Below are positions 1 through 64,000 of a stretch of DNA of 64,000 bases, in pieces. The notes beneath the pieces are model-generated. The model saw nothing but the letters and a program-made list of their open reading frames with translations. It did not search any database and was not told where the DNA came from. Position numbers and translations under genes: made by a program. Positions within the stretch are counted from its first letter, which is position 1; the number at the start of each line of letters is the position of its first letter. The stretch comes from Parahoeflea alexandrii. GTDB taxonomy: Bacteria > Pseudomonadota > Alphaproteobacteria > Rhizobiales > Rhizobiaceae. The stretch is from NCBI RefSeq assembly GCF_027214025.1, contig NZ_JAPWHB010000005.1, positions 444,575 to 508,574 of the forward strand, in the 5' to 3' direction.

Positions 1-455
1 CACTTCGAATGCGTCCCCGGCATGCAGTAGCGCTCGCCACCGGGCATTTCCAGATGCGCGCCAAGCAATTGCGTTTCCTCGCCGCGCATCACGTCGGGTT
101 CGGCTTCCGAGCGCACGGCCAGCCCTGGAATAATGATGATCCGCCGCGCCGTGCCGGGCACGATGGTCGCTGTCTCGCCGATTGTGGTGACGTCGGCCGG
201 GGTGTCGATGTAGCCGGCTTCGACCCACCCCTGGCGAGATCCTGCCATGCCGCAGATGACCACCGGCAGGTGATCGGCGGCAGAGAGAGCGGCGAGATGG
301 GTTTCGAGCACCGGCTCAAACCCGCGCTCGGCAACCTCGCTCATGCCCTCGTGGCTGCGGTGTTCGGCGAGCACAGTTCCGTCCGCCGACATCAGCCAGA
401 GACGGAAGCTCGATGTCCCCCAGTCGACGGCAACAAGGGCGGGTGTTTTGCTCAC
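1..455 (-). CDS. dgoK: 2-dehydro-3-deoxygalactonokinase, N-terminal part
   Basis: The product phosphorylates 2-dehydro-3-deoxy-D-galactonate at C6 with ATP, in the cytoplasmic De Ley-Doudoroff route of galactose breakdown. About 151 residues are visible; the C-terminus lies beyond position 1. The N-terminus carries the ASKHA phosphate-loop sequence VDWGTSSFRLWL, followed by GMAGSRQGW, RGEETQLLGA and PGTHSK, all typical of DgoK. The start is a GTG at 455 that overlaps the TGA of the upstream SDR gene (GTGA), so the two are translationally coupled. It is the last visible gene of the alpha-galactoside operon. The aldolase gene dgoA would be expected just outside the window. Family assignment is firm. 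Confidence 0.9.
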   Translation of the reverse strand, partial: MSKTPALVAVDWGTSSFRLWLMSADGTVLAEHRSHEGMSEVAERGFEPVLETHLAALSAADHLPVVICGMAGSRQGWVEAGYIDTPADVTTIGETATIVPGTARRIIIIPGLAVRSEAEPDVMRGEETQLLGAHLEMPGGERYCMPGTHSK

Positions 456-1222
456 ATCATGCCTCCATCGGCAATCAGCACCTGCGCGGTAATCATCGCC
501 GAGGCGCCGGATGCCAGGAACAGGCAGGGCCCGACCATGTCTTCCGGTTCGATCGCCCGCTTGAGGCATTGCCGGTCGATCATCGCCGCAAGACCTTCTT
601 CGGTGACCCAGAGCTCCTTCTGCCGCTCCGTCATCACCCAGCCCGGCGCGATGGCGTTGACGCGGATGCCGTCAGGACCAAGCCGCCCGGCAAGCCCCTT
701 GGTCAGCCCGACGATCCCCGCCTTGGCGGCGGTGTAGGCGGGCATTGAACCGATGTTGAGCATGTAGGATGTAGAGGTGAAATTGACGATCGTGCCGCCG
801 CCCGCCGCGATCATTCCCGGCGCCACGGCCTTGGCGGTAAAAGCCACCGGCCGCAGGTTGATAGCGTGGTTTTCATCCCAGTACTCGCCGGTCATGTCGA
901 GCAGTTCATGCCGGTCGTCGAGCGCCGCATTGTTGACCAGTACCCGCGTTGGGCCATGCGCGGCTTCGGCCTGCGCAACCGCCCGGCTGATCGCCTCGAG
1001 ATCCTTGAGATCGGTATGAATGAACAGGGGCGCGTGCCGGCTTGTGCCCGCCAGACGGTCGGCAAGCGCCCGGCTTGGCGCCTCGGCGATATCGATGAAC
1101 GCAACCCGGGCGCCCTGTGCGGCAAAGCCCTCGGTCAGTGCCGCGCCGATGCCGCTGCCGCCGCCGGTGATCAGCACCGCCTTGTCCTTGAGGTCTGGAA
1201 ATGTCGCTGTCTGCTCGCTCAT
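452..1222 (-). CDS. SDR family oxidoreductase, probable D-galactose 1-dehydrogenase
   Basis: This is a 256-residue classical short-chain dehydrogenase. It has the cofactor motif TGGGSGIG (residues 19-26), NNAA (97-100) and the catalytic Ser150-Tyr163-Lys167 set. The fold and NAD(P)-dependent dehydrogenase chemistry are seen directly in the sequence. The substrate is inferred: the gene sits between an alpha-galactosidase and dgoK, so oxidation of D-galactose to galactonolactone is the missing step and the best guess. Its ATG shares one base with the stop of the alpha-galactosidase gene (TGATG), and its stop overlaps the dgoK start. A different sugar or sugar-acid substrate is possible, because SDR specificity cannot be read from the sequence. 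Confidence 0.85.
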   Translation of the reverse strand: MSEQTATFPDLKDKAVLITGGGSGIGAALTEGFAAQGARVAFIDIAEAPSRALADRLAGTSRHAPLFIHTDLKDLEAISRAVAQAEAAHGPTRVLVNNAALDDRHELLDMTGEYWDENHAINLRPVAFTAKAVAPGMIAAGGGTIVNFTSTSYMLNIGSMPAYTAAKAGIVGLTKGLAGRLGPDGIRVNAIAPGWVMTERQKELWVTEEGLAAMIDRQCLKRAIEPEDMVGPCLFLASGASAMITAQVLIADGGMM

Positions 1223-3369
1223 CAGTTGTTCTCCGGATCGATTCGCTGCCCTTCGAGAACCGTCATGGAGGCAGGCACCGCGTTGGGCAAGCGGATACCT
1301 TGGTCCATCAGGAACGTACCGGATAGTCGCATCGTTTCCCCCTCGGCCAGAGTATTGACCATGCGGCGGTTGGCGAGCGGGCTCACATCTTCCGGGTTGA
1401 CCAGGCGGATCTCGTAGATTGCCTCGGGATCGAGCCCTGCAGCGCGCAACGGCCTTTGGAAAATTTGCGCCGAAGCGCCGGCCTGGCCGGCAAACAGGAT
1501 GAACCGGTCAGCCGCGCCGTCGACCGTCATCTCCGCGAACACCTCGGCGTCGTCGCTTTCCAGGCGGTGCAGTGCGCCCGAAAACAGGAAATCGCGGTTC
1601 TGCTTCCACCATGAGGTGACCCGGCGCAGCGTCCCGCCTTCTTCCTCGGTCAGTTCGCGGGGATCCATCTCGAAACCCATGTGCCGCTGTGCCGCCACCC
1701 AGGCCCTAAACGGCATCGACAGAACCCGGCCCGAGGTATGGCAATGGCGCGGGCCGACATGCGAGCCCTGAACCTCGGGCGCGATCCAGCGGCTGGCCTC
1801 GTGCTGCATCCGCAGGCGCTCCAGCGCATCGTTGGAGTCTGACAGCCAGACCCGGCTTGCCAGTTCCAGCACGCCGAAATCGATGCGCCCGCCGCCAGAG
1901 GAGCAGCTTTCGAAATCCAGGTCCGGGTGCGCGCGCACCAGGTCTGACAGCAGTGTCATGAAGCCGCGTGCCTGGTCCGGCCCGCCGCCGGTCAGCGGCC
2001 GGTTGTGGTCCCATTTGACATAGTCGATATCGTGTGAGGACAGGATCGCGTCGATCTGGCGGAACAGATGCGCCCGTACCTCGGGCCTGGCCATATCGAG
2101 CACATGCTGGTTGCGGCCGCTCGGCTGGTCGTCGGGGCCGAGCATGTAGTCGGAATGCGCCCGGAACAGCTCGCTGTCGCGGTTGACCATCTCCGGCTCG
2201 AACCAGAGCCCGAAGCGCATGCCTTCGCCGTGGACATGCTCGATCAGGGGGGAGAGCCCGTCGGGGAATTTCGCCCGGTCGATCTCCCAGTCGCCCAGAC
2301 TCGAAGTGTCGTCGTTGCGGCCGCGGAACCAGCCGTCATCGAGCACGAAGCGCTCGGCGCCCAGTTTCGCGGCGAGCGAGGCGATGGATTTGAGCTCCTC
2401 GAGATCGTGCCGGAAATAGACCGCCTCCCAGCAATTGTAATGCACCGGACGCGGCTCGCGCTTGCGCCGCGCGTTGACCGGCGCCTGGATGGCGCGGAGG
2501 TGCCGGTGAAATGCATGGGACAATCCGTTGAAGCCCTGGTCCGACCAGAACAGGTGCAGGGTGGGCGAAGCAATTTCGCCGCGCGCCAGTCCGTCATCAA
2601 GTACGCCGAACTGCACCTGCCGCCGCCCGTCGGGCAGCTCCTCGGCCAGCATCCTATGCCCGCCGCTCCAGGCAAGCGTGGCGGCGAGGCAGGCGCCGCC
2701 GTGTTCGCCTGTGGCGCCGGTCGCCAGCGTTACGCCGGGAAAATGCGCGTGCCCGGTCCGCCCCTCGCGGCTCTCCCGGCTGTGCGCGCCGGTTCTGAAT
2801 GGCACTTCCTGCCGCCGGAACTCCCCGCACCAGCGCCCGGAATGGTCGATGATACGGTCCATGCCGGCCGGTGCCGGGATAGCCGGGGCGGCAAGCCAGC
2901 TGCAGCTCCAGCCCTTGGGTATGGTCACCGTCTGCGACAGTTTGAGGATGCCGGTTTCGGGATCGAGACGGGCCGAGATAACGAGCCTGACGCCGTCCGG
3001 CTTGCCGCGATCGAGCAGCGTGAAACTTGTCCCTTCAGCGCCGTCGCTCTCGGTTTCGGCAAGCTTCGGATTGGCCAGGTAGTTCCGGCCATCAGCCGTC
3101 TGCAGGATCATGCCCGGGTGGCCTTGCCAGCCGGTGATTGCCAGCGGGCACAGTGTGAGCGGCAGGAACGGATCGATCTGTCCGGCGCCGACATTGGGTA
3201 TGGTGGCGATCGCCAGCGCCGCGAGGTCATCTGTCGCGGGCAGGGACCGGCCGAAATGGATGAGGCATGGCGCGCCCTTGTTGAAGCTGGCGAAGACGGC
3301 TGTACGACCGCCTCCGTCAAGCCGGGTCACATCGATGACGGCAAAATCTGGCATGTCGGGGCGTGTCAT
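1222..3369 (-). CDS. Alpha-galactosidase, glycoside hydrolase family 36
   Basis: The 715-residue retaining glycosidase releases galactose from melibiose, raffinose or stachyose. It has the full GH36 layout: an N-terminal beta-sandwich (about 1-300), a TIM barrel (about 305-620) and a C-terminal beta domain. The nucleophile is Asp454 in VKWDHNR, and the acid/base is Asp511 in WLSDSND. LDDGWF (343-348) and SCSSGGGRIDFG (488-499) line the active site. There is no signal peptide, so it works in the cytoplasm on imported substrate. The start lies 1 base after the stop of the upstream permease gene. The family is certain; the preferred oligosaccharide is not. Confidence 0.95.
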   Translation of the reverse strand: MTRPDMPDFAVIDVTRLDGGGRTAVFASFNKGAPCLIHFGRSLPATDDLAALAIATIPNVGAGQIDPFLPLTLCPLAITGWQGHPGMILQTADGRNYLANPKLAETESDGAEGTSFTLLDRGKPDGVRLVISARLDPETGILKLSQTVTIPKGWSCSWLAAPAIPAPAGMDRIIDHSGRWCGEFRRQEVPFRTGAHSRESREGRTGHAHFPGVTLATGATGEHGGACLAATLAWSGGHRMLAEELPDGRRQVQFGVLDDGLARGEIASPTLHLFWSDQGFNGLSHAFHRHLRAIQAPVNARRKREPRPVHYNCWEAVYFRHDLEELKSIASLAAKLGAERFVLDDGWFRGRNDDTSSLGDWEIDRAKFPDGLSPLIEHVHGEGMRFGLWFEPEMVNRDSELFRAHSDYMLGPDDQPSGRNQHVLDMARPEVRAHLFRQIDAILSSHDIDYVKWDHNRPLTGGGPDQARGFMTLLSDLVRAHPDLDFESCSSGGGRIDFGVLELASRVWLSDSNDALERLRMQHEASRWIAPEVQGSHVGPRHCHTSGRVLSMPFRAWVAAQRHMGFEMDPRELTEEEGGTLRRVTSWWKQNRDFLFSGALHRLESDDAEVFAEMTVDGAADRFILFAGQAGASAQIFQRPLRAAGLDPEAIYEIRLVNPEDVSPLANRRMVNTLAEGETMRLSGTFLMDQGIRLPNAVPASMTVLEGQRIDPENN

Positions 3370-3370
3370 C

Positions 3371-4219
3371 TTATCCCTTTGTCGCGCCGAGGGTCAGGCC
3401 GGCGATGAAGTGTTTCTGCATCAGGAAGAACATCAGCACCGGCGGCATCGCCGCGATGATCGATCCGGCCGAGACCAGTTGCCACTGCGCGATCCATTGT
3501 CCGTTGAGCGAATAGAGGCCGGCGGTGACCGGCTGGGTTTCGGCGCTGGTGGTCAGCACGGTGGCCCAGAAGTAATCGTTCCAGATGAAGGTGAAGACCA
3601 GCACCGAAAGTGCCGCGATCGCCGGACGCATCAGGGGCAGAACGATGTACCAGAAGATGCGGAACTCGGAGACGCCCTCGACGCGCGCCGACTCGATCAG
3701 CTCGAACGGCAGCCCCTTGATGAAGTTGCGCATGAACAGCGTGCAGAAACCGGACTGGAAGGCGATATGGAACAGCGCGAGTCCGGTGATCGTGTTGTAG
3801 AGCCCGGTCGAGACGGTGAGATCGCGCACCGGCACCATCAGGATCTGGAACGGCACGAAATTGCCGGCCACGAACAGGAAGAAGATCAACAGGTTCATCC
3901 GGAACCGGTAGACCGCCAGCGCGAAACCCGACAGGCAGGAAATCGCCACCGCTCCAATGACGGTCGGAATCGTAACCTTGAACGAGTTGAGGATGTATTT
4001 GGCAATCGGCGAATTGGTGAACACGTCGGCATAATTCGAAAACGCGATATAGCTCGGCAGCCCGAAATAGTTGCCGGCGGCAAGGTCGCTCGACGGCTTC
4101 AGAGACGTCATCGCCACCCCGAGCAGAGGCAAGAGCCACAGGATCAGGGCGACCGGCAAGGCCACCTTGTAGAGGACCTGGGTCGACGGCGCGGCGTGTT
4201 CGATGGGTTTTGGGACCAT
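3371..4219 (-). CDS. Carbohydrate ABC transporter permease (MalG type, CUT1)
   Basis: The 282-residue inner-membrane permease has about six transmembrane segments. The EAA-type loop, ESARVEGVSEFRIFWYIVLP, lies near residue 190 and docks on the ATPase. It ends in the GATKG tail usual for MalG-type subunits. The ATG shares one base with the TGA of the upstream permease gene (TGATG), showing coupling. A longer frame extends upstream but runs inside that gene, so 4219 is the start. Context (GH36 enzyme downstream, CUT1 binding protein upstream) makes it part of an alpha-galactoside importer. Confidence 0.93.
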   Translation of the reverse strand: MVPKPIEHAAPSTQVLYKVALPVALILWLLPLLGVAMTSLKPSSDLAAGNYFGLPSYIAFSNYADVFTNSPIAKYILNSFKVTIPTVIGAVAISCLSGFALAVYRFRMNLLIFFLFVAGNFVPFQILMVPVRDLTVSTGLYNTITGLALFHIAFQSGFCTLFMRNFIKGLPFELIESARVEGVSEFRIFWYIVLPLMRPAIAALSVLVFTFIWNDYFWATVLTTSAETQPVTAGLYSLNGQWIAQWQLVSAGSIIAAMPPVLMFFLMQKHFIAGLTLGATKG

Positions 4220-5151
4220 CACAGGCCCCTTTCGTCGCGGACCATCTTCCAGATGAACCCGGAGATGAAGACCATCATGATGGCGAACAGGATGACGGCG
4301 ATCGCTGCGCCATAGCCCATGCGGAAACCGTATTCCGACAGCGCCTGCTCGAACATGTAGAACGACAGCACCCGGCTCGAACCGTAGGGACCGCCATCCG
4401 TCATGATCGAGACCAGGTCGAACGACCTCAGCGCGCCGATCACGGTGACCACGACGGCGATAAAGGTCGCGGGCCTGAGCTGCGGCAGGATGATGTGCCA
4501 GAGCATCTTCCAGCCCTTGGCGCCATCTAGCCGCGCCGCTTCGATCTGGTCGGGCGCGACATTGTTGAGACCGGTCAGGTACAGGATCATGCAATAGGCG
4601 ATCTGCGGCCAGAGACCGGCGGCGATGATGCCGTAGGTCACGTAGCGGTCATCGGCCAGAACGGCGACGCCGGTGCCGGTCAGCCACTCGATCAGATTGT
4701 AGAACAGGCCGAAATTTGGCGCATAGAACCAGGAGAAGATCAGCCCGACCACGACCTGGCTGATGACGAAAGGGAAGAAGAACAGCGATTTGTAGATGCG
4801 GATGCCGGTGACCGTCTGGTTGAGAAACAGCGCCACGAACAGCCCCGCCGGAACGGCCAGCATGTAGAGCACCAGCCAGATGATGTTGTTGTAAAGCGAG
4901 GTGTAGAAGGCGTCATCGTCAAACAGCTCGACATAGTTTTCGAGCCCGAGCCATGTCTTGGCGCCGAGCCCGTCCCAGTCGTAAAAGCTCAGCCACATCG
5001 AGGCGACGATCGGGTAGATGACGTAGAGCGCGAACATCGCGATGCCCGGCGCCAGAAAAAGCCAGGGCGCCAATGCGCGCTGGTTCCGTTTCCAGATCCC
5101 CGGCCTTTGCGTTCGTGTTCCGGCGATGGCTGTGGTCGCTGAACCCGTCAT
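4219..5151 (-). CDS. Carbohydrate ABC transporter permease (MalF type, CUT1)
   Basis: The 310-residue inner-membrane permease pairs with the MalG-type subunit encoded next. Hydrophobic segments begin at APWLFLAPGIAMFALYV near residue 30, and the EAA loop, EAARLDGAKGWKMLWHIILP, is near residue 200. I choose ATG 5151 because GGGAGG lies 7 bases upstream; an upstream in-frame start at 5190 would add 13 residues without a better ribosome site. A strong stem-loop at 5227-5259 separates it from the binding-protein gene. Confidence 0.92.
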   Translation of the reverse strand: MTGSATTAIAGTRTQRPGIWKRNQRALAPWLFLAPGIAMFALYVIYPIVASMWLSFYDWDGLGAKTWLGLENYVELFDDDAFYTSLYNNIIWLVLYMLAVPAGLFVALFLNQTVTGIRIYKSLFFFPFVISQVVVGLIFSWFYAPNFGLFYNLIEWLTGTGVAVLADDRYVTYGIIAAGLWPQIAYCMILYLTGLNNVAPDQIEAARLDGAKGWKMLWHIILPQLRPATFIAVVVTVIGALRSFDLVSIMTDGGPYGSSRVLSFYMFEQALSEYGFRMGYGAAIAVILFAIMMVFISGFIWKMVRDERGL

Positions 5152-5226
5152 GGCTGCCCTCCCGAGTGCGCCAGCGGCAGGCGGAGACATCGGTCTGCTC
5201 GCGCCCGGTTGTCAGGTCGTCGTGAA

Positions 5227-5259
5227 ATGGCCGGGCAGCCGATAAAGCCGCCCGGCCAT
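5227..5259 (-). repeat. Intercistronic stem-loop after the sugar-binding-protein gene
   Basis: A perfect 10-bp inverted repeat (ATGGCCGGGC and GCCCGGCCAT) with a 13-nt loop starts 5 bases after the binding-protein stop codon. There is no T-run, so it is more likely an mRNA 3'-end stabiliser or partial attenuator than a full terminator. It would leave the binding protein in excess over the permeases. Confidence 0.7.
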
Positions 5260-5264
5260 CACGC

Positions 5265-6506
5265 TTACTTGTAGATGCGCTGGCGGGCTTTCTCGAGCCG
5301 CTCCAGGATCTTGTCGACATTCTCCGGCTTGACCATGAATTCCTGGAAGCCTTCCATGCCGACCTTGGCCATTTCAGCCGGTGCATCGCGGTCGAAGAAC
5401 TGGGCGATGCCGCCGTCAGCCGTCGAGAGCATCTTGAAACCGGCCTGCAGGAACGGATCGTCGCCGACCTTGGACTGGTTGTTGATCGGCAGCTGGCCCA
5501 GCGCTTCGTTCAGCTTGGTCTGGACGTCGGCAGTGGCGATGAAAGCCAGGAACTTCTTGGCGTCATCGACATTCTTGGCGCCCGACGGAATGTGGATCGT
5601 GTCGGTCGGCGCCTCTTCCCCGCGTGCAAGGCCCGGCGTGATTTCGGGGAACTGCATGAAGCCCAGCGTGTCGTTGGTCATGCCGCCGTCCTTGAACACG
5701 GCCACGGCGAAGTTGCCCATGACGTAGTTGGCGGCCTTGCCCTGGATCAGCAGCGATGCGGCATCCTGCCAGTCGAGCGCCGCATGGTTGGCCGTCACGT
5801 AGCCGGGTTCCACCAGCTTGGCCCACTCGGCGAAGGTGTTCTTCACCTTGTCGTCGGTCCAGGCCACCTTGCCGGCGGTCAGATCCATGTGGAAGTCGTA
5901 GCCGTTGGTGCGCAGGTTCATGTAGTCGAAGATGCCGGCTCCGGGCCACAGCGCCTTGGTGCCGGTGGTCACACAGTCGATGCCGGCTGCCTTGAACTTG
6001 GCGCAATTGTCGATGAACTGCGCCCAGGTGGTCGGCACTTCAACGCCGGCCTGCTTGTAGGCGTCCTTGTTGTAGTAGATGCCCCACTGGTAATAGGTGT
6101 AGGGTACGCCCCACTGCTTGCCGTCGATGGTCATCGAGCCCTTGGCCGAGGCCAGCGTTTCTCCGAGATTGTTATCGGTCCAGACATCGGAGACGTCCAT
6201 GAACTGACCGGAGTTGACGAAGGGCGCCATGCGGTTGCCGGCGTACCAGTTGGCCAGATCCGGGGAATCCGCCGACAGGAAGTTGCGGATCGCGGTCTTG
6301 TATCCTTCGTGGTCGAAATTCTGCAGCACCACGTCGATGTCGGGATTGGCGGCTTCGAACTCCGCGATCGCGGCTTCGAAGGCAGCCAGCGGCGCCGGAT
6401 CGAAATCGGCGTAATATTTCAGCGTGCGTTGCTCGGCCATGGCCTGCGTTGCCATCAGGGCAAATGCAGCCGTGCCGAGGAGCACGGATTTGCGTGAAAG
6501 CTTCAT
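5265..6506 (-). CDS. Extracellular sugar-binding protein of a CUT1 ABC importer
   Basis: The 413-residue periplasmic solute-binding protein is of family 1 (MalE-like). The signal peptide covers about 24 residues (KLSRKSVLLGTAAFALMATQ, then AMA cleavage). The mature protein starts with EQRTLKYYADFDPAPLAAFE, typical of this family. ATG 6506 is preceded by GGGAGGAC. It is the first gene of the minus-strand operon, and the neighbouring GH36 enzyme implies binding of alpha-galactosides such as raffinose, melibiose or galactinol. A stem-loop immediately follows the stop codon. Confidence 0.92.
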   Translation of the reverse strand: MKLSRKSVLLGTAAFALMATQAMAEQRTLKYYADFDPAPLAAFEAAIAEFEAANPDIDVVLQNFDHEGYKTAIRNFLSADSPDLANWYAGNRMAPFVNSGQFMDVSDVWTDNNLGETLASAKGSMTIDGKQWGVPYTYYQWGIYYNKDAYKQAGVEVPTTWAQFIDNCAKFKAAGIDCVTTGTKALWPGAGIFDYMNLRTNGYDFHMDLTAGKVAWTDDKVKNTFAEWAKLVEPGYVTANHAALDWQDAASLLIQGKAANYVMGNFAVAVFKDGGMTNDTLGFMQFPEITPGLARGEEAPTDTIHIPSGAKNVDDAKKFLAFIATADVQTKLNEALGQLPINNQSKVGDDPFLQAGFKMLSTADGGIAQFFDRDAPAEMAKVGMEGFQEFMVKPENVDKILERLEKARQRIYK

Positions 6507-6829
6507 TGCGTAGTCCTCCCGGTTGTTGACGTCCCTGCCGTCCCGTTGGCGTGCCGGCCATATGGCGGGCGGTCCACCTGCTGGGCGGGCAATCCTCCAA
6601 GACCGCCCCGGCAGCATCAATTGAAGTTCCACTATATGGAATTCAATTTGACTATTTAGAATTATCGATCTATGGTGTAGAGCTTGTCAAGCTGGAAAAG
6701 CACCGCATCAGCCGCGGGCTTTGTCAGCAAAATGCGGACGAGTGGCGAGCGGGAGAGCCAACCGTTTGAAGCAAAGACGGTTTTCCGGACGCATTGGCAG
6801 CGGGCGTTAAAGCAGCGAGGGGAGGAGTA
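6507..6829. promoter_or_regulatory. Divergent control region with palindromic operator
   Basis: This 323-bp region lies between the binding-protein gene and the IclR gene. It contains the inverted repeat TTCCA-CTATA-TGGAA (6627-6641), extended outward by ATTGAA and TTCAAT with one unpaired base. On the plus strand TTGACT (6648-6653) and TATGGT (6671-6676), spaced by 17 bp, form a plausible sigma70 promoter for the regulator. TATAGT on the minus strand lies inside the palindrome and could be the -10 of the importer operon. IclR binding here is inferred from position. Confidence 0.55.
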
Positions 6830-7663
6830 ATGGACAATCCGGCAGACCATGAGGATGAGGCGCGCAGCGGGATCGGCCGCGAGGCGGTCCGAGGCCGTGC
6901 CGATACCGGCACGCTCGGCAAGGCCATAGCGGTACTCGATATCGTCGCGTCTGCTGACCAGCCGATGCGCTTTACCGATATCCTCGCCCGCTCCGATCAG
7001 CCGCGCGGAACGCTGCATCGCCAGCTTTCCAATCTGGTCGAGGAGGGTCTGCTGTCGCTCGGCCGCGATCATTCCTATTCGGTCGGAATCCGGCTCCTCA
7101 AGTTTGCCGCCAAGGCCTGGGCCGGCAACCAGTTCCGCGTCATTGCCGAGCCGCATTTGCGAAGGTTGCACGATCTCACCGGCGAAACGGTGCATCTCGG
7201 CGTGCTGCGCGGCAACGAGGTGATCTATCTCGACAAGGTCGAAAGCCGCCAGGCGGTGCGCATGTATTCGCAGATCGGCAACGCCTCGCCGGTCTATTGC
7301 ACCGGCGTCGGCAAGGCCGGTCTTTCAGCGTTGCCCGACGCCGAGCTCCAGGCTGTTGTTGCCAGCATCAGGTTTCGCCGCTTCACCGACAGCACGCTGG
7401 TGACGCCCGAAGCGCTGTTGCGCGAGATCGAGGAGATACGCGCCAGCGGCAATGCCTATGACCGGGAGGAGCATGAGCCCGGCATCCGCTGCGTCGCCGC
7501 GCCGCTCCATTCGGCAGACCGAAGTTTCGTCGGCGGGCTTTCCGTGACCGGACCAGCGTACCGGATCTCTCCGGAATTGCTGGAAAGCTGGGCGGTGCTG
7601 GTCCGCAACGCGGCCGGCGCGATCATGGAAGATATGGGCGCGCGGCTGGGTCCGCGCACCTGA
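6830..7663 (+). CDS. IclR family transcriptional regulator
   Basis: The 277-residue DNA-binding regulator has an N-terminal winged helix (about 25-90, including [19 protein letters not shown]) and a C-terminal effector domain (about 100-270) with the IclR signature around [17 protein letters not shown]. The start at ATG 6830 has the strong site GAGGGGAGGAG just upstream; an in-frame start at 6794 lacks one. It is divergent from the alpha-galactoside operon and co-directional with the ATPase gene, so it probably controls both through the palindrome at 6627-6641. The inducer is not evident; a galactoside or pathway intermediate is likely. Confidence 0.92.
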
Positions 7664-7712
7664 TTTTGGGAGCGGCGCCCGCACGGACGCCGGGAGTGTG
7701 AGAGGGAATGTC

Positions 7713-8798
<1,086 letters not shown>

Positions 8799-8818
8799 CA
8801 TTTTCCCTCGCACAAGAC

Positions 8819-8854
8819 AAAGGCCCGGACGCCATAGGCGTCCGGGCCTTTTTT
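8819..8854. terminator. Bidirectional rho-independent terminator
   Basis: The arms AGGCCCGGACGCC and GGCGTCCGGGCCT form a 13-bp stem with a 3-nt loop, flanked by A-rich and T6 tracts. It lies between the convergent ATPase and acyl-CoA ligase genes and can serve both directions. Confidence 0.9.
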
Positions 8855-8871
8855 CAGGCGTCGCTGCCGGC

Positions 8872-10500
<1,629 letters not shown>

Positions 10501-10816
10501 ATGATCCCCTTTGGATTTTTTCCTCTTCCTGCGCCGACAGTAACGCTTCGGAGGGAGTGGAGACAACATCAAATTGTCGCCGAATTGAGGTTTTGCATCC
10601 GTATGAATTTAGTATAATCTTAAATATACCAAAGCTCAGATTTTGGTGTTGAAGCCGGACTGCATGACCGCATTCTGGTTCGATGCGGGGTTGTTTGGGC
10701 CGGACTGGGGATTGGAACGGGGATTTGAAGCTGAGCGATATCGTCACAGCATATCGATACGGAAAAGTTGTCTTTCCGTTTCTAGCGGAATTCCGCGTTG
10801 CGCAAATGGAACGCAT
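10501..10816. promoter_or_regulatory. AT-rich divergent promoter region
   Basis: This 316-bp gap separates the acyl-CoA ligase gene from the LuxR-type gene. It holds an AT-rich island around 10604-10640, unlike its GC-rich surroundings. TATAAT at 10613-10618 reads rightward, and TATACT overlaps it leftward (plus-strand AGTATA), giving facing -10 candidates. No good -35 hexamer was seen for either. No small gene was convincing. Confidence 0.4.
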
Positions 10817-11551
10817 ATGACCGCGCAGGGTCAGAAGAAGACGGAAGTTTTCAGCGTTGCCCCGCAACTGCAGGACTGCAAGACACAGTTTGATGTTCTC
10901 AGGCTGCTGCGGGAGATCTGCACAGCATTTGGCTACCAGTTTTTCTTTGTTGTCAAAGGGCCGACGACGGAGGCCAAGTCCTTCTCGCAGGCGATCGTCA
11001 TTACCTCCGCGCCCTCCGAACTGGTTCAGGCCCATGAAGCCAGGGAACCCGTTTCAAGCAACCCGTTGGCGGACATACTCCGCCAGACCAGTGCGCCATT
11101 CGAATTCCGGCTTGACGATCCCGCATCGACTGCGCCAGCCGATTTCAGGTCGTTCGCCGAGGGGATCTCAAGCGCCTACAATCTGGATTGCGCGTTCATT
11201 GTCCCGGTCTATCATCCGGATCACGGGCCGGCTGCCGTGCTCTTCGTTGGCAAGCGCGCGCCCATGAGCATCGCGGAGACCGCCGAGTTGGCGCTCTACG
11301 GGCATCTGGTGCATGAGAAGCTGCATCACGTGTCGGCCAAGCCGGCAAAGCCCGATTCGCCGTTGACCGAGCGTGAACGTGAGTGCCTGATCTGGACCTC
11401 GGTGGGCAAGACCTCGGTCGAAATTGCCCAGATCCTCGGCTTGTCCGAACATACGGTCAATCACTATCTGAACAACGCTGCCCGCAAGTTTGATGCGGTC
11501 AACCGGACGCAGGCGGTCGCCCATGGCTTGCGGTTCGGTTTCATCGACTGA
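10817..11551 (+). CDS. LuxR family transcriptional regulator
   Basis: The 244-residue protein has an N-terminal ligand-sensing region (about 15-165, autoinducer-binding-like fold by length and pattern) and a C-terminal LuxR helix-turn-helix (about 180-240: LTERERECLIWTSVGKTSVE). The residues that contact acyl-homoserine lactone in TraR (Trp57, Tyr61, Asp70) are not conserved: the matching stretch reads SNPLADIL rather than W-x3-Y-x8-DP. It may therefore sense another ligand or none, as in VisN/VisR-type regulators. ATG 10817 has only a weak upstream site (TGGA). No luxI gene is in the window. Confidence 0.8.
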   Translation: MTAQGQKKTEVFSVAPQLQDCKTQFDVLRLLREICTAFGYQFFFVVKGPTTEAKSFSQAIVITSAPSELVQAHEAREPVSSNPLADILRQTSAPFEFRLDDPASTAPADFRSFAEGISSAYNLDCAFIVPVYHPDHGPAAVLFVGKRAPMSIAETAELALYGHLVHEKLHHVSAKPAKPDSPLTERERECLIWTSVGKTSVEIAQILGLSEHTVNHYLNNAARKFDAVNRTQAVAHGLRFGFID

Positions 11552-11588
11552 TCCGCCGCCGGAGGCGTCATGGTGACTGGACTGCGCT

Positions 11589-13238
11589 CTATTGCGCCGC
11601 CGGATACCAGTAGCGCGCGTTGGCCTCTCCCCGGATTATCCTGACATGCTGGTTGGCGAAGACCCGGTAGGGATGGCTCCACTCGCCGTCCGGCCATTGA
11701 ACCCGGATGGTCGCGCGCTCCGATACCCCGAGTCCGACATGGACGAAGCCGGTCCGCCCGGAGGCATGTCCGCCACCAATCTGGATACGGCGGGTCTGGG
11801 TGCGCGTCCCGGTGCGAACAGAGATCAGCGATCCCACCGCGGCAGGATTGATCTTGCCGTTGTCGAGTTCGATCTTCACCCAGTTGCCCAGCGGTCTGTG
11901 CCCCCAGTCCGTTGCGGCGCCGAGGTTCCGGAACAGGCTTGCCGGATGCTCGCGATTGACCACAAGCAGGTCGAGCATGCCGTCCATGTTGAAGTCCTCG
12001 ACGACTGCGCCGCGGCCACGCGTGTTCAACGCGATCCCGGCCTCTGCGCCCTTTTCATGGAAGGTGTCGTCGAAACCGCCAAGCAGCAGATTGTCCGGAT
12101 CGTAGCTGGCAAAATCCGGCATCGCCTGCACATTCCCCTTGGCGATGAAGAGGTCGGTCATGGTGTCATTGTTGAAATCGGCAAACGCGCTGTGCCAGCC
12201 GGTCGAGGGTTTCGGATCTCCGCCTGAATAGGGCCGGTGCGCGGTGGCGCCCTTTTCGAAGGCGATGTCGCGGTAGGTCGGCCTGTCTTCGCCGGCCTCT
12301 TCGTCGAGCTTCTGCAGCTTCGTGTCGCCCATCGAGGTCAGCGCGTATTCGGGCAGGCCGTCGGCGTCGAAATCGGTTTCGGCGATTCCCATTCCCCAGA
12401 CGGTCAGCCGCTGCCATCCCTGCGATGCGGTGTAGAGCCGCGGGGCGCGTCCCTCCGACATCTCCCACAATTGCTCCTCACCTCCGCGGTAATACTGCCG
12501 GTCGTTGGTAATCCTGAGATCCGGCTGGCCGGTGCGGTTCCAGTCGGTGAACAACAGCGACAGGGCGCAGTAGCCGGGTTCGAGGGTGAGGGGGTCCGAG
12601 TAGTCCGGCGCATCGCCAGCCCGGGGGCGAAGCAACTGATTGGGCTCGCAGGTTCCAAACGGCGTCCCCGGCGCCGAGCGGTCGACATAATTGCCGATCG
12701 CGATGGTCGGGAATCTGTTGCCTTTTTCCCATATCGCCGACATGGCGGTCGACCAGGCGCGCCCGCCATCGATCGAGAAGCTGCGGTTGGCTTTTTCGAA
12801 TTGGCAATCGGGTCCGCCTTTGAGCACGAGGTTGCGGCCGAGCCGCAACAGCACGAGGTCCATGTGCCGGTCGTTGTCGATATCGAGCGGATAGGCGCCC
12901 AGCACGCCGGTGAGATCCTCGGGCTTCAGTCCGGTATCGAGAGGCCTGAAGTCCAGCGCGCCGCCGGTCTGGCTCTCATTGACAAAGAACTTGGCCGGAC
13001 CTGATCCGCCGGCAATCAGCAAGTCCGGAAGGCGGTCGCCGTTGCAATCAAAACTCGCGGCGCCGCCGCCGACAAAAAATTCCCACCCGCCGGTGTAGCT
13101 TTGATCGATGCCTGCAGTTGTCGCCTCCTCGTGCAGGATCGGGACATCTGCGGAAAAGCCGGTCTCTGCGTTAACGCCATGGCCTGACGTGACCAACCAG
13201 AGCGCGCCAAACGCAAGGAGTGAAAGCAATTTCATCAT
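11589..13238 (-). CDS. Secreted FG-GAP/VCBS repeat protein with ASPIC/UnbV domain
   Basis: The 549-residue exported protein has a signal peptide (about 1-24). The body is built of FG-GAP/VCBS beta-propeller repeats with Asp-rich loops such as DFNNDTMTD and DFNMDGMLD. A C-terminal ASPIC/UnbV module (about 455-545) follows, ending near VRIIRG. This architecture is that of bacterial CRTAC1-like proteins, whose biochemical role is largely unknown. Tandem ATGs at 13238 and 13235 overlap the TGA of the di-haem oxidoreductase gene (ATGATGA), so the two are translationally coupled and probably act together in the periplasm. Confidence 0.85.
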   Translation of the reverse strand: MMKLLSLLAFGALWLVTSGHGVNAETGFSADVPILHEEATTAGIDQSYTGGWEFFVGGGAASFDCNGDRLPDLLIAGGSGPAKFFVNESQTGGALDFRPLDTGLKPEDLTGVLGAYPLDIDNDRHMDLVLLRLGRNLVLKGGPDCQFEKANRSFSIDGGRAWSTAMSAIWEKGNRFPTIAIGNYVDRSAPGTPFGTCEPNQLLRPRAGDAPDYSDPLTLEPGYCALSLLFTDWNRTGQPDLRITNDRQYYRGGEEQLWEMSEGRAPRLYTASQGWQRLTVWGMGIAETDFDADGLPEYALTSMGDTKLQKLDEEAGEDRPTYRDIAFEKGATAHRPYSGGDPKPSTGWHSAFADFNNDTMTDLFIAKGNVQAMPDFASYDPDNLLLGGFDDTFHEKGAEAGIALNTRGRGAVVEDFNMDGMLDLLVVNREHPASLFRNLGAATDWGHRPLGNWVKIELDNGKINPAAVGSLISVRTGTRTQTRRIQIGGGHASGRTGFVHVGLGVSERATIRVQWPDGEWSHPYRVFANQHVRIIRGEANARYWYPAAQ

Positions 13239-14677
13239 GGGACGATCACCAGGGTCTTGAGGAACGCGATCAGGGCGGATTTCTCCGCGTCCGATGCTGC
13301 CGCATAGGCATCGCGTGCCTCCCGGCCATTGCCGCCATGCGCAAGAATGATCTCGTCGAGGGTGCTGAAATCGTTGCGATGGCCAAAGGGCTGGGTCGAG
13401 CCCACGCCCCAGAGCTCTGCGGTCTGAAAGATATTGCGGTCGACAAACCGTTGCGACAGCAGTTCGTTGCCAAGGGCATCGATCTGGTTGTCGGTCATGG
13501 CGTGTCGCTTGAGGTCACCGTAAAGCGGCACCAGAACCCGTCCCTTCTCGTCGCGGGGCAGGGAGCCGGCCCAGTCCAGCAGCGCGATGTCGTAGACTGC
13601 CTTTGAGGAGACCTGCCGCTCGTTGAGCGTGCCTGCCAGATCGAACGGGCCGGGGTCGGCAAACGAGAGGCTTTCAAGCGGCAGGGCAGGGCGGTGGCAA
13701 ACCGTACAGCCGAAGTCGGTGAAGCTTGCTTCGCCGCGATCTGCAGCTTCGGCCCAACCTGAGGCTTCGGGGATCATCTGGACCGGAGCCGGCAGCGTTG
13801 CCTGCCATGCCACCATGGCGGAAATGTCGGCCGCGGAGATCTCCCCGGACTTGCCATCGCCATCAAAGTCGTCCGTTCCGGTCCAGCGTGCGCCGAAGCG
13901 TTCGTCGGCCTGCATGCCATGGTGCTGGTTGAGCGCGTTGACCGTGAACTGCCTGAGCGAGGTCATCACGCCTTTCTGGCTGAACGGCCGGATCACAAGG
14001 TCCGTATCGACGCCATCGAGTTCATCCAGGTTGACCGAGCCATCAGGTTCGGCGGTTATGTATCCGAAATCCACCCCCTTGGCTTCAAGCGGCAGCCGCA
14101 CCGCCGATCCTGCCGCCCGCGCCTGTGAAAGTGCCTTGCTGCGGACCGATTGCAGCTCAAGGCTCATTTCCCGCGCCAGCAGTTCGACCAGACCGGCGCC
14201 GAAGAGATGGTTGGTGCCGCGCTCACTGGAAAACTGTGGGTCGAGCGAATCGAAGTCGGCACTTTCGAACCCCTCGGAGGCAAACACGTTGGCGACAAAG
14301 TCGCCGGCGCCGCCGATGGCTGGCTGGTTGTGGCAGGCAGCGCAAGATCCGGCATCCGGGCCGGCGGTCCTGAAGAACACCTGCTCGCGCGGATGCTTGC
14401 GCCGCGTCGGGTCGATGGCCTGCGTTGCCCGCGGCCGGCCGACACCATCCAGTGTGGTGAAATGCGCGCCAAACAATGCCTCACCGTTCGTAATCAGTGT
14501 CTCGAGGTCGTCCTTTGACAGGACACCTGCAGGCATCTCCGCGATCGCACCCAGCGCCTGGGTGCGTTCAGCCCACGGCTCATCGGCTAGGGCAGGCGAC
14601 GCCAACCCGCACATCACCAGCGCCGCAATCGATCCGAAGCGGCGCCTCCGTCGCCCCTTGTGTGATGAAGTCATCAT
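13235..14677 (-). CDS. Periplasmic di-haem oxidoreductase (DHOR/DUF1111 type)
   Basis: The 480-residue exported c-type cytochrome has a basic N-terminus and signal sequence (about 1-31) and two haem-binding motifs, CAACH (112-116) and CTVCH (324-328). An EF-hand-like loop, DDFDGDGKSGEIS (about 269-281), may bind Ca2+ between the haems. Length and motif spacing fit the putative di-haem peroxidase/thiol oxidoreductase family PF06537. Reaction and electron partner are unknown. Its ATG at 14677 has GGGAGGAA upstream and overlaps the stop of the ROK regulator gene. Being co-transcribed with a sugar-type repressor is unusual. Confidence 0.87.
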   Translation of the reverse strand: MMTSSHKGRRRRRFGSIAALVMCGLASPALADEPWAERTQALGAIAEMPAGVLSKDDLETLITNGEALFGAHFTTLDGVGRPRATQAIDPTRRKHPREQVFFRTAGPDAGSCAACHNQPAIGGAGDFVANVFASEGFESADFDSLDPQFSSERGTNHLFGAGLVELLAREMSLELQSVRSKALSQARAAGSAVRLPLEAKGVDFGYITAEPDGSVNLDELDGVDTDLVIRPFSQKGVMTSLRQFTVNALNQHHGMQADERFGARWTGTDDFDGDGKSGEISAADISAMVAWQATLPAPVQMIPEASGWAEAADRGEASFTDFGCTVCHRPALPLESLSFADPGPFDLAGTLNERQVSSKAVYDIALLDWAGSLPRDEKGRVLVPLYGDLKRHAMTDNQIDALGNELLSQRFVDRNIFQTAELWGVGSTQPFGHRNDFSTLDEIILAHGGNGREARDAYAAASDAEKSALIAFLKTLVIVP

Positions 14678-15906
14678 GGCGTTCCTCCCTGCCCAAGGAT
14701 CTTGGGCGCAATGACATCGCGGTCTATCGCCGACATCGTGTGGTTGAGATGGCCTTCGAAGACGAGGCGTTCCTCATCGAGCGAGGTCGACATCTCCGGC
14801 GGCCCCTCGATCTGCACGCCGAGTGAAGCCGAAAGGCCTTCATCGATACCCGGCCGCATCAGGTCGAAAAAGCGCACGCCCGGTCCCGTGAACACGACCG
14901 GCATCTTGCCGTGCAGGCTGATCAACCGCGCCAGGCCGTTGCCGATGGCGGTGCCCGCCTCACGGAACGCGGACTTCGCCAGCCGATCGCCCTGCCGTGC
15001 CTGAACCGCAATCTTCTCGATTTCGATGAACGGTACGAAGTTGGCGGGAAGTGTGCTGGGCGGGACTTTGAACGCAGATCGCAGGATGGCGTAGGACCCG
15101 GCATAGGCCTCGATGCAGCCATAGGAGCCGCACCGGCAAAGCGCGCCGCCATGGCTGTGGATCATGTGGCCAAATCCGGGCGCGCGGGCGCGCGGGGATT
15201 CATAGCTGTCGGCATGCACGACCCCGAGCCCGATCGAATGGCCGAGCGACAGGGCTGCAAGGCGCGGGATCGACTTTCCCTCCTTGCGGCTCAGCGACGT
15301 GTGCAGGGCGCTGGCCACCAGCAGGCTCTCGTGGTTCAGGGTGATCTTGGCCTGCCAGTCCGGCGCCAGCGTTTTGCGCATGTTGATCTGCTGGCTGCCC
15401 AGCACCGACGACCAGAGCAATGTGGTGTTGTCGTCTGCGACCAAGCCCTTTGATGAGATTGATATTGCCTTCAGGTCTCTTGGCGAGACGCGCGACTTCT
15501 CGGCCAGCCGGCCGAGCGCGGCGCGGATATCGGCGGCGAATGCCTCGACTTTCTGCCCGGCATTGTCGCGCTTCTCCTCGATCCGGTAGATCAGGGTCCC
15601 CGAATAGTCGACCATGGAATATTGCAGCACATCGGACGATATCCGGACAAAGGCCGCATAGGCGGCCGACCGGCGCTGCTTGAACAGGATTCGCGGCCGC
15701 CCCCGTCCGCCGGCTGGCGGCGCAACTGTCCGTTCGATGATATTCTCGTTCTCCAGTTCCTGCGTGATCGCCGTCACAGTCGCCGAAGCAAGCCCGGTCT
15801 CGAGTCCGAGATCGGTATGCGACTGGCCATTCCGTCGTCGCAGCGCCACCAGCACAAGTGCTCTGTTCTGCTGGCGAATGAGTTCTGTACTGGACTTCGT
15901 CAGCAT
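14674..15906 (-). CDS. ROK family transcriptional repressor (XylR/NagC type)
   Basis: The 410-residue regulator has an N-terminal winged helix (about 10-75, with HTDLGLETGLASATVTAITQ) followed by a sugar-kinase-like ROK domain. The zinc-site motif is CRCGSYGCIE (near residue 257), preceded by GFGHMIH. It is divergent from xylFHG, and a perfect palindrome (16152-16172) lies downstream of the xyl promoter, so repression relieved by xylose or a related sugar is likely. Downstream it is coupled to the di-haem oxidoreductase and FG-GAP genes by ATGATGA overlaps. The effector is inferred from the neighbouring importer. Confidence 0.9.
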   Translation of the reverse strand: MLTKSSTELIRQQNRALVLVALRRRNGQSHTDLGLETGLASATVTAITQELENENIIERTVAPPAGGRGRPRILFKQRRSAAYAAFVRISSDVLQYSMVDYSGTLIYRIEEKRDNAGQKVEAFAADIRAALGRLAEKSRVSPRDLKAISISSKGLVADDNTTLLWSSVLGSQQINMRKTLAPDWQAKITLNHESLLVASALHTSLSRKEGKSIPRLAALSLGHSIGLGVVHADSYESPRARAPGFGHMIHSHGGALCRCGSYGCIEAYAGSYAILRSAFKVPPSTLPANFVPFIEIEKIAVQARQGDRLAKSAFREAGTAIGNGLARLISLHGKMPVVFTGPGVRFFDLMRPGIDEGLSASLGVQIEGPPEMSTSLDEERLVFEGHLNHTMSAIDRDVIAPKILGQGGTP

Positions 15907-16122
15907 TTTCGCCGCCGCCAGTTCATCGCTGCAATTCCACTCTCGTTCCTCACCGCATGATGGCCAGGCTCTGACAGCCTGTTCCTTTCATGCCTCTCTC
16001 CCCGTGCCGGACAAGACCCCAATTTATCGCCCGCCGGTTCGTCTGTCTTCATGACAACGCGGGTTTTCCCCTGCTGGCGAAAAACCGCGAAAACGCCGCC
16101 CCCGCCCGATGGCCGGCGCGAG

Positions 16123-16172
16123 TTGACAGCCTGACGGAAGCCTGACATTAATTTTCTCGACTGTCGAGAAAA
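16123..16172 (+). promoter_or_regulatory. xylFHG promoter and palindromic ROK operator
   Basis: TTGACA (16123-16128) and ATTAAT (16147-16152), with an 18-bp spacer, form a plausible sigma70 promoter. It is overlapped at its start site by a perfect palindrome with arms TTTTCTCGAC and GTCGAGAAAA around a central T (16152-16172). The position suits repression by steric block. The rest of the 15907-16259 gap holds nothing else I can name. Confidence 0.7.
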
Positions 16173-16259
16173 AGCTCGCCATTGGGCTGCGGGTCGTGCA
16201 GTTGAACAGTGACCGGACAGAAAGCTCCGTCCGGCTGATACATTCCTTGGGAGGACTAC

Positions 16260-17291
16260 ATGAAATCGATTATCCATCTTCTGGCCGGATCGGCCATTGC
16301 GCTCACCATGTCGACCGCGGCTTTCGCCAAGGACATGAAGATCGGCGTATCCTGGTCAAACTTCCAGGAAGAGCGTTGGAAGACCGACGAGGCCGCAATG
16401 AAGGCAGCCATCGAAGCGGCGGGTGATACCTATGTTTCGACCGATGCACAGTCGTCTGCCGCCAAGCAGCTTTCCGATATCGAAAGCCTCATGGCTCAGG
16501 GCGTCAACGCGCTCATCGTTCTGGCCCAGGACACGCAGGCAATCATTCCCGCCGTTCAGGCCGCTGCTGACGAAAGCATTCCGGTTATTGCCTATGACCG
16601 CCTGATCGAGGACAGCCGCGCCTTCTACCTGACCTTCGACAACGTCGAAGTCGGCCGGATGCAGGCTCGTGCGGTATTCGCCGCCGCACCGAAGGGCAAC
16701 TACGTCATGATCAAGGGGTCGCCGACCGATCCGAACGCCGACTTCCTTCGCGGCGGTCAGCAGGAAGTTCTGCAGGCTGCCATTGATTCGGGCGACATCA
16801 AGATCGTCGGCGAGGCCTACACCGACGGCTGGCTGCCGGCCAACGCTCAGCGCAACATGGAGCAGATCCTGACGGCTGAGGACAACAAGGTTGATGCCGT
16901 CGTCGCCTCCAATGACGGCACTGCCGGTGGCGTCGTCGCGGCGCTGACCGCACAGGGCATGGAAGGTATTCCGGTCTCCGGTCAGGACGGCGATCATGCC
17001 GCGCTGAACCGCGTTGCCAAGGGTACGCAGACCGTCAGCGTCTGGAAGGACGCCCGTGCGCTGGGCAAGGCTGCCGGCGAAATCGCCGCCCAGCTGGCCG
17101 GCGGCACCGCGATGTCCGGCATTGAAGGTTCGGTAGAGTGGACTTCGCCCGCCGGTACCACAATGACCGCGATGTTCCTGGCGCCTGTTCCGATCACCAA
17201 GGACAATCTGGCCACGGTCGTCGACGCCGGCTGGATCAGCAAGGAAGACCTGTGCCAGGGCGTTTCCGGCGGTCCGGCCCCCTGTAACTAA
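16260..17291 (+). CDS. xylF: D-xylose ABC transporter substrate-binding protein
   Basis: The 343-residue periplasmic binding protein is of the ribose/xylose (PBP type I) class. The signal peptide is about 23 residues, ending in AAFA. The mature start KDMKIGVSWSNFQEERW, with DAQSSAAKQ, YDRLI and DGTAGGV, matches XylF. GGGAGG lies just before the ATG. It is first in the operon, driven by the promoter with the ROK operator. ChvE-like specificity for several aldoses is possible. Confidence 0.92.
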   Translation: MKSIIHLLAGSAIALTMSTAAFAKDMKIGVSWSNFQEERWKTDEAAMKAAIEAAGDTYVSTDAQSSAAKQLSDIESLMAQGVNALIVLAQDTQAIIPAVQAAADESIPVIAYDRLIEDSRAFYLTFDNVEVGRMQARAVFAAAPKGNYVMIKGSPTDPNADFLRGGQQEVLQAAIDSGDIKIVGEAYTDGWLPANAQRNMEQILTAEDNKVDAVVASNDGTAGGVVAALTAQGMEGIPVSGQDGDHAALNRVAKGTQTVSVWKDARALGKAAGEIAAQLAGGTAMSGIEGSVEWTSPAGTTMTAMFLAPVPITKDNLATVVDAGWISKEDLCQGVSGGPAPCN

Positions 17292-17326
17292 GACGTCACC
17301 TTTGTTACAAAACATGCAAAAAGTGT

Positions 17327-17346
17327 CTCCACCCTTCGGGGTGGGG
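17327..17346 (+). repeat. Intercistronic UUCG stem-loop between xylF and xylH
   Basis: The arms CTCCACCC and GGGTGGGG enclose a TTCG tetraloop closed by C-G, which is exceptionally stable in RNA. It lies 36 bases after xylF and 32 bases before xylH and has no T-run. It probably protects or partly attenuates the mRNA, so that XylF exceeds the membrane subunits. Confidence 0.7.
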
Positions 17347-17377
17347 GCGCATATTTGCATCTATTCGGAAGACGGCC

Positions 17378-18679
17378 ATGACCGATACGCCAACTGCTGC
17401 GAGCTCGCCGCCTAAGCCGCGAACTTTTTTCTCTGCCCTGGAAATTGATACACGTCTGCTCGGAATGATCGGCGCTTTCGTGGTGATCTGCCTTGTCTTC
17501 AATTTCCTCACAGACGGGCGTTTCATGACGCCGCGAAATCTCTTCAATCTGACGATCCAGACCGCCTCGGTCGCCATCATGGCGACGGGCATGGTGTTCG
17601 TCATTGTCACGCGCAATATCGATTTGTCGGTCGGCTCGCTGCTGGCGACCTGTTCGGCGATGATGGCGATGACCCAGACATGGTTCGTTCCCGACTGGCT
17701 AGGCTTCGGGCTCAACAACCCCGCCACCATGCCCATTGCAGTTGTTGTCGGCATCCTGACTGGCTTGCTCATCGGCGCCTTTCAGGGCTGGCTGATCGGC
17801 TACCTGGCCATACCGGCCTTCATTGTCACACTTGGCGGCTTTCTGATCTGGCGCAACGTTGCCTGGCACCTGACCAAGGGGCAGACCATCGGGCCGCTCG
17901 ACGAAAATTTTCAGCTGTTCGGAGGCATCAACGGCACGCTCGGCGAGACCTGGAGCTGGATCTTTGCAGCCCTTGCCATAGCGGGCTCGTTATACGCCCT
18001 GATCCAGTCGCGCCGCACGAAGCTGGCACACGAGTTCCCGGTGAAGCCGGTTTGGGCCGAAGCTCTCATCGGCGCGATCATCGCGGCAACCATTGTCGGT
18101 TTTGTTGCGATCCTCAATGCCTATGAAATCCCCACGGCGCGATTGCAGCGCATCTACGAGGCGCGCGGGGAGGTGCTGCCGGAAGGCCTCATTGAGGGGT
18201 ATGGCATCCCGATTTCGGTGCTGCTGCTGATCCTGATCGTCATTGCCATGACCATTGTTGCGCGGCGCACCCGGCTCGGACGCTATATCTTTGCCACCGG
18301 CGGCAATCCGGAAGCCGCGGCGCTGGCGGGCATCAACACCCGTTTGCTGACGGTCAAGGTCTTCGCCATCATGGGCATGCTCTGCGCCGTCGCAGCCATT
18401 GTCGCCTCATCCCGCCAGACCTTTCACTCCAACGATATCGGAACGCTGGACGAATTGCGGGTGATTGCAGCGGCGGTGATCGGCGGCACGGCGCTTGCCG
18501 GCGGCATGGGCACAATCTACGGAGCGGTTCTCGGCGCGTTGATCATGCAGAGCCTGCAGTCCGGCATGGCTATGGTCGGCGTCGACGCACCCTACCAGAA
18601 CATGGTGGTCGGCTCCGTGCTTGTTCTCGCCGTCTTCATCGATATCCTCTACCGCCGACGGACGGGAGACAAGACATGA
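17378..18679 (+). CDS. xylH: Xylose-type ABC transporter permease
   Basis: The 433-residue inner-membrane permease is of the BPD_transp_2 family. About ten hydrophobic segments are visible, with the family signature GNPEAAALAGINTRLLTVKV near residue 310. Length and the long central loop (about 200-280) match XylH rather than the shorter RbsC. The ATG is preceded by GGAAGACGG. Its stop overlaps the xylG start (ATGA). Confidence 0.92.
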   Translation: MTDTPTAASSPPKPRTFFSALEIDTRLLGMIGAFVVICLVFNFLTDGRFMTPRNLFNLTIQTASVAIMATGMVFVIVTRNIDLSVGSLLATCSAMMAMTQTWFVPDWLGFGLNNPATMPIAVVVGILTGLLIGAFQGWLIGYLAIPAFIVTLGGFLIWRNVAWHLTKGQTIGPLDENFQLFGGINGTLGETWSWIFAALAIAGSLYALIQSRRTKLAHEFPVKPVWAEALIGAIIAATIVGFVAILNAYEIPTARLQRIYEARGEVLPEGLIEGYGIPISVLLLILIVIAMTIVARRTRLGRYIFATGGNPEAAALAGINTRLLTVKVFAIMGMLCAVAAIVASSRQTFHSNDIGTLDELRVIAAAVIGGTALAGGMGTIYGAVLGALIMQSLQSGMAMVGVDAPYQNMVVGSVLVLAVFIDILYRRRTGDKT

Positions 18680-19452
18680 CCGCACCGCTAGTTGAAATGC
18701 GTGACATGGTGAAGTCCTTCGGCGGCATCAAGGCTGTCGATCACGTCACCATCGATCTGTATCCGGGTGAAGTGGTTGGCGTTCTCGGCCACAACGGTGC
18801 CGGCAAATCGGTGCTGATGAAGATGCTCTCGGGCGCGCTGCAGCGCGATGGCGGCGAGATCTATATCAATGGCGAGAAGGCAACGATCAACAATCCGCGC
18901 GACGCGCGCAATTACAAGATCGAGACCATCTACCAGTATCTCGCCCTTGCCGACAATCTGGATGCGGCCTCCAACCTGTTCCTCGGACGCGAGTTGATGG
19001 GCCCGACCGGTTTTGTCGACGACGCCCAGATGGAAGCCGAAACCCGCAAGATCCTTGCCCGTCTCAATCCTAACTTCCGGCGCTTCCACACGCCGGTGGC
19101 AGGGCTGTCGGGCGGACAAAGGCAATCGGTGGCTATCGCCCGCGCGGTCTACTTCAACGCCAAGATCCTGATCATGGACGAACCGACTGCGGCTCTGGGT
19201 GTTCAGGAAACGCGGATGGTTGCCGAGCTGATCGAACAGTTGAAGTCGGAGGGCATCGGCATTTTCCTGATCGACCACGACATTCACCAGGTCAAGATGC
19301 TGTGCGACCGGGCGAATGTGATGAAGAACGGCCAGCTCGTGGGCACTGTCAAGGTCGACGAGGTCAGCGAGGATGACATGCTGGGCATGATCATCGCCGG
19401 CAAATGTCCGCCCAATGCGATACCGGGACCAGGGGCCCTGCAGACCGCCTGA
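18676..19452 (+). CDS. xylG: Single-domain sugar ABC transporter ATPase (XylG-like)
   Basis: The 258-residue ATPase has Walker A GHNGAGKSVLMKML (near residue 35), signature LSGGQRQSVAIARAV (near 140) and Walker B ILIMDEPTAAL. E. coli XylG, RbsA and MglA are about 500 residues with two nucleotide-binding domains; this protein has only one, like FrcA and other alphaproteobacterial versions, so it should act as a homodimer. The Walker A motif ends in GKSV rather than GKST. It is coupled to xylH by ATGA and followed by a terminator. Confidence 0.88.
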   Translation: MTAPLVEMRDMVKSFGGIKAVDHVTIDLYPGEVVGVLGHNGAGKSVLMKMLSGALQRDGGEIYINGEKATINNPRDARNYKIETIYQYLALADNLDAASNLFLGRELMGPTGFVDDAQMEAETRKILARLNPNFRRFHTPVAGLSGGQRQSVAIARAVYFNAKILIMDEPTAALGVQETRMVAELIEQLKSEGIGIFLIDHDIHQVKMLCDRANVMKNGQLVGTVKVDEVSEDDMLGMIIAGKCPPNAIPGPGALQTA

Positions 19453-19461
19453 CACAACGAG

Positions 19462-19488
19462 AACCGGGGCCTTGCGCCCCGGTTTTTT
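19462..19488 (+). terminator. Rho-independent terminator after xylG
   Basis: A perfect 9-bp stem (AACCGGGGC and GCCCCGGTT) with a 5-nt loop is followed by a T-run reaching 19488, 10 bases after the xylG stop. Confidence 0.9.
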
Positions 19489-19576
19489 GTTGCGTTGCCA
19501 CATCGTTTCGAAGGGTTTGGTTTCCGCTGAGAGCGTGCGCGAAAAAAACACGAAACATTACAAAGGGTTCGGCAAG

Positions 19577-19592
19577 TTTATCAGATGATAAA
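19577..19592. promoter_or_regulatory. Palindrome TTTATCA-GA-TGATAAA
   Basis: This perfect 16-bp inverted repeat lies in the gap after xylG, about 20 bp upstream of the presumed -35 of the small RNA. It resembles a dimeric-regulator operator; the regulator is unknown. A related TATCA...TGATA site occurs at 32719-32734. Confidence 0.4.
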
Positions 19593-19646
19593 TTTTTTCG
19601 AATTTTCCTATTGCAATGCAGCATAAACTGTTCCATATATCAATCA

Positions 19647-19793
19647 ACGCCACGCCGAACTCCTCCTCCTCCCAATTCGGCATGGCAGTAGTCGGGGCGA
19701 TAAAGGCCGGGATCCTCCTCCCAAGCACCGGTCCGAACGTCACGACGAAGTACAAACGCCTGTCAGGTTTTGCCTGGCAGGCGTTTTGTTTTT
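19647..19793 (+). ncRNA. Anti-Shine-Dalgarno small RNA, alpha-r14/cuckoo-like
   Basis: Three hairpins in a row form a probable trans-acting RNA. Hairpin 1 (stem 19654-19659 with 19676-19681) exposes TCCTCCTCCTCCC. Hairpin 2 (19705-19710 with 19728-19733) exposes CCTCCTCCC. Hairpin 3 (19754-19767 with 19773-19787) is a rho-independent terminator followed by T-rich sequence. Two loops carrying the anti-SD motif CCUCCUCCC are the hallmark of the alpha-r14 family of rhizobial RNAs and of cuckoo RNAs. The start is approximate: TTGCAA (19611-19616) and TATATC (19636-19641) suggest initiation near 19647. There is no convincing open frame here. Confidence 0.78.
19754..19793 (+). terminator. Terminator hairpin of the small RNA
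   Basis: The arms AAACGCCTGTCAGG and CCTGGCAGGCGTTT pair with one internal mismatch around a TTTTG loop, followed by a T-rich tract. It forms the 3' end of the small RNA upstream of the response-regulator gene. Confidence 0.85.
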
Positions 19794-19889
19794 CACCTGC
19801 TGCAAAGTGGCGCTTGGCCATTCACGACCAGCACGGTGGTTGCATTGGCGGGTGCGCCTGTTAATCGTTGCATGAGGGTGGAGACAGGC

Positions 19890-21281
19890 ATGGCAATCGG
19901 CAAACAGAAAGCAATCGACGATACCGAGGAAGTCAGCGACTTCGGTCCGCTGCTGGCGCGTGCGTCCATACTTGTGGTCGATGACGAACCGGGAATGCGG
20001 AATTTCCTTCTGCGCACCATCGGCCCGCGCTGCCAGAAAATCGATGAAGCGGGCGATGTGCGCGAAGCCGAGGCCAAGCTCGATGCCCACCAGTATGACA
20101 TCGTCATTCTCGACAATGTCATGCCGGGCCGCAACGGTGTCGACTGGCTGGCCGAGCAGCGCGACGTCGGATTTTTCTCCGACGCGATCCTGATGACCGC
20201 ATTCGCCGATCTGGAAACCGCCATTCAGGCGCTGCGCGCCGGCGCCATCGATTTTGTGCTCAAGCCCTTTCGATCAAACCAGATCCTCAACGCGATCTCC
20301 CGTTGCCTCGAACGCCGGCGGCTGCAGCGTGAGAACCACGTCCTGCGCTACGAGCTTACTGTTGCGTCAGACCACCTCCTGCTTCGCGACCGTCTGATTG
20401 GCGGGTCACCGCTGATCCAGAGAGTAAGGGAAGCAATCTCACGGGTCTCTGCAGTCCCGTCATCAGTGCTCATCTGCGGGGAATCGGGCACAGGAAAAGA
20501 AGTGGCCGCGCGCTCGATCCATGAATTGTCCGACCGGGCCGGCAAGCCGTTCGTGCCGGTCAATTGCGCCGCCATACCGGCAGACATGATCGAAGCCGAA
20601 CTCTTCGGCCATGTCCGCGGTGCTTTCACCGGGGCCAATTCATCGCGCGAGGGTCTTTTCCTGCATGCCCATGGCGGAACGCTGTTCCTGGACGAAATCG
20701 GCGACATGCCATTGCCGGTACAGGCCAAGATGCTGCGCGCCATCGAGGAGCGCAAGGTGCGACCGGTCGGCTCGGAACGGGAAGCTTCGGTCGATCTGCG
20801 GTTCGTCTTCGCAACCAACGCCGATCTCGAGGAAAAGGTTGCTGACGGCAGTTTCCGATCCGACCTGTTCTACCGCATCAATGTCATGCGCATCGATATG
20901 CCTCGCCTGGCCGAACGTGATGATGATGTGATCGATCTGGCAAGGCTTTTCGTCGAGAGACTGTCTCAGCAGCTTGGCCTGCCAAAGGTCGAGCCGGGAG
21001 AGGCGGCCATCCAGGCGATGCGTGACTATTCCTGGCCGGGCAATGTCCGTGAACTGCGCAATCTGGTCGAGCGTTCACTCATACTCGGCGGGTTCCCGGA
21101 CTCGATTGGGCCCGGGTCTGGCTTGGCCGAGAGCGCAGGCGGTACCCTTGCGGAGGTCGAGCGGAGGCACATCCTTGCGGTGCTCGAGGCTTCAGGCGGC
21201 AACCAGGCGGAAGCGGCGCGCACGCTCGGGATCTCGCGCAAGACGATCGAACGAAAATTGGCAGCCTGGAAAAGCAAGTGA
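19890..21281 (+). CDS. Sigma54-dependent response regulator (NtrC/DctD family)
   Basis: The 463-residue activator has three parts. A receiver domain (about 25-145) has phospho-acceptor Asp75 in VILDNVMPG. An AAA+ domain (about 165-395) has Walker A GESGTGKE (near 197) and the sigma54-contact motif GAFTGA (near 244). A C-terminal Fis-type helix-turn-helix (about 420-460) follows. ATG 19890 has GGTGGAGACAGG upstream; an ATG at 19872 is possible. The stop overlaps the kinase GTG (GTGA). The sigma54 promoter at 23403-23417 in front of the transporter gene is its probable target. Confidence 0.93.
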   Translation: MAIGKQKAIDDTEEVSDFGPLLARASILVVDDEPGMRNFLLRTIGPRCQKIDEAGDVREAEAKLDAHQYDIVILDNVMPGRNGVDWLAEQRDVGFFSDAILMTAFADLETAIQALRAGAIDFVLKPFRSNQILNAISRCLERRRLQRENHVLRYELTVASDHLLLRDRLIGGSPLIQRVREAISRVSAVPSSVLICGESGTGKEVAARSIHELSDRAGKPFVPVNCAAIPADMIEAELFGHVRGAFTGANSSREGLFLHAHGGTLFLDEIGDMPLPVQAKMLRAIEERKVRPVGSEREASVDLRFVFATNADLEEKVADGSFRSDLFYRINVMRIDMPRLAERDDDVIDLARLFVERLSQQLGLPKVEPGEAAIQAMRDYSWPGNVRELRNLVERSLILGGFPDSIGPGSGLAESAGGTLAEVERRHILAVLEASGGNQAEAARTLGISRKTIERKLAAWKSK

Positions 21282-23290
21282 TCGAGGACCGGCAAGCCGC
21301 GCCCGCAGCATGGTCGATCAGGCATCGCCTGCTGGCCATCGCCCTGCTGCCGATGCTTGTCATTCTTCCGCTGCTGCTGGGCGCGACCATGTGGCGCTGG
21401 AACTCGAAGTTCGATGCGGCGCTGATTTCCAAGGTCAATGGCGATCTCACCATCGCTCATCAGTACCTGACCCAGCTGCTCGTCAACACCGGCGACCACA
21501 TCACGGCGCTCGGGGACTCCATTCCGTTTGCCGAAAGCCTGGAATCCGCCGATCCGGAAGCCGTTGCCGGATTGCTGTCAGACGCTGCGATGAAGCGCAG
21601 TCTGGACTTCCTCTATCTGGCAGACAGCGATGGCCGTCTTCTCGCGGCAGCGGAAGGACGCGGTCCGCGGCTCACTGATGTTGCAGAACCGGTGTTCGCC
21701 TCCGCCCGCAACGGCACGCCGGGGACAGCGATCGACGTGCTCACCTCCGGTCAACTGGCGGCAATCGATCCGGCGCTGGCAGAGCGCGCGGCCTTCTCCC
21801 TGATTCCCACTCCCAATGCGGCGCCGAAGGCGACTTCTGAAAGCACCAGTGGAATGGTGGTGCATTCCGCCAGTCCCGTCACATTGCCGGGGGGCAGCCG
21901 GGGCGTACTGGTTGGCGGCGTGCTGCTCAACCGCAACCTCGATTTCATCGATACCATCAATGACCTGGTTTATCAGGAGGCAAGCCTGCCCGAAGGCAGC
22001 CGCGGAACGGCGACGCTTTTCCTCGATGACGTGCGGGTGAGCACCAATGTACGGCTCTTCGAAGGCAGCCGTGCGCTCGGCACTCGGGTTTCCGATGTGG
22101 TGCGCGCGACTGTTCTGGGAGAGGGGCGAACCTGGCTGGACCGGGCCTTTGTCGTCAACGACTGGTACATCTCCGCCTACGAGCCGATCGTCGACAGCCA
22201 TGGAGAGCGGGTCGGCATGCTCTATGTCGGTTTCCTGGAATCACCGTTTCGCCAGTCCAAGCTGGCGACGCTCGTTGCCGTTTGCGCCGCCTTTCTTGCC
22301 GTCACCGTATTCAGTATCCCTCTGTTCCTCAGATGGGCGGGCAGCATTTTCAGGCCGCTTGAGAAAATCGTCGAGACCATAGGCGCGGTCGAGAACGGCG
22401 ACATGGGCGCCCGAACAGGAACACGGCCGGCTAACGACGAGATCGGCCGCGTGGCAACGCATCTTGATGGTCTGCTGGACCGGATCGAGCAGCGCGACGC
22501 CGAGCTTCGCGCTTTCAATGAGGAACTCAACGACCGGGTCGAGGCGCGGACCTCGGAACTGAAGGCCACCAACAAGCAGCTCGAAGAGATGACGCGGCAA
22601 CTGGTCATGTCGGAGAAGCTCGCGGCAATCGGCGAGATCACGGCAAGCGTCGCCCATGAGATCAACAATCCCATCGCGGTCATCCAGGGTAATCTCGAAG
22701 TGCTGCGGGCCATCATCGGCGACCGGGCGAAAGACGCTGAAACCGAGTTGCGGCTGATCGACGAGCAGACCGATCGGGTCAGCCAGATCGTGACCCGCTT
22801 GCTCCAGTTCGCCCGCCCGGACGAATATTCCGGCTCCGAGGCGTCGAGCCTGCCCGGAGAAGCCGTCAAGAGCTGCATGCCGCTGATCCGGCACCTGCTC
22901 AACAAGAACGAGATCAGCTTCCACTTCGAGGATCGCGCCTCTTTTCAGGTCGCAATCAGCAGGACGGAATTGCAGCAGGTGCTGATCAACCTGATGGTCA
23001 ACGCCATTCACGCCATGCCAGAGGGCGGCCAGCTGACCGTGCTCATAGAGGATTGCAGGCTTGCGGGACGCGACGGCGTCGAAATCACCGTCTCAGACAC
23101 CGGGGGCGGCATTCAGGCGACGGAACTTCAGCGGATATTCGACCCGTTCTACACCACGAAAAAAGGCAAGGGCACCGGCCTTGGCCTGTCCATCACGCAA
23201 ATGCTGGTGATGCGGCAGGGCGGAACCATTTCGGTTGAAAGCGAACCCGGCCATGGGACCCGGTTTCTGATCAGGCTGCCCACCGTGTGA
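21278..23290 (+). CDS. Membrane sensor histidine kinase with periplasmic cache-type domain
   Basis: This 670-residue kinase has TM1 at about 19-37, a large periplasmic sensing region (about 40-325, double-cache-like), TM2 at about 328-350, a HAMP domain (about 348-402) and a coiled stretch. HisKA follows with the phospho-acceptor His near 460 in VAHEINNP, then HATPase_c with N-box LINLMVNAIHAM, DTGGGI and GTGLGLS. Architecture and partner resemble DctB/DctD. The GTG start overlaps the stop of the response-regulator gene. The ligand is unknown but may be the substrate of the OFA transporter encoded next. Confidence 0.92.
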   Translation: MIEDRQAAPAAWSIRHRLLAIALLPMLVILPLLLGATMWRWNSKFDAALISKVNGDLTIAHQYLTQLLVNTGDHITALGDSIPFAESLESADPEAVAGLLSDAAMKRSLDFLYLADSDGRLLAAAEGRGPRLTDVAEPVFASARNGTPGTAIDVLTSGQLAAIDPALAERAAFSLIPTPNAAPKATSESTSGMVVHSASPVTLPGGSRGVLVGGVLLNRNLDFIDTINDLVYQEASLPEGSRGTATLFLDDVRVSTNVRLFEGSRALGTRVSDVVRATVLGEGRTWLDRAFVVNDWYISAYEPIVDSHGERVGMLYVGFLESPFRQSKLATLVAVCAAFLAVTVFSIPLFLRWAGSIFRPLEKIVETIGAVENGDMGARTGTRPANDEIGRVATHLDGLLDRIEQRDAELRAFNEELNDRVEARTSELKATNKQLEEMTRQLVMSEKLAAIGEITASVAHEINNPIAVIQGNLEVLRAIIGDRAKDAETELRLIDEQTDRVSQIVTRLLQFARPDEYSGSEASSLPGEAVKSCMPLIRHLLNKNEISFHFEDRASFQVAISRTELQQVLINLMVNAIHAMPEGGQLTVLIEDCRLAGRDGVEITVSDTGGGIQATELQRIFDPFYTTKKGKGTGLGLSITQMLVMRQGGTISVESEPGHGTRFLIRLPTV

Positions 23291-23331
23291 CATCAGAGAC
23301 AATTTGACCCGGCTGCGACATTTTGACCGGA

Positions 23332-23343
23332 CAGAATGTTCTG
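23332..23343. promoter_or_regulatory. Candidate upstream activator site for the sigma54 regulator
   Basis: The inverted repeat CAGAA-TG-TTCTG lies about 60 bp upstream of the -24 element. TTTGACC is repeated directly just before it (near 23303 and 23321). Position and symmetry suit an enhancer-binding protein; binding is inferred. Confidence 0.45.
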
Positions 23344-23402
23344 GACGAAGTCTCCGGGAACGAAAAAGCCAGACAAAACAGACAAACAGACGCAATCCCA
23401 TC

Positions 23403-23417
23403 TGGCATGGCTCTTGC
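23403..23417 (+). promoter_or_regulatory. Sigma54 (-24/-12) promoter for the OFA transporter gene
   Basis: TGGCATG-N4-TTGC matches the sigma54 consensus TGGCACG-N4-TTGC with one difference and correct spacing of the GG and GC dinucleotides. It lies about 109 bp upstream of the transporter ATG, directly after the gene pair for a sigma54-type two-component system. Confidence 0.78.
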
Positions 23418-23525
23418 GAAGCCTTTCCCAACCGGTGGGTGCATGGAGGTGCATCGCCGGTGTTCGTATCCGGTAGGCCCTGGCCTCCGGTCTTTGCGCT
23501 CAGGCGCGTTTCGGGAGGGAATTGC

Positions 23526-25232
23526 ATGTTTGACAGTCTGAAAAAGGAACACATCGTCGCCCCCGACGGTTTCAACCGCTGGAAGGTTCCGCCGGCATCC
23601 ATCGCCATCCATCTCTGCATCGGCTCGGTCTATGCCTGGTCGATCTTCAATCCGCCGCTGGTCAAGGAATTCGGCGTTGTTGCGGCCTCGTCCAGCGACT
23701 GGAGCCTGCCTTCGGTGGTGTGGATCTTCTCCGTCGCCATCGTCTTTCTCGGTCTGTCGGCGGCCTTTGCCGGCAAGTGGCTCGAGGAAGTCGGCCCGCG
23801 CATGGTAGGCCTCGTTGCTGCCATCTGCTGGGGCGGCGGCTTCATCATCGGTGGCCTCGGCATCATGACCCATCAGCTCTGGCTTCTGTATCTGGGCTAC
23901 GGCGTGCTTGGCGGATGCGGGCTCGGGCTCGGCTATGTCTCGCCGGTGTCGACCCTGATCCGCTGGTTTCCCGACCGTCGCGGCATGGCCACCGGCATGG
24001 CCATCATGGGTTTCGGCGGCGGTGCGATGATTGCAGCGCCGATCAAGGAATGGCTGCTGGGTCTCTATTACCAGGCGCCGACCTATCTCGGGCTTGAAAG
24101 CGCAGTCAACATGGTGACCGAAGGCGGCAAGCGCATGGCCGAGGTCAACGGCCAGATGGTCGAAGTCGTCGTCGCCACCGCCAAGCAGCTGGCCTCCGCC
24201 CCGGTGCCGCTGCAGGAAGGCGTCTACGTGGTCGGAACCGGCAACACCGGCGCTGCCTCGACCTTCTTCACCCTCGGCGTGGCCTATTTCATCGTCATGG
24301 TGATCGCGGCCTTCTCCTACCGCGTTCCGCGCGAAGGCTGGCTGCCCGCCGGCTGGACCCCGCCGGCCGCCAATGCCAACAAGATGATCACACATGCCCA
24401 TGTCCACATTGACCAGGCGCTCAAGACACCGCAGTTCTGGCTGCTGTGGATCGTGCTCTGCTTCAACGTGACTGCCGGCATCGGCGTCATCGGCGTGGCC
24501 AAGACCATGATGAGCGATATCTTCGGCACCACGCTGCCGTTGATCGTCAACTCGGCCTTTGCCGCGACCTACGTGTTCATGATCTCGGTGTTCAACATGG
24601 TCGGCCGCTTCTTCTGGGCCTCCACGTCGGACTTCATCGGGCGCAAGAACACCTATCATATCTTCTTCGTCCTCGGGATCATTCTCTACATCTCGATCCC
24701 GTTCGCGGCAGGACAGGTTTCCGTCAATCCGGCAGTCACCTGGCTGGTGATGTTCTATGCGGCGACGATGATCATCTTCACCATGTATGGCGGCGGTTTC
24801 GCCACCATCCCGGCCTATCTGGCCGACATCTTTGGCACCAAATATGTCGGGGGCATCCATGGGCGCTTGCTGACGGCCTGGAGCACGGCAGGGGTTCTCG
24901 GACCGCTCGCCATCACCAAGCTGCGTGAAGCCTCGGTCGGCAACTCGATCAGCAATCTCGCCTCCAAGGTGGATCCGGCGGCTTTCACGGAGAAGTTTGG
25001 CGCCGGTATCGATCAGCTCAACCAGCTTGTTGCGGCCAAGACCGTTACGATCGCCCGGTTGATGGAAATCGCGCCTGCCGGCACCGTGGATCCGACCTCG
25101 AGCCTCTACAACACCACCATGTATGCCATGGCGGGGTTGCTGGTGATCGGGCTGATCTGCAACTCGCTGGTCAAGCCGGTGCACGCAAGCCACCATATGG
25201 AGCCCGCTGACGCGGCGCCTTCCAAGGCCTGA
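23526..25232 (+). CDS. OFA (oxalate/formate antiporter) family MFS transporter
   Basis: The 568-residue inner-membrane carrier has twelve predicted helices. The N-terminal KVPPASIAIHLCIGSVYAWS and GLGLGYVSPVSTLIRWFPDR are typical of OxlT-like OFA transporters. It is longer than OxlT (about 420 residues) because of a roughly 65-residue insert near 180-250 and a long loop near 475-545. ATG 23526 has GGGAGGGA upstream. Organic-acid exchange is the family expectation; the real substrate is unknown. Control by the preceding two-component system is inferred from the promoter. Confidence 0.88.
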   Translation: MFDSLKKEHIVAPDGFNRWKVPPASIAIHLCIGSVYAWSIFNPPLVKEFGVVAASSSDWSLPSVVWIFSVAIVFLGLSAAFAGKWLEEVGPRMVGLVAAICWGGGFIIGGLGIMTHQLWLLYLGYGVLGGCGLGLGYVSPVSTLIRWFPDRRGMATGMAIMGFGGGAMIAAPIKEWLLGLYYQAPTYLGLESAVNMVTEGGKRMAEVNGQMVEVVVATAKQLASAPVPLQEGVYVVGTGNTGAASTFFTLGVAYFIVMVIAAFSYRVPREGWLPAGWTPPAANANKMITHAHVHIDQALKTPQFWLLWIVLCFNVTAGIGVIGVAKTMMSDIFGTTLPLIVNSAFAATYVFMISVFNMVGRFFWASTSDFIGRKNTYHIFFVLGIILYISIPFAAGQVSVNPAVTWLVMFYAATMIIFTMYGGGFATIPAYLADIFGTKYVGGIHGRLLTAWSTAGVLGPLAITKLREASVGNSISNLASKVDPAAFTEKFGAGIDQLNQLVAAKTVTIARLMEIAPAGTVDPTSSLYNTTMYAMAGLLVIGLICNSLVKPVHASHHMEPADAAPSKA

Positions 25233-25240
25233 TGAAACCT

Positions 25241-25269
25241 GCCTCTCCGCGGGTCAACCGCGGGGAGGC
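25241..25269. terminator. Probable bidirectional terminator hairpin
   Basis: An 11-bp stem (GCCTCTCCGCG and CGCGGGGAGGC, one G-T pair) with a 7-nt loop fills the gap between the convergent transporter and LysR genes. There is no T-run, so efficiency is uncertain. Confidence 0.6.
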
Positions 25270-25270
25270 A

Positions 25271-26164
25271 TCACTTCCGCTCCGGAAAGAAGTGAGCCTT
25301 GTGCTCCTGCGCCACCGTCGAGATGAAATCGGCGACGGTGCGCACCCGCGCCAGATCGCGCGCCGATTCATGATAGACCATGAAATAGGATCGCCCGATG
25401 CAATGGTCCGGCATCACCCGTACCAGCTCGGGATAGAGAGCGGCGATATAGTCGTGCAGCACGGCGATGCCCGCGCCCGAGCGCACCGCTTCCGTCTGCC
25501 CGGTGGCGCTCGAGATTTCGAACTGGGCCGTCCAGTTGCGCAGGATCTCGCGGGTGAACTGCAGCGACGGCGAGAAGATCAGATCCTCGACATAGCTGAT
25601 CAAACGATGCTGCTTGAGATCGTCGGCGGTCTCGGGCGTGCCGTGTTCGTCCAGATAGGATCGCGACGCGTAGAGCGAGAGCGAGTAGTCGACGAGCTTG
25701 CGCGCCACCAGCCGCCCTTCCGCCGGCCGCTCCACGGTGATGGCGATGTCGGCTTCGCGCTGCGGCAGCGAAAAGCTGCGCGGCACCGGCACCAGTTGCA
25801 ATCTGAGATCGGGATGTCGGGCAATCAGCGCGCCGAGCCGAGGGGCCAGGAAGGACACCCCGAAACCGTCCGGTGCGCCGATCCGGACCGTGCCCGAAAT
25901 GGCGCTGTCGGTGCGGCCCAGATTTGCCTGTGCCGCCAGCATTTCAGCTTCCATGCGCTCCGCGTGAGCCAGGAAGGCCTCGCCTTCGCCGGTCAGCCCG
26001 CAGCCATTGGTGCGGCGGACCACCAGTTGCGCCCCGAGCGCGGTTTCGAGCGATGTGATCCGCCGCGCGGCGGTGGCGTGGTTGATCCCCAGCCGCCGGG
26101 CGGCGGCGAGGATCTGGCCGGAGCGGGCGACAGCAAGAAAGACCCTGATGTCGTCCCAGTTCAT
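25271..26164 (-). CDS. LysR family transcriptional regulator
   Basis: The 297-residue regulator has an N-terminal winged helix (about 1-60, WDDIRVFLAVARSGQILAAA and RRLGINHATAARRI) and a substrate-binding co-inducer domain (about 90-290). ATG 26164 is the natural family start; an in-frame TTG at 26170 is less likely. It lies 6 bp downstream of purU in the same direction, and a target cannot be named. It is convergent with the OFA transporter gene. Confidence 0.9.
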   Translation of the reverse strand: MNWDDIRVFLAVARSGQILAAARRLGINHATAARRITSLETALGAQLVVRRTNGCGLTGEGEAFLAHAERMEAEMLAAQANLGRTDSAISGTVRIGAPDGFGVSFLAPRLGALIARHPDLRLQLVPVPRSFSLPQREADIAITVERPAEGRLVARKLVDYSLSLYASRSYLDEHGTPETADDLKQHRLISYVEDLIFSPSLQFTREILRNWTAQFEISSATGQTEAVRSGAGIAVLHDYIAALYPELVRVMPDHCIGRSYFMVYHESARDLARVRTVADFISTVAQEHKAHFFPERK

Positions 26165-26170
26165 CGGCAA

Positions 26171-27025
26171 TTACCCGAAGACCACGGTCTTGTGGCCATT
26201 GAGCATGACGCGCGATTCAAGGTGCAGCTTCACCGCCCGCGCCAGCACCCGCGCCTCGATGTCACGCCCGGCGGCGACGAAATCATCCGCCGTCATGGCG
26301 TGGGTCACGCGCTCGGTTTCCTGCTCGATGATCGGACCTTCGTCGAGGTCGGCGGTGACATAGTGGGCGGTCGCACCGATCAGCTTGACGCCGCGCTCAT
26401 GCGCCTGGTGATAGGGCTTGGCGCCCTTGAAGCTCGGCAGGAACGAGTGGTGGATGTTGATCACCTTGCCGAACAGGCGGCGCGACAGGGTGTCCGACAA
26501 GACCTGCATGTAGCGCGCTAGGATCACCAGGTCGGCGCCGCTCTTGGTGGCGAGATCGAGCAGCCTTGCCTCCTGCTCGGCCTTGTTGTCCTTGTTGACG
26601 GGCCAATAGTGGAAGGGGATGCCCTCGATCTCCGCGGTTCTGCGGCTGTCCTCGTGGTTGGAAACGATGGCGACCACCTCGGCGTCGAGCCACCCGACGC
26701 GGATCTGGTAGATAAGATGCAGCAAAGCATGGTCGAATTTCGATACCATGATGATGATCTTCGGCCGCTTGGCGACCGTGTTGATATCGAGCCGCATCTC
26801 GAACCGTGCCACCGGCGCCTGAAGCGCCCGCTTGACGGCCTCTGCGTCGACCCCGTCCGGTGTTTCGATCGCGATCCGCATGAAGAAGCGGTTGGTCTGG
26901 CGATCCCAGAACTGGCTGGATTCAGCAATATTGGCGCCGATCGCCGCTAGTTCGGTGGTGATCGCCGCGACGATGCCGGGCTGGTCGGCACAGGCGATGG
27001 TGATGACAAAATGCGGATGCGCCAT
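26171..27025 (-). CDS. purU: Formyltetrahydrofolate deformylase
   Basis: The 284-residue enzyme hydrolyses 10-formyl-THF to formate and THF, balancing one-carbon pools and supplying formate for purine synthesis. An N-terminal ACT domain (about 5-85, ADQPGIVAAITTELAAIGAN) precedes the formyltransferase domain. Its catalytic residues Asn190, His192 (NIHHSFLP) and Asp228 (LDEGP) are all present. ATG 27025 has GGAGAC upstream; an in-frame extension to 27085 lacks support. Confidence 0.95.
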   Translation of the reverse strand: MAHPHFVITIACADQPGIVAAITTELAAIGANIAESSQFWDRQTNRFFMRIAIETPDGVDAEAVKRALQAPVARFEMRLDINTVAKRPKIIIMVSKFDHALLHLIYQIRVGWLDAEVVAIVSNHEDSRRTAEIEGIPFHYWPVNKDNKAEQEARLLDLATKSGADLVILARYMQVLSDTLSRRLFGKVINIHHSFLPSFKGAKPYHQAHERGVKLIGATAHYVTADLDEGPIIEQETERVTHAMTADDFVAAGRDIEARVLARAVKLHLESRVMLNGHKTVVFG

Positions 27026-27088
27026 GACAGTCTCCGGTTTCAAGTGACCCAGGTTTTCGGCCACTCGCAGGAGGCTTTGCAGCATCCT

Positions 27089-27114
27089 CCCGGGACGGTC
27101 AAGCCCGTCCCGGG
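27089..27114 (-). repeat. GC-rich stem-loop after patD
   Basis: A perfect 10-bp repeat (CCCGGGACGG and CCGTCCCGGG) with a 6-nt loop lies 18 bases past the aldehyde dehydrogenase stop. It may end or stabilise the putrescine-operon mRNA. No T-run follows on the minus strand. Confidence 0.6.
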
Positions 27115-27131
27115 ATTGGGTGTCCGGCCGT

Positions 27132-28559
27132 TCAGCCGTGGGCGATCATTACATGCCGCACTGCAGTGTAATCCTCAAGGGCATAAAGCGACATGTCCTT
27201 GCCATAGCCCGACTGCTTGATGCCGCCATGCGGCATCTCGTTGACCAGCATGAAGTGGGTATTGATCCAGGTGCATCCGTACTGCAGCCGCGCAGCACAC
27301 GTCATCGCCTTGGAAATGTCCTTGGTCCAGACCGAGGAGGCGAGACCGTATTCTGAATCATTGGCCCAGGTCACGGCTTCTTCCGCGTCCGAGAAGCGGG
27401 TGACGGAGACCACCGGGCCGAACACCTCGCGGCGGACGATCTCGTCCGACTGCAGTGCGCCGGCGATCAGCGTCGGCTGGTAGTAGAAGCCGTTGCCGTC
27501 GCCGGGCTTGCCGCCGGTGGTGATCTCCATGTGCTTCATTTCGGAGGCGCGTTCGACGAAGCTCGCCACCCTGTCGCGCTGCCGCTTCGAGATCAGCGGG
27601 CCGATCTCGTTGTCGGCGTCATCGCCCTGGTCGTACTTGATGGTCGACACCGCGCTCGACAGCTCGGCAACCAACTTGTCGTAGATCTTCGGCCCGGCAT
27701 AGATCCGGCAGGCGGCGGTGCAGTCCTGTCCGGCATTGTAGTATCCGAATGCGCGCAATCCGTTGACGACGGCATCGAGATCGGCGTCGTCGAACACGAT
27801 GACCGGTGCCTTGCCGCCCAGTTCGAGATGCGTGCGCTTGACCGACTTGGCAGCCGCCTGCAGCACCTTTTTGCCGGTGGCGACATCACCGGTGATCGAG
27901 ACCATGTTGATCTTGGGGTGATTGATCAGCGCGTTGCCGACGCTCTCGCCGCGACCGAGAATGACGTTGACCACGCCTTCGGGCAGGATGTCGGCGAGGA
28001 TCTTGGCGAATTTCAGCGCCGTCAGCGGCGTCTGCTCGGACGGCTTGAAGACAACGGTGTTGCCGCCGCCGATCGCTGGCGCCAGCTTCCATGCCATCAT
28101 CATCAGCGGGTAGTTCCAGGGCGCGATCGAGGCGATGATGCCGACGGGATCGCGGCGGATCATCGAGGTATGGCCTTCCATGTATTCGCCGGCCGCATTG
28201 CCGGGCATGCAGCGCACGGCGCCGGCGAAGAACCGGTAACAATCGACGATGGCCGGGATTTCGTCATTCCGGACCGAATTGATCGGCTTGCCGCAATTGA
28301 GCGCCTCGAGCGCTGCGAACCCGTCGGCTTCCGCCTCGATCCGGTCGGCAATCTTCAGAAGATAGGCCGAACGTTGCGCAGGCGTGGTGCGCGACCAGGT
28401 TTGAAACGCCTTCTCGGCTGCGTTGACCGCAGCCTCGATCTGGATCGAGGAGGCTTCGGGAAGATTGAGGATGGTCTCTCCGGTGCGCGGATTGAAGATC
28501 TTCTCTTCCGCCTCCGTGCCGGCCTCGAAGCGGTTGCCGATCAGCATTTGGGTGTCCAT
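27132..28559 (-). CDS. patD: Gamma-aminobutyraldehyde dehydrogenase
   Basis: The 475-residue NAD-dependent aldehyde dehydrogenase oxidises 4-aminobutyraldehyde (1-pyrroline) to GABA in putrescine breakdown. Catalytic Cys280 lies in GQDCTAACR and general-base Glu246 in LELGGKAP. Long stretches such as [14 protein letters not shown] and [18 protein letters not shown] match E. coli PatD (YdcW) closely. It is the last gene of an operon in the same order as E. coli ydcSTUV-patD. A related omega-amino aldehyde, including guanidinobutyraldehyde from the cluster at 57-61 kb, could also be a substrate. Confidence 0.9.
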
Positions 28560-28576
28560 GGCATTTCTCCCGTAGG

Positions 28577-29392
28577 TTATTTGCCCTGTCCGGAAATCTG
28601 GTCTCCGTCCCGGGTCAGGTGATAGGCGGCAAGGATGGGCAGGAAAGTCACCAGCACGACGACCATCGCCACCACGTTGGTGACGGGGCGCTGGCGCGGC
28701 CTGACAAGTTCCTCAAGCATCCAGATAGGCAGCGTGGCCTGCTGCCCGGCAGTAAAGGTGGTGACGATCACCTCGTCGAACGACAGCGCGAAGGCAAGCA
28801 TGCCGCCGGCCAGCAGCGCCGTGCCGATATTGGGCAGGATCACGTGCCGGAAGGTCTGGAACCCGTCGGCGCCGAGATCCATCGAGGCCTCGATCAGCGA
28901 TCCCGACATTCGCCGGAACCGGGCGACCGCGTTGTTGTAGACCACGACGACGCAGAAGGTCGCGTGTCCGAGCACGATGGTCCAGAACGAAAACGGGATC
29001 TCCGCCAGGTTGAAGGCCGAGCGCAGCGAGATGCCGGTGATGATGCCGGGCAGGGCGATCGGCAGGATCACCAGAAGCGAAATCGCCTCGCGTCCGAAGA
29101 ATTTTGTCTGCGAGATCGCCGCCGCACACAGCGTTCCGAGCGTCAGCGCGATCACCGTAGAGATCGAGGCGACGCGGACAGACAGGCCGAGCGCCTCCCA
29201 GACATCGGGCCGGTTCCAGGTCACCGCGAACCACTTGAGCGTCAGGCCGGGGGGAGGGAACTGGTAGCTCTTCTCCTCGGTCGTGAAGGCATAGAGAAAG
29301 ATCAGCAGGATCGGCAGGTGCAGGAAGGCGAGGCCGATACCTGCCGCGATCTTCAATCCCATCGGGGTGCTGTTTTGCTTGTCAGAGCGCAT
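28577..29392 (-). CDS. Polyamine ABC transporter permease (PotI/YdcV type)
   Basis: The 271-residue inner-membrane permease has six predicted helices, starting at [19 protein letters not shown]. The EAA loop, [20 protein letters not shown], lies near residue 160. Its start overlaps the end of the preceding permease gene by 11 bases. It is the second membrane subunit of the putrescine-type importer. Confidence 0.92.
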
Positions 29393-30341
29393 TGAAGGCC
29401 CCCGCGCGTTTGGCGAGCCACAGGTAGATCCCCATGATCACCACGGGCACCACGGTGAAGGCTGCCGCCAGCGGAATGTTGCCCGCGGTTCCCTGGTGCG
29501 CGTAGACCGCCATGCCGATGAACAGGTGCGACGTGCCGACGATCTGCGGAATGATGTAGTCGCCCAGCGTCAGCGAGAACGTGAAGATCGAACCGGCGAT
29601 CACGCCCGGCAGCGCCAACGGCAGCAGCACATTGCGGAAGGTCTGGCTCGGCGAGGCGCCGAGATCGGCGGAGGCTTCGAGCAGGTTGCCCGGCACGCGC
29701 TCGAGCGCCGCCTGCACCGGCAGGATCATGAACGGCAGCCAGACATAGACAAATACGAGGAAGGTGCCCGTCGGGCTCACAGAAAGGGAGTTGCCGCCGA
29801 CAACCGGCAGCGCCAGCCAGCCGTCGATCAGGAAGGTCAGGTGGAGCTTCTCGAACACCCAGGTGAGGATGCCTTCCTTGGCGAGGATCAGCTTCCAGGC
29901 GTAGACCTTGACCAGATAGCTCGACCACAAGGGCAGCATCACCCCGAGATAGAACACCGCCTTCCAGCGGCCGCGGGCATAGCGGGCGGCGAAATAGGCG
30001 ATCGGAAAGGCGATGATCGCCGAGGCGATGGTCACCAGTCCGGCCATGGTGACGGTACGCACGATGATGTCGAGATTGGAAGGGCGCAGCAGTTCGCCAT
30101 AGGTCTTCAGCGTGAACTCACGCACCACCAGTCCGGAAAACTCGTCGATCGAAAAGAAACTCTGCAGCAGAAGCGCGAACAGGCTGCCGAGATAGATCAC
30201 GCCGAGCCAGAGCAGCGGCGGCGTCAGCATCAGGAACAAAAGCAGTTTCGGGCTGCGCCAGAAGGCATCCGACAGCGCACCGCCGATGCCGCCGCGGCCG
30301 GGCAGTATGGCCGCCGCCGCCGGGGCTGCCGCGATGCTCAT
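29382..30341 (-). CDS. Polyamine ABC transporter permease (PotH/YdcU type)
   Basis: The 319-residue inner-membrane permease has a short Ala-rich N-terminus, a first helix at [20 protein letters not shown] and the EAA loop [20 protein letters not shown] near residue 225. Its ATG overlaps the stop of the ATPase gene (ATGA). It would pair with the PotI-type subunit. Confidence 0.92.
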
Positions 30342-31327
30342 GCCTTGGCTCCCATCAGGTGCAGGGCGTCACTGTTCCAGGAAAAGCGGACGCCTTCGCC
30401 CTGTGCCGGCACGCGCGTGCCGGAAGGCAGCAGCACGTTGATTTTCTCGCCTGCCACATCCAGGGTCAGGCGTGTGGCGCTGCCGAGGAAACTTGTCCCG
30501 GTGACGGTGGCTTCATGGCCGCCGTCCGTGACAAGCCGGATGTCTTCCGGCCTGAGGCTCGACCATTCCGCCACGCCTGCCAGTTTTTCGGTGAGCTGCG
30601 GCGAAAGCACGTTGGAGGACCCGACAAAGTCGGCGACAAAACGGGTTTTCGGACGGCGGTAGATCTCTTCGGGTGTGCCGGTCTGCATGATCCGGCCGTC
30701 GTTGAACACGGCAATCCGGTCGGCCATCGACAGCGCTTCGCCCTGGTCATGGGTGACGAAGACGAAGGTGATGCCGAGCGCCTTCTGCAGGACTTTCAGT
30801 TCTTCCTGCATCTGCTCGCGCAGCTTGAGGTCCAGCGCGCCGAGCGGCTCGTCGAGCAACAGCACTTTCGGCTTGTTGACGAGCGCGCGCGCCAGCGCCA
30901 CGCGTTGCCGCTGGCCGCCGGACAATTGCCCGGGCTTGCGCGCGCCGTAGCCGGGCAGCTTGACCATCTCGAGGGCTGCTTCCGCCTCACGGGTGCGTTC
31001 GGCCTTGCCGACGCCACGGATCATCAATCCATAGGCGACATTGTCGGCGACGTTGAGATGCGGAAACAGCGCATAGTCCTGGAACACCGTATTGACGTTG
31101 CGCCGGTAGGGCGGGACGCCTTCCGCGGTCTCGCCGAAAATCTCGATATGCCCGGAGGTTGGTTGTTCAAATCCGGCAATCAGCCGCAGGCATGTCGTCT
31201 TGCCCGAACCCGACGGCCCGAGCATGGCGAAAAATTCGCCCGGTTCGATCTCCAGGTCGACGGCATCGACAGCGCGAACAGATCCGAAATGTCGGGAGAC
31301 CTGTTGGAATGAGACAGCATACGGCAT
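30338..31327 (-). CDS. Polyamine ABC transporter ATP-binding protein (PotA/YdcT type)
   Basis: The 329-residue ATPase has Walker A GPSGSGKTT (near residue 36), signature [15 protein letters not shown] (near 135), Walker B VLLLDEPLGALD and THDQGEALSMAD, followed by a TOBE domain (about 250-325). It lies second in the operon, separated from the binding-protein gene by 133 bp that hold a strong hairpin. Confidence 0.93.
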   Translation of the reverse strand: MPYAVSFQQVSRHFGSVRAVDAVDLEIEPGEFFAMLGPSGSGKTTCLRLIAGFEQPTSGHIEIFGETAEGVPPYRRNVNTVFQDYALFPHLNVADNVAYGLMIRGVGKAERTREAEAALEMVKLPGYGARKPGQLSGGQRQRVALARALVNKPKVLLLDEPLGALDLKLREQMQEELKVLQKALGITFVFVTHDQGEALSMADRIAVFNDGRIMQTGTPEEIYRRPKTRFVADFVGSSNVLSPQLTEKLAGVAEWSSLRPEDIRLVTDGGHEATVTGTSFLGSATRLTLDVAGEKINVLLPSGTRVPAQGEGVRFSWNSDALHLMGAKA

Positions 31328-31407
31328 GGAGAATCCAAATCAGTCCTGATGTGCCCATTGGGCAAGCGCTTCAGGGAATAAGTGCATCACGGCAATGTGG
31401 TGCGGTG

Positions 31408-31436
31408 GTCTCCCTCCCTTGATCAGGGAGGGAGAC
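31408..31436 (-). repeat. Intercistronic stem-loop after the polyamine-binding-protein gene
   Basis: A perfect 11-bp repeat (GTCTCCCTCCC and GGGAGGGAGAC) with a 7-nt loop lies 24 bases past the binding-protein stop and 80 bases before the ATPase start. There is no T-run on the minus strand. It is probably an mRNA stabiliser or partial attenuator. Confidence 0.72.
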
Positions 31437-31460
31437 ACGGGTTTGGCTACGATCGCCGGA

Positions 31461-32627
31461 TCAGCGGCCGCCGATGACGCCGATATAGTCGGAGACCCAG
31501 CGATAGTAGGGAACGCATTCGCCCTGGCTTTCGCACTTCGACACCGGAGTGGTCCAGAAGTTGATCTTGTCGAAATCATCCAGCCCGTTGGCGGTGCAGC
31601 CTTCGGCGGTCTGCATGCCGCGGCCGTCGGTGCAGGCAGCTGGAACCGACGGGTTGGCGCCGAACCAGACCGAAAGATCGGACTGCAGGTTGGAAGCCAG
31701 CGAATGCTCCATCCACATGTAGGCGCAGTTCGGGTTGGCGGCGTCCGCATGCATCATGGTGGTGTCGGCCCAGCCGGTGGCGCCCTCCTGCGGGATGACC
31801 GATGCCACAGGCACGTTGTCAGCCTTCAAGAGGTTGACCTGGAAAGGCCAGGAGCCCGAGGCCACGACACCCTCGTTCTTGAAGTCATCGATCTGGATAA
31901 AGGCGTCGTGCCAGTAGCGGCCGACCAGCGTGCGCTGCACCCGGAGCAGGTCGAGAGCCGCCTTGTACTGGTCCTCGTTGAGCTCATAGGGGCTCTTGAT
32001 GCCGAGTTCCGGCTTGTGGAACATCAGGTATTGCGCCGCGTCTGCGATGTGGATCGGGCCGTCATAGGCCTGGACGCGGCCCTTGTTGGACTTGCCGTCC
32101 GGCAGGTCCATTTCCTCGAACACGACGTTCCAGGATGTCGGTGCGGCGTCCTTGAAGGCTTCGGTATTGTACATCAGCACGTTCGGGCCCCACATGTAGG
32201 GTGTGCCGTAATGCACGCCGTCGACCGTGTGCCAAGGGGCGTTCTTGAGCCGATCGTCGACTGTCGACCAGGACGGGATCAGATCGGTGTTGATCGGCTG
32301 CACGCGCTTGCCGGCGATCAGTCTGAGCGATGCGTCGCCGGACGCGGTGACAAGGTCGAAACCGCCTTCGTTCATCAGCGCCACCATCTCGTCGGAGGTG
32401 TTGGCGGTCTTGACGTTGACCTTGCAGCCCGAGGCTTCCTCGAACTTGGTCACCCAGTCGAATGCCTTGTCGGTTTCCCCGCGCTCGATGTATCCGGCCC
32501 AGGCAACGATGTTGACCTGGCCTTCGCCGGGTCCGACTTCTTTCATCATTTCCGCCGATGCAAATCCCGGCGCCATCACCGAAAGCGCCATTGCCATCGC
32601 CGTGCACATATTCAAGATTTTTTTCAT
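31461..32627 (-). CDS. Polyamine ABC transporter substrate-binding protein (YdcS/PotD type)
   Basis: The 388-residue periplasmic protein has a signal peptide of about 25 residues ending in FASA. The mature start GQVNIVAWAGYIERGETDKA, and TASGDASLRLIAG, are typical of the YdcS branch. ATG 32627 has GGGAGCT upstream; a frame extension to 32711 is not needed. With PatD downstream, putrescine is the likely ligand. Confidence 0.92.
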   Translation of the reverse strand: MKKILNMCTAMAMALSVMAPGFASAEMMKEVGPGEGQVNIVAWAGYIERGETDKAFDWVTKFEEASGCKVNVKTANTSDEMVALMNEGGFDLVTASGDASLRLIAGKRVQPINTDLIPSWSTVDDRLKNAPWHTVDGVHYGTPYMWGPNVLMYNTEAFKDAAPTSWNVVFEEMDLPDGKSNKGRVQAYDGPIHIADAAQYLMFHKPELGIKSPYELNEDQYKAALDLLRVQRTLVGRYWHDAFIQIDDFKNEGVVASGSWPFQVNLLKADNVPVASVIPQEGATGWADTTMMHADAANPNCAYMWMEHSLASNLQSDLSVWFGANPSVPAACTDGRGMQTAEGCTANGLDDFDKINFWTTPVSKCESQGECVPYYRWVSDYIGVIGGR

Positions 32628-32718
32628 TGCTTGAGCTCCCACCGTTGGTGGCCGCCAAAATAGCGACCAGCGTCGGGAGCCAACATTGATGCGGGCCCGC
32701 AAGCTACGCAAATTCTTT

Positions 32719-32749
32719 TATCAGAATTGTGATATCGGAAAAACCGATA
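32719..32749. promoter_or_regulatory. Two adjacent palindromes upstream of the putrescine operon
   Basis: TATCA-GAATTG-TGATA (32719-32734) is immediately followed by TATCGG-AAAAA-CCGATA (32733-32749). They lie about 92-122 bp upstream of the binding-protein ATG in the AT-richest part of the gap. They are candidate operators; no local regulator gene for this operon was seen. Confidence 0.4.
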
Positions 32750-32818
32750 GCCAAGGCGGCAGGGCAACCGTCCTGATCGCAGCGATCATGCCTCCGCGAC
32801 TGCATTTGAAATGGTTGA

Positions 32819-33334
32819 TCAGGCGGCGCCGTCCATGTCGGATGTCCGGCCGATGGCATCAAGCCGTTTTTGCAATGCAAGCCGATCGATGCTTTGCAAT
32901 GGCAGGCTGGTGAAAATGGAAATTCGTGCATTGAGCATCCGGTACGCGTCTGCGAACGCCAGACGCCTTTCGGCTTCGGTTCCCTCGGCCGCGGCCGGGT
33001 CGGGTACCCCCCAATGGGCGGTCATCGGCTGACCGGGCCAGACCGGGCAGCTTTCGTTGGCAGCGTTGTCGCAGACGGTGAACACGAAATCCAGTTCCGG
33101 CGCGCCGGGCAGGGTGAATTCATCCCAGTCCTTCGAGCGTGCGAAGCCGGTGTCGAAATTCATCTGCCGCAGCAAGTCGAGCGTGTAGGGGTGGACTTCC
33201 GCTTTCGGCTGGGAGCCGGCCGAGTAGGCCCTGAACCGGCCCTGTCCGACCCGGTTCATGATCGCTTCCGCAAGGATCGAACGGGCGGAGTTGCCGGTGC
33301 AGAGGAACAGAACGTTGTAGACCTTGTCTGCCAT
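32819..33334 (-). CDS. arsC: Arsenate reductase, low-molecular-weight phosphatase fold
   Basis: The 171-residue cytoplasmic enzyme reduces arsenate to arsenite through a Cys relay. The P-loop CTGNSARS holds nucleophile Cys12. Cys88 and Cys96 in VCDNAANESCPVWPG fit the second and third redox cysteines, and Asp112 (GVPDP) is the acid. This is the thioredoxin-linked ArsC class. No arsR, arsB or aqpS lies beside it, so it stands alone. A candidate promoter is TTGCCA (33442-33447) with TATTCT (33420-33425), spacer 16, on the minus strand. Confidence 0.88.
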   Translation of the reverse strand: MADKVYNVLFLCTGNSARSILAEAIMNRVGQGRFRAYSAGSQPKAEVHPYTLDLLRQMNFDTGFARSKDWDEFTLPGAPELDFVFTVCDNAANESCPVWPGQPMTAHWGVPDPAAAEGTEAERRLAFADAYRMLNARISIFTSLPLQSIDRLALQKRLDAIGRTSDMDGAA

Positions 33335-33518
33335 GATTTTCTCGCTTGTCCGATAACCGTGATCTTGAAGTGCAATCTCGTCGCAGGCTGGTGAGCATGC
33401 ATGTCACATCTATATATCAAGAATACTAGATTAAATAGTTTTGGCAAGGCTGCTGTTCGACGGACAAGTTCAAAGCCAGCCGGGACGCTGGATAACGTGC
33501 ATCAAGTCTATCGTCTGT

Positions 33519-34241
33519 TCAGTCGCCTATCCAGGTCGAGACCGAATCCGTGATCACACGGCAGTCCCCGGAGATGTTCAGCGTCTTCTGCGCGATCTTG
33601 GGCAGCGATACCTTGACCGAGCCGGATTGCCGGATCTCGGTGTCCGAGACCAGTTCCATGGTCAGGCGCACATCCGTCTTCTGTGCTCCCTCCGCACCGA
33701 AATTAACGCCTTGCGAGAAGATCGACGCGGTCCAGCGGTTGTCGCCTGCCGCACTCCAGCTGTGGCCGGGATTGAAATCCCGCGGCAGCTTGTTGGGATC
33801 AAACGGCTTGGGAAAGCTGACCCGCCGCGTGGTTGTCTGTGGTCCCTTGTTTTGAGCCGCCATCGCGCTTGCCAGCATTTCCGGACATCCTTGCATGCGC
33901 GTGGCCTTGACCACCGTGCGCCAGTTCCCGTCGCGCGGCTGCAGCCCGCCGGGAAACAACTCGACTTCCTCCTGGCCCGGCCCGCCGCACTCCCTGTCGA
34001 TCTGCCGGCGGGAGGCATTTGACCATTCCGGCTTGCGTCCTGCGCCAATGATCAGGATGCCGCCGGACGTGGATGGAAGTTCCGTCCCGGCCGCAACCGA
34101 CGCCTCGTCGATGGTCAGGTCGGAGAGAAAGAAGCGCGCGCCGTTTCCGGTGCATTCGGCGACCAGCGCCTTTTCATCGGCCATGGCCTGAGAAGCCAGG
34201 CCGCAAGCAATCGCGGCCGTTGCAAGGAGAATTCTCTGCAT
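33519..34241 (-). CDS. Secreted protein of unknown function, partner of the VWA protein
   Basis: The 240-residue protein has a clear signal peptide (RILLATAAIACGLASQAMA, cleavage near 21). No recognised domain was seen. Several Cys residues (CTGN, REC, GCPEM, DCRV) could form periplasmic disulphides. It starts 10 bp after the VWA gene and is probably co-transcribed and co-functional with it. Confidence 0.75.
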   Translation of the reverse strand: MQRILLATAAIACGLASQAMADEKALVAECTGNGARFFLSDLTIDEASVAAGTELPSTSGGILIIGAGRKPEWSNASRRQIDRECGGPGQEEVELFPGGLQPRDGNWRTVVKATRMQGCPEMLASAMAAQNKGPQTTTRRVSFPKPFDPNKLPRDFNPGHSWSAAGDNRWTASIFSQGVNFGAEGAQKTDVRLTMELVSDTEIRQSGSVKVSLPKIAQKTLNISGDCRVITDSVSTWIGD

Positions 34242-34251
34242 GATCTTGTCC

Positions 34252-36150
34252 TCAATTGGCGGGTTTGCGGTCGGGAACGAGCCGGTCGAGCAATTCGCTG
34301 GCGCCTTCCTCGGTCAGGGGGCCACCGGGGTCCGATCCGGGTTCGGTCACAAGCCCGATCTCGAACACATTCGGGCCTTCCGCGCTGATCTCGACATCGC
34401 CGAGAAACTGCATGTCGCCGGCGTCTCCGGTCACCCGGTAGCGGCCCGGAAGGAAGGAGCCGCTCATGCTGGGCGCGAAGTCGCTGGGCGCCCAGGCATC
34501 GAGCGGCAGGTTTTCATCCAGCGGGATCGCCGACCATTGAACCTGAAGGCTATCGAATGCCTCTCCAACCTTGAACGTTGCCTCGACCTCGCCCTGGGAC
34601 CCGCTTTGCGGCAGGCCTTGCGCGTCGGTCTTCTCTGCCGGTTGGGCAGCTGGCGTGCCGGCTTGACTGACCTGAAAGGAGACGCGTGCCTTTTCCACCT
34701 GCCCGTCACCCATTGCATAGACGAGGTCGTAGGTTCCTTCCTCTTCCGGCGCCTTGAGCGGATTGCCTTCGGCTATGCTTCCCAGGGTGAGCGCCCAACC
34801 GACGTCGGCGCCGTCTTTCTGGATCCTGACAAGATCGTTTGCACCCTGTCCGCCGAAGCTTTCGAAATCGATTTCAGATCCGGGCGTGACGACCGAGGGC
34901 ACGACGAGACGAACCGCGGGATCGGCCTGGCTTTCAATGCGTGTCGAGCCGACGATCGTGCCGTCGCCGCGTTCCAGCGTGACAATGAATTCACCCGGCT
35001 CGGGCGGCAGGGCCAATGCATTTGCCTTCCGCCCGGCGCTGCCGCTGACATAGGACCAGGTGATTGCCGCGCCGTCGGGGTCGCCGTTGGGCTTCGCCTT
35101 GTAGAGCGTCAACTGGAAATCGGCGCCGCCGACGTTCAGGCCCTCCCGGTTGATGGTGAGGTCGAACAGGGCGTTGTGCCCGGCAAGATAGGGCCCGCGA
35201 TTGATCAGCGTGATATCCGGCAGGTCACCCGCCAGAGCCACCTGGATGGATTTCTCTTCAGAGTCCCTGATCTCGAAACTCGTTTCCCCCGAGCCGCTGG
35301 CGGTTGAAAGCAGCGCCGTGTAACGGCCCTCGTCAAGATTGAGAGGGAAGGGCGAGTAGCGCGCATCTCCGGTCATTTCTGCGAGTTCGGTCACTGTGCC
35401 GGTGTCATCGTTGCGCAGCGACCAGCTGTATCGCTCCGGCATGCCGTTGTTCCCGAGCAGGATGAGCAGCTTGACCTCGGCCGATACCGACGGATCCTCG
35501 GCTGGCGCCTGGGTTTCCGTCTGCCTGAGCGCATCGGCCAGCTCCTGTCCGGTGCCTGGCCGCAGCAGCTTGCCCCCGGTCCGCCCGGGGATGCAGGCAA
35601 GGGTGTCGGCCTCGGCTTCCGACAACCCGAACCCAACCACGTGGGCCCTGATCTTGATGCCTGACTCCGCAAGCTCATCGGCAATTGTGCACACATCGGG
35701 CACGCAGGTTTCGATGCCATCGGTGATGAGAACGATATCGGCCTCTTCAGCGGTGCGCGGGATCTGCCTGGCGGCTTCCCGCAACGCGTCACTGATCGGT
35801 GTCTTGCCTTTCGGATTGAGCGCGTTCAGGCGGGCGGAGACCTCGTCCGCGCCATGAACGCCTGCGGCAAACAGCGTCTCGATATCCGCACAGTCGCCGC
35901 GCCGCCGGTGACCGTAGGCGATGACGCCGAGCGGGCGGCTCATGTCGCGGCCAGCCAGATACTCCGAAAGCACGTCGCGGGCGACCTCAATGCGGGTGCG
36001 GCCCTCAAGCTCCGCCCACATGGATCCCGATCCGTCGAACACCAGGATAGTCGCAGCGCCATCATCTGCGGCCATGGCCGGCTGACTGAGCATCAGTGTA
36101 ACCGCAGCCGTCAGCCCGAGGCCGTGTCGAAACAATTGATTAAGAAGCAT
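34252..36150 (-). CDS. Secreted von Willebrand factor A domain protein
   Basis: The 632-residue exported protein has a signal peptide (about 1-28, ending in AMA). A VWA domain (about 33-215) follows with the metal-site motif DGSGSMW (Asp39, Ser41, Ser43) and ITDGIETC. The rest is beta-rich, Ig-like modules without catalytic motifs. ATG 36150 starts a typical signal peptide; upstream frame extension is not supported. The function is unknown; VWA proteins mediate metal-dependent protein contacts. It is divergent from a LuxR-type gene, with a perfect 9-bp-arm palindrome between them. Confidence 0.85.
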   Translation of the reverse strand: MLLNQLFRHGLGLTAAVTLMLSQPAMAADDGAATILVFDGSGSMWAELEGRTRIEVARDVLSEYLAGRDMSRPLGVIAYGHRRRGDCADIETLFAAGVHGADEVSARLNALNPKGKTPISDALREAARQIPRTAEEADIVLITDGIETCVPDVCTIADELAESGIKIRAHVVGFGLSEAEADTLACIPGRTGGKLLRPGTGQELADALRQTETQAPAEDPSVSAEVKLLILLGNNGMPERYSWSLRNDDTGTVTELAEMTGDARYSPFPLNLDEGRYTALLSTASGSGETSFEIRDSEEKSIQVALAGDLPDITLINRGPYLAGHNALFDLTINREGLNVGGADFQLTLYKAKPNGDPDGAAITWSYVSGSAGRKANALALPPEPGEFIVTLERGDGTIVGSTRIESQADPAVRLVVPSVVTPGSEIDFESFGGQGANDLVRIQKDGADVGWALTLGSIAEGNPLKAPEEEGTYDLVYAMGDGQVEKARVSFQVSQAGTPAAQPAEKTDAQGLPQSGSQGEVEATFKVGEAFDSLQVQWSAIPLDENLPLDAWAPSDFAPSMSGSFLPGRYRVTGDAGDMQFLGDVEISAEGPNVFEIGLVTEPGSDPGGPLTEEGASELLDRLVPDRKPAN

Positions 36151-36183
36151 GAACTTATCCGGTCCTAATTGAGGCGCGGATGG

Positions 36184-36208
36184 TTGCCAAGCTTGGACCG
36201 CTTGGCAA
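36184..36208. promoter_or_regulatory. Palindromic operator between the VWA and LuxR genes
   Basis: The perfect inverted repeat TTGCCAAGC-N7-GCTTGGCAA is centred 69 bp before the LuxR ATG and 46 bp before the VWA ATG. It is a good candidate binding site for the LuxR-type regulator acting on one or both genes. It is longer than the classic 18-20 bp lux box. Confidence 0.6.
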
Positions 36209-36264
36209 TATATGGATTTCCTTAGGTCCATCCCGTGTGCGGCCTGCGGCAACAGGAGCATCGA

Positions 36265-36990
36265 ATGCAGGCCAATGCCATCGAAGACCTGCTGACATCG
36301 ATCCAGACTGCGGACGGCCCGTCGTCTGTCTGGGACACCGCCGCCGCCTTTTTCGGCTCCTTCGGTCTCGACCGGATCATCTATCTCGATGTGGGGCCGG
36401 TGCGCGAACGGGTCTTGACGACAATGCCGGCGGCCTGGATGGCGCATTACACCGAGCGCAATCATTCACGCATCGATCCGTTCATCCGCTACTGTGCCGC
36501 TTCGCTGACGCCTGTTGGCACCGGGATCGATTATCTTGACGAGCATTCCTACCTCGACGCGCGTGAACGCGGCTTCATCCGTAAAGCGGCGGAGACCGGA
36601 TTTCGTTCGGGCATGAGCTGCATGATCCGCGTGAGGGGGCCGATGGGCGCGGCCGGATGGAACCTGGGATCCACTATGCCACGCCAACAGCTTGAGAAAT
36701 TTCTTGCACGGCACGGCGATATCGTCCGGCTTGCAGCGCATCTGAGCCATGAAAAGCTGGCGCAGTCAGGCAATGATGCCGAGGTGGCCGCTCCCGTTCT
36801 GTCTCCCCGCGAGACCGAATGCCTTCAGTGGCTGGCGGCCGGGTTGCGCACCAAGGAGATCGCCGACCGGATGGGCATCAGGCCGATCACCGTGGAGCTG
36901 CATCTTCGCAACGCGCGCAACAGGCTCGGCGCCCAGACCCGCGAGCAGGCGCTCGCCCGCGCCATCGCATCAGGCCTCCTGCCGGTCTGA
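36265..36990 (+). CDS. LuxR-type regulator with autoinducer-binding domain
   Basis: The 241-residue protein has an N-terminal autoinducer-binding domain (about 15-160) and a C-terminal LuxR helix-turn-helix (about 175-235, LSPRETECLQWLAAGLRTKE). The ligand-pocket residues Trp58, Tyr62, Asp71 and Pro72 (AWMAHY...IDPF) match TraR Trp57, Tyr61, Asp70 and Pro71. The usual second Trp (TraR Trp85) is absent; the stretch reads TPVGTGIDY. This suggests an altered ligand, as in LuxR solos. ATG 36265 has ACAGGAG upstream. There is no luxI in the window. Confidence 0.85.
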   Translation: MQANAIEDLLTSIQTADGPSSVWDTAAAFFGSFGLDRIIYLDVGPVRERVLTTMPAAWMAHYTERNHSRIDPFIRYCAASLTPVGTGIDYLDEHSYLDARERGFIRKAAETGFRSGMSCMIRVRGPMGAAGWNLGSTMPRQQLEKFLARHGDIVRLAAHLSHEKLAQSGNDAEVAAPVLSPRETECLQWLAAGLRTKEIADRMGIRPITVELHLRNARNRLGAQTREQALARAIASGLLPV

Positions 36991-36998
36991 TCATCTGT

Positions 36999-37907
36999 TC
37001 AGCGCTGCCGGATGGCTCTCTGGGCCTGCGATAGATCGATGAAATCCCGCGCGGCCTGTGTCATCTGGCTGCCGCGCCGCCAGGCAACGCCGACCTGCAC
37101 CATCGGCAGGCTTCCCGACACATCGCGGCTTTCGATCCGGTCGCCTTCAAGCGACCAGGGCCGGTAGACGAGATCGGGAAGCAGGGCCACGCCGGCACCG
37201 GTGGCGACAAGGCTGCGCACCGCTTCGACCGAACGCGTCCGGAAGGCGATCTTCGGGCGTGAGCCGATGGCATTGAGCAGTTTGGCCGTGCTTTCCTCGA
37301 TTTCGTCGATCGTCAGCATGATCACCGGCTCTTCGGCCACGTCGGCGACATTGATGCTGTCCGCGGACGCCAGGCGGTGGCCGAGCGGCAGCCACAGCCG
37401 GTACGGGGAAACCTCGAGAATCTCGGTCTGCAGCGCCATGCGGTTTCGCAGGTTGGAGATCACGATCACAGCGACGTCGAGTTCGCCGCCGATCAGCAGG
37501 TGTTCGAGATAATCGCCATTGTCCTCGATTGCCGAAACGGTGACGCCCGGAAAGGCGCGCCGGTACCGAGCAAGCAGGTCCGACAGCACATAACCGGCGA
37601 CCAGCGAGGTCACCCCCAGATTGAGCGTGCCCGTCACGTTTTCCTTGTCGTCGGAAAAGGTTCGCCGCGCGTCCGAGACGTCCGACAGGATCTTGGTCGC
37701 ATGGCGCAGAAACTGGTGGCCCTTGTGGGTGATGGTCAGTCCGCGCGAGTGGCGGTCGAACAGCTCCACCCCGAGATCGCCTTCGAGCTCCTTGATCGCC
37801 TCGGTCACCGCCGACTGCGAGATCGACAGGTTCTGCGCCGCCCCCGAGACGGTGCCCTGGGCGGCGACGGCGACAAAATACTGCAATTGGCGAAGCGTGA
37901 AGGCCAT
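36999..37907 (-). CDS. LysR family transcriptional regulator
   Basis: The 302-residue regulator has an N-terminal winged helix (FTLRQLQYFVAVAAQGTVSG, then AAQNLSISQSAVTEAIKEL) and a co-inducer domain (about 90-295), in the CysB/CbbR-like group by general pattern. ATG 37907 is chosen as the family start. It is convergent with the LuxR gene and has no obvious target beside it. Confidence 0.9.
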   Translation of the reverse strand: MAFTLRQLQYFVAVAAQGTVSGAAQNLSISQSAVTEAIKELEGDLGVELFDRHSRGLTITHKGHQFLRHATKILSDVSDARRTFSDDKENVTGTLNLGVTSLVAGYVLSDLLARYRRAFPGVTVSAIEDNGDYLEHLLIGGELDVAVIVISNLRNRMALQTEILEVSPYRLWLPLGHRLASADSINVADVAEEPVIMLTIDEIEESTAKLLNAIGSRPKIAFRTRSVEAVRSLVATGAGVALLPDLVYRPWSLEGDRIESRDVSGSLPMVQVGVAWRRGSQMTQAARDFIDLSQAQRAIRQR

Positions 37908-38047
37908 GGCGCATAACAACCAGCATTCTGCGCCGCTGACAACAGGGACCCACGGCCTGATCCTTCAGCTGCATCAACGCGCGGACCGGTGTTGCAAGCC
38001 TCGTTGAGCAAACCGTCACGGCTGCGGAGAAGGTTGGCCGCGCTGGC

Positions 38048-38347
38048 TTACAGTCCCGCCATGTCAACATGCTTGAGGCACTCGGCCGGGTAATAAGGCC
38101 AGTAGGCTGCCTCGCAAGATCTCACCGGCGCAATGCCGGGTGACACCAGGCGGATCTTGCGGTCAATCACTTGCTTCGAGTGCTGGGCATCGCGAAAGGT
38201 GGACGAACGACCTGCAACTGGCGTGTTGGAAGCTTCCGCGGCGAGGCTCGCCGTTGCCGGAAGCAGGGAGATGCTGTCCGCGTCGGCGGCGATGGAGGCC
38301 GCGCCCAGAGCAAGGACAGATGCGGATATGATGGCGATCTTTTTCAT
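38048..38347 (-). CDS. Small secreted protein of unknown function
   Basis: The 99-residue protein has a signal peptide (KKIAIISASVLALGAASIAA, cleavage near 21-24) and a short mature part. That part ends with the Cys-pair motif CEAAYWPYYPAECL, which looks conserved in type and may form a disulphide. No family recognised. ATG 38347 is preferred over an upstream in-frame Met because it begins a clean signal peptide. Confidence 0.6.
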   Translation of the reverse strand: MKKIAIISASVLALGAASIAADADSISLLPATASLAAEASNTPVAGRSSTFRDAQHSKQVIDRKIRLVSPGIAPVRSCEAAYWPYYPAECLKHVDMAGL

Positions 38348-38606
38348 GCCATACCAACGCCGCAAGAACGCCTTGGTTCCCGCCGCGGGATTTCGCGTGC
38401 CGGTTCATTGATTGAACTGCGAGCGGTGGGAAGTCTGTCATCCGACTGTTGTCATTACTCGATAGTTTAGACCGGATGGTCTGGCGGTTCTGCAGCGATC
38501 CTGTTTGCTGTCGTGCGGACATGGCAAGATTGCCGCTGCCAAATGCCTTCCCTTTTTTCATATTCGGCCCTACGTCTTCCTCACCTGAGTCGGAGCGAAT
38601 GTCCTC

Positions 38607-40067
38607 ATGAGCATGGAAACAAAGACTGACGGCAGCCGTCATGAGCACCATGAGCGGCGCTGGATTGCCATGGCTGTCTTGCTCATTGCCGGCTTCATGA
38701 ACCTGATCGACGTCACCATCGTCAATGTGGCGCTGCCCAGTCTGCAATCGGGCCTCCGGGCGACAAGCTCGGAGATTGAGTGGGTGGTTGCAGCCTACAT
38801 CATGACCTTCGCCGTGGGGCTTCTGCCGTTCGGACGCCTGGGCGACATGCTTGGCCGCCGCAGGATCTTCCTGCTGGGCGTCGGCGCCTTCACCATCGCC
38901 TCCGCCCTGTGCGGACTGGCACCCGGCATCGACACGCTGATCGCCGCCCGCGTGTTGCAGGGCATCGGCGGAGCCATGATGACGCCGCAGACGCTGGCCA
39001 TCGCCCAGGTGATCTTCCCGCCGAAGGAGCGTGGCATCGCCTTTGCGCTGTTCGGCGTCACTGCGGGACTTGCGACCGTTTCCGGGCCGTTGATCGGTGG
39101 ACTGCTGATCAATGCCGATATCTTTGGGCTGACCTGGAGACCGATCTTTCTGGTCAATATCCCGGTCGGCCTCTTCGCCATTCTCGCGGGCCTGAAGTTC
39201 ATTCCCGCCATGGAAGGCAACCGGGACGTCGGAATCGATCTCGGCGGCATCGCGCTGGCGGCGCTTACCCTGCTTCTGATCGTTTTCCCGCTGATCGAGG
39301 GGCGTGAACTCGGCTGGCCGGCCTGGATCTTTGCATTGTCGGCCGCCGCAATTCCTGCGGGTTGGTTCTTCGTCCGTTGGCAGCATCGCCAGGCGGATGC
39401 AGGCGCGCCGCAACTGCTGCCGGTCACCTTGATGACCAATGCCAGCTTCATGGGCGGGGTCCTGACGGCAAGCCTGTTCTTCTCCGCCGTTCCCGGTTTC
39501 TTCATGGTGTTTGCGGTTTTCCTGCAGACCGGTTTCGGGCTCACACCGCTGCAGTCCGGTCTGACCACCGTGCCGTTCTCCGCCGGCGTGTTCCTGGCGT
39601 CGATGCTGTCGGGCAGGCTGGGGCCGCGTTGGCAGCGCCAGCGAATTTTCATGGGGTCGGCGATGCTGTTTTGCGCCATGCTGTGGCTGCAGGCGATCGT
39701 CGGCGGATTGGGCACGGCGGTGCAGTCGATCATGTTCCTGCCGCCGTTCCTCATCGCCGGTCTTGGCCTCGGCACGGCGGTGTCGCCATTGTTTCAGCTG
39801 GTGCTTGCCAATGTCCCGAACCGGGATGCCGGATCTGCATCGGGCGGCGTGCAATCCTTCCAGCAGGTCGGCGGGGCGCTCGGCGTGGCGATCACCGGAC
39901 AGCTGTTTTTCGGCCACCTGGCGACCGGAACCGGGCCGGATGGCGGTTACACGACCTATATCGACTCGCTCCACCAGGCTCTTTTCTACCCGGTGTTCGC
40001 GTTTGGCCTGACGGCACTTGCAGTGTTTTTCCTCAGACCGCAGGCTTCTCCCGGAAAAGCCAGATAG
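38607..40067 (+). CDS. DHA2 family MFS drug exporter (EmrB/QacA type)
   Basis: The 486-residue proton-driven multidrug exporter has fourteen predicted helices. Motif D1 (GFMNLIDVTIVNVALPS) is in helix 1, motif A (GRLGDMLGRRRIF) lies in loop 2-3 and motif C (GVTAGLATVSGPLIGG) is in helix 5. The ribosome site is weak (GGAG 15 bases upstream), and an ATG at 38613 is also possible. It stands alone without an EmrA partner or adjacent TetR/MarR gene. Confidence 0.9.
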   Translation: MSMETKTDGSRHEHHERRWIAMAVLLIAGFMNLIDVTIVNVALPSLQSGLRATSSEIEWVVAAYIMTFAVGLLPFGRLGDMLGRRRIFLLGVGAFTIASALCGLAPGIDTLIAARVLQGIGGAMMTPQTLAIAQVIFPPKERGIAFALFGVTAGLATVSGPLIGGLLINADIFGLTWRPIFLVNIPVGLFAILAGLKFIPAMEGNRDVGIDLGGIALAALTLLLIVFPLIEGRELGWPAWIFALSAAAIPAGWFFVRWQHRQADAGAPQLLPVTLMTNASFMGGVLTASLFFSAVPGFFMVFAVFLQTGFGLTPLQSGLTTVPFSAGVFLASMLSGRLGPRWQRQRIFMGSAMLFCAMLWLQAIVGGLGTAVQSIMFLPPFLIAGLGLGTAVSPLFQLVLANVPNRDAGSASGGVQSFQQVGGALGVAITGQLFFGHLATGTGPDGGYTTYIDSLHQALFYPVFAFGLTALAVFFLRPQASPGKAR

Positions 40068-40233
40068 AAAGCAGCGGCCAAAAGGCTGGTTTACGCTAAA
40101 GCAACTTTCTTGCTTGGCCCCGTTTCTTATTGCTTCAATGTGCTTTATGAGAACCACAAAGCCGTGGCTGGACATCCGCCCGCGCATGGCGCCCGCCTGA
40201 GCGGGCTCAAACACGAAGTCCGAAAGATCCGAC

Positions 40234-42387
40234 ATGACAGACCTTGCGACCATCCAGCCGGCGATAGCCCGGGCTCTGGCAAAACGCGGCTATGAAAAGC
40301 TCACTCCGGTGCAGGAGGCAGTGCTTGCGCCCGAGTTGCGGGATGCCGACCTGCTGGTCTCCGCCCAGACCGGATCGGGCAAGACCGTGGCCTTCGGGAT
40401 CTCGCTTGCGCCGACCTTGCTGGGAGACGAAGAAACCCTGCCGCAAGCCGAAGTGCCGCTGGCCCTTTGCATCGCGCCAACCCGAGAACTTGCGCTGCAG
40501 GTCGAGCGCGAACTGTCCTGGCTCTACGGCGAGGCCGGCGCGCGCATCGCCACCTGCGTTGGCGGCATGAACATGACCACAGAGCGCCAGAACCTGCGCC
40601 GCGGTGCCCATATCGTTGTCGGAACGCCGGGCCGTTTGCGCGACCACATCGATCGCGGCTCGCTTGATCTTTCGGCCATGCGCGCCGTCGTGCTCGACGA
40701 AGCCGATGAAATGCTCGATCTCGGGTTCCGTGACGATCTGCAGTTCATTCTCGATGCCGCTCCCGATCAGCGCCGCACATTGATGTTTTCAGCCACCGTG
40801 CCGTCAGGCATCGCCAACCTGGCAAAGCGTTACCAGAACAAGGCGGTCCGCGTTTCCACCGCCGGCGAGCAGAAGCAGCACCTCGATATCGAATACCGGG
40901 CGCTCTCCGTTGCGCCGAATGATCGCGAGAACGCCGTCATCAATGTGCTGCGCTACTATGACGCCAAGAATGCCATCGTGTTCTGCAGCACCCGCGCCAC
41001 CGTCAATCACCTGACCGCGCGCTTCTCAAACCGCGGTTTCTCGGTCGTGGCGTTGTCGGGCGAGTTGAGCCAGAACGAGCGCACCCACGCCCTTCAGGCT
41101 CTGCGCGATGGCAGGGCCAGGGTCTGCGTCGCAACCGATGTGGCGGCCCGCGGGCTTGACCTGCCCGACCTCGAACTGGTCATTCACGCCGATCTGCCGA
41201 AGAACCAGGAAGGTCTGCTGCACCGGTCCGGCCGCACCGGGCGCGCCGGGCGGAAGGGTGTTTCCGCTCTCATCGTTCCCTACAACGCCCGCCGCCGCAC
41301 CGAACGCCTGCTGGCCGATGCCCGCATCACCGCCACCTGGGCCCGCCCGCCATCGGCCGAGGAAATTCTCGCCCGCGACGATGAGCGGCTGATGGCTGAT
41401 CCTTCCTTTGAAGCGGATATCGGTGACGATGAAAAGGCCATGGTCGCTGCTTTGCTGGAACGGCATGGCCCCGACAAGGTCGCCGCCGCGCTGGTGCGCA
41501 TGCATCGGGCCGGCCGCTCGGCGCCCGAAGAACTGAACGACGCCGGGCCTGTTGCAGCGCCGGGCGGAACCTATGCCGAGCGCGCGCCGCGCGGCGAACA
41601 CACCCCGATCAAGGATGCGGTCTGGTTTTCGCTCTCGCTGGGCCGCAAGCAGTCTGCCGAGCCGCGCTGGCTTCTGCCGATGATCTGCCGCGCCGGCGAT
41701 ATCACCAAGGCCGACATCGGCTCGATCAAGATACACGATCTTGAAACCCATGTCGAAATCTCGGGTGCCGCCGCCAACCGGTTGCAGGCCGCCATCGGCC
41801 CGACGGGCAAGATCGAGAAGAATGTCACGGTCACCCGTCTCGACGGTGTTCCGGAGATGCCCGCGCGCTCGCCGCGGCCACCCAGAGCGCGCGATGAGTT
41901 TGCATCGGCACCCGTACGCGAGGCCAGGACAGACTGGCCATCCGATGAGGGCCGCCGCGAGAAGCCGAAGCCGGATTACGCCAAGAAGCGTCCGTTCACC
42001 GGTGGCAAGAAGCGCGATGACCGTCCACCACGCGACAATGCCTATGCCGACCGCAAGCCGGTTGCTCGCGACGACATTCCGGCAAATGCGACACCCGGTG
42101 TCTGGCCCTATGACGACGTGCCTCCGGCGCCAAAGCCTGACTTCGACAAACCCAGGGCCAAGTCTGCCAAACCCGGCAAACCGGGCAAGGGAGCTGCTCG
42201 GTCGGATGCAGGCGAGGCCAGGCCCGCCTTCGCCAAGGACAAGAAGCCCAAGCGCGACAAACCCGATTTCAAGGCGGCGGCGAAACCTGCCAAGCCGCAC
42301 CGCAAGGGTCCGCCCGCCGATGCCGCCAGGCCCGGCGGCGGATCGGATGCCGGCAAGGGCGGATTGACGCGCAAGCCCAAGGGCTGA
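40234..42387 (+). CDS. DEAD-box RNA helicase with DbpA-type RNA-binding domain
   Basis: The 717-residue ATP-dependent RNA helicase has motif I AQTGSGKT (44-51), Ia PTRELALQ, II DEAD (155-158), III SAT (186-188), V VATDVAARGLD and VI HRSGRTGRAG. A DbpA-like C-terminal RNA-binding domain (about 460-540, VWFSLSLGRKQSAEPRWLLP) follows. In E. coli DbpA this domain binds 23S rRNA hairpin 92, so a role in ribosome assembly is likely. The last 170 residues are Lys/Pro/Arg-rich and disordered, giving extra nonspecific RNA contact. Confidence 0.92.
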   Translation: MTDLATIQPAIARALAKRGYEKLTPVQEAVLAPELRDADLLVSAQTGSGKTVAFGISLAPTLLGDEETLPQAEVPLALCIAPTRELALQVERELSWLYGEAGARIATCVGGMNMTTERQNLRRGAHIVVGTPGRLRDHIDRGSLDLSAMRAVVLDEADEMLDLGFRDDLQFILDAAPDQRRTLMFSATVPSGIANLAKRYQNKAVRVSTAGEQKQHLDIEYRALSVAPNDRENAVINVLRYYDAKNAIVFCSTRATVNHLTARFSNRGFSVVALSGELSQNERTHALQALRDGRARVCVATDVAARGLDLPDLELVIHADLPKNQEGLLHRSGRTGRAGRKGVSALIVPYNARRRTERLLADARITATWARPPSAEEILARDDERLMADPSFEADIGDDEKAMVAALLERHGPDKVAAALVRMHRAGRSAPEELNDAGPVAAPGGTYAERAPRGEHTPIKDAVWFSLSLGRKQSAEPRWLLPMICRAGDITKADIGSIKIHDLETHVEISGAAANRLQAAIGPTGKIEKNVTVTRLDGVPEMPARSPRPPRARDEFASAPVREARTDWPSDEGRREKPKPDYAKKRPFTGGKKRDDRPPRDNAYADRKPVARDDIPANATPGVWPYDDVPPAPKPDFDKPRAKSAKPGKPGKGAARSDAGEARPAFAKDKKPKRDKPDFKAAAKPAKPHRKGPPADAARPGGGSDAGKGGLTRKPKG

Positions 42388-42839
42388 CGCGGTATACCGG
42401 ATTCCGTCCCCTTCGGGGGATGGCCTTCGAAGCAAGGGGTTTCAGGTCCGGTTGGTTGGCTGGCTTGTTTACCTCGCGCCCGGGGCTCCGGCACCAAGAT
42501 TTGTTCCCGACGGTCGACCGGCGATGAAGCAGCGCGTATCAAAGACCTGCCTGCTTGACTGAAAAGTCTCTTATCGCGGCAAGCAAAGAACAGTACCAGG
42601 TGGTTTACTGTGGTGACCCGTTTCCATATTCTTAACGAAAGCGTGTTTATTGTCGAATATGGGAAGGGGCCTTGCCCCAGGCATGATGCGTTTCCCTCAG
42701 CGGCCTGGTTCCGCGAACGGCACATGGCTTCTCGTCGAAGGTGCCGCTTTCCAAACAGATTAACCGGTTCGGCCGGTCTCGAAGACTGATGACGTCGCTG
42801 CGTCCGGTCACGGGGAGGCCAACTTGACGCGAGGACAGG
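42388..42839. other. Long intergenic region before cheW
   Basis: No gene is convincing in these 452 bases. A UUCG stem-loop (42404-42423, GTCCCC and GGGGAT) lies 17 bases after the helicase stop, without a T-run. An inverted repeat TTCCATATTC and GAATATGGG (42622-42631 and 42655-42663) sits in an AT-rich patch. TTTACT and TATTCT with a 17-bp spacer, near 42605-42633, could be the cheW promoter. Confidence 0.4.
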
Positions 42840-43307
42840 ATGAACGAGACTCATACCGGCAATAAGACCTCAGGTCTTGAAATCATTTCGTTTTTCCTCG
42901 GCGAGCAGGTGTTCAGCGTGAACATCATGTCGGTCAGGGAAATCCGCGGTTGGGCACCCGCCACCCCGCTGGCTCATGCACCGAAGCATGTCCTGGGTGT
43001 GATCAACCTGCGCGGAACGGTCATCCCGGTGATCGACATGGCGCTGCGGCTTGGACTTGAAGCCATTGATCCGACCGAGCGCTCCGCGATCATCGTCGCC
43101 AGCATCCGCGGTCAGCTGGTCGGCCTGCTGGTCGACAATGTTTCCGACATGGTCACCGTCACCGAAGACGAAATCCAGTCGGTGCCTGAAGTGGGCGCCA
43201 CCGAAGTGCAGCGGATGACCACGTCGATCATCGCCAAGGACAAGCAGATGATCTCTCATCTGGACCTGGACTCCCTGCTCGACGAAGAAGGCGAACTCGC
43301 CGCCTGA
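42840..43307 (+). CDS. cheW: Chemotaxis scaffold protein CheW
   Basis: The 155-residue single-domain CheW links chemoreceptors to CheA. It has EIISFFLGEQVFSVNIMSVREI, INLRGTVIPVIDMALRLG and GLLVDNVSDMV in the correct order over the SH3-like fold. AGGACAGG precedes the ATG. No other chemotaxis gene is nearby, so it is a solitary copy that may serve a distant cluster. Confidence 0.93.
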   Translation: MNETHTGNKTSGLEIISFFLGEQVFSVNIMSVREIRGWAPATPLAHAPKHVLGVINLRGTVIPVIDMALRLGLEAIDPTERSAIIVASIRGQLVGLLVDNVSDMVTVTEDEIQSVPEVGATEVQRMTTSIIAKDKQMISHLDLDSLLDEEGELAA

Positions 43308-43344
43308 TATCAGTCGGGTTCATCGCTCCAGCCTGTGAACAACG

Positions 43345-43376
43345 GGACGCGTCGGTTCATGCCGAGGCGTCCTTTT
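43345..43376 (+). terminator. Terminator after cheW
   Basis: The stem GGACGC-G-TCGG pairs with CCGA-G-GCGTCC (one G-G mismatch) around a 6-nt loop, followed by TTTT, 38 bases after the cheW stop. Confidence 0.75.
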
Positions 43377-43539
43377 CGGCGTTTTTCATGTCATCGCCAT
43401 GCTGCTTGCCGGATAGCGGCGGCAGCCGAGCGGTCGATCGCCGATTTTGTGTGCACCGCATCATCGAAGGTGGACATGTCCGCCCGCGCCATGCATGCTG
43501 ACGGACGCCGAAAGGCCGCCCGATCAACGGATATCTCTC

Positions 43540-46500
43540 ATGGCGATTCTGGCACGTGTCCATCACCTGACCCACTACAAATATGACCGCCCCGTCACGC
43601 TTGGGCCCCAGGTCATCCGGCTCAGGCCGGCGCCGCACAGCCGCACACGGGTTGTGTCGCACTCGCTCAAGGTCAGCCCGAAACAGCACTTCGTCAATTA
43701 CCAGCAGGACCCTTACGGCAACTGGCTGGCGCGCTATGTGTTTCCCGATCCGGTGATGGAACTGAAGATCGAGGTGGATCTGGTCGCCGACATGACCGTC
43801 TACAATCCCTTCGATTTCTTCGTCGAGGAATCGGCGGAGAAATGGCCTTTCGCTTACCCCGAAGACATCGCCCCCGATCTGGTCATCTATCAGACGCCCG
43901 AACCGGCCGGTCCGCGGCTGCAGGCGTTTCTCGATACCGTCCCACGCGATGAAACCGGGACGGTGGATTTCGTTGTCGGCCTCAATGCACGTCTGGCAAA
44001 CGAGATCGGCTACGTCATCCGCATGGAGCCGGGTGTGCAGACGCCGGAGGAAACCTTCCAGACAGGCAAGGGGTCGTGCCGCGACACCAGCTGGCTGCTT
44101 GTTCAGACGCTCAGGCATCTTGGCTTCGCCGCCCGGTTCGTCTCGGGCTATCTGATCCAGCTCAAGCCGGATCTGGTGGCGCTCGACGGACCTCCGGGCA
44201 CCGATCATGATTTCACCGATCTGCATGCCTGGGCCGAGGTCTACCTGCCCGGCGCCGGCTGGATCGGCCTCGATCCGACATCGGGTCTGCTGACCGGTGA
44301 GAGCCACATTCCGCTGGCCGCCACGCCGCATTACCGCAATGCCGCGCCGATTTCCGGTCTTGCCAGTTATGCCGAGGTCGACTTTGCCTTCGACATGCGG
44401 GTCGACCGCATGGCCGAGCATCCGCGCATCACCAAGCCGTTCAACGAGGAATCCTGGGCTGCACTCGATGCGCTCGGCCACGACATCGATACCAAGCTCA
44501 AGGCCGGCGACGTAAGGCTCACCATGGGCGGCGAGCCGACCTTTGTCTCGATCGACGATTTCGAGAGCGAGGAGTGGAACACCGCCGCCGTCGGCCCGCA
44601 GAAACGCGAAGCCGCCGACAAGCTGATCCGCAGGCTGCGCAAGCGTTTCGCGCCGGGCGGTTTCCTGCATTACGGCCAGGGCAAGTGGTACCCGGGCGAG
44701 ACCTTGCCGCGCTGGACCTTTTCGCTTTACTGGCGACGGGACGGCAAGCCGATCTGGTTCAACCCCGAACTCATCGCCGAAGAGGGCAAGGACACAGGCC
44801 AAGCGACGCCCGAAACCGCCAGGGATCTGCTCGCCGCCATCGCCGATAATCTCGGTATAGAAGATGATCACGTGGTTCCGGCCTATGAAGATCCGGCGGA
44901 GTGGATTCTCAAGGAAGGCAACCTTCCCGACAATGTGACGCCGGACAATTCAAAGCTCGAAGACGCCGAGGAGCGCCACCGCATTGCCACCGTGTTTTCT
45001 CGCGGGTTGGCGACCCCGTCGGGCTTCGTGCTGCCGGTGCAACGCTGGCAATCGAAGGCCGCCGGTCGTGGCTGGCGCTCGGAGAAATGGAAGACCCGGC
45101 GTGGCCATGTCTTCCTGGTCCCGGGTGACAGCCCGGTCGGCTACCGCCTGCCGCTCGGCTCCCTGCCGCATGTTCCTGCGTCCTCCTATCCCTTCGTCAA
45201 CCCGTCGGACCCGACAGAACCGAAGGATGATCTTCCGGATCCGGCCCGCAAGGCTCTCGATGATGCCTTGGCGGACTCCCGTGCCGCAGACGCCGCATCG
45301 CAGGCACGGGCCCAGTTCACTGCTGCCGAGGCCACCCAGCAGCGGGTCGAGCAGAGCATCAGCGATCTTGATGGCGCCGTCCGCACCGCGATTTCCGTCG
45401 AGCCGCGTGATGGCCGCCTCTGCGTCTTCATGCCGCCGGTCGAAAAGGTCGAGGACTATCTCGAACTGGTTTCGGCTGCCGAGGTTGCCGCCGACCGGCT
45501 TGGCCTGAAAGTCCACATCGAAGGCTACGGACCACCGCATGATCCGCGTCTCAATGTCATCCGGGTCGCCCCCGATCCAGGCGTGATCGAGGTCAATGTC
45601 CACCCGGCCACCAGTTGGGAGGAATGCAAGGCGATCACGGAAGGGGTTTACGAGGAAGCCCGCCAGACCCGGCTCGGCGCCGACAAGTTCATGATCGACG
45701 GGCGCCACACCGGCACAGGCGGCGGCAATCACGTGGTCGTCGGCGGCGCTACCCCGCTCGACAGCCCGTTCCTCAGGCGTCCTGACCTTCTGGCCAGCCT
45801 AATTCTGCACTGGCAGCGGCACCCCAGCCTGTCTTATCTGTTTTCCGGCCTGTTCATCGGGCCGACCAGCCAGGCGCCGCGCATTGACGAAGCCCGCCAT
45901 GACGGCCTGTACGAGCTCGAGATGGCGCTCGAGCAGATTCCTGCGCCCGATGCCGGCAATCCGCCCTTGCCCTGGCTCGTCGATCGTCTGCTGCGCAACC
46001 TCCTGACCGATGTCACCGGCAACACCCACCGCGCCGAGATCTGCATCGACAAGCTCTATTCGCCCGATGGTCCGACGGGCCGGCTTGGACTGGTCGAGTT
46101 CCGTGGCTTCGAAATGCCGCCCGAGCCGCGCATGAGTCTCGCCCAGCAGGTGCTCATCCGCGCTCTCATCGCCCGGTTCTGGCAGAGCCCGGCCACGGGA
46201 CGCTTCACCCGCTGGGGTACCAGCCTCAACGACCGCTTCATGCTGCCGCATTTCATCTGGGAGGATTTCCTCGACGTGCTGCGCGACCTGCGCGACCACG
46301 GCTTTGACCTGCGCTCGGAGTGGTACGAGGCGCAGGCCGAGTTCCGGTTCCCGTTCTGCGGCGAGGTGAGCTATGAGGGCGTCCGGCTCGAATTGCGCCA
46401 GGCGCTCGAACCCTGGCACGTTCTGGGCGAGACCGGAGCCATCGGCGGCACCGTGCGCTACACCGACAGCTCGGTCGAGCGTCTGCAGGTCAAGCTCGAA

Positions 46501-46896
46501 ACCGCCGATCCGTCGCGCTACATGGTCGCCTGCAACGGCCGTCCGGTGCCGCTGGCAAACGCCGGAAAGGCCGGCACCGCCGTGGGCGGCGTGCGCTACA
46601 AGGCATGGCAGCCGGCGCTGGCGCTGCATCCGGTGCTGCCGGTCGATGCGCCGCTGACCTTCGACATCTTCGACACATGGTCGGGCAAGCCGCTGGGCGG
46701 CTGCGTCTATCACGTCGCCCATCCCGGCGGCCGCAGTTACGATACGTTTCCCGTCAACGGCAACGAGGCCGAGGCCCGGCGGCTGGCCCGGTTCGAGCAT
46801 CGCGGCCATACGCCGGGCGCCACGACGCCCGTGCCGGAAACGCCGCACCCCGAGTTTCCGTTCACGCTCGATCTGCGCCGCAAGCCGGGGATCTGA
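43540..46896 (+). CDS. Transglutaminase-like protease fused to DUF2126
   Basis: The 1118-residue cytoplasmic protein has an N-terminal transglutaminase N-domain (about 1-90, [20 protein letters not shown]) and a transglutaminase-like core (about 140-260) with catalytic Cys180 (GKGSCRD), His229 (LHAWAEVY) and Asp245 (LDPTSG). A very large DUF2126 region (about 290-1110) follows. In published genome-context analysis this family travels with ATP-grasp/alpha-E proteins and a second transglutaminase, and is predicted to make and cut peptide or isopeptide bonds. It is the first of three adjacent genes. ATG 43540 gives the family start. Confidence 0.9.
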
Positions 46897-46899
46897 CCG

Positions 46900-49299
46900 G
46901 TGCCCAACTCCGCCCAGGCCCAGGCACCCGGCCGCCCGTCCATTTTGACCGGTTACACGGCCCTGCCGGGCGTGCCGGATGAATTGCTGCGCGAAGACGG
47001 GACGATCAGGCCAGAATGGGTCAGCCTGATTGCCCATCTCGATGGATTGAGCCCGGATGAGCGCGAGCGCGCCTTCGCCCGCGGTGCGCAGTATCTTCGC
47101 GACGCGGGGGTCTTCGTCAGGCATTACGGGGAAGAGAAAAGCCCGCGCGACTGGCCCTTGAGCCCTGTGCCGGTGATCCAGCCCGCCAGCGAATGGCAGG
47201 ATTTGGCCGAAGGCCTGGCCGAACGGGCGGACCTGCTCGAAACCATCGTCGCCGATCTTTATGGTGAGAACCATCTGGTCGAAGACGGACACCTTCCCGC
47301 GGGCTTGATTGCGTCCAATCCCGAATGGCTGCGCCCGCTCATCGGGGTGAAGCCTGCCTCTGGGCATTTCCTGCATTTCCTGGCTTTCGAGATCGGCCGC
47401 GGGGCCGATGGTGGCTGGTGGGTGCTGGGCGATCGGACCCAGGCGCCCTCTGGCGCCGGATATGCGCTGGAAAACCGGGTCGCATCCGTCCGCGCCTTTC
47501 CCGGCTATTACAGCGGTTCCAATGTCGAACGCCTGGCGAGTTTCTTCCGCAGTTTTCGCGACGGACTCAATGCGATGCGCCGCGAGGAAGGCAGCAGGGC
47601 AGGGATCCTGACGCCTGGTCCGATGAACGATACCTATTTCGAGCACGCCTACATCGCCCGGTATCTCGGCATGATGCTGCTTGAAGGCGATGACCTTGTG
47701 GTCGACGACGGCCGGCTGATGGTTCGCACCGTCTCCGGCCCCAAGCCGATCAGCGTGCTCTGGCGCCGCATGGACGCGGCGTGGTCCGACCCGCTCGAAC
47801 TGGAGTCAAGCTCGCGCCTTGGCACGCCGGGCCTGCTCGGTGCCGTCCGCTCGCAGGGCGTCACGATGATCAACGCGCTCGGCGCCGGCGTTCTTGAAAG
47901 CCGCGCCTTCCTGGCCTTTCTGCCGCGCCTGTCGGAAGTCCTGCATGGCAAGCCGCTTGCGATCCCCAATATCGCGACATGGTGGTGCGGGAGTGAGACC
48001 GAGCGCGCCCATGTCCGCGCCAATGCCGATACGATGCTGATCGGTCCGGCCAACTCCACCCGCCTGCCGTTGGAGTTCGAACCCGGCGCGGTTCTGCGTG
48101 GAGACATGTCGGGGATCGGCCTCGATCTCGACACCTGGCTCGGGAGGGAAGGCCGCAACCTGATTGGCCAGGAACTGGTTTCCCTGTCGACCACGCCGAC
48201 TTGGGAGGATGGCCGCCTGAAGCCGAAGCCGATGCGCATCCGCGTCTTTATGGCCCGCACCCGCGACGGTTGGCAACTGATGCCCGGAGGCTTTGCCCGG
48301 TTGGCAGCCACCAGTCAGGACCCGTCCGCCGTTTCCTTGCGCAGTGGCGGCACGGTGGCCGATGTCTGGGTTGTCTCCGACAAGCCGGTGTCCGAGGACA
48401 CCATGCTTGCCCACACCGACGAAGTCTTCGTGCGGACCTCGCCCGGGCTGCTGCCAAGCCGCGCCGCCGACAACCTGTTCTGGCTCGGCCGCTACGTCGA
48501 GCGGGCTGAAGGCCAGATGCGCCTGACCCGGGCCTATATGAGCCGGCTGCCGGAAACGCCGGCCAGTGGCACGCCGCTGATGAGCAGGCTTGAGACCTAT
48601 CCCGAAGATCATGGTCTCGACATCGCTGAAGGCGTGCCCGCAACTCTCGAACGGACAATCGCCATGGCGGTCAACGCCGCCAACCAGGTGCGAGACCGGT
48701 TTTCGGTCGACGCCTGGGCATCGCTGGCTGACCTGGAGCGGACCGTCGGCAAGATGCGCAAGACCGTGGTCCCGGGCGATGATGCAGCTTCGGCCATGGG
48801 CGTTCTGTTGCGCAAGATCACCGGCTTCTCCGGTCTGGTGCATGAGAACATGTACCGTTTCAGCGGCTGGAGGTTCCTGACCATCGGCCGGTCGCTTGAA
48901 CGCGCCATCGCCATGGCCGACCTGCTGGCGGCTTTTGCGGAATGGTCAGGCCCGCATGGCGGTTTCGAACTGTGCGTTGAAGTCGGTGACAGCGTCATGA
49001 CCCATCGCAGGCGCTATCCGGTTGCGGCCAGCCGTGACACGGTTGTCGACCTCCTGGCGCTCGATCCGCTCAACCCGCGCTCGATCGCCTTCCACATTGA
49101 TGAAATCCGCGACCAGGTCAGCCTTCTGCCCGGCGCGGATGTCAACGGGCAATTGTCCCAGCTTTCCCGTGCGGTGCTCAGGGTGCAGGCAGATCTCTCC
49201 GTCAACACGCCGCAAAGCCTTGATCAGTCCAGGCTGGTGGAGTTGCGGCAGGCGATCGGGTTGCTGACCAACGATCTGCACGCCCAGTTTCTCGAGTGA
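46900..49299 (+). CDS. Circularly permuted ATP-grasp protein fused to alpha-E domain
   Basis: The 799-residue protein has an N-terminal circularly permuted type-2 ATP-grasp ligase (about 75-480, including WWVLGDRTQAPSGAGYALEN, then ILTPGPMNDTYFEHAYIARY) and a C-terminal all-helical alpha-E domain (about 515-795, starting at LPSRAADNLFWLGRYVERAE). ATP-grasp enzymes join a carboxylate to an amine, so a peptide or amino-acid conjugate is predicted; the substrates are unknown. The GTG start is 3 bases after the stop of the transglutaminase-DUF2126 gene. The fusion replaces the two separate genes found in some genomes. Confidence 0.9.
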   Translation: MPNSAQAQAPGRPSILTGYTALPGVPDELLREDGTIRPEWVSLIAHLDGLSPDERERAFARGAQYLRDAGVFVRHYGEEKSPRDWPLSPVPVIQPASEWQDLAEGLAERADLLETIVADLYGENHLVEDGHLPAGLIASNPEWLRPLIGVKPASGHFLHFLAFEIGRGADGGWWVLGDRTQAPSGAGYALENRVASVRAFPGYYSGSNVERLASFFRSFRDGLNAMRREEGSRAGILTPGPMNDTYFEHAYIARYLGMMLLEGDDLVVDDGRLMVRTVSGPKPISVLWRRMDAAWSDPLELESSSRLGTPGLLGAVRSQGVTMINALGAGVLESRAFLAFLPRLSEVLHGKPLAIPNIATWWCGSETERAHVRANADTMLIGPANSTRLPLEFEPGAVLRGDMSGIGLDLDTWLGREGRNLIGQELVSLSTTPTWEDGRLKPKPMRIRVFMARTRDGWQLMPGGFARLAATSQDPSAVSLRSGGTVADVWVVSDKPVSEDTMLAHTDEVFVRTSPGLLPSRAADNLFWLGRYVERAEGQMRLTRAYMSRLPETPASGTPLMSRLETYPEDHGLDIAEGVPATLERTIAMAVNAANQVRDRFSVDAWASLADLERTVGKMRKTVVPGDDAASAMGVLLRKITGFSGLVHENMYRFSGWRFLTIGRSLERAIAMADLLAAFAEWSGPHGGFELCVEVGDSVMTHRRRYPVAASRDTVVDLLALDPLNPRSIAFHIDEIRDQVSLLPGADVNGQLSQLSRAVLRVQADLSVNTPQSLDQSRLVELRQAIGLLTNDLHAQFLE

Positions 49300-49301
49300 C
49301 G

Positions 49302-50183
49302 ATGCTCTACGACATCAAGCTTGGCATCAATTACATCTTTCAGGCGCCGGCTGCCGGCGCCCGCCAGATCTTGCATGCCATGCCGTTGACCATCCCTGGC
49401 CGCCAGCGCCTGATCGCCGGCAGCATCGATATCGATCCGGCGCCGGCCATGCGGCGCGAGCGCAGCGACTTTTTCGGCAACCGCTTGACCGAGATCGCGT
49501 TCAACGAACCTCACAGCAAGGTTGTGATCGGGCTCAAGGCAAGGGTGGAAGTGACGGGCGGAGCCGAACCGGCGGCAGCCTCGGTCGACCTCCGGGATCT
49601 GGCGGGGGCGCTGGATGCCGAGAGGGATCTCGGCCCCCGCTCGCCGCTGCATTTCCTGCCGGCGTCTCCCTACGCCAGGCCCGATGCGGCGATTGCCGAT
49701 TGGGCACTGACGCAGGCCCGGCCCGAACAGCCGGTCGGGGAGATTGTTGAGGATCTCGGGCTGGCGTTGCATCGGGAGATGCGGTTCGATGCCGAAGCGA
49801 CAACCGTCGACACGCCTGCCGCCGAGGCCTTCGCCGCACGGCATGGGGTCTGCCAGGATTTCACCCACATCATGATCATTGCGCTCAGAGCCCTTGCCAT
49901 CCCGGCCGGCTATGTCAGCGGTTATCTCAGAACCCTGCCGCCGCCCGGACAGGAGCGTCTCGAGGGTGCGGACGCCATGCATGCCTGGGTGTCGGCCTGG
50001 TGCGGTCCCGGTGTCGGCTGGGTCGAGTATGATCCCACCAACGCGGTATTTGCTGGAACCGATCACATCGTGGTCGCCTACGGACGTGACTATTCTGATG
50101 TCGCGCCGGTGCGCGGCGCCATGCGCACTGCCGGCGGGCAGACCAGCAATCAGTCGGTCGATGTGGCGCCGGTCGGATCGTAG
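49302..50183 (+). CDS. Transglutaminase family protein
   Basis: The 293-residue cytoplasmic papain-like hydrolase has an N-terminal beta domain (about 1-100) and a core with catalytic Cys184 (GVCQDFTH), His227 (MHAWVSAW) and Asp244 (EYDPTN). ATG 49302 is the usual family start (LYDIKLGINY); GTG 49296, overlapping the upstream stop as GTGA, is an alternative. It is the third member of the ATP-grasp/alpha-E/transglutaminase set and is probably the peptidase partner. No Anbu proteasome-like gene follows. Confidence 0.9.
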   Translation: MLYDIKLGINYIFQAPAAGARQILHAMPLTIPGRQRLIAGSIDIDPAPAMRRERSDFFGNRLTEIAFNEPHSKVVIGLKARVEVTGGAEPAAASVDLRDLAGALDAERDLGPRSPLHFLPASPYARPDAAIADWALTQARPEQPVGEIVEDLGLALHREMRFDAEATTVDTPAAEAFAARHGVCQDFTHIMIIALRALAIPAGYVSGYLRTLPPPGQERLEGADAMHAWVSAWCGPGVGWVEYDPTNAVFAGTDHIVVAYGRDYSDVAPVRGAMRTAGGQTSNQSVDVAPVGS

Positions 50184-50198
50184 AATCGGAGCCGCGGT

Positions 50199-51119
50199 TC
50201 AGCGTCCGCGGATGCGCGGATCGAGCGCGTCGCGAAGTCCGTCGCCGATATAGTTGACGCTCAGCACGGTCAGCGAGATCGCCAGGCCCGGCCAGAACAC
50301 CCGCTCCGGATATTGCTGCAGGTAGTCGATCGCATCGAACAACAGCCGTCCCCAGGTCGGGAAATCCGGCGGGAAGCCTAGACCGAGGAACGACAGCGCC
50401 GATTCGGTGATGATCGCGGTGGCGATCCCCAGCGTGGCCGAGACCATGATCGGCGAAAGCACGTTGGGAAGGATGTGGCGCAGGATCATGCGCCGGGACG
50501 GCGTGCCGATAGACCGCGCAGCGAGCACGAATTCCCGTTCCTTCAGCGCCAGCACCTCGCCGCGGACGATGCGGGCGGTCTGCATCCAGCTTGTCACGCC
50601 GATGGCGGACACGATCAGGATGAAGGTGCCCATTTCCGGTCCGAAGCTGCGCGACAGGGTCTCGCGGAACAGCATCACCATGACCAGCAGAAGCGGCAGC
50701 AGCGGCAGTGCCAGGAACAGGTCCGTCAGCCCCATCAGCAGACCGTCAAGCTTGCGGAAAAATCCGGCCACCACGCCGATCAGGGTTCCAAGCAGGACGC
50801 TGATCAGCATTGCGGTGAGTCCGACTGCGATCGAGACCTGTCCGCCTGCCATCATCCGCGCCAGGATGTCCCGGCCCAGCTGATCCGTGCCGAACGGGTG
50901 AGCCAGGCTGGCTCCTGAGTTTCGGGCGCGGATGTCGATGAAGGTCGGCTCGATGGTCCACAGCAGCGGGCCGATGGTCACGGCCAGCACGATGAACAGG
51001 AACACCGCCGCGCCGAACAGAGCGCCCTTGTGTGTCTTGAACTGGTCCCAGACGTCCCACCATTGCGAGCGTCCCGACGTGTCGGCCTTTGCCGGTTCCA
51101 GCATGGGAGCGTCAGTCAT
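50199..51119 (-). CDS. Peptide ABC transporter permease (DppC/OppC type)
   Basis: The 306-residue inner-membrane permease has an N-terminal helix at GALFGAAVFLFIVLAVTIGP and the signature FVLAARSIGTPSRRMILRHI near residue 195. Start ATG 51119 overlaps the end of the DppB-type gene by 8 bases. It is the last gene of the peptide importer operon and is convergent with the transglutaminase gene. Confidence 0.93.
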   Translation of the reverse strand: MTDAPMLEPAKADTSGRSQWWDVWDQFKTHKGALFGAAVFLFIVLAVTIGPLLWTIEPTFIDIRARNSGASLAHPFGTDQLGRDILARMMAGGQVSIAVGLTAMLISVLLGTLIGVVAGFFRKLDGLLMGLTDLFLALPLLPLLLVMVMLFRETLSRSFGPEMGTFILIVSAIGVTSWMQTARIVRGEVLALKEREFVLAARSIGTPSRRMILRHILPNVLSPIMVSATLGIATAIITESALSFLGLGFPPDFPTWGRLLFDAIDYLQQYPERVFWPGLAISLTVLSVNYIGDGLRDALDPRIRGR

Positions 51120-52119
51120 AGCGGATCCTCGGATCAAGCAGGCCGTAGAGCACGTCGGCGATGAGATTGCACAGCACGATCAGCACGGCGAAGATGAAGG
51201 CCAGCGTCTGCACCATCGGCAGGTCGTTGGCGTAGATCGCCGTGATCAGCAACTGACCCAGCCCGTTCACCTTGAAGATCTGCTCGGTGATGATGGCGCC
51301 GCCGAAGATAGACGGGATGCCGAGCGCGATGACGGTGACCACCGGGATCATCGAATTGCGCAGCACGTGCACCAGCAACACCACCTTCTCGGTCATGCCC
51401 TTGGCCCTGGCGGTCCGCACATAGTCGTGATTGAGGTTGTCGAGCATCGAGGCGCGCATGAAGCGGGACAATTGCGCCGTTGTCTGCAGCGCCAGCACCA
51501 TCACCGGCAGCGTCATCTGGCGGATCTGCTGGCCGAAGCTCTCGAAATCGTTGACCACCAGTGTGGTGTCGTAGATCGACGGAAACCACGGCAGCATGAT
51601 CGCGAAGAACACGATCATCAGCACGCCGGAGAAGAACGGCGGCACCGAAAACCCGATCATGGAGACGAAGGTTCCGATCTGGTCGAACCAGGAATATTGC
51701 TTGTAGGCCGAGATGATGCCGATCGGCAGCGCGATCAGGACCCCGATCACGTAGGCAAGTCCGACCACCCAGAGAGTCTGCGGCAGGCGCTGGATGATGA
51801 TGTCGAAGACGGGTGCGCGGAACTGCCAGGAGAGGATGCGCTGCATGCCTTCGGAGAAGCTGGTGCCGGCCACCCAGTCTACGAAGACGAGCGGCTCGAC
51901 CCAGAAGAACTGCTTGGCCCACAACAGGTAGCGGACATAGGCGGGGGAATCGAGACCCAGTGCGTCGCGCATCTTCTGGCGCACTTCGGGCGGGATGCTC
52001 AGCGGCTGGTCGGCGAGCGGATCGCCCGGCGCCAGGTCCAGGAGCAGGAAGATGATCAGACTGATGAGCACAAGCGTCGGTATCGCCAACAACAATCGTC
52101 GGAATGTAAAGGTCAGCAT
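51112..52119 (-). CDS. Peptide ABC transporter permease (DppB/OppB type)
   Basis: The 335-residue inner-membrane permease has the N-terminal signature LTFTFRRLLLAIPTLVLISL and the EAA-like loop VRTARAKGMTEKVVLLVHVL near residue 210. It pairs with the DppC-type subunit encoded next. A strong hairpin separates it from the binding-protein gene upstream. Confidence 0.93.
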   Translation of the reverse strand: MLTFTFRRLLLAIPTLVLISLIIFLLLDLAPGDPLADQPLSIPPEVRQKMRDALGLDSPAYVRYLLWAKQFFWVEPLVFVDWVAGTSFSEGMQRILSWQFRAPVFDIIIQRLPQTLWVVGLAYVIGVLIALPIGIISAYKQYSWFDQIGTFVSMIGFSVPPFFSGVLMIVFFAIMLPWFPSIYDTTLVVNDFESFGQQIRQMTLPVMVLALQTTAQLSRFMRASMLDNLNHDYVRTARAKGMTEKVVLLVHVLRNSMIPVVTVIALGIPSIFGGAIITEQIFKVNGLGQLLITAIYANDLPMVQTLAFIFAVLIVLCNLIADVLYGLLDPRIRYD

Positions 52120-52170
52120 GGGCGACGCCTCGGTTCAGCAGTTTGGCGCAGGAAATGTGCAGGAGAGGGG

Positions 52171-52196
52171 AATGGCCCCGCCGGAGCGGGACCATT
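52171..52196 (-). repeat. Intercistronic stem-loop after the peptide-binding-protein gene
   Basis: An 11-bp stem (AATGGCCCCGC and GCGGGACCATT, one G-T pair in RNA) with a 4-nt loop lies 11 bases past the binding-protein stop. There is no T-run on the minus strand. It probably sets the ratio of binding protein to permease. Confidence 0.7.
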
Positions 52197-52207
52197 CATT
52201 GCCTGCA

Positions 52208-53908
52208 TTACTTGATGCGGTACCAGTCCGCGGCATTCCACAGCTCGGAATCCCAAGTGTTGAGGACAACACCGCCGAGGCTGGTGGAATGGGCCGAAAC
52301 GCGGCCGCGATCGACCAGCGGCACGATGGTCATCGTGTCCTTGGTGATCATGTCGTTGAGCTTCTTGGCGATTTCGGCGCGCTTGGAGATTTCGCCGGTC
52401 TTGCCGAGTTCGGCAACCAGTTCATCATAGGCCGGATCGCAGAACCGGTTGATGTTCTCGCCCTGCCACTGTGTTTCCGGCCGGGGAGCCTTTTCGCAGG
52501 TGTACTGGCCCAGATACTGCTCCGGATCGGTTCCGTCGAAGTTGTTGGCGTACATTTCAACGTCCGCATAGAACTTCTGGAAGGTGTCAGGCGATGCGGG
52601 ATCACCACCGAAGAACACGGATGAGTCGATGTTCTTGAGTTCGGTCTCGACGCCGACATCGGCCCACCACTGCTTGATCAGCGCCTGGAAGTCCTGGCGA
52701 ACTGCGTTGGTCGAGGTCTGGTAGAGAAGCTTCAGCTTCTTGCCGTCCTTTTCACGCACGCCACCGGCGCCAACGGTCCAGCCGGCTTCGTCAAGCAGAG
52801 CCTTCGCGCCTTCCACGTCCTGCGTCAGGCATTCGGTGTTGTCCGATGCAAACAGTTCCGGTGCGGGAACCAGGTTGCAGGTCGGGCGACCGGCCTGGCC
52901 GTAGCCGATCTCGACCAGCAGGTTGCGGTCGATCGCCATCGAAAGCGCCTTGCGCACCTTGAAGTCCGAAAGGATCGGATGTGGGTGCTTGGCGGTCGCG
53001 CGCTCGCCTTCCGGCAGGTCCGGCGACGGGTCGGTCATGTTCATTTCGATACGTTCGACCAGCGTGCCGAAGCCCGAGACCGGCATACCCTTGCCGCCTT
53101 CTGCCATCTTGGCGATGACGTCGGGTGCGAGCTGCAGGTTCCAGGCATAGTCGTACTCGCCGGTTTCCATGACGGCGCGGCCTGCTGCTGCCGCGTCGCC
53201 GCCGCCCTTGAAGGTCAGTGTCGCGAAGGCCGGCTTGGCCGGATCGCGGAAGTTTTCATTGGCCTTCATGGTGATCACGTCGTTCGGCTTGAAGTCGGTG
53301 ACGACGAAAGGACCGGTGCCGATCGGGCCGAAGTTGGCCGAGGTGCATTCCTGGGCCTTGGCGCCGAGGCAGTTTTCGAACTGTGCCTTCTGGATCACCG
53401 GAGACTGCGCGCCGACAAAGGCTGCGTAAGGCACGGGCTTCGGACCGGTGAAGTTGACGATGATGGTCAGGTCGTCCGGCGTGTCGATGCTCTTGACGCC
53501 GTCGAACTTGGCGCTCTGCGCGCAACCGCCATCCGGCGCCATGCAGTATTCCGCGGTGAACTTGACGTCAGCCGAGGTTACCGGGGTGCCGTCAGACCAC
53601 TTGAGGCCTTCCTTCAGCTTCCAGGTGATCGAGGTCAGGTCAGCGGATACGCCGCCGTTTTCAACTGTCGGAATCTCGTCGACAAGGAAGGGAACCAATG
53701 CGCCCTTCTCGTTGAAGCGGGCCAGCGGCTCGACGACCAGCGAGGAAGCTTCGATATCCTTGGTACCACCAGACAGATACGGGTTCAGGATCGAAGGCGC
53801 CTGCCAGTAGATAATCTTGACTTCGCCATCCGAGCCTCGTTCGGCGTGTGCGACAGGTGCGATCGCCATGGCGGCGACGGCACCCATCAGAATAGTTCTC
53901 AGTTTCAT
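52208..53908 (-). CDS. Peptide ABC transporter substrate-binding protein (family 5)
   Basis: The 566-residue periplasmic protein has a 22-residue signal peptide ending in AHA. The body is a typical SBP_bac_5 fold (EVKIIYWQAPSILNPYLSGG near the start, LKEGLKWSDGTPVTSADVKF near 95). Several Cys pairs (CMAPDGGC, CLGAKAQEC, CEKAPRPE with FCDP) suggest disulphides. It lies third in the operon, after both ATPase genes. Family 5 proteins bind peptides but also sugars and opines, so the ligand is open. Confidence 0.92.
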   Translation of the reverse strand: MKLRTILMGAVAAMAIAPVAHAERGSDGEVKIIYWQAPSILNPYLSGGTKDIEASSLVVEPLARFNEKGALVPFLVDEIPTVENGGVSADLTSITWKLKEGLKWSDGTPVTSADVKFTAEYCMAPDGGCAQSAKFDGVKSIDTPDDLTIIVNFTGPKPVPYAAFVGAQSPVIQKAQFENCLGAKAQECTSANFGPIGTGPFVVTDFKPNDVITMKANENFRDPAKPAFATLTFKGGGDAAAAGRAVMETGEYDYAWNLQLAPDVIAKMAEGGKGMPVSGFGTLVERIEMNMTDPSPDLPEGERATAKHPHPILSDFKVRKALSMAIDRNLLVEIGYGQAGRPTCNLVPAPELFASDNTECLTQDVEGAKALLDEAGWTVGAGGVREKDGKKLKLLYQTSTNAVRQDFQALIKQWWADVGVETELKNIDSSVFFGGDPASPDTFQKFYADVEMYANNFDGTDPEQYLGQYTCEKAPRPETQWQGENINRFCDPAYDELVAELGKTGEISKRAEIAKKLNDMITKDTMTIVPLVDRGRVSAHSTSLGGVVLNTWDSELWNAADWYRIK

Positions 53909-53929
53909 GGCTGTCTCCTTGTTGATTTT

Positions 53930-54959
53930 TCAGTTTTTTATGTCGCCGGCGGTTGGTTCCGCGGTCGTTGTCATGCTCTCGGAATAAAGATGGCAGGCCA
54001 CCTGTCTTCCGCCTCCGAAATCCCGGACTTCCGGCTCAATCCGCCGGCAGATGTCCATGACCTTCGGGCATCGGGTTGAGAAGTTGCACCCCTTTGGAGG
54101 ATTGGCCGGCGAGGGCACGTCGCCCTGCAGAACAATCGGTTTGCGGTGCCGTTCCAATTCTGGATCGGGTTCCGGCACGGCAGAGAGCAAAGCCTGTGTG
54201 TAGGGGTGAAGCGGCTCTGCAAACAGTGCTTCCCGCGACGCGACTTCGACAATCCGGCCCAGATACATCACCGCCACCCGGTCCGCGATGTGGCGAACCA
54301 TCGACAAATCGTGGCTGATGAAAAGGTAGGTCAGGTTGAGCCGGTCCTGCAGCTCCTCGAGCAGATTGACCACCTGCGCCTGGATCGAGACGTCAAGCGC
54401 TGCAATCGGTTCGTCGCAGACAATGAACTTCGGGTTCAGCGCCAACGCCCGCGCAATGCCAATACGCTGGCGTTGCCCGCCCGAAAATTCGTGCGGATAG
54501 CGTTTGGCGAAGGCCCGGTTGAGCCCGACCCAGTCCATCAGTTCGTAGATCCGGGCAAGCCTTTCATCCGACGAGAGCTTCATGTGCTCGTCAAGCGGCT
54601 CGCCGATGATGCTGGCCACGGTCATCCGCGGGTTGAGGCTGGCCTGCGGATCCTGGAAGATCATCTGCATCATCGGCCGCTTCGAGCGCAGGCTGTCGCG
54701 GTCCACATGGGCGATTTCGGATCCGTTGATTTCCACGGTGCCGCCGGTGACATCATAAAGCCGCAGGATCGAGCGGCCGACGGTCGACTTGCCGCAGCCC
54801 GATTCTCCCACCAGGCCGAGCGTCTCGCCGGGCATGATGTCGAAGCTGATGCCGTCCACCGCCTTGATGTCGCCGACATGGGTTCTGAACAGTCCCGCGT
54901 GAATCGGGAAATACATCTTGAGATCCCGCACCTTGACGAGCGGGTTTGCGGATTCGGCA

Positions 54960-54967
<8 letters not shown>
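53930..54967 (-). CDS. Peptide ABC transporter ATP-binding protein (DppF/OppF type)
   Basis: The 345-residue ATPase has Walker [10 protein letters not shown] (near 55), signature [15 protein letters not shown] (near 163), Walker [13 protein letters not shown] and a C-terminal oligopeptide-transport extension with the Cys set [14 protein letters not shown], which may hold an iron-sulphur cluster. Its start overlaps the DppD-type gene by 8 bases. Confidence 0.93.
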
Positions 54968-55979
<1,012 letters not shown>

Positions 55980-56236
55980 ACTGTACCCCTCGGGAGATGT
56001 TTTCCCGTTATTTTTGTTGCCGGTCTGATCTCGCGATCGCCGGTGGCCCATACTATTGACCAATTTCTCTCTGGTTGACCAGTGGGCTTTTTCAATTTGA
56101 CCGATAAGTATCCAAACGTGCTACGGCTCGAAATTAAATTTCCCGCAAAACCGGCGCTGGACAATGGCAGCCGTCGTGAACAAAAGTGTGGAAATCGGCA
56201 CGAGACTGACGAATTCAACTAATTTGAGGCCCGTTA
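55980..56236. promoter_or_regulatory. Divergent control region with TTGACCA repeats
   Basis: This 257-bp gap separates the peptide-importer operon and argE. It holds three direct repeats: TTGACCA at 56056-56062, TTGACCA at 56075-56081 and TTGACCG at 56097-56103. Start-to-start spacing is 19 and 22 bp, about two helical turns. The middle copy lies in TGGT-TG-ACCA. They could be -35 elements or regulator half-sites. Confidence 0.45.
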
Positions 56237-57400
56237 ATGGAAGACAGTTCTAACACTCGCGAGATTCTGGCAAAACTGGTTTCGTTTCCCACAGTCAGCC
56301 GTGACACCAATCTGCCGCTTGTCGAGTGGGTTGAGTCCTATCTTTCAAGCCATGGTGTCAGCTCCGAACGGATCATGAGCCCCTGCGGCACGAAGGCACA
56401 TCTCTACGCCCAGACCGGTCCGGAAATCGACGGCGGGGTCATCCTGTCCGGACACACCGACGTTGTGCCTGTCGATGGTCAGGCCTGGTCCACCGATCCG
56501 TGGACGCTCACGGAACGGGACGGAAAGCTCTATGGTCGCGGCGCCTGCGACATGAAGGGCTTTGACGCGCTGGCGCTTATGGCAATGGCGCGCGCGGCAA
56601 AACTCCCGCTCAAGCGCCCGCTGCAACTTGCATTGTCATTCGATGAGGAGGTCGGCTGCGTCGCGGTCGTCGATCTGGTCGAGGCGATGATGGGTAACCT
56701 GCCGCGTGCCCGCGACGTCATTGTCGGTGAGCCAACGATGATGCGTGTGGTCACCGGTCACAAGGGTGGCCTGGCCTATCATGTCCACGTCCGCGGCTTC
56801 GAGGTGCATTCGTCGCTTTTGCCTTACGGAGTAAGCGCCATCATGCAGGCGGCGAAGCTGATCGACTGGGCCAATCAGCGCAACGCGGAAAATGCTGCGC
56901 GGCAACCGTCCGAATTGGCGGCGCCCTTCGATCCGCCGTTTACCACCCTGCATGTTGGTAAGATTGAAGGCGGCACCGCGCACAACATCACCGCGAAGGA
57001 TTGCCACTACTTCATGGAGTTCCGGTTTGTGCCCGGTGAAAGTCCTGAAGACTGGGCGAGGGCATTCGAGGCCAAGGCGGCCGAACTTTCAGCCGAGATG
57101 CAGAAGATCCATCCCGACACCGGGATCGATCTCACGCCGGGTTTCGCGTTGCCGGCACTGGCGCCCGAGACCGATGGCGCGGCCGAAACGCTGGCGCGCC
57201 GTCTGACCGGAGACAATGGCCGGCATGTCGTCAGCTACGGCACCGAAGGCAGCCAGTTCCAGGTCCGTGGCTATTCGACGGTGATCTGCGGTCCAGGCGA
57301 CATCGCCCAGGCGCATCAGCCCGACGAGTTCCTGTCGCTCGAACAGCTGGCCGCCGGCGAGGCGTTTATCGACCGGCTGCTTGATTCGCTCTGCAAGTAG
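56237..57400 (+). CDS. argE: Acetylornithine deacetylase
   Basis: The 387-residue M20-family metallohydrolase removes the acetyl group from N-acetylornithine, or a related acylated amino acid. Metal-site motifs are SGHTDVVPVDGQAW, GRGACDMKGFDALALM and LSFDEEVGC; the C-terminal TEGSQFQ loop is present. It stands between a peptide-type importer and a guanidino-amino-acid cluster, so a catabolic deacylase role is as likely as arginine biosynthesis. It is convergent with the decarboxylase gene, 4 bp apart. Confidence 0.88.
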   Translation: MEDSSNTREILAKLVSFPTVSRDTNLPLVEWVESYLSSHGVSSERIMSPCGTKAHLYAQTGPEIDGGVILSGHTDVVPVDGQAWSTDPWTLTERDGKLYGRGACDMKGFDALALMAMARAAKLPLKRPLQLALSFDEEVGCVAVVDLVEAMMGNLPRARDVIVGEPTMMRVVTGHKGGLAYHVHVRGFEVHSSLLPYGVSAIMQAAKLIDWANQRNAENAARQPSELAAPFDPPFTTLHVGKIEGGTAHNITAKDCHYFMEFRFVPGESPEDWARAFEAKAAELSAEMQKIHPDTGIDLTPGFALPALAPETDGAAETLARRLTGDNGRHVVSYGTEGSQFQVRGYSTVICGPGDIAQAHQPDEFLSLEQLAAGEAFIDRLLDSLCK

Positions 57401-57404
57401 GCGA

Positions 57405-59003
57405 TCAGTCAGAGCCAGTGTCGAGATACTCGATCAGGCAGGGTCGGGGCAGCTCCTTCAGCGCCGAAATCACTGCGTCGCGGCTGGTGACCCGGCATGA
57501 GGCAAGGCCATAGGCGGATGCGACCATTGAAAAGTCCGGCGCCGACGGGGTGACCCCGATCGGGGTGATGTTGGAGCCGGTCATCGAGGTTTCGATTTCC
57601 CGGTAGCCGGCATTGTTCCAGACCAGGAAGGCCACGTCGGCGCCGCAATCGCGCGCGCTGCCAAGCTCGGCAAGCGTGAACTGGAAACCGCCATCGCCGA
57701 GCAGCGCCACCACCGGGCGTCCGGGATGGGCCAGCGCCGCGCCGATCGCCGCCGGCGCCGCATAGCCGAGCGTGCCAAAGCCGGTGGCGGAATTGAACCA
57801 GGCGGTTTGCCGCGGCGCCTCGACATACATGTTGCCGGCATAGACCAGCTGGGTCGAATCCCCCACAAGCGTAGCCTCGGGCAAGGCCGTCCAGATGTTC
57901 TGCAGCAAGTCGACATGGCCGAGATAGGCTTCTCCGATTTCACCCTTGGCCGCCTCGCGCGCCTTGCCTGCGCGCGTTGCGCCGTCGTCCGTTTGCCCTT
58001 GCGCCCACGCGCCAGCATTGGCGAGCATGTCTTCGATGAAGGCTCCAAGTCCGGCCCTGATCGCCAGTTCCGGCCTTGGGCCGCGTGCCAGCTGGTCGGC
58101 GTCGATATCGACCCGGATCAGGTTTGCCGGAAGCGTAAATCCGCCATCCTCGTACATGTCGCAATCGGTCGGTCCCAGCTCTGTCCCAAGCGCCAGCACG
58201 AGGTCGGAGCCGGCAAGCATTTCGCGGACGCAAGAGAGACTTGGGCTGGCCGGAACATCGAGCGGGTGGCCCGACATGATCCCTCTGGCATTGGTAGTGC
58301 TGATCACCGGGGCGTCGAGCGCTTCGGCAAATCGCCGAACCGCATCGCCCAAGCGAACAGAACCGCCACCGATCAGGAGGACGGGCTTGCTTGCTGCCGC
58401 GCACATGCGGGCGGCGGAGGCGAGCTCGTTCGAGGACACGCGCGGCGGACTTGAGTCAGGCATCTCGAACGCCTGATCCGGCGCCGGCAGTTTCATCACG
58501 TCGGTGGGGATTTCGATATGGACCGGCCCGGCCCGCCCGCTGGTCATGATCGAAAAAGCCTGTTGCAGGACCTCGCCAAGCTGCGCCGGCTCCGTGAGCG
58601 TATGCGACCACAGCGCCACGCTGCTGGCGAGCGCTGCCTGGTCGGGCAGTTCATGCAGATGCCCGCGTCCCTTGCCCAGTGTCCGGGTGGCGTTGACGCC
58701 CGAGATCACCAGCATCGGGATGCTGTCGGCACGCGCCTGCGCCATGGCGGTCAGCGTGTTGGTCAGGCCCGGCCCGGTGATGACGAAGCACACGCCGGGC
58801 CGCCCGGTGACGCGGGCATAGCCGTCGGCCATGAAGCCCGCGCCCTGTTCGTGCCGCGGCGTGACATGGCTGATCGAGCTGGTGGCAAGACCGCGATAGA
58901 GCTCGATGGTGTGCACGCCGGGAATGCCGAACACGGTGTCGACGCCGGCCTGTTCCAGCATGGTCACCAGCGCTTCGCCGACGGTGGGTGATCGGGCTGT
59001 CAT
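57405..59003 (-). CDS. TPP-dependent decarboxylase, probable 5-guanidino-2-oxopentanoate decarboxylase
   Basis: The 532-residue enzyme belongs to the acetolactate synthase superfamily. Catalytic Glu lies in PRHEQGAGFMADGYAR (near 50) and the TPP motif GDGGFQFTLAE...NNAGY near 440-475. The pattern and the adjacent aminotransferase gene match AruI/AruH of the arginine transaminase pathway, in which 2-ketoarginine is decarboxylated to 4-guanidinobutyraldehyde. ATG 59003 shares a base with the aminotransferase stop (TGATG); a GTG at 59006 is also possible. Another 2-oxo acid could be the substrate. Confidence 0.85.
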   Translation of the reverse strand: MTARSPTVGEALVTMLEQAGVDTVFGIPGVHTIELYRGLATSSISHVTPRHEQGAGFMADGYARVTGRPGVCFVITGPGLTNTLTAMAQARADSIPMLVISGVNATRTLGKGRGHLHELPDQAALASSVALWSHTLTEPAQLGEVLQQAFSIMTSGRAGPVHIEIPTDVMKLPAPDQAFEMPDSSPPRVSSNELASAARMCAAASKPVLLIGGGSVRLGDAVRRFAEALDAPVISTTNARGIMSGHPLDVPASPSLSCVREMLAGSDLVLALGTELGPTDCDMYEDGGFTLPANLIRVDIDADQLARGPRPELAIRAGLGAFIEDMLANAGAWAQGQTDDGATRAGKAREAAKGEIGEAYLGHVDLLQNIWTALPEATLVGDSTQLVYAGNMYVEAPRQTAWFNSATGFGTLGYAAPAAIGAALAHPGRPVVALLGDGGFQFTLAELGSARDCGADVAFLVWNNAGYREIETSMTGSNITPIGVTPSAPDFSMVASAYGLASCRVTSRDAVISALKELPRPCLIEYLDTGSD

Positions 59004-60175
59004 CACAGGCTCTCCACGAAACGCGCGATGCGGTTGCAGGCTTCGAGAACCGATTCATCCGGCACCGTCAGGCTGAGCCGCACCAGCTTGCCGGCATTGT
59101 CGCCGAAGGACGAGCCGGGCATCACCGCAACGCCAGCCTCGAGCAGGCGCCAGGCAAAGTCCTCGCCGCTGAGCCCGGTTCCGGAAACGTCGAGGACGAT
59201 GAACATGCCGGCCTGCGGACGGAAAGCGGTGATTCCGTCGAGCTTTTCCAGCCTGTCCGCAAACACGCCGGCCCGGCGCTTGTAGGACTCCCGCATCCGC
59301 GCCGAAGTCGGCAGGTCCGAATTGAGCGCAAAAGCCGTCATGTCGGCGATGAACGGCTGGTTGCCGAACAGCATGGTTTCGGAAAACGGCAGCAGTTTCT
59401 CGCAGAATTCATGCGGCCCAACCGCCCAGCCGCTGCGGAACCCCGGGGCCGCGTGGGATTTGGAGATCGACGAGACGGCGATCACCCGGTCAGCGAGATC
59501 AGGATTGTCGAACGGCGAGGCGAAGGCGCCGTCAAAAACCAGCTCTTCATAGACCTCGTCGGCAATGATCCAGAGGTCGTGTTTCTTGCAGACTGCGCCG
59601 ATCTTGGCGATTTCCCCGGCGGTCAGCACCGCGCCTGTCGGGTTGTGCGGCGAGTTGAGCAGAAGTACCCGGGACTGGGGTGTGATCGCCGCCTCGAGGT
59701 CGGCCGCATCAAGCCGGAACCCGTTCTCCGGCCTGAGCACGACCGATTCCCGGTGCGCGCCGCTGGCGGCGATGATGCCCTCATAGGTCGCGTAGAACGG
59801 GTCGCCGACAAGCACGCCGTCGCCGGGCCCCGTCAGTCCCATCATGGTCGCGAACAAGGCGGTCTGCGTGCCCGGAAAGCACAGCACGTTGTTTCCATCC
59901 ACGCCCGGCCGCCGCCGCGCGTAACGGGCGGCAATCGCGTCCAGCAGTTCCGGTTCGCCCCGGCCGCTCGAGTATCCCGTCCGGCCGGCCAGCATCGATT
60001 GGTGGCAGACCTCGAACAATTGCGGATCGGGCGGCTGGTCCGGCTCCCCGATGGTCAGTTCGATGATGTCGGCGCCCTCAGCCCGCATCGCCCTGCAGCG
60101 CTGGTGGATGGCCCATTTCGCTCCGCCGGTATGTGCCAGCCGCTCGGTAATTGCCGCATATTTCATTCTGTTCAT
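59003..60175 (-). CDS. Class I PLP aminotransferase, probable arginine:pyruvate transaminase
   Basis: The 390-residue fold-type I aminotransferase has PLP Lys239 in SSISKSHAAPGFRSGW, with NSPHNPTG (174-181) and DEVYEEL (206-212) lining the cofactor site. Operon position next to an AruI-like decarboxylase suggests arginine to 2-ketoarginine conversion (AruH role). The start at 60175 overlaps the TetR stop (ATGA); an ATG at 60166 is also possible. Confidence 0.87.
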   Translation of the reverse strand: MNRMKYAAITERLAHTGGAKWAIHQRCRAMRAEGADIIELTIGEPDQPPDPQLFEVCHQSMLAGRTGYSSGRGEPELLDAIAARYARRRPGVDGNNVLCFPGTQTALFATMMGLTGPGDGVLVGDPFYATYEGIIAASGAHRESVVLRPENGFRLDAADLEAAITPQSRVLLLNSPHNPTGAVLTAGEIAKIGAVCKKHDLWIIADEVYEELVFDGAFASPFDNPDLADRVIAVSSISKSHAAPGFRSGWAVGPHEFCEKLLPFSETMLFGNQPFIADMTAFALNSDLPTSARMRESYKRRAGVFADRLEKLDGITAFRPQAGMFIVLDVSGTGLSGEDFAWRLLEAGVAVMPGSSFGDNAGKLVRLSLTVPDESVLEACNRIARFVESL

Positions 60176-60801
60176 TCCCTGAATTCAGCCGGGTCGATGC
60201 CGAGCAGTGTCGCTGTTGAATCGAGTGCGATCCGGACCACGTCCATGCGGGAGAAATCATCGCCGCCCATGGAGATTTCGATCCACAATCCGTCGAGCAG
60301 CGCGTTCAGCACGATCGCGTGTTGCCGGATGGTCTGTTGTGAAGCATCTGTCCCGCGTTCCCGCAGGCATTCGCCGACCAGCTGTTCGATCAGGTCGCGG
60401 AAAGCCTGGTAGCCCTCGCGGTGCGCCTCGGCCATCACCGGGTCGGAGTTGACCGTTCCGATGAACGCCGCCCAGATCGACAGGGTCCGCCCGTCGGCCA
60501 CCGGCGCGGTCACCGAGGCGCGGATCAGGCCGGCAAGCTGCGTGTGGGCCGGACCGTCACCGCAGCCTGCGGCGGCCATTTCGATCAGGTCGGCGATGAA
60601 GGTCCGGTAGGCTGCCGCGACAAGCCGTTCCTTGTTGTCGAAGTAGCGGCGGATCAGACCGGGCGTTACGCCGGCGCGGTTGGCGACTTCCCGCACCGTC
60701 GCGCCGGCCAGTCCCAGTTCCGCGACACTGTCGAGAGTTGCCGCGATCAGGTCGTTTTGCCGGACCGCCTCGGGTTCGCGATGAAACGTCCTGCGCGTCA
60801 T
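60172..60801 (-). CDS. TetR family transcriptional regulator (BetI-like)
   Basis: The 209-residue regulator has an N-terminal helix-turn-helix (about 15-60, LGLAGATVREVANRAGVTPG) and an all-helical ligand domain. The N-terminus TRRTFHREPEAVRQNDLIAA resembles BetI-type regulators. It lies inside the guanidino-acid operon with ATGA overlaps on both sides, so it probably controls that operon and the divergent importer. Confidence 0.9.
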   Translation of the reverse strand: MTRRTFHREPEAVRQNDLIAATLDSVAELGLAGATVREVANRAGVTPGLIRRYFDNKERLVAAAYRTFIADLIEMAAAGCGDGPAHTQLAGLIRASVTAPVADGRTLSIWAAFIGTVNSDPVMAEAHREGYQAFRDLIEQLVGECLRERGTDASQQTIRQHAIVLNALLDGLWIEISMGGDDFSRMDVVRIALDSTATLLGIDPAEFRE

Positions 60802-61667
60802 TCCCGCCACACGGGGCGCGTCAGGCAGGTCGGACCGCCTTCGCACGGAATGCACAGCGCATCGGCGTTGAACGCGGTCACCTTGCAGCCGGCCTGTTCC
60901 ATCAGCGCGCGGGTCTTCGGAAACCCGTCGACCATGACGACTTCGCCGGGCGTCAGCGCCAGCACGTTGAGATTGAGCCCGTTGGAAGCCGCGAACTCGT
61001 CGTCCGGGGCTTCGACCAGCGTATAGTCGCGCTCTTTGAGCAACTGCCAGAAGGCCACCGGCAGCATCGGCGCGTAGACCAGCGCCAGTTTCTCGTCGAG
61101 CGGTGAAATCACCGACATCAGGTGCAGGCAGGCATCCGCGCCGTTGCCGAGCGGAAGATCGAATCCGAGCACGCTGACGCCGAGCGGAGCGAGGATTTTT
61201 CCCAACTGCTCGATGCCGGCCTGGTTGGTGCGCACGCCACGACCGACCGCAAGAGTGGTCTTGTCGACCCAGACGCAGTCGCCGCCCTCGACCGAGCCGG
61301 GCGCTTCGATCCGCCCGAGGACCGGAATGCCGGCGGCTTCATAGGCGCTTGCATGCAGGTCGGGCTCCGCCATCCGTCCGGGCTTGCCCATCCTGAGAAT
61401 GACCGCACCCTTGTCGGTGACAAGCGAAGGGTCGTGGGTGAACATCGCATCCGCGAGACCATCGCCCTTGTCCTCGATCCAGATGATCTCGGCGCCGCTT
61501 GCGGAGACGAGATCGGCGAAGATGCCGAACTGTTCGATGGCGCGATTGCCGTCGAAGCCGGGGCCATAATGCCAGTCTTCTGCCTTGGCCTGGCGCAGGC
61601 TGTCTCCGGGGGCGCGCATGATGACCCGCTTGAGCGGGGGAGTCATGGATTGAGATCCGTATGTCAT
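60798..61667 (-). CDS. Arginine deiminase/DDAH-fold hydrolase
   Basis: The 289-residue guanidino-group-modifying enzyme is of the pentein fold. Catalytic residues are visible: Glu127 and Asp130 in EGGDCVW, His182 in LHLMSV and Cys281 in EGGPTCLTRP, plus Asp79 in THDPSLV. It resembles dimethylarginine dimethylaminohydrolase, which yields citrulline and an amine, but its substrate could be arginine, a methylated arginine or 2-ketoarginine. It is first in the operon; ATG 61667 is used, and ATG 61646 is an alternative. Confidence 0.83.
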   Translation of the reverse strand: MTYGSQSMTPPLKRVIMRAPGDSLRQAKAEDWHYGPGFDGNRAIEQFGIFADLVSASGAEIIWIEDKGDGLADAMFTHDPSLVTDKGAVILRMGKPGRMAEPDLHASAYEAAGIPVLGRIEAPGSVEGGDCVWVDKTTLAVGRGVRTNQAGIEQLGKILAPLGVSVLGFDLPLGNGADACLHLMSVISPLDEKLALVYAPMLPVAFWQLLKERDYTLVEAPDDEFAASNGLNLNVLALTPGEVVMVDGFPKTRALMEQAGCKVTAFNADALCIPCEGGPTCLTRPVWRE

Positions 61668-61701
61668 GAAGGGGTCCGTTCTGGGGAAAGCAATTTTTGA
61701 A

Positions 61702-61729
61702 ATTATACACTTGATTAATTACTGCGCAA
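61702..61729 (-). promoter_or_regulatory. Promoter of the guanidino-acid operon
   Basis: On the minus strand TTGCGC (61724-61729) and a perfect TATAAT (61702-61707) are spaced by 16 bp, ending 35 bp before the hydrolase ATG. The gap of 111 bp to the importer ATPase is AT-rich here and suits TetR control of both directions. Confidence 0.5.
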
Positions 61730-61778
61730 GGGTCACGATTGCCCCGTACCGCTCCATGAGGAGCATCAGAGGAAGCGA

Positions 61779-62585
61779 ATGAGCAGTCGACAATCCGGCG
61801 CAAAAACCGGAACCGCATCACCTCCGCCCGCTGTTGAAGTCTCAGGTCTTCACAAGAGATTTGGTGACCTTGAGGTGCTCAAGGGCGTGTCTCTGTCGGC
61901 CGCCAATGGCGACGTGGTCGCCATCATCGGCGGATCGGGGTCAGGCAAGTCGACGATGCTCCGCTGCATCAACATGCTTGAGCTTCCGACCAGCGGTGCC
62001 ATCAGCATTCAGGGCGAGACCATCGAGATGAAGCCCGATCGATGGGGGGGGCTGCAGCCCGCAAATGCGGCACAGCTCCGCCGCATCCGCACCAGGCTTG
62101 CCATGGTGTTCCAGAGCTTCAATCTCTGGCAGCACATGACGGTGCTCGGCAATGTCATCGAAGCGCCAGTGCAGGTCATGGGCGTGCCGCGCGACGAGGC
62201 GATTGCGCGCGCCGAGAAACTGCTCGACCGCGTCGGTCTCTCCGACAAGCGGGATGTCTACCCGGCGTTCCTGTCGGGCGGCCAGCAGCAGCGCGCGGCG
62301 ATTGCCCGTGCTCTCGCAGTCGAGCCGGAAGTCATGCTGTTCGACGAGCCGACCTCGGCGCTCGATCCCGAACTGGTAGGCGAGGTGCTCGCCGTGATTG
62401 CCGATCTGGCGCGCGAAGGCCGCACCATGCTCTTGGTGACACATGAAATGAAGTTCGCCCGCGAGGTCGCCAATCATGTGGTCTTCCTTGCGGACGGGGT
62501 GATTGAGGAGGAAGGTCCGCCGGACGTGATCTACAGCGCGCCAAAGTCGGAGCGTCTCAAGAAATTCCTTGCGACCGTTCAATAG
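61779..62585 (+). CDS. Amino acid ABC transporter ATP-binding protein (HisP/AotP type)
   Basis: The 268-residue ATPase has Walker A GGSGSGKST (near residue 48), signature LSGGQQQRAAIARAL (near 166), Walker B VMLFDEPTSALDPE and THEMKFAREV, typical of polar amino-acid importers. AGGAAG precedes the ATG. It is first in a plus-strand importer operon divergent from the arginine-catabolic genes. Confidence 0.93.
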   Translation: MSSRQSGAKTGTASPPPAVEVSGLHKRFGDLEVLKGVSLSAANGDVVAIIGGSGSGKSTMLRCINMLELPTSGAISIQGETIEMKPDRWGGLQPANAAQLRRIRTRLAMVFQSFNLWQHMTVLGNVIEAPVQVMGVPRDEAIARAEKLLDRVGLSDKRDVYPAFLSGGQQQRAAIARALAVEPEVMLFDEPTSALDPELVGEVLAVIADLAREGRTMLLVTHEMKFAREVANHVVFLADGVIEEEGPPDVIYSAPKSERLKKFLATVQ

Positions 62586-62632
62586 TCCAAGGTTCAATGG
62601 GCAAAGCCCGAACTCTTTAACAGGGGAAAATC

Positions 62633-63403
62633 ATGAAGAACAAAATCATCACCGCATTCGCAGCCCTCGGCATGACGCTGGCGGCCCACGCCGCATCCGC
62701 TGAAACCGTGCGCGTCGGCGTCGCCGCCGAACCCTATCCGCCTTTCACCGAACCGGATGCCGCCGGCAACTGGACCGGTTGGGAAATCGACTTCATGAAC
62801 GCGGTCTGCACTGAGGCCAAGCTCGATTGCGTGGTCACCCCGGTCGCCTGGGACGGCATCATTCCGGCGCTGACCTCGAACAAGATAGACGCGATCGTCG
62901 GTTCGATGTCGATCACCGAAGAGCGGATGAAGACCATCGATTTCTCCGACAAGTACTACAACACCCCGTCCGTCATCGCGACCGCCAAGGGCTCGGGCAT
63001 CACTCCTGATGCCGCCGGCCTGAAGGACAAGATCATCGGCGTCCAGGTCTCGACCATTCACCAGGATTACGTCACCACCCACTTCGGCGACGTGGCTGCC
63101 GAGGTGAAGGAATACCAGACCCAGGACGAGGCCAACCAGGATCTCGCCGCCGGTCGCGTTGACGCCATCATGGCGGATTCGCTGGCGCTTGATGCCTTCG
63201 TCAAATCCGACGCCTGCTGCGAGATCGTCGGTGCAGTCGAAGATGACCCGGCTATTCTGGGTGCCGGTGTGGGCGTCGGCCTGCGCAAGGGCGATGATGC
63301 GCTGCGCGAGAAGTTCAACACGGCGATCGCCACCATCCGCGAGAACGGCACTTACGACGAGTTCTCCAAGAAGTATTTCGACTTCGACATCTACGGTAAG
63401 TAA
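62633..63403 (+). CDS. Amino acid ABC transporter substrate-binding protein (ArgT/HisJ type)
   Basis: The 256-residue periplasmic protein has a 23-residue signal peptide ending in ASA. The start TVRVGVAAEPYPPF, then GWEIDFMNAVC and the ligand-contact stretch IVGSMSITEERMKTIDFSD, are typical of the lysine/arginine/ornithine family. Position beside arginine-degrading genes makes arginine or a guanidino compound the probable ligand. Confidence 0.92.
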   Translation: MKNKIITAFAALGMTLAAHAASAETVRVGVAAEPYPPFTEPDAAGNWTGWEIDFMNAVCTEAKLDCVVTPVAWDGIIPALTSNKIDAIVGSMSITEERMKTIDFSDKYYNTPSVIATAKGSGITPDAAGLKDKIIGVQVSTIHQDYVTTHFGDVAAEVKEYQTQDEANQDLAAGRVDAIMADSLALDAFVKSDACCEIVGAVEDDPAILGAGVGVGLRKGDDALREKFNTAIATIRENGTYDEFSKKYFDFDIYGK

Positions 63404-63432
63404 CATGCCGGTCACGGCGCATTGCGCTCTAA

Positions 63433-63463
63433 CCGGCCCGGCGGGTAATCTCCGCCGGGCCGG
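63433..63463 (+). repeat. Intercistronic stem-loop after the amino-acid-binding-protein gene
   Basis: A perfect 12-bp repeat (CCGGCCCGGCGG and CCGCCGGGCCGG) with a 7-nt loop lies 29 bases past the stop and 14 bases before the permease ATG. There is no T-run. It is the strongest of five such hairpins in the window. Confidence 0.75.
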
Positions 63464-63477
63464 CAAGGTCGTTTTCC

Positions 63478-64000
63478 ATGCTTGAGTGGATTGCGGGCCT
63501 CGCTTCCTGGGAGCTGCTGGCGCTCGAACCGCCGGGCTGGGGAGGCGTGCTGCTCGGAGGCCTCGCCATCTCGCTCCAGGTCGCTGTCGGCGGCTATCTC
63601 CTGGGCTTTCTGATTGGCGTCGGCGGCGCCACGGGCAAGCTCTATGGAGGCCCGATCCTGCGCGATCTTCTCGACGTCTACACCACGCTTGTTCGGGCCG
63701 TCCCCGAACTGGTTCTCATCCTGCTGCTCTATTACGCAGGTACCGATGCGCTCAACCAGCTGATGCTGCTGATCGGCGCCGAGCGTGTCGATATCAGCGG
63801 TCTTGCCGCCGGCATCTTCGTCATCGGCGTGGTCCAGGGCGCCTACCAGACCGAGGTTCTGCGCGGCGCCTTCAAGGCCGTACCTCATGGCCAGATCGAG
63901 GCGGCGCGCGCCTATGGCATGTCGTCGCTGCAGGTGCTCAGGCGCATCACGCTTCCCGGCATGCTGCCCCATGCCGTTCCCGGTCTCGCCAATCTCTGGC
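63478..64000 (+). CDS. Amino acid ABC transporter permease (HisQ/AotQ type), N-terminal part
   Basis: About 174 residues are visible before the window ends. Transmembrane segments include LLGGLAISLQVAVGGYLLGF, and the EAA loop EAARAYGMSSLQVLRRITLP is complete. It is one of the two membrane subunits of the arginine-type importer; the second should follow outside the window. The ATG at 63478 comes right after the hairpin. Confidence 0.9.
   Translation, partial: MLEWIAGLASWELLALEPPGWGGVLLGGLAISLQVAVGGYLLGFLIGVGGATGKLYGGPILRDLLDVYTTLVRAVPELVLILLLYYAGTDALNQLMLLIGAERVDISGLAAGIFVIGVVQGAYQTEVLRGAFKAVPHGQIEAARAYGMSSLQVLRRITLPGMLPHAVPGLANLW

Follow-up and report, generated by a model that had tools for sequence, protein, structure and literature searches.

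Cuckoo RNAs are said to consist, following Reinkensmeier and Giegerich in 2015, of hairpins that expose a C/U-rich anti-Shine-Dalgarno (anti-SD) motif together with a terminator hairpin. Loops of a C/U-rich, anti-SD-like kind are also carried by the small RNAs CcsR1-4 of Rhodobacter sphaeroides. The latter are reported to be made from the 3' UTR of ccaF1 (PMC8625941). The alpha-r14 family (RF02344), to which NfeR1 belongs, is defined by three hairpins, each with CCUCCUCCC unpaired. The seeds of NfeR1 silence mRNAs, according to its authors by covering the ribosome-binding site, and the nfeR1 gene has an LsrB site, TGCA-N6-GCAT, at about -72 to -57 (as reported in PMC10746234).

A different control is reported for MmgR (alpha-r8) of Sinorhizobium meliloti, an sRNA that is repressed by AniA and whose gene contains a PhaR site (PMC12542648). 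The S. meliloti PhaR motif is given there as WNWD2NYGCRNYGCRNH2WNW, and PhaR is described as a repressor of phasin genes that acts without PHB and is drawn to granules once PHB forms. Among the matches listed from the open-access literature, in the portions of text available, PhaR control was named for no sRNA other than MmgR, and none of the titles concerned sRNAs of Hoeflea.

A conserved RNA gene with two anti-SD hairpins behind xylG

The window analysed here (G000:C50:444575-508574), by which we mean the whole stretch of 64,000 nucleotides, comes from the 5.54 Mb draft genome of Parahoeflea alexandrii, grouped below with Hoeflea; of the six named contigs nearest to it by XylG, five are from Hoeflea and one from Oricola. 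At positions 19644 to about 19792 of the + strand it contains a small-RNA gene made of two anti-SD hairpins followed by a terminator. As a gene it is well supported by its fold, covariation, loop conservation, promoter elements and terminator. The 5' end was inferred from the -10 element (about 19644-19646) and the 3' end from the terminator. The RNA, its parts and its neighbours are as follows.

18676-19452, + strand: xylG-like ABC ATPase, last gene of xylFHG; adjoins the RNA on its 5' side in 16 of the 17 genomes
19611-19624, + strand: putative PhaR/AniA-type box TTGCAATGCAGCAT, overlapping the -35 element (TTGCAA, 19611-19616); from conservation and motif fit
19633-19638, + strand: -10 element CCATAT; its distance from TTGCAA is 16 nt in all 17 genomes
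19644-19792, + strand: small RNA; from a 17-genome alignment, consensus fold and covariation
19649-19686, + strand: SL1, with CUCCUCCUCCUCCC in its loop and the anti-SD motif at 19665-19673; from the fold and changes on both sides in 5 of 10 pairs
19691-19746, + strand: SL2, an outer and an inner stem with the anti-SD motif at 19714-19722 in the loop; from fold, conservation and pair count
19754-19794, + strand: SL3, intrinsic terminator with a stem at 19754-19786 followed by TGTTTTTC; changes on both sides in 4 of 15 pairs
19890-21281, + strand: NtrC-like sigma-54 response regulator, with 19890 taken as its start; 3' neighbour in the window only
21278-23290, + strand: sensor histidine kinase

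In the predicted fold (z = -3.99, with none of 200 shuffles as stable) two hairpins of the RNA hold CCUCCUCCC unpaired. The two copies of CCTCCTCCC, at 19665-19673 and 19714-19722, are on the same strand with their starts separated by 49 nt. Each lies within a hairpin loop, and the terminator-like hairpin with its T run stands 3' of both. Both motifs are unpaired in all 17 genomes with a probability of 0.91-1.00, and the loop of the SL3 terminator is without CCUCCUCCC or any anti-SD motif in all 17 aligned sequences. Two copies of CCTCCTCCC in 64 kb are not rare by themselves, since at least two were found in 14 of 100 shuffles.

A blastn search recovered the 201-nt region in 17 of 18 Hoeflea genomes, our own included, and in none of 43 others. 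The sole genus member without a match (G008) is a 75% complete assembly in 820 contigs, and the missing match may be an assembly effect. Both anti-SD motifs were retained in every one of the 17 aligned genomes. The core of SL2 (19707-19731, 25 nt) is 100% identical in all of them, and identity in the 17-sequence alignment is 99% in the SL1 loop, 99% at the start of the RNA (TCAACGCC) and 71% in the linker.

The consensus structure (RNAalifold and pair count, 17 sequences) leaves 98.3% of cells paired. Changes on both sides were found in 13 of 37 pairs, compared with a shuffle mean of 4.7 (0 of 500 shuffles as high) and with 1 to 6 pairs in slid controls; note that related sequences can exceed shuffles, and that a consensus-derived structure favours the slid control. 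The outer stem of SL2 changes on both sides in four of its seven pairs and the inner stem in none of five; the latter hardly varies among the 17 sequences and has no covariation support of its own. Given four separate helices and their compensated changes, a structured RNA is much the likeliest reading of the locus.

Two hairpins with an exposed loop motif and a terminator hairpin, lying between xylG and a two-component system, had been proposed in the earlier note. All of these are present: xylG ends at 19452, and the NtrC-like regulator and histidine kinase follow 3' of the RNA. Covariance support in relatives, which had been set as a test beforehand, and conservation of the loops were both found. 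An opposite-strand ORF after GGGAGGAGGA was dropped as a gene because its length varies (2 to 61 codons) and its starts differ; no such ORF is conserved.

A putative PhaR operator in the core promoter

The best conserved stretch upstream of the RNA is TATTGCAATGCAGCAT (19610-19624), with 98% mean column identity in the 17 genomes. At a fixed distance from this box stands CATAT, which is 98% conserved, compared with 67% in the spacer and 62% further upstream; the spacing of box and -10 element is fixed in 17 of 17 genomes. The RNA is predicted to have its own sigma-70-type promoter with a PhaR (AniA) operator within the -35/spacer region, a proposal that we judge, jointly with the mechanism set out below, to be rather more probable than its negation. 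A PhaR/AniA-type box apparently built into the -35/spacer goes beyond what the earlier note had described.

Within the box, TGCAATGCA agrees with the core of the PhaR motif reported for S. meliloti; there is one mismatch to the published 21-position motif, and the reported sites of phaP2 (TTTTATTGCATTGCACACTGA), SMa1961 and mmgR look like it (PMC12542648). The 21-position consensus with one mismatch occurs 8 times in the window against 6.1 expected, which is not significant, and it was dropped as stand-alone evidence. Because the degenerate consensus is too common alone, the PhaR claim rests on conservation and layout. In the own genome, TTGCANYGCANNAW has 18 sites, compared with 6 for the reversed pattern. 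A number of them lie inside long open frames, and for this reason a composite with the -10 element, TTGCANYGCA-N14-ATAT, was used instead. The composite was written after seeing the RNA promoter and the promoter of the own-genome phasin (PF09361), so that these two matches are not independent.

The composite has 21 matches in the 18 Hoeflea genomes and its reversed pattern none. Seventeen of these matches lie at window-type RNAs, and all four others lie before phasin-like ORFs; a phasin match is thus limited to 4 of the 18 genomes and lacking in 14. Being related by descent, the 17 RNA promoters amount to a single case. Independent support for the predicted operator comes from phasins in the rest of the family, which are marked by this layout too. 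Across the family the composite matches 247 of 394 genomes and the reversed pattern 8 (table read by eye). Of 30 fetched loci, which all come from outside Hoeflea and are not a random draw, 24 lead into a homologue of the own-genome phasin. Six of the 30 miss a phasin: four have an ending other than TATAT, and at one (L290) a phasin of another type may follow. The RNA promoter thus resembles phasin (phaP) promoters in having TTGCANYGCA fused to the -35 element and the same spacing to the -10. However, the latter drive a protein gene and all 24 end in TATAT, whereas the window RNA has CATAT. No phasin follows at the two fetched family loci with CATAT (L266, L268), and CCTCCTCCC is absent from the 250 nt downstream at all 30 fetched loci.

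The own genome encodes PhaR (PF07879, 105 bits), and the operator sequence of the PhaR (AniA) regulon is present in the RNA promoter in 17 of 17 genomes, at sequence level only. The box also resembles the nfeR1 LsrB site, with N5 instead of N6; LsrB was given low weight as its reader because position and spacing differ. Elsewhere in the own genome (L143, G000:C31:508441), a PhaR-like box, TTGCACTGCAGCAA, stands a short way upstream of an ORF that carries a biotin-carboxylase N domain and looks like a pyruvate carboxylase.

Relationship to alpha-r14 and cuckoo RNAs

No Rfam family matches in the window at gathering score. The best match by E-value is alpha-r14, with 33.6 bits (E = 1.2e-4) against a gathering cut-off of 58.8, and the window-type RNA scores 26.9-45.6 bits with RF02344 in the 17 genomes that have it, all below the cut-off. 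These scores bear on an alternative in which the RNA is a diverged copy of alpha-r14 (NfeR1) that is under LsrB/NtrC control like nfeR1 and redundant with the canonical one. RF02344 is indeed its best Rfam match. However, while the window-type RNA stays under the cut-off in 17 of 17 genomes, a separate canonical alpha-r14 exceeds it in 17 of 18 Hoeflea genomes, our own included; in the remaining one (G007, 77% complete) it is perhaps missing through incomplete assembly.

The assignment to alpha-r14 made in the earlier note, which had named an Infernal search with the Rfam model as a check, was rejected for two reasons: the score is below 58.8 bits, and there are two rather than three anti-SD loops, CCUCCUCCC being found in two of the three hairpins. 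What stood of that proposal is the cuckoo-type anti-SD small RNA as a gene, with its fold, covariation and loops. Motif-exposing hairpins and a terminator hairpin, the marks of cuckoo RNAs, are both present.

A covariance model built from the 17 RNA sequences, which match it by construction, was run over 394 family genomes. Scores were 142-179 bits in the 8 Hoeflea genomes of that sample and did not exceed 54.2 bits in the other 386, 172 of which match at E <= 0.01. The best 22 outside matches that were read are compact and alpha-r14/cuckoo-like, with three (15 RNAs), two (6) or four (1) exact copies of CCTCCTCCC. Two of them (L201 and L212), from one genus outside Hoeflea, are two-motif cuckoo-like RNAs in which the terminator loop is without the motif, an independent two-loop form in that genus. 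Because these two have it, the two-loop form with a plain terminator is not unique to Hoeflea. The distinct parts of the Hoeflea RNA are its sequence, its long SL2 and its predicted promoter. Five of the 22 outside RNAs have a loose PhaR-like core in the 110 nt before the first motif, with the strict TGCATTGCA only in L204; given these loose cores, a link to PhaR may not be unique to Hoeflea.

The 172 matching genomes, the likeness of the 22 RNAs to alpha-r14 and cuckoo RNAs, and the six RNAs with only two exact copies of CCTCCTCCC, L201 and L212 being two-loop, all speak for the diverged copy, against which stands the fall in model score outside the genus. The promoter box likewise cuts both ways: it resembles the reported LsrB site (PMC10746234), but it lies at -35 rather than -72, and box and spacing match phasin promoters. 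On balance we regard descent as a redundant alpha-r14 copy as unlikely. The RNA shares with alpha-r14/NfeR1 the hairpin loops with CCUCCUCCC, a terminator hairpin and a presumed trans-acting anti-SD design, and differs in having two anti-SD loops, a longer SL2 with an outer stem and a putative PhaR-type box in the core promoter, where nfeR1 has its LsrB site further upstream. By the criteria tested it falls outside alpha-r14; it belongs to the wider cuckoo/alpha-r14 kind, as a relative specific to the genus.

The canonical alpha-r14 of the own genome (L138:1501-2310; G000:C21, about 49722-50530) is flanked by DUF1127 ORFs, one of 46 aa on its 5' side and another on its 3' side, and the PhaR-like TTGCACTGCACAAA precedes both ORFs; PhaR may touch this RNA too. 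Its position behind a DUF1127 ORF is like that reported for the CcsR RNAs after ccaF1 (PMC8625941). The window RNA shares the C/U-rich anti-SD-like loops of CcsR1-4, but it has promoter elements of its own in place of an origin in the ccaF1 3' UTR, and no DUF1127 ORF was seen 5' of it, between xylG and the RNA, when the sequence was read by eye.

Candidate targets

We infer by analogy that the loops would pair with ribosome-binding sites. In a loose best-start duplex scan of the window, 24 of 44 ORFs reached -12 kcal/mol or better. In the own genome, the target scan covered 30 of 31 CCTCCTCCC places (the last being without a locus), five of which lie inside the two sRNA genes. With size limits chosen after the list was seen, 3 of the 25 GGGAGGAGG sites outside these genes are followed, after 3-7 nt, by the ATG of a long ORF. 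Of the three candidates, one is a GMC oxidoreductase and one a DctP-type solute-binding protein; the third has a start that looks signal-like and no Pfam hit. Five more of the 25 sites have a start codon 4-14 nt away, but these are short, non-ATG or distant.

The leader of xylF, with its GGGAGG site, forms a predicted duplex with the RNA at -18.7 kcal/mol. Values range from -13.4 to -22.4 kcal/mol in the 16 Hoeflea genomes with both RNA and xylF, and from -7.0 to -27.9 kcal/mol in loci where no such RNA was seen (one of which, L133, is a contig cut inside xylG and uninformative). Since an equally good site occurs in many of these loci, xylF was dropped as a special target. The phasin SD (AAGGAGA) is a poor partner for the loops.

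The loops could instead act as a sponge or decoy, binding other RNAs or a protein (e.g., DUF1127/CcaF1-like) rather than the SD sites of mRNAs. All 25 nt of the SL2 core, stem included, are invariant, beyond the needs of an 8-9 nt seed, and DUF1127 ORFs flank the canonical alpha-r14 in the own genome; however, the loop is complementary to strong SD sites, like that of NfeR1, for which silencing is reported (PMC10746234), and we consider a decoy function quite improbable.

Genomic neighbourhood

In 16 of 17 genomes, 195-220 nt separate the end of xylG from the RNA, an arrangement that could point to a cis element, either the 3' end of the xyl operon or a leader of the response regulator, rather than to a trans-acting RNA. 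Against this, a G+C-rich palindrome with six T (19463-19488; read by eye and unlisted in the terminator scan) stands behind xylG itself, and the RNA has conserved promoter elements and a terminator of its own. Moreover, tblastn did not detect the response regulator in the other 16 genomes within the roughly 1.5 kb fetched 3' of the RNA, and one genome (G009) keeps the RNA without xylG beside it, among other genes. From their sequence, we take these neighbours to encode a SelO-like protein and a pilus-type protein. A cis element is very improbable on these grounds.

The XylG of the window has 258 aa, about half the length of sugar ATPase models. Its counterparts next to the RNA share only 69-70% identity with it in 6 Hoeflea genomes and 89-97% in 9 others. 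In an Oricola locus whose XylG is 94% identical (L056), CCTCCTCCC did not occur in the 3 kb to each side. Elsewhere in the window (11589-14677, - strand), a protein matching di-haem oxidoreductases is encoded together with an FG-GAP/UnbV-ASPIC repeat protein, and a GGGAGGAA site precedes the start of the former gene.

The mmgR gene was located through its published PhaR site. With a query that included promoter and RNA, a homologue was found in 16 of 18 Hoeflea genomes, our own included (E <= 5.2e-10), where it occupies another locus with a PhaR-type box (G000:C41:590804-590914; L221:270-460). That the window RNA is itself the Hoeflea version of MmgR (alpha-r8), the PHB-linked sRNA, is scarcely credible and largely refuted by this co-occurrence: the two share a putative AniA/PhaR-type promoter box and, as reported for MmgR, an anti-SD sequence, but MmgR is shorter (77 nt) and different in sequence, and the strong mmgR match is the separate locus.

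Proposed role in carbon storage

The reading that we favour, and hold to be fairly probable from loop sequence and promoter layout, is that of a trans-acting anti-SD RNA under PhaR control that would block mRNAs with GGGAGGA sites. A free-standing RNA of about 148 nt would present two CCUCCUCCC seeds unpaired, and these would pair with GGGAGGA-type SD sites and block the initiation of translation, as the analogy with NfeR1 and the conservation of the loops suggest. With its operator inside the -35/spacer, as in phasin promoters, the RNA promoter should follow the same PhaR logic. PhaR would then repress the RNA gene without PHB, and release would come when PhaR moves to PHB granules. The released RNA would dampen the synthesis of proteins with strong SD sites, perhaps of solute-uptake systems. 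It would so act as a brake on carbon uptake during storage, which is the weakest step of the scheme.

The phasin-like layout of the promoter suggests that the RNA adjusts protein synthesis during carbon storage. In its fullest form the proposal is of a carbon-storage-sensing, cuckoo-type sRNA that came, in a single genus, under the control of a phasin-type PhaR promoter and would quench the translation of uptake systems when PHB granules titrate PhaR, alongside MmgR and possibly the DUF1127-linked alpha-r14. We advance this wider picture tentatively, giving it slightly less than even credence. If true, a generic RNA that blocks ribosome sites would be tied to the storage signal through a known repressor, and an old RNA design may have been re-wired by a change of promoter.
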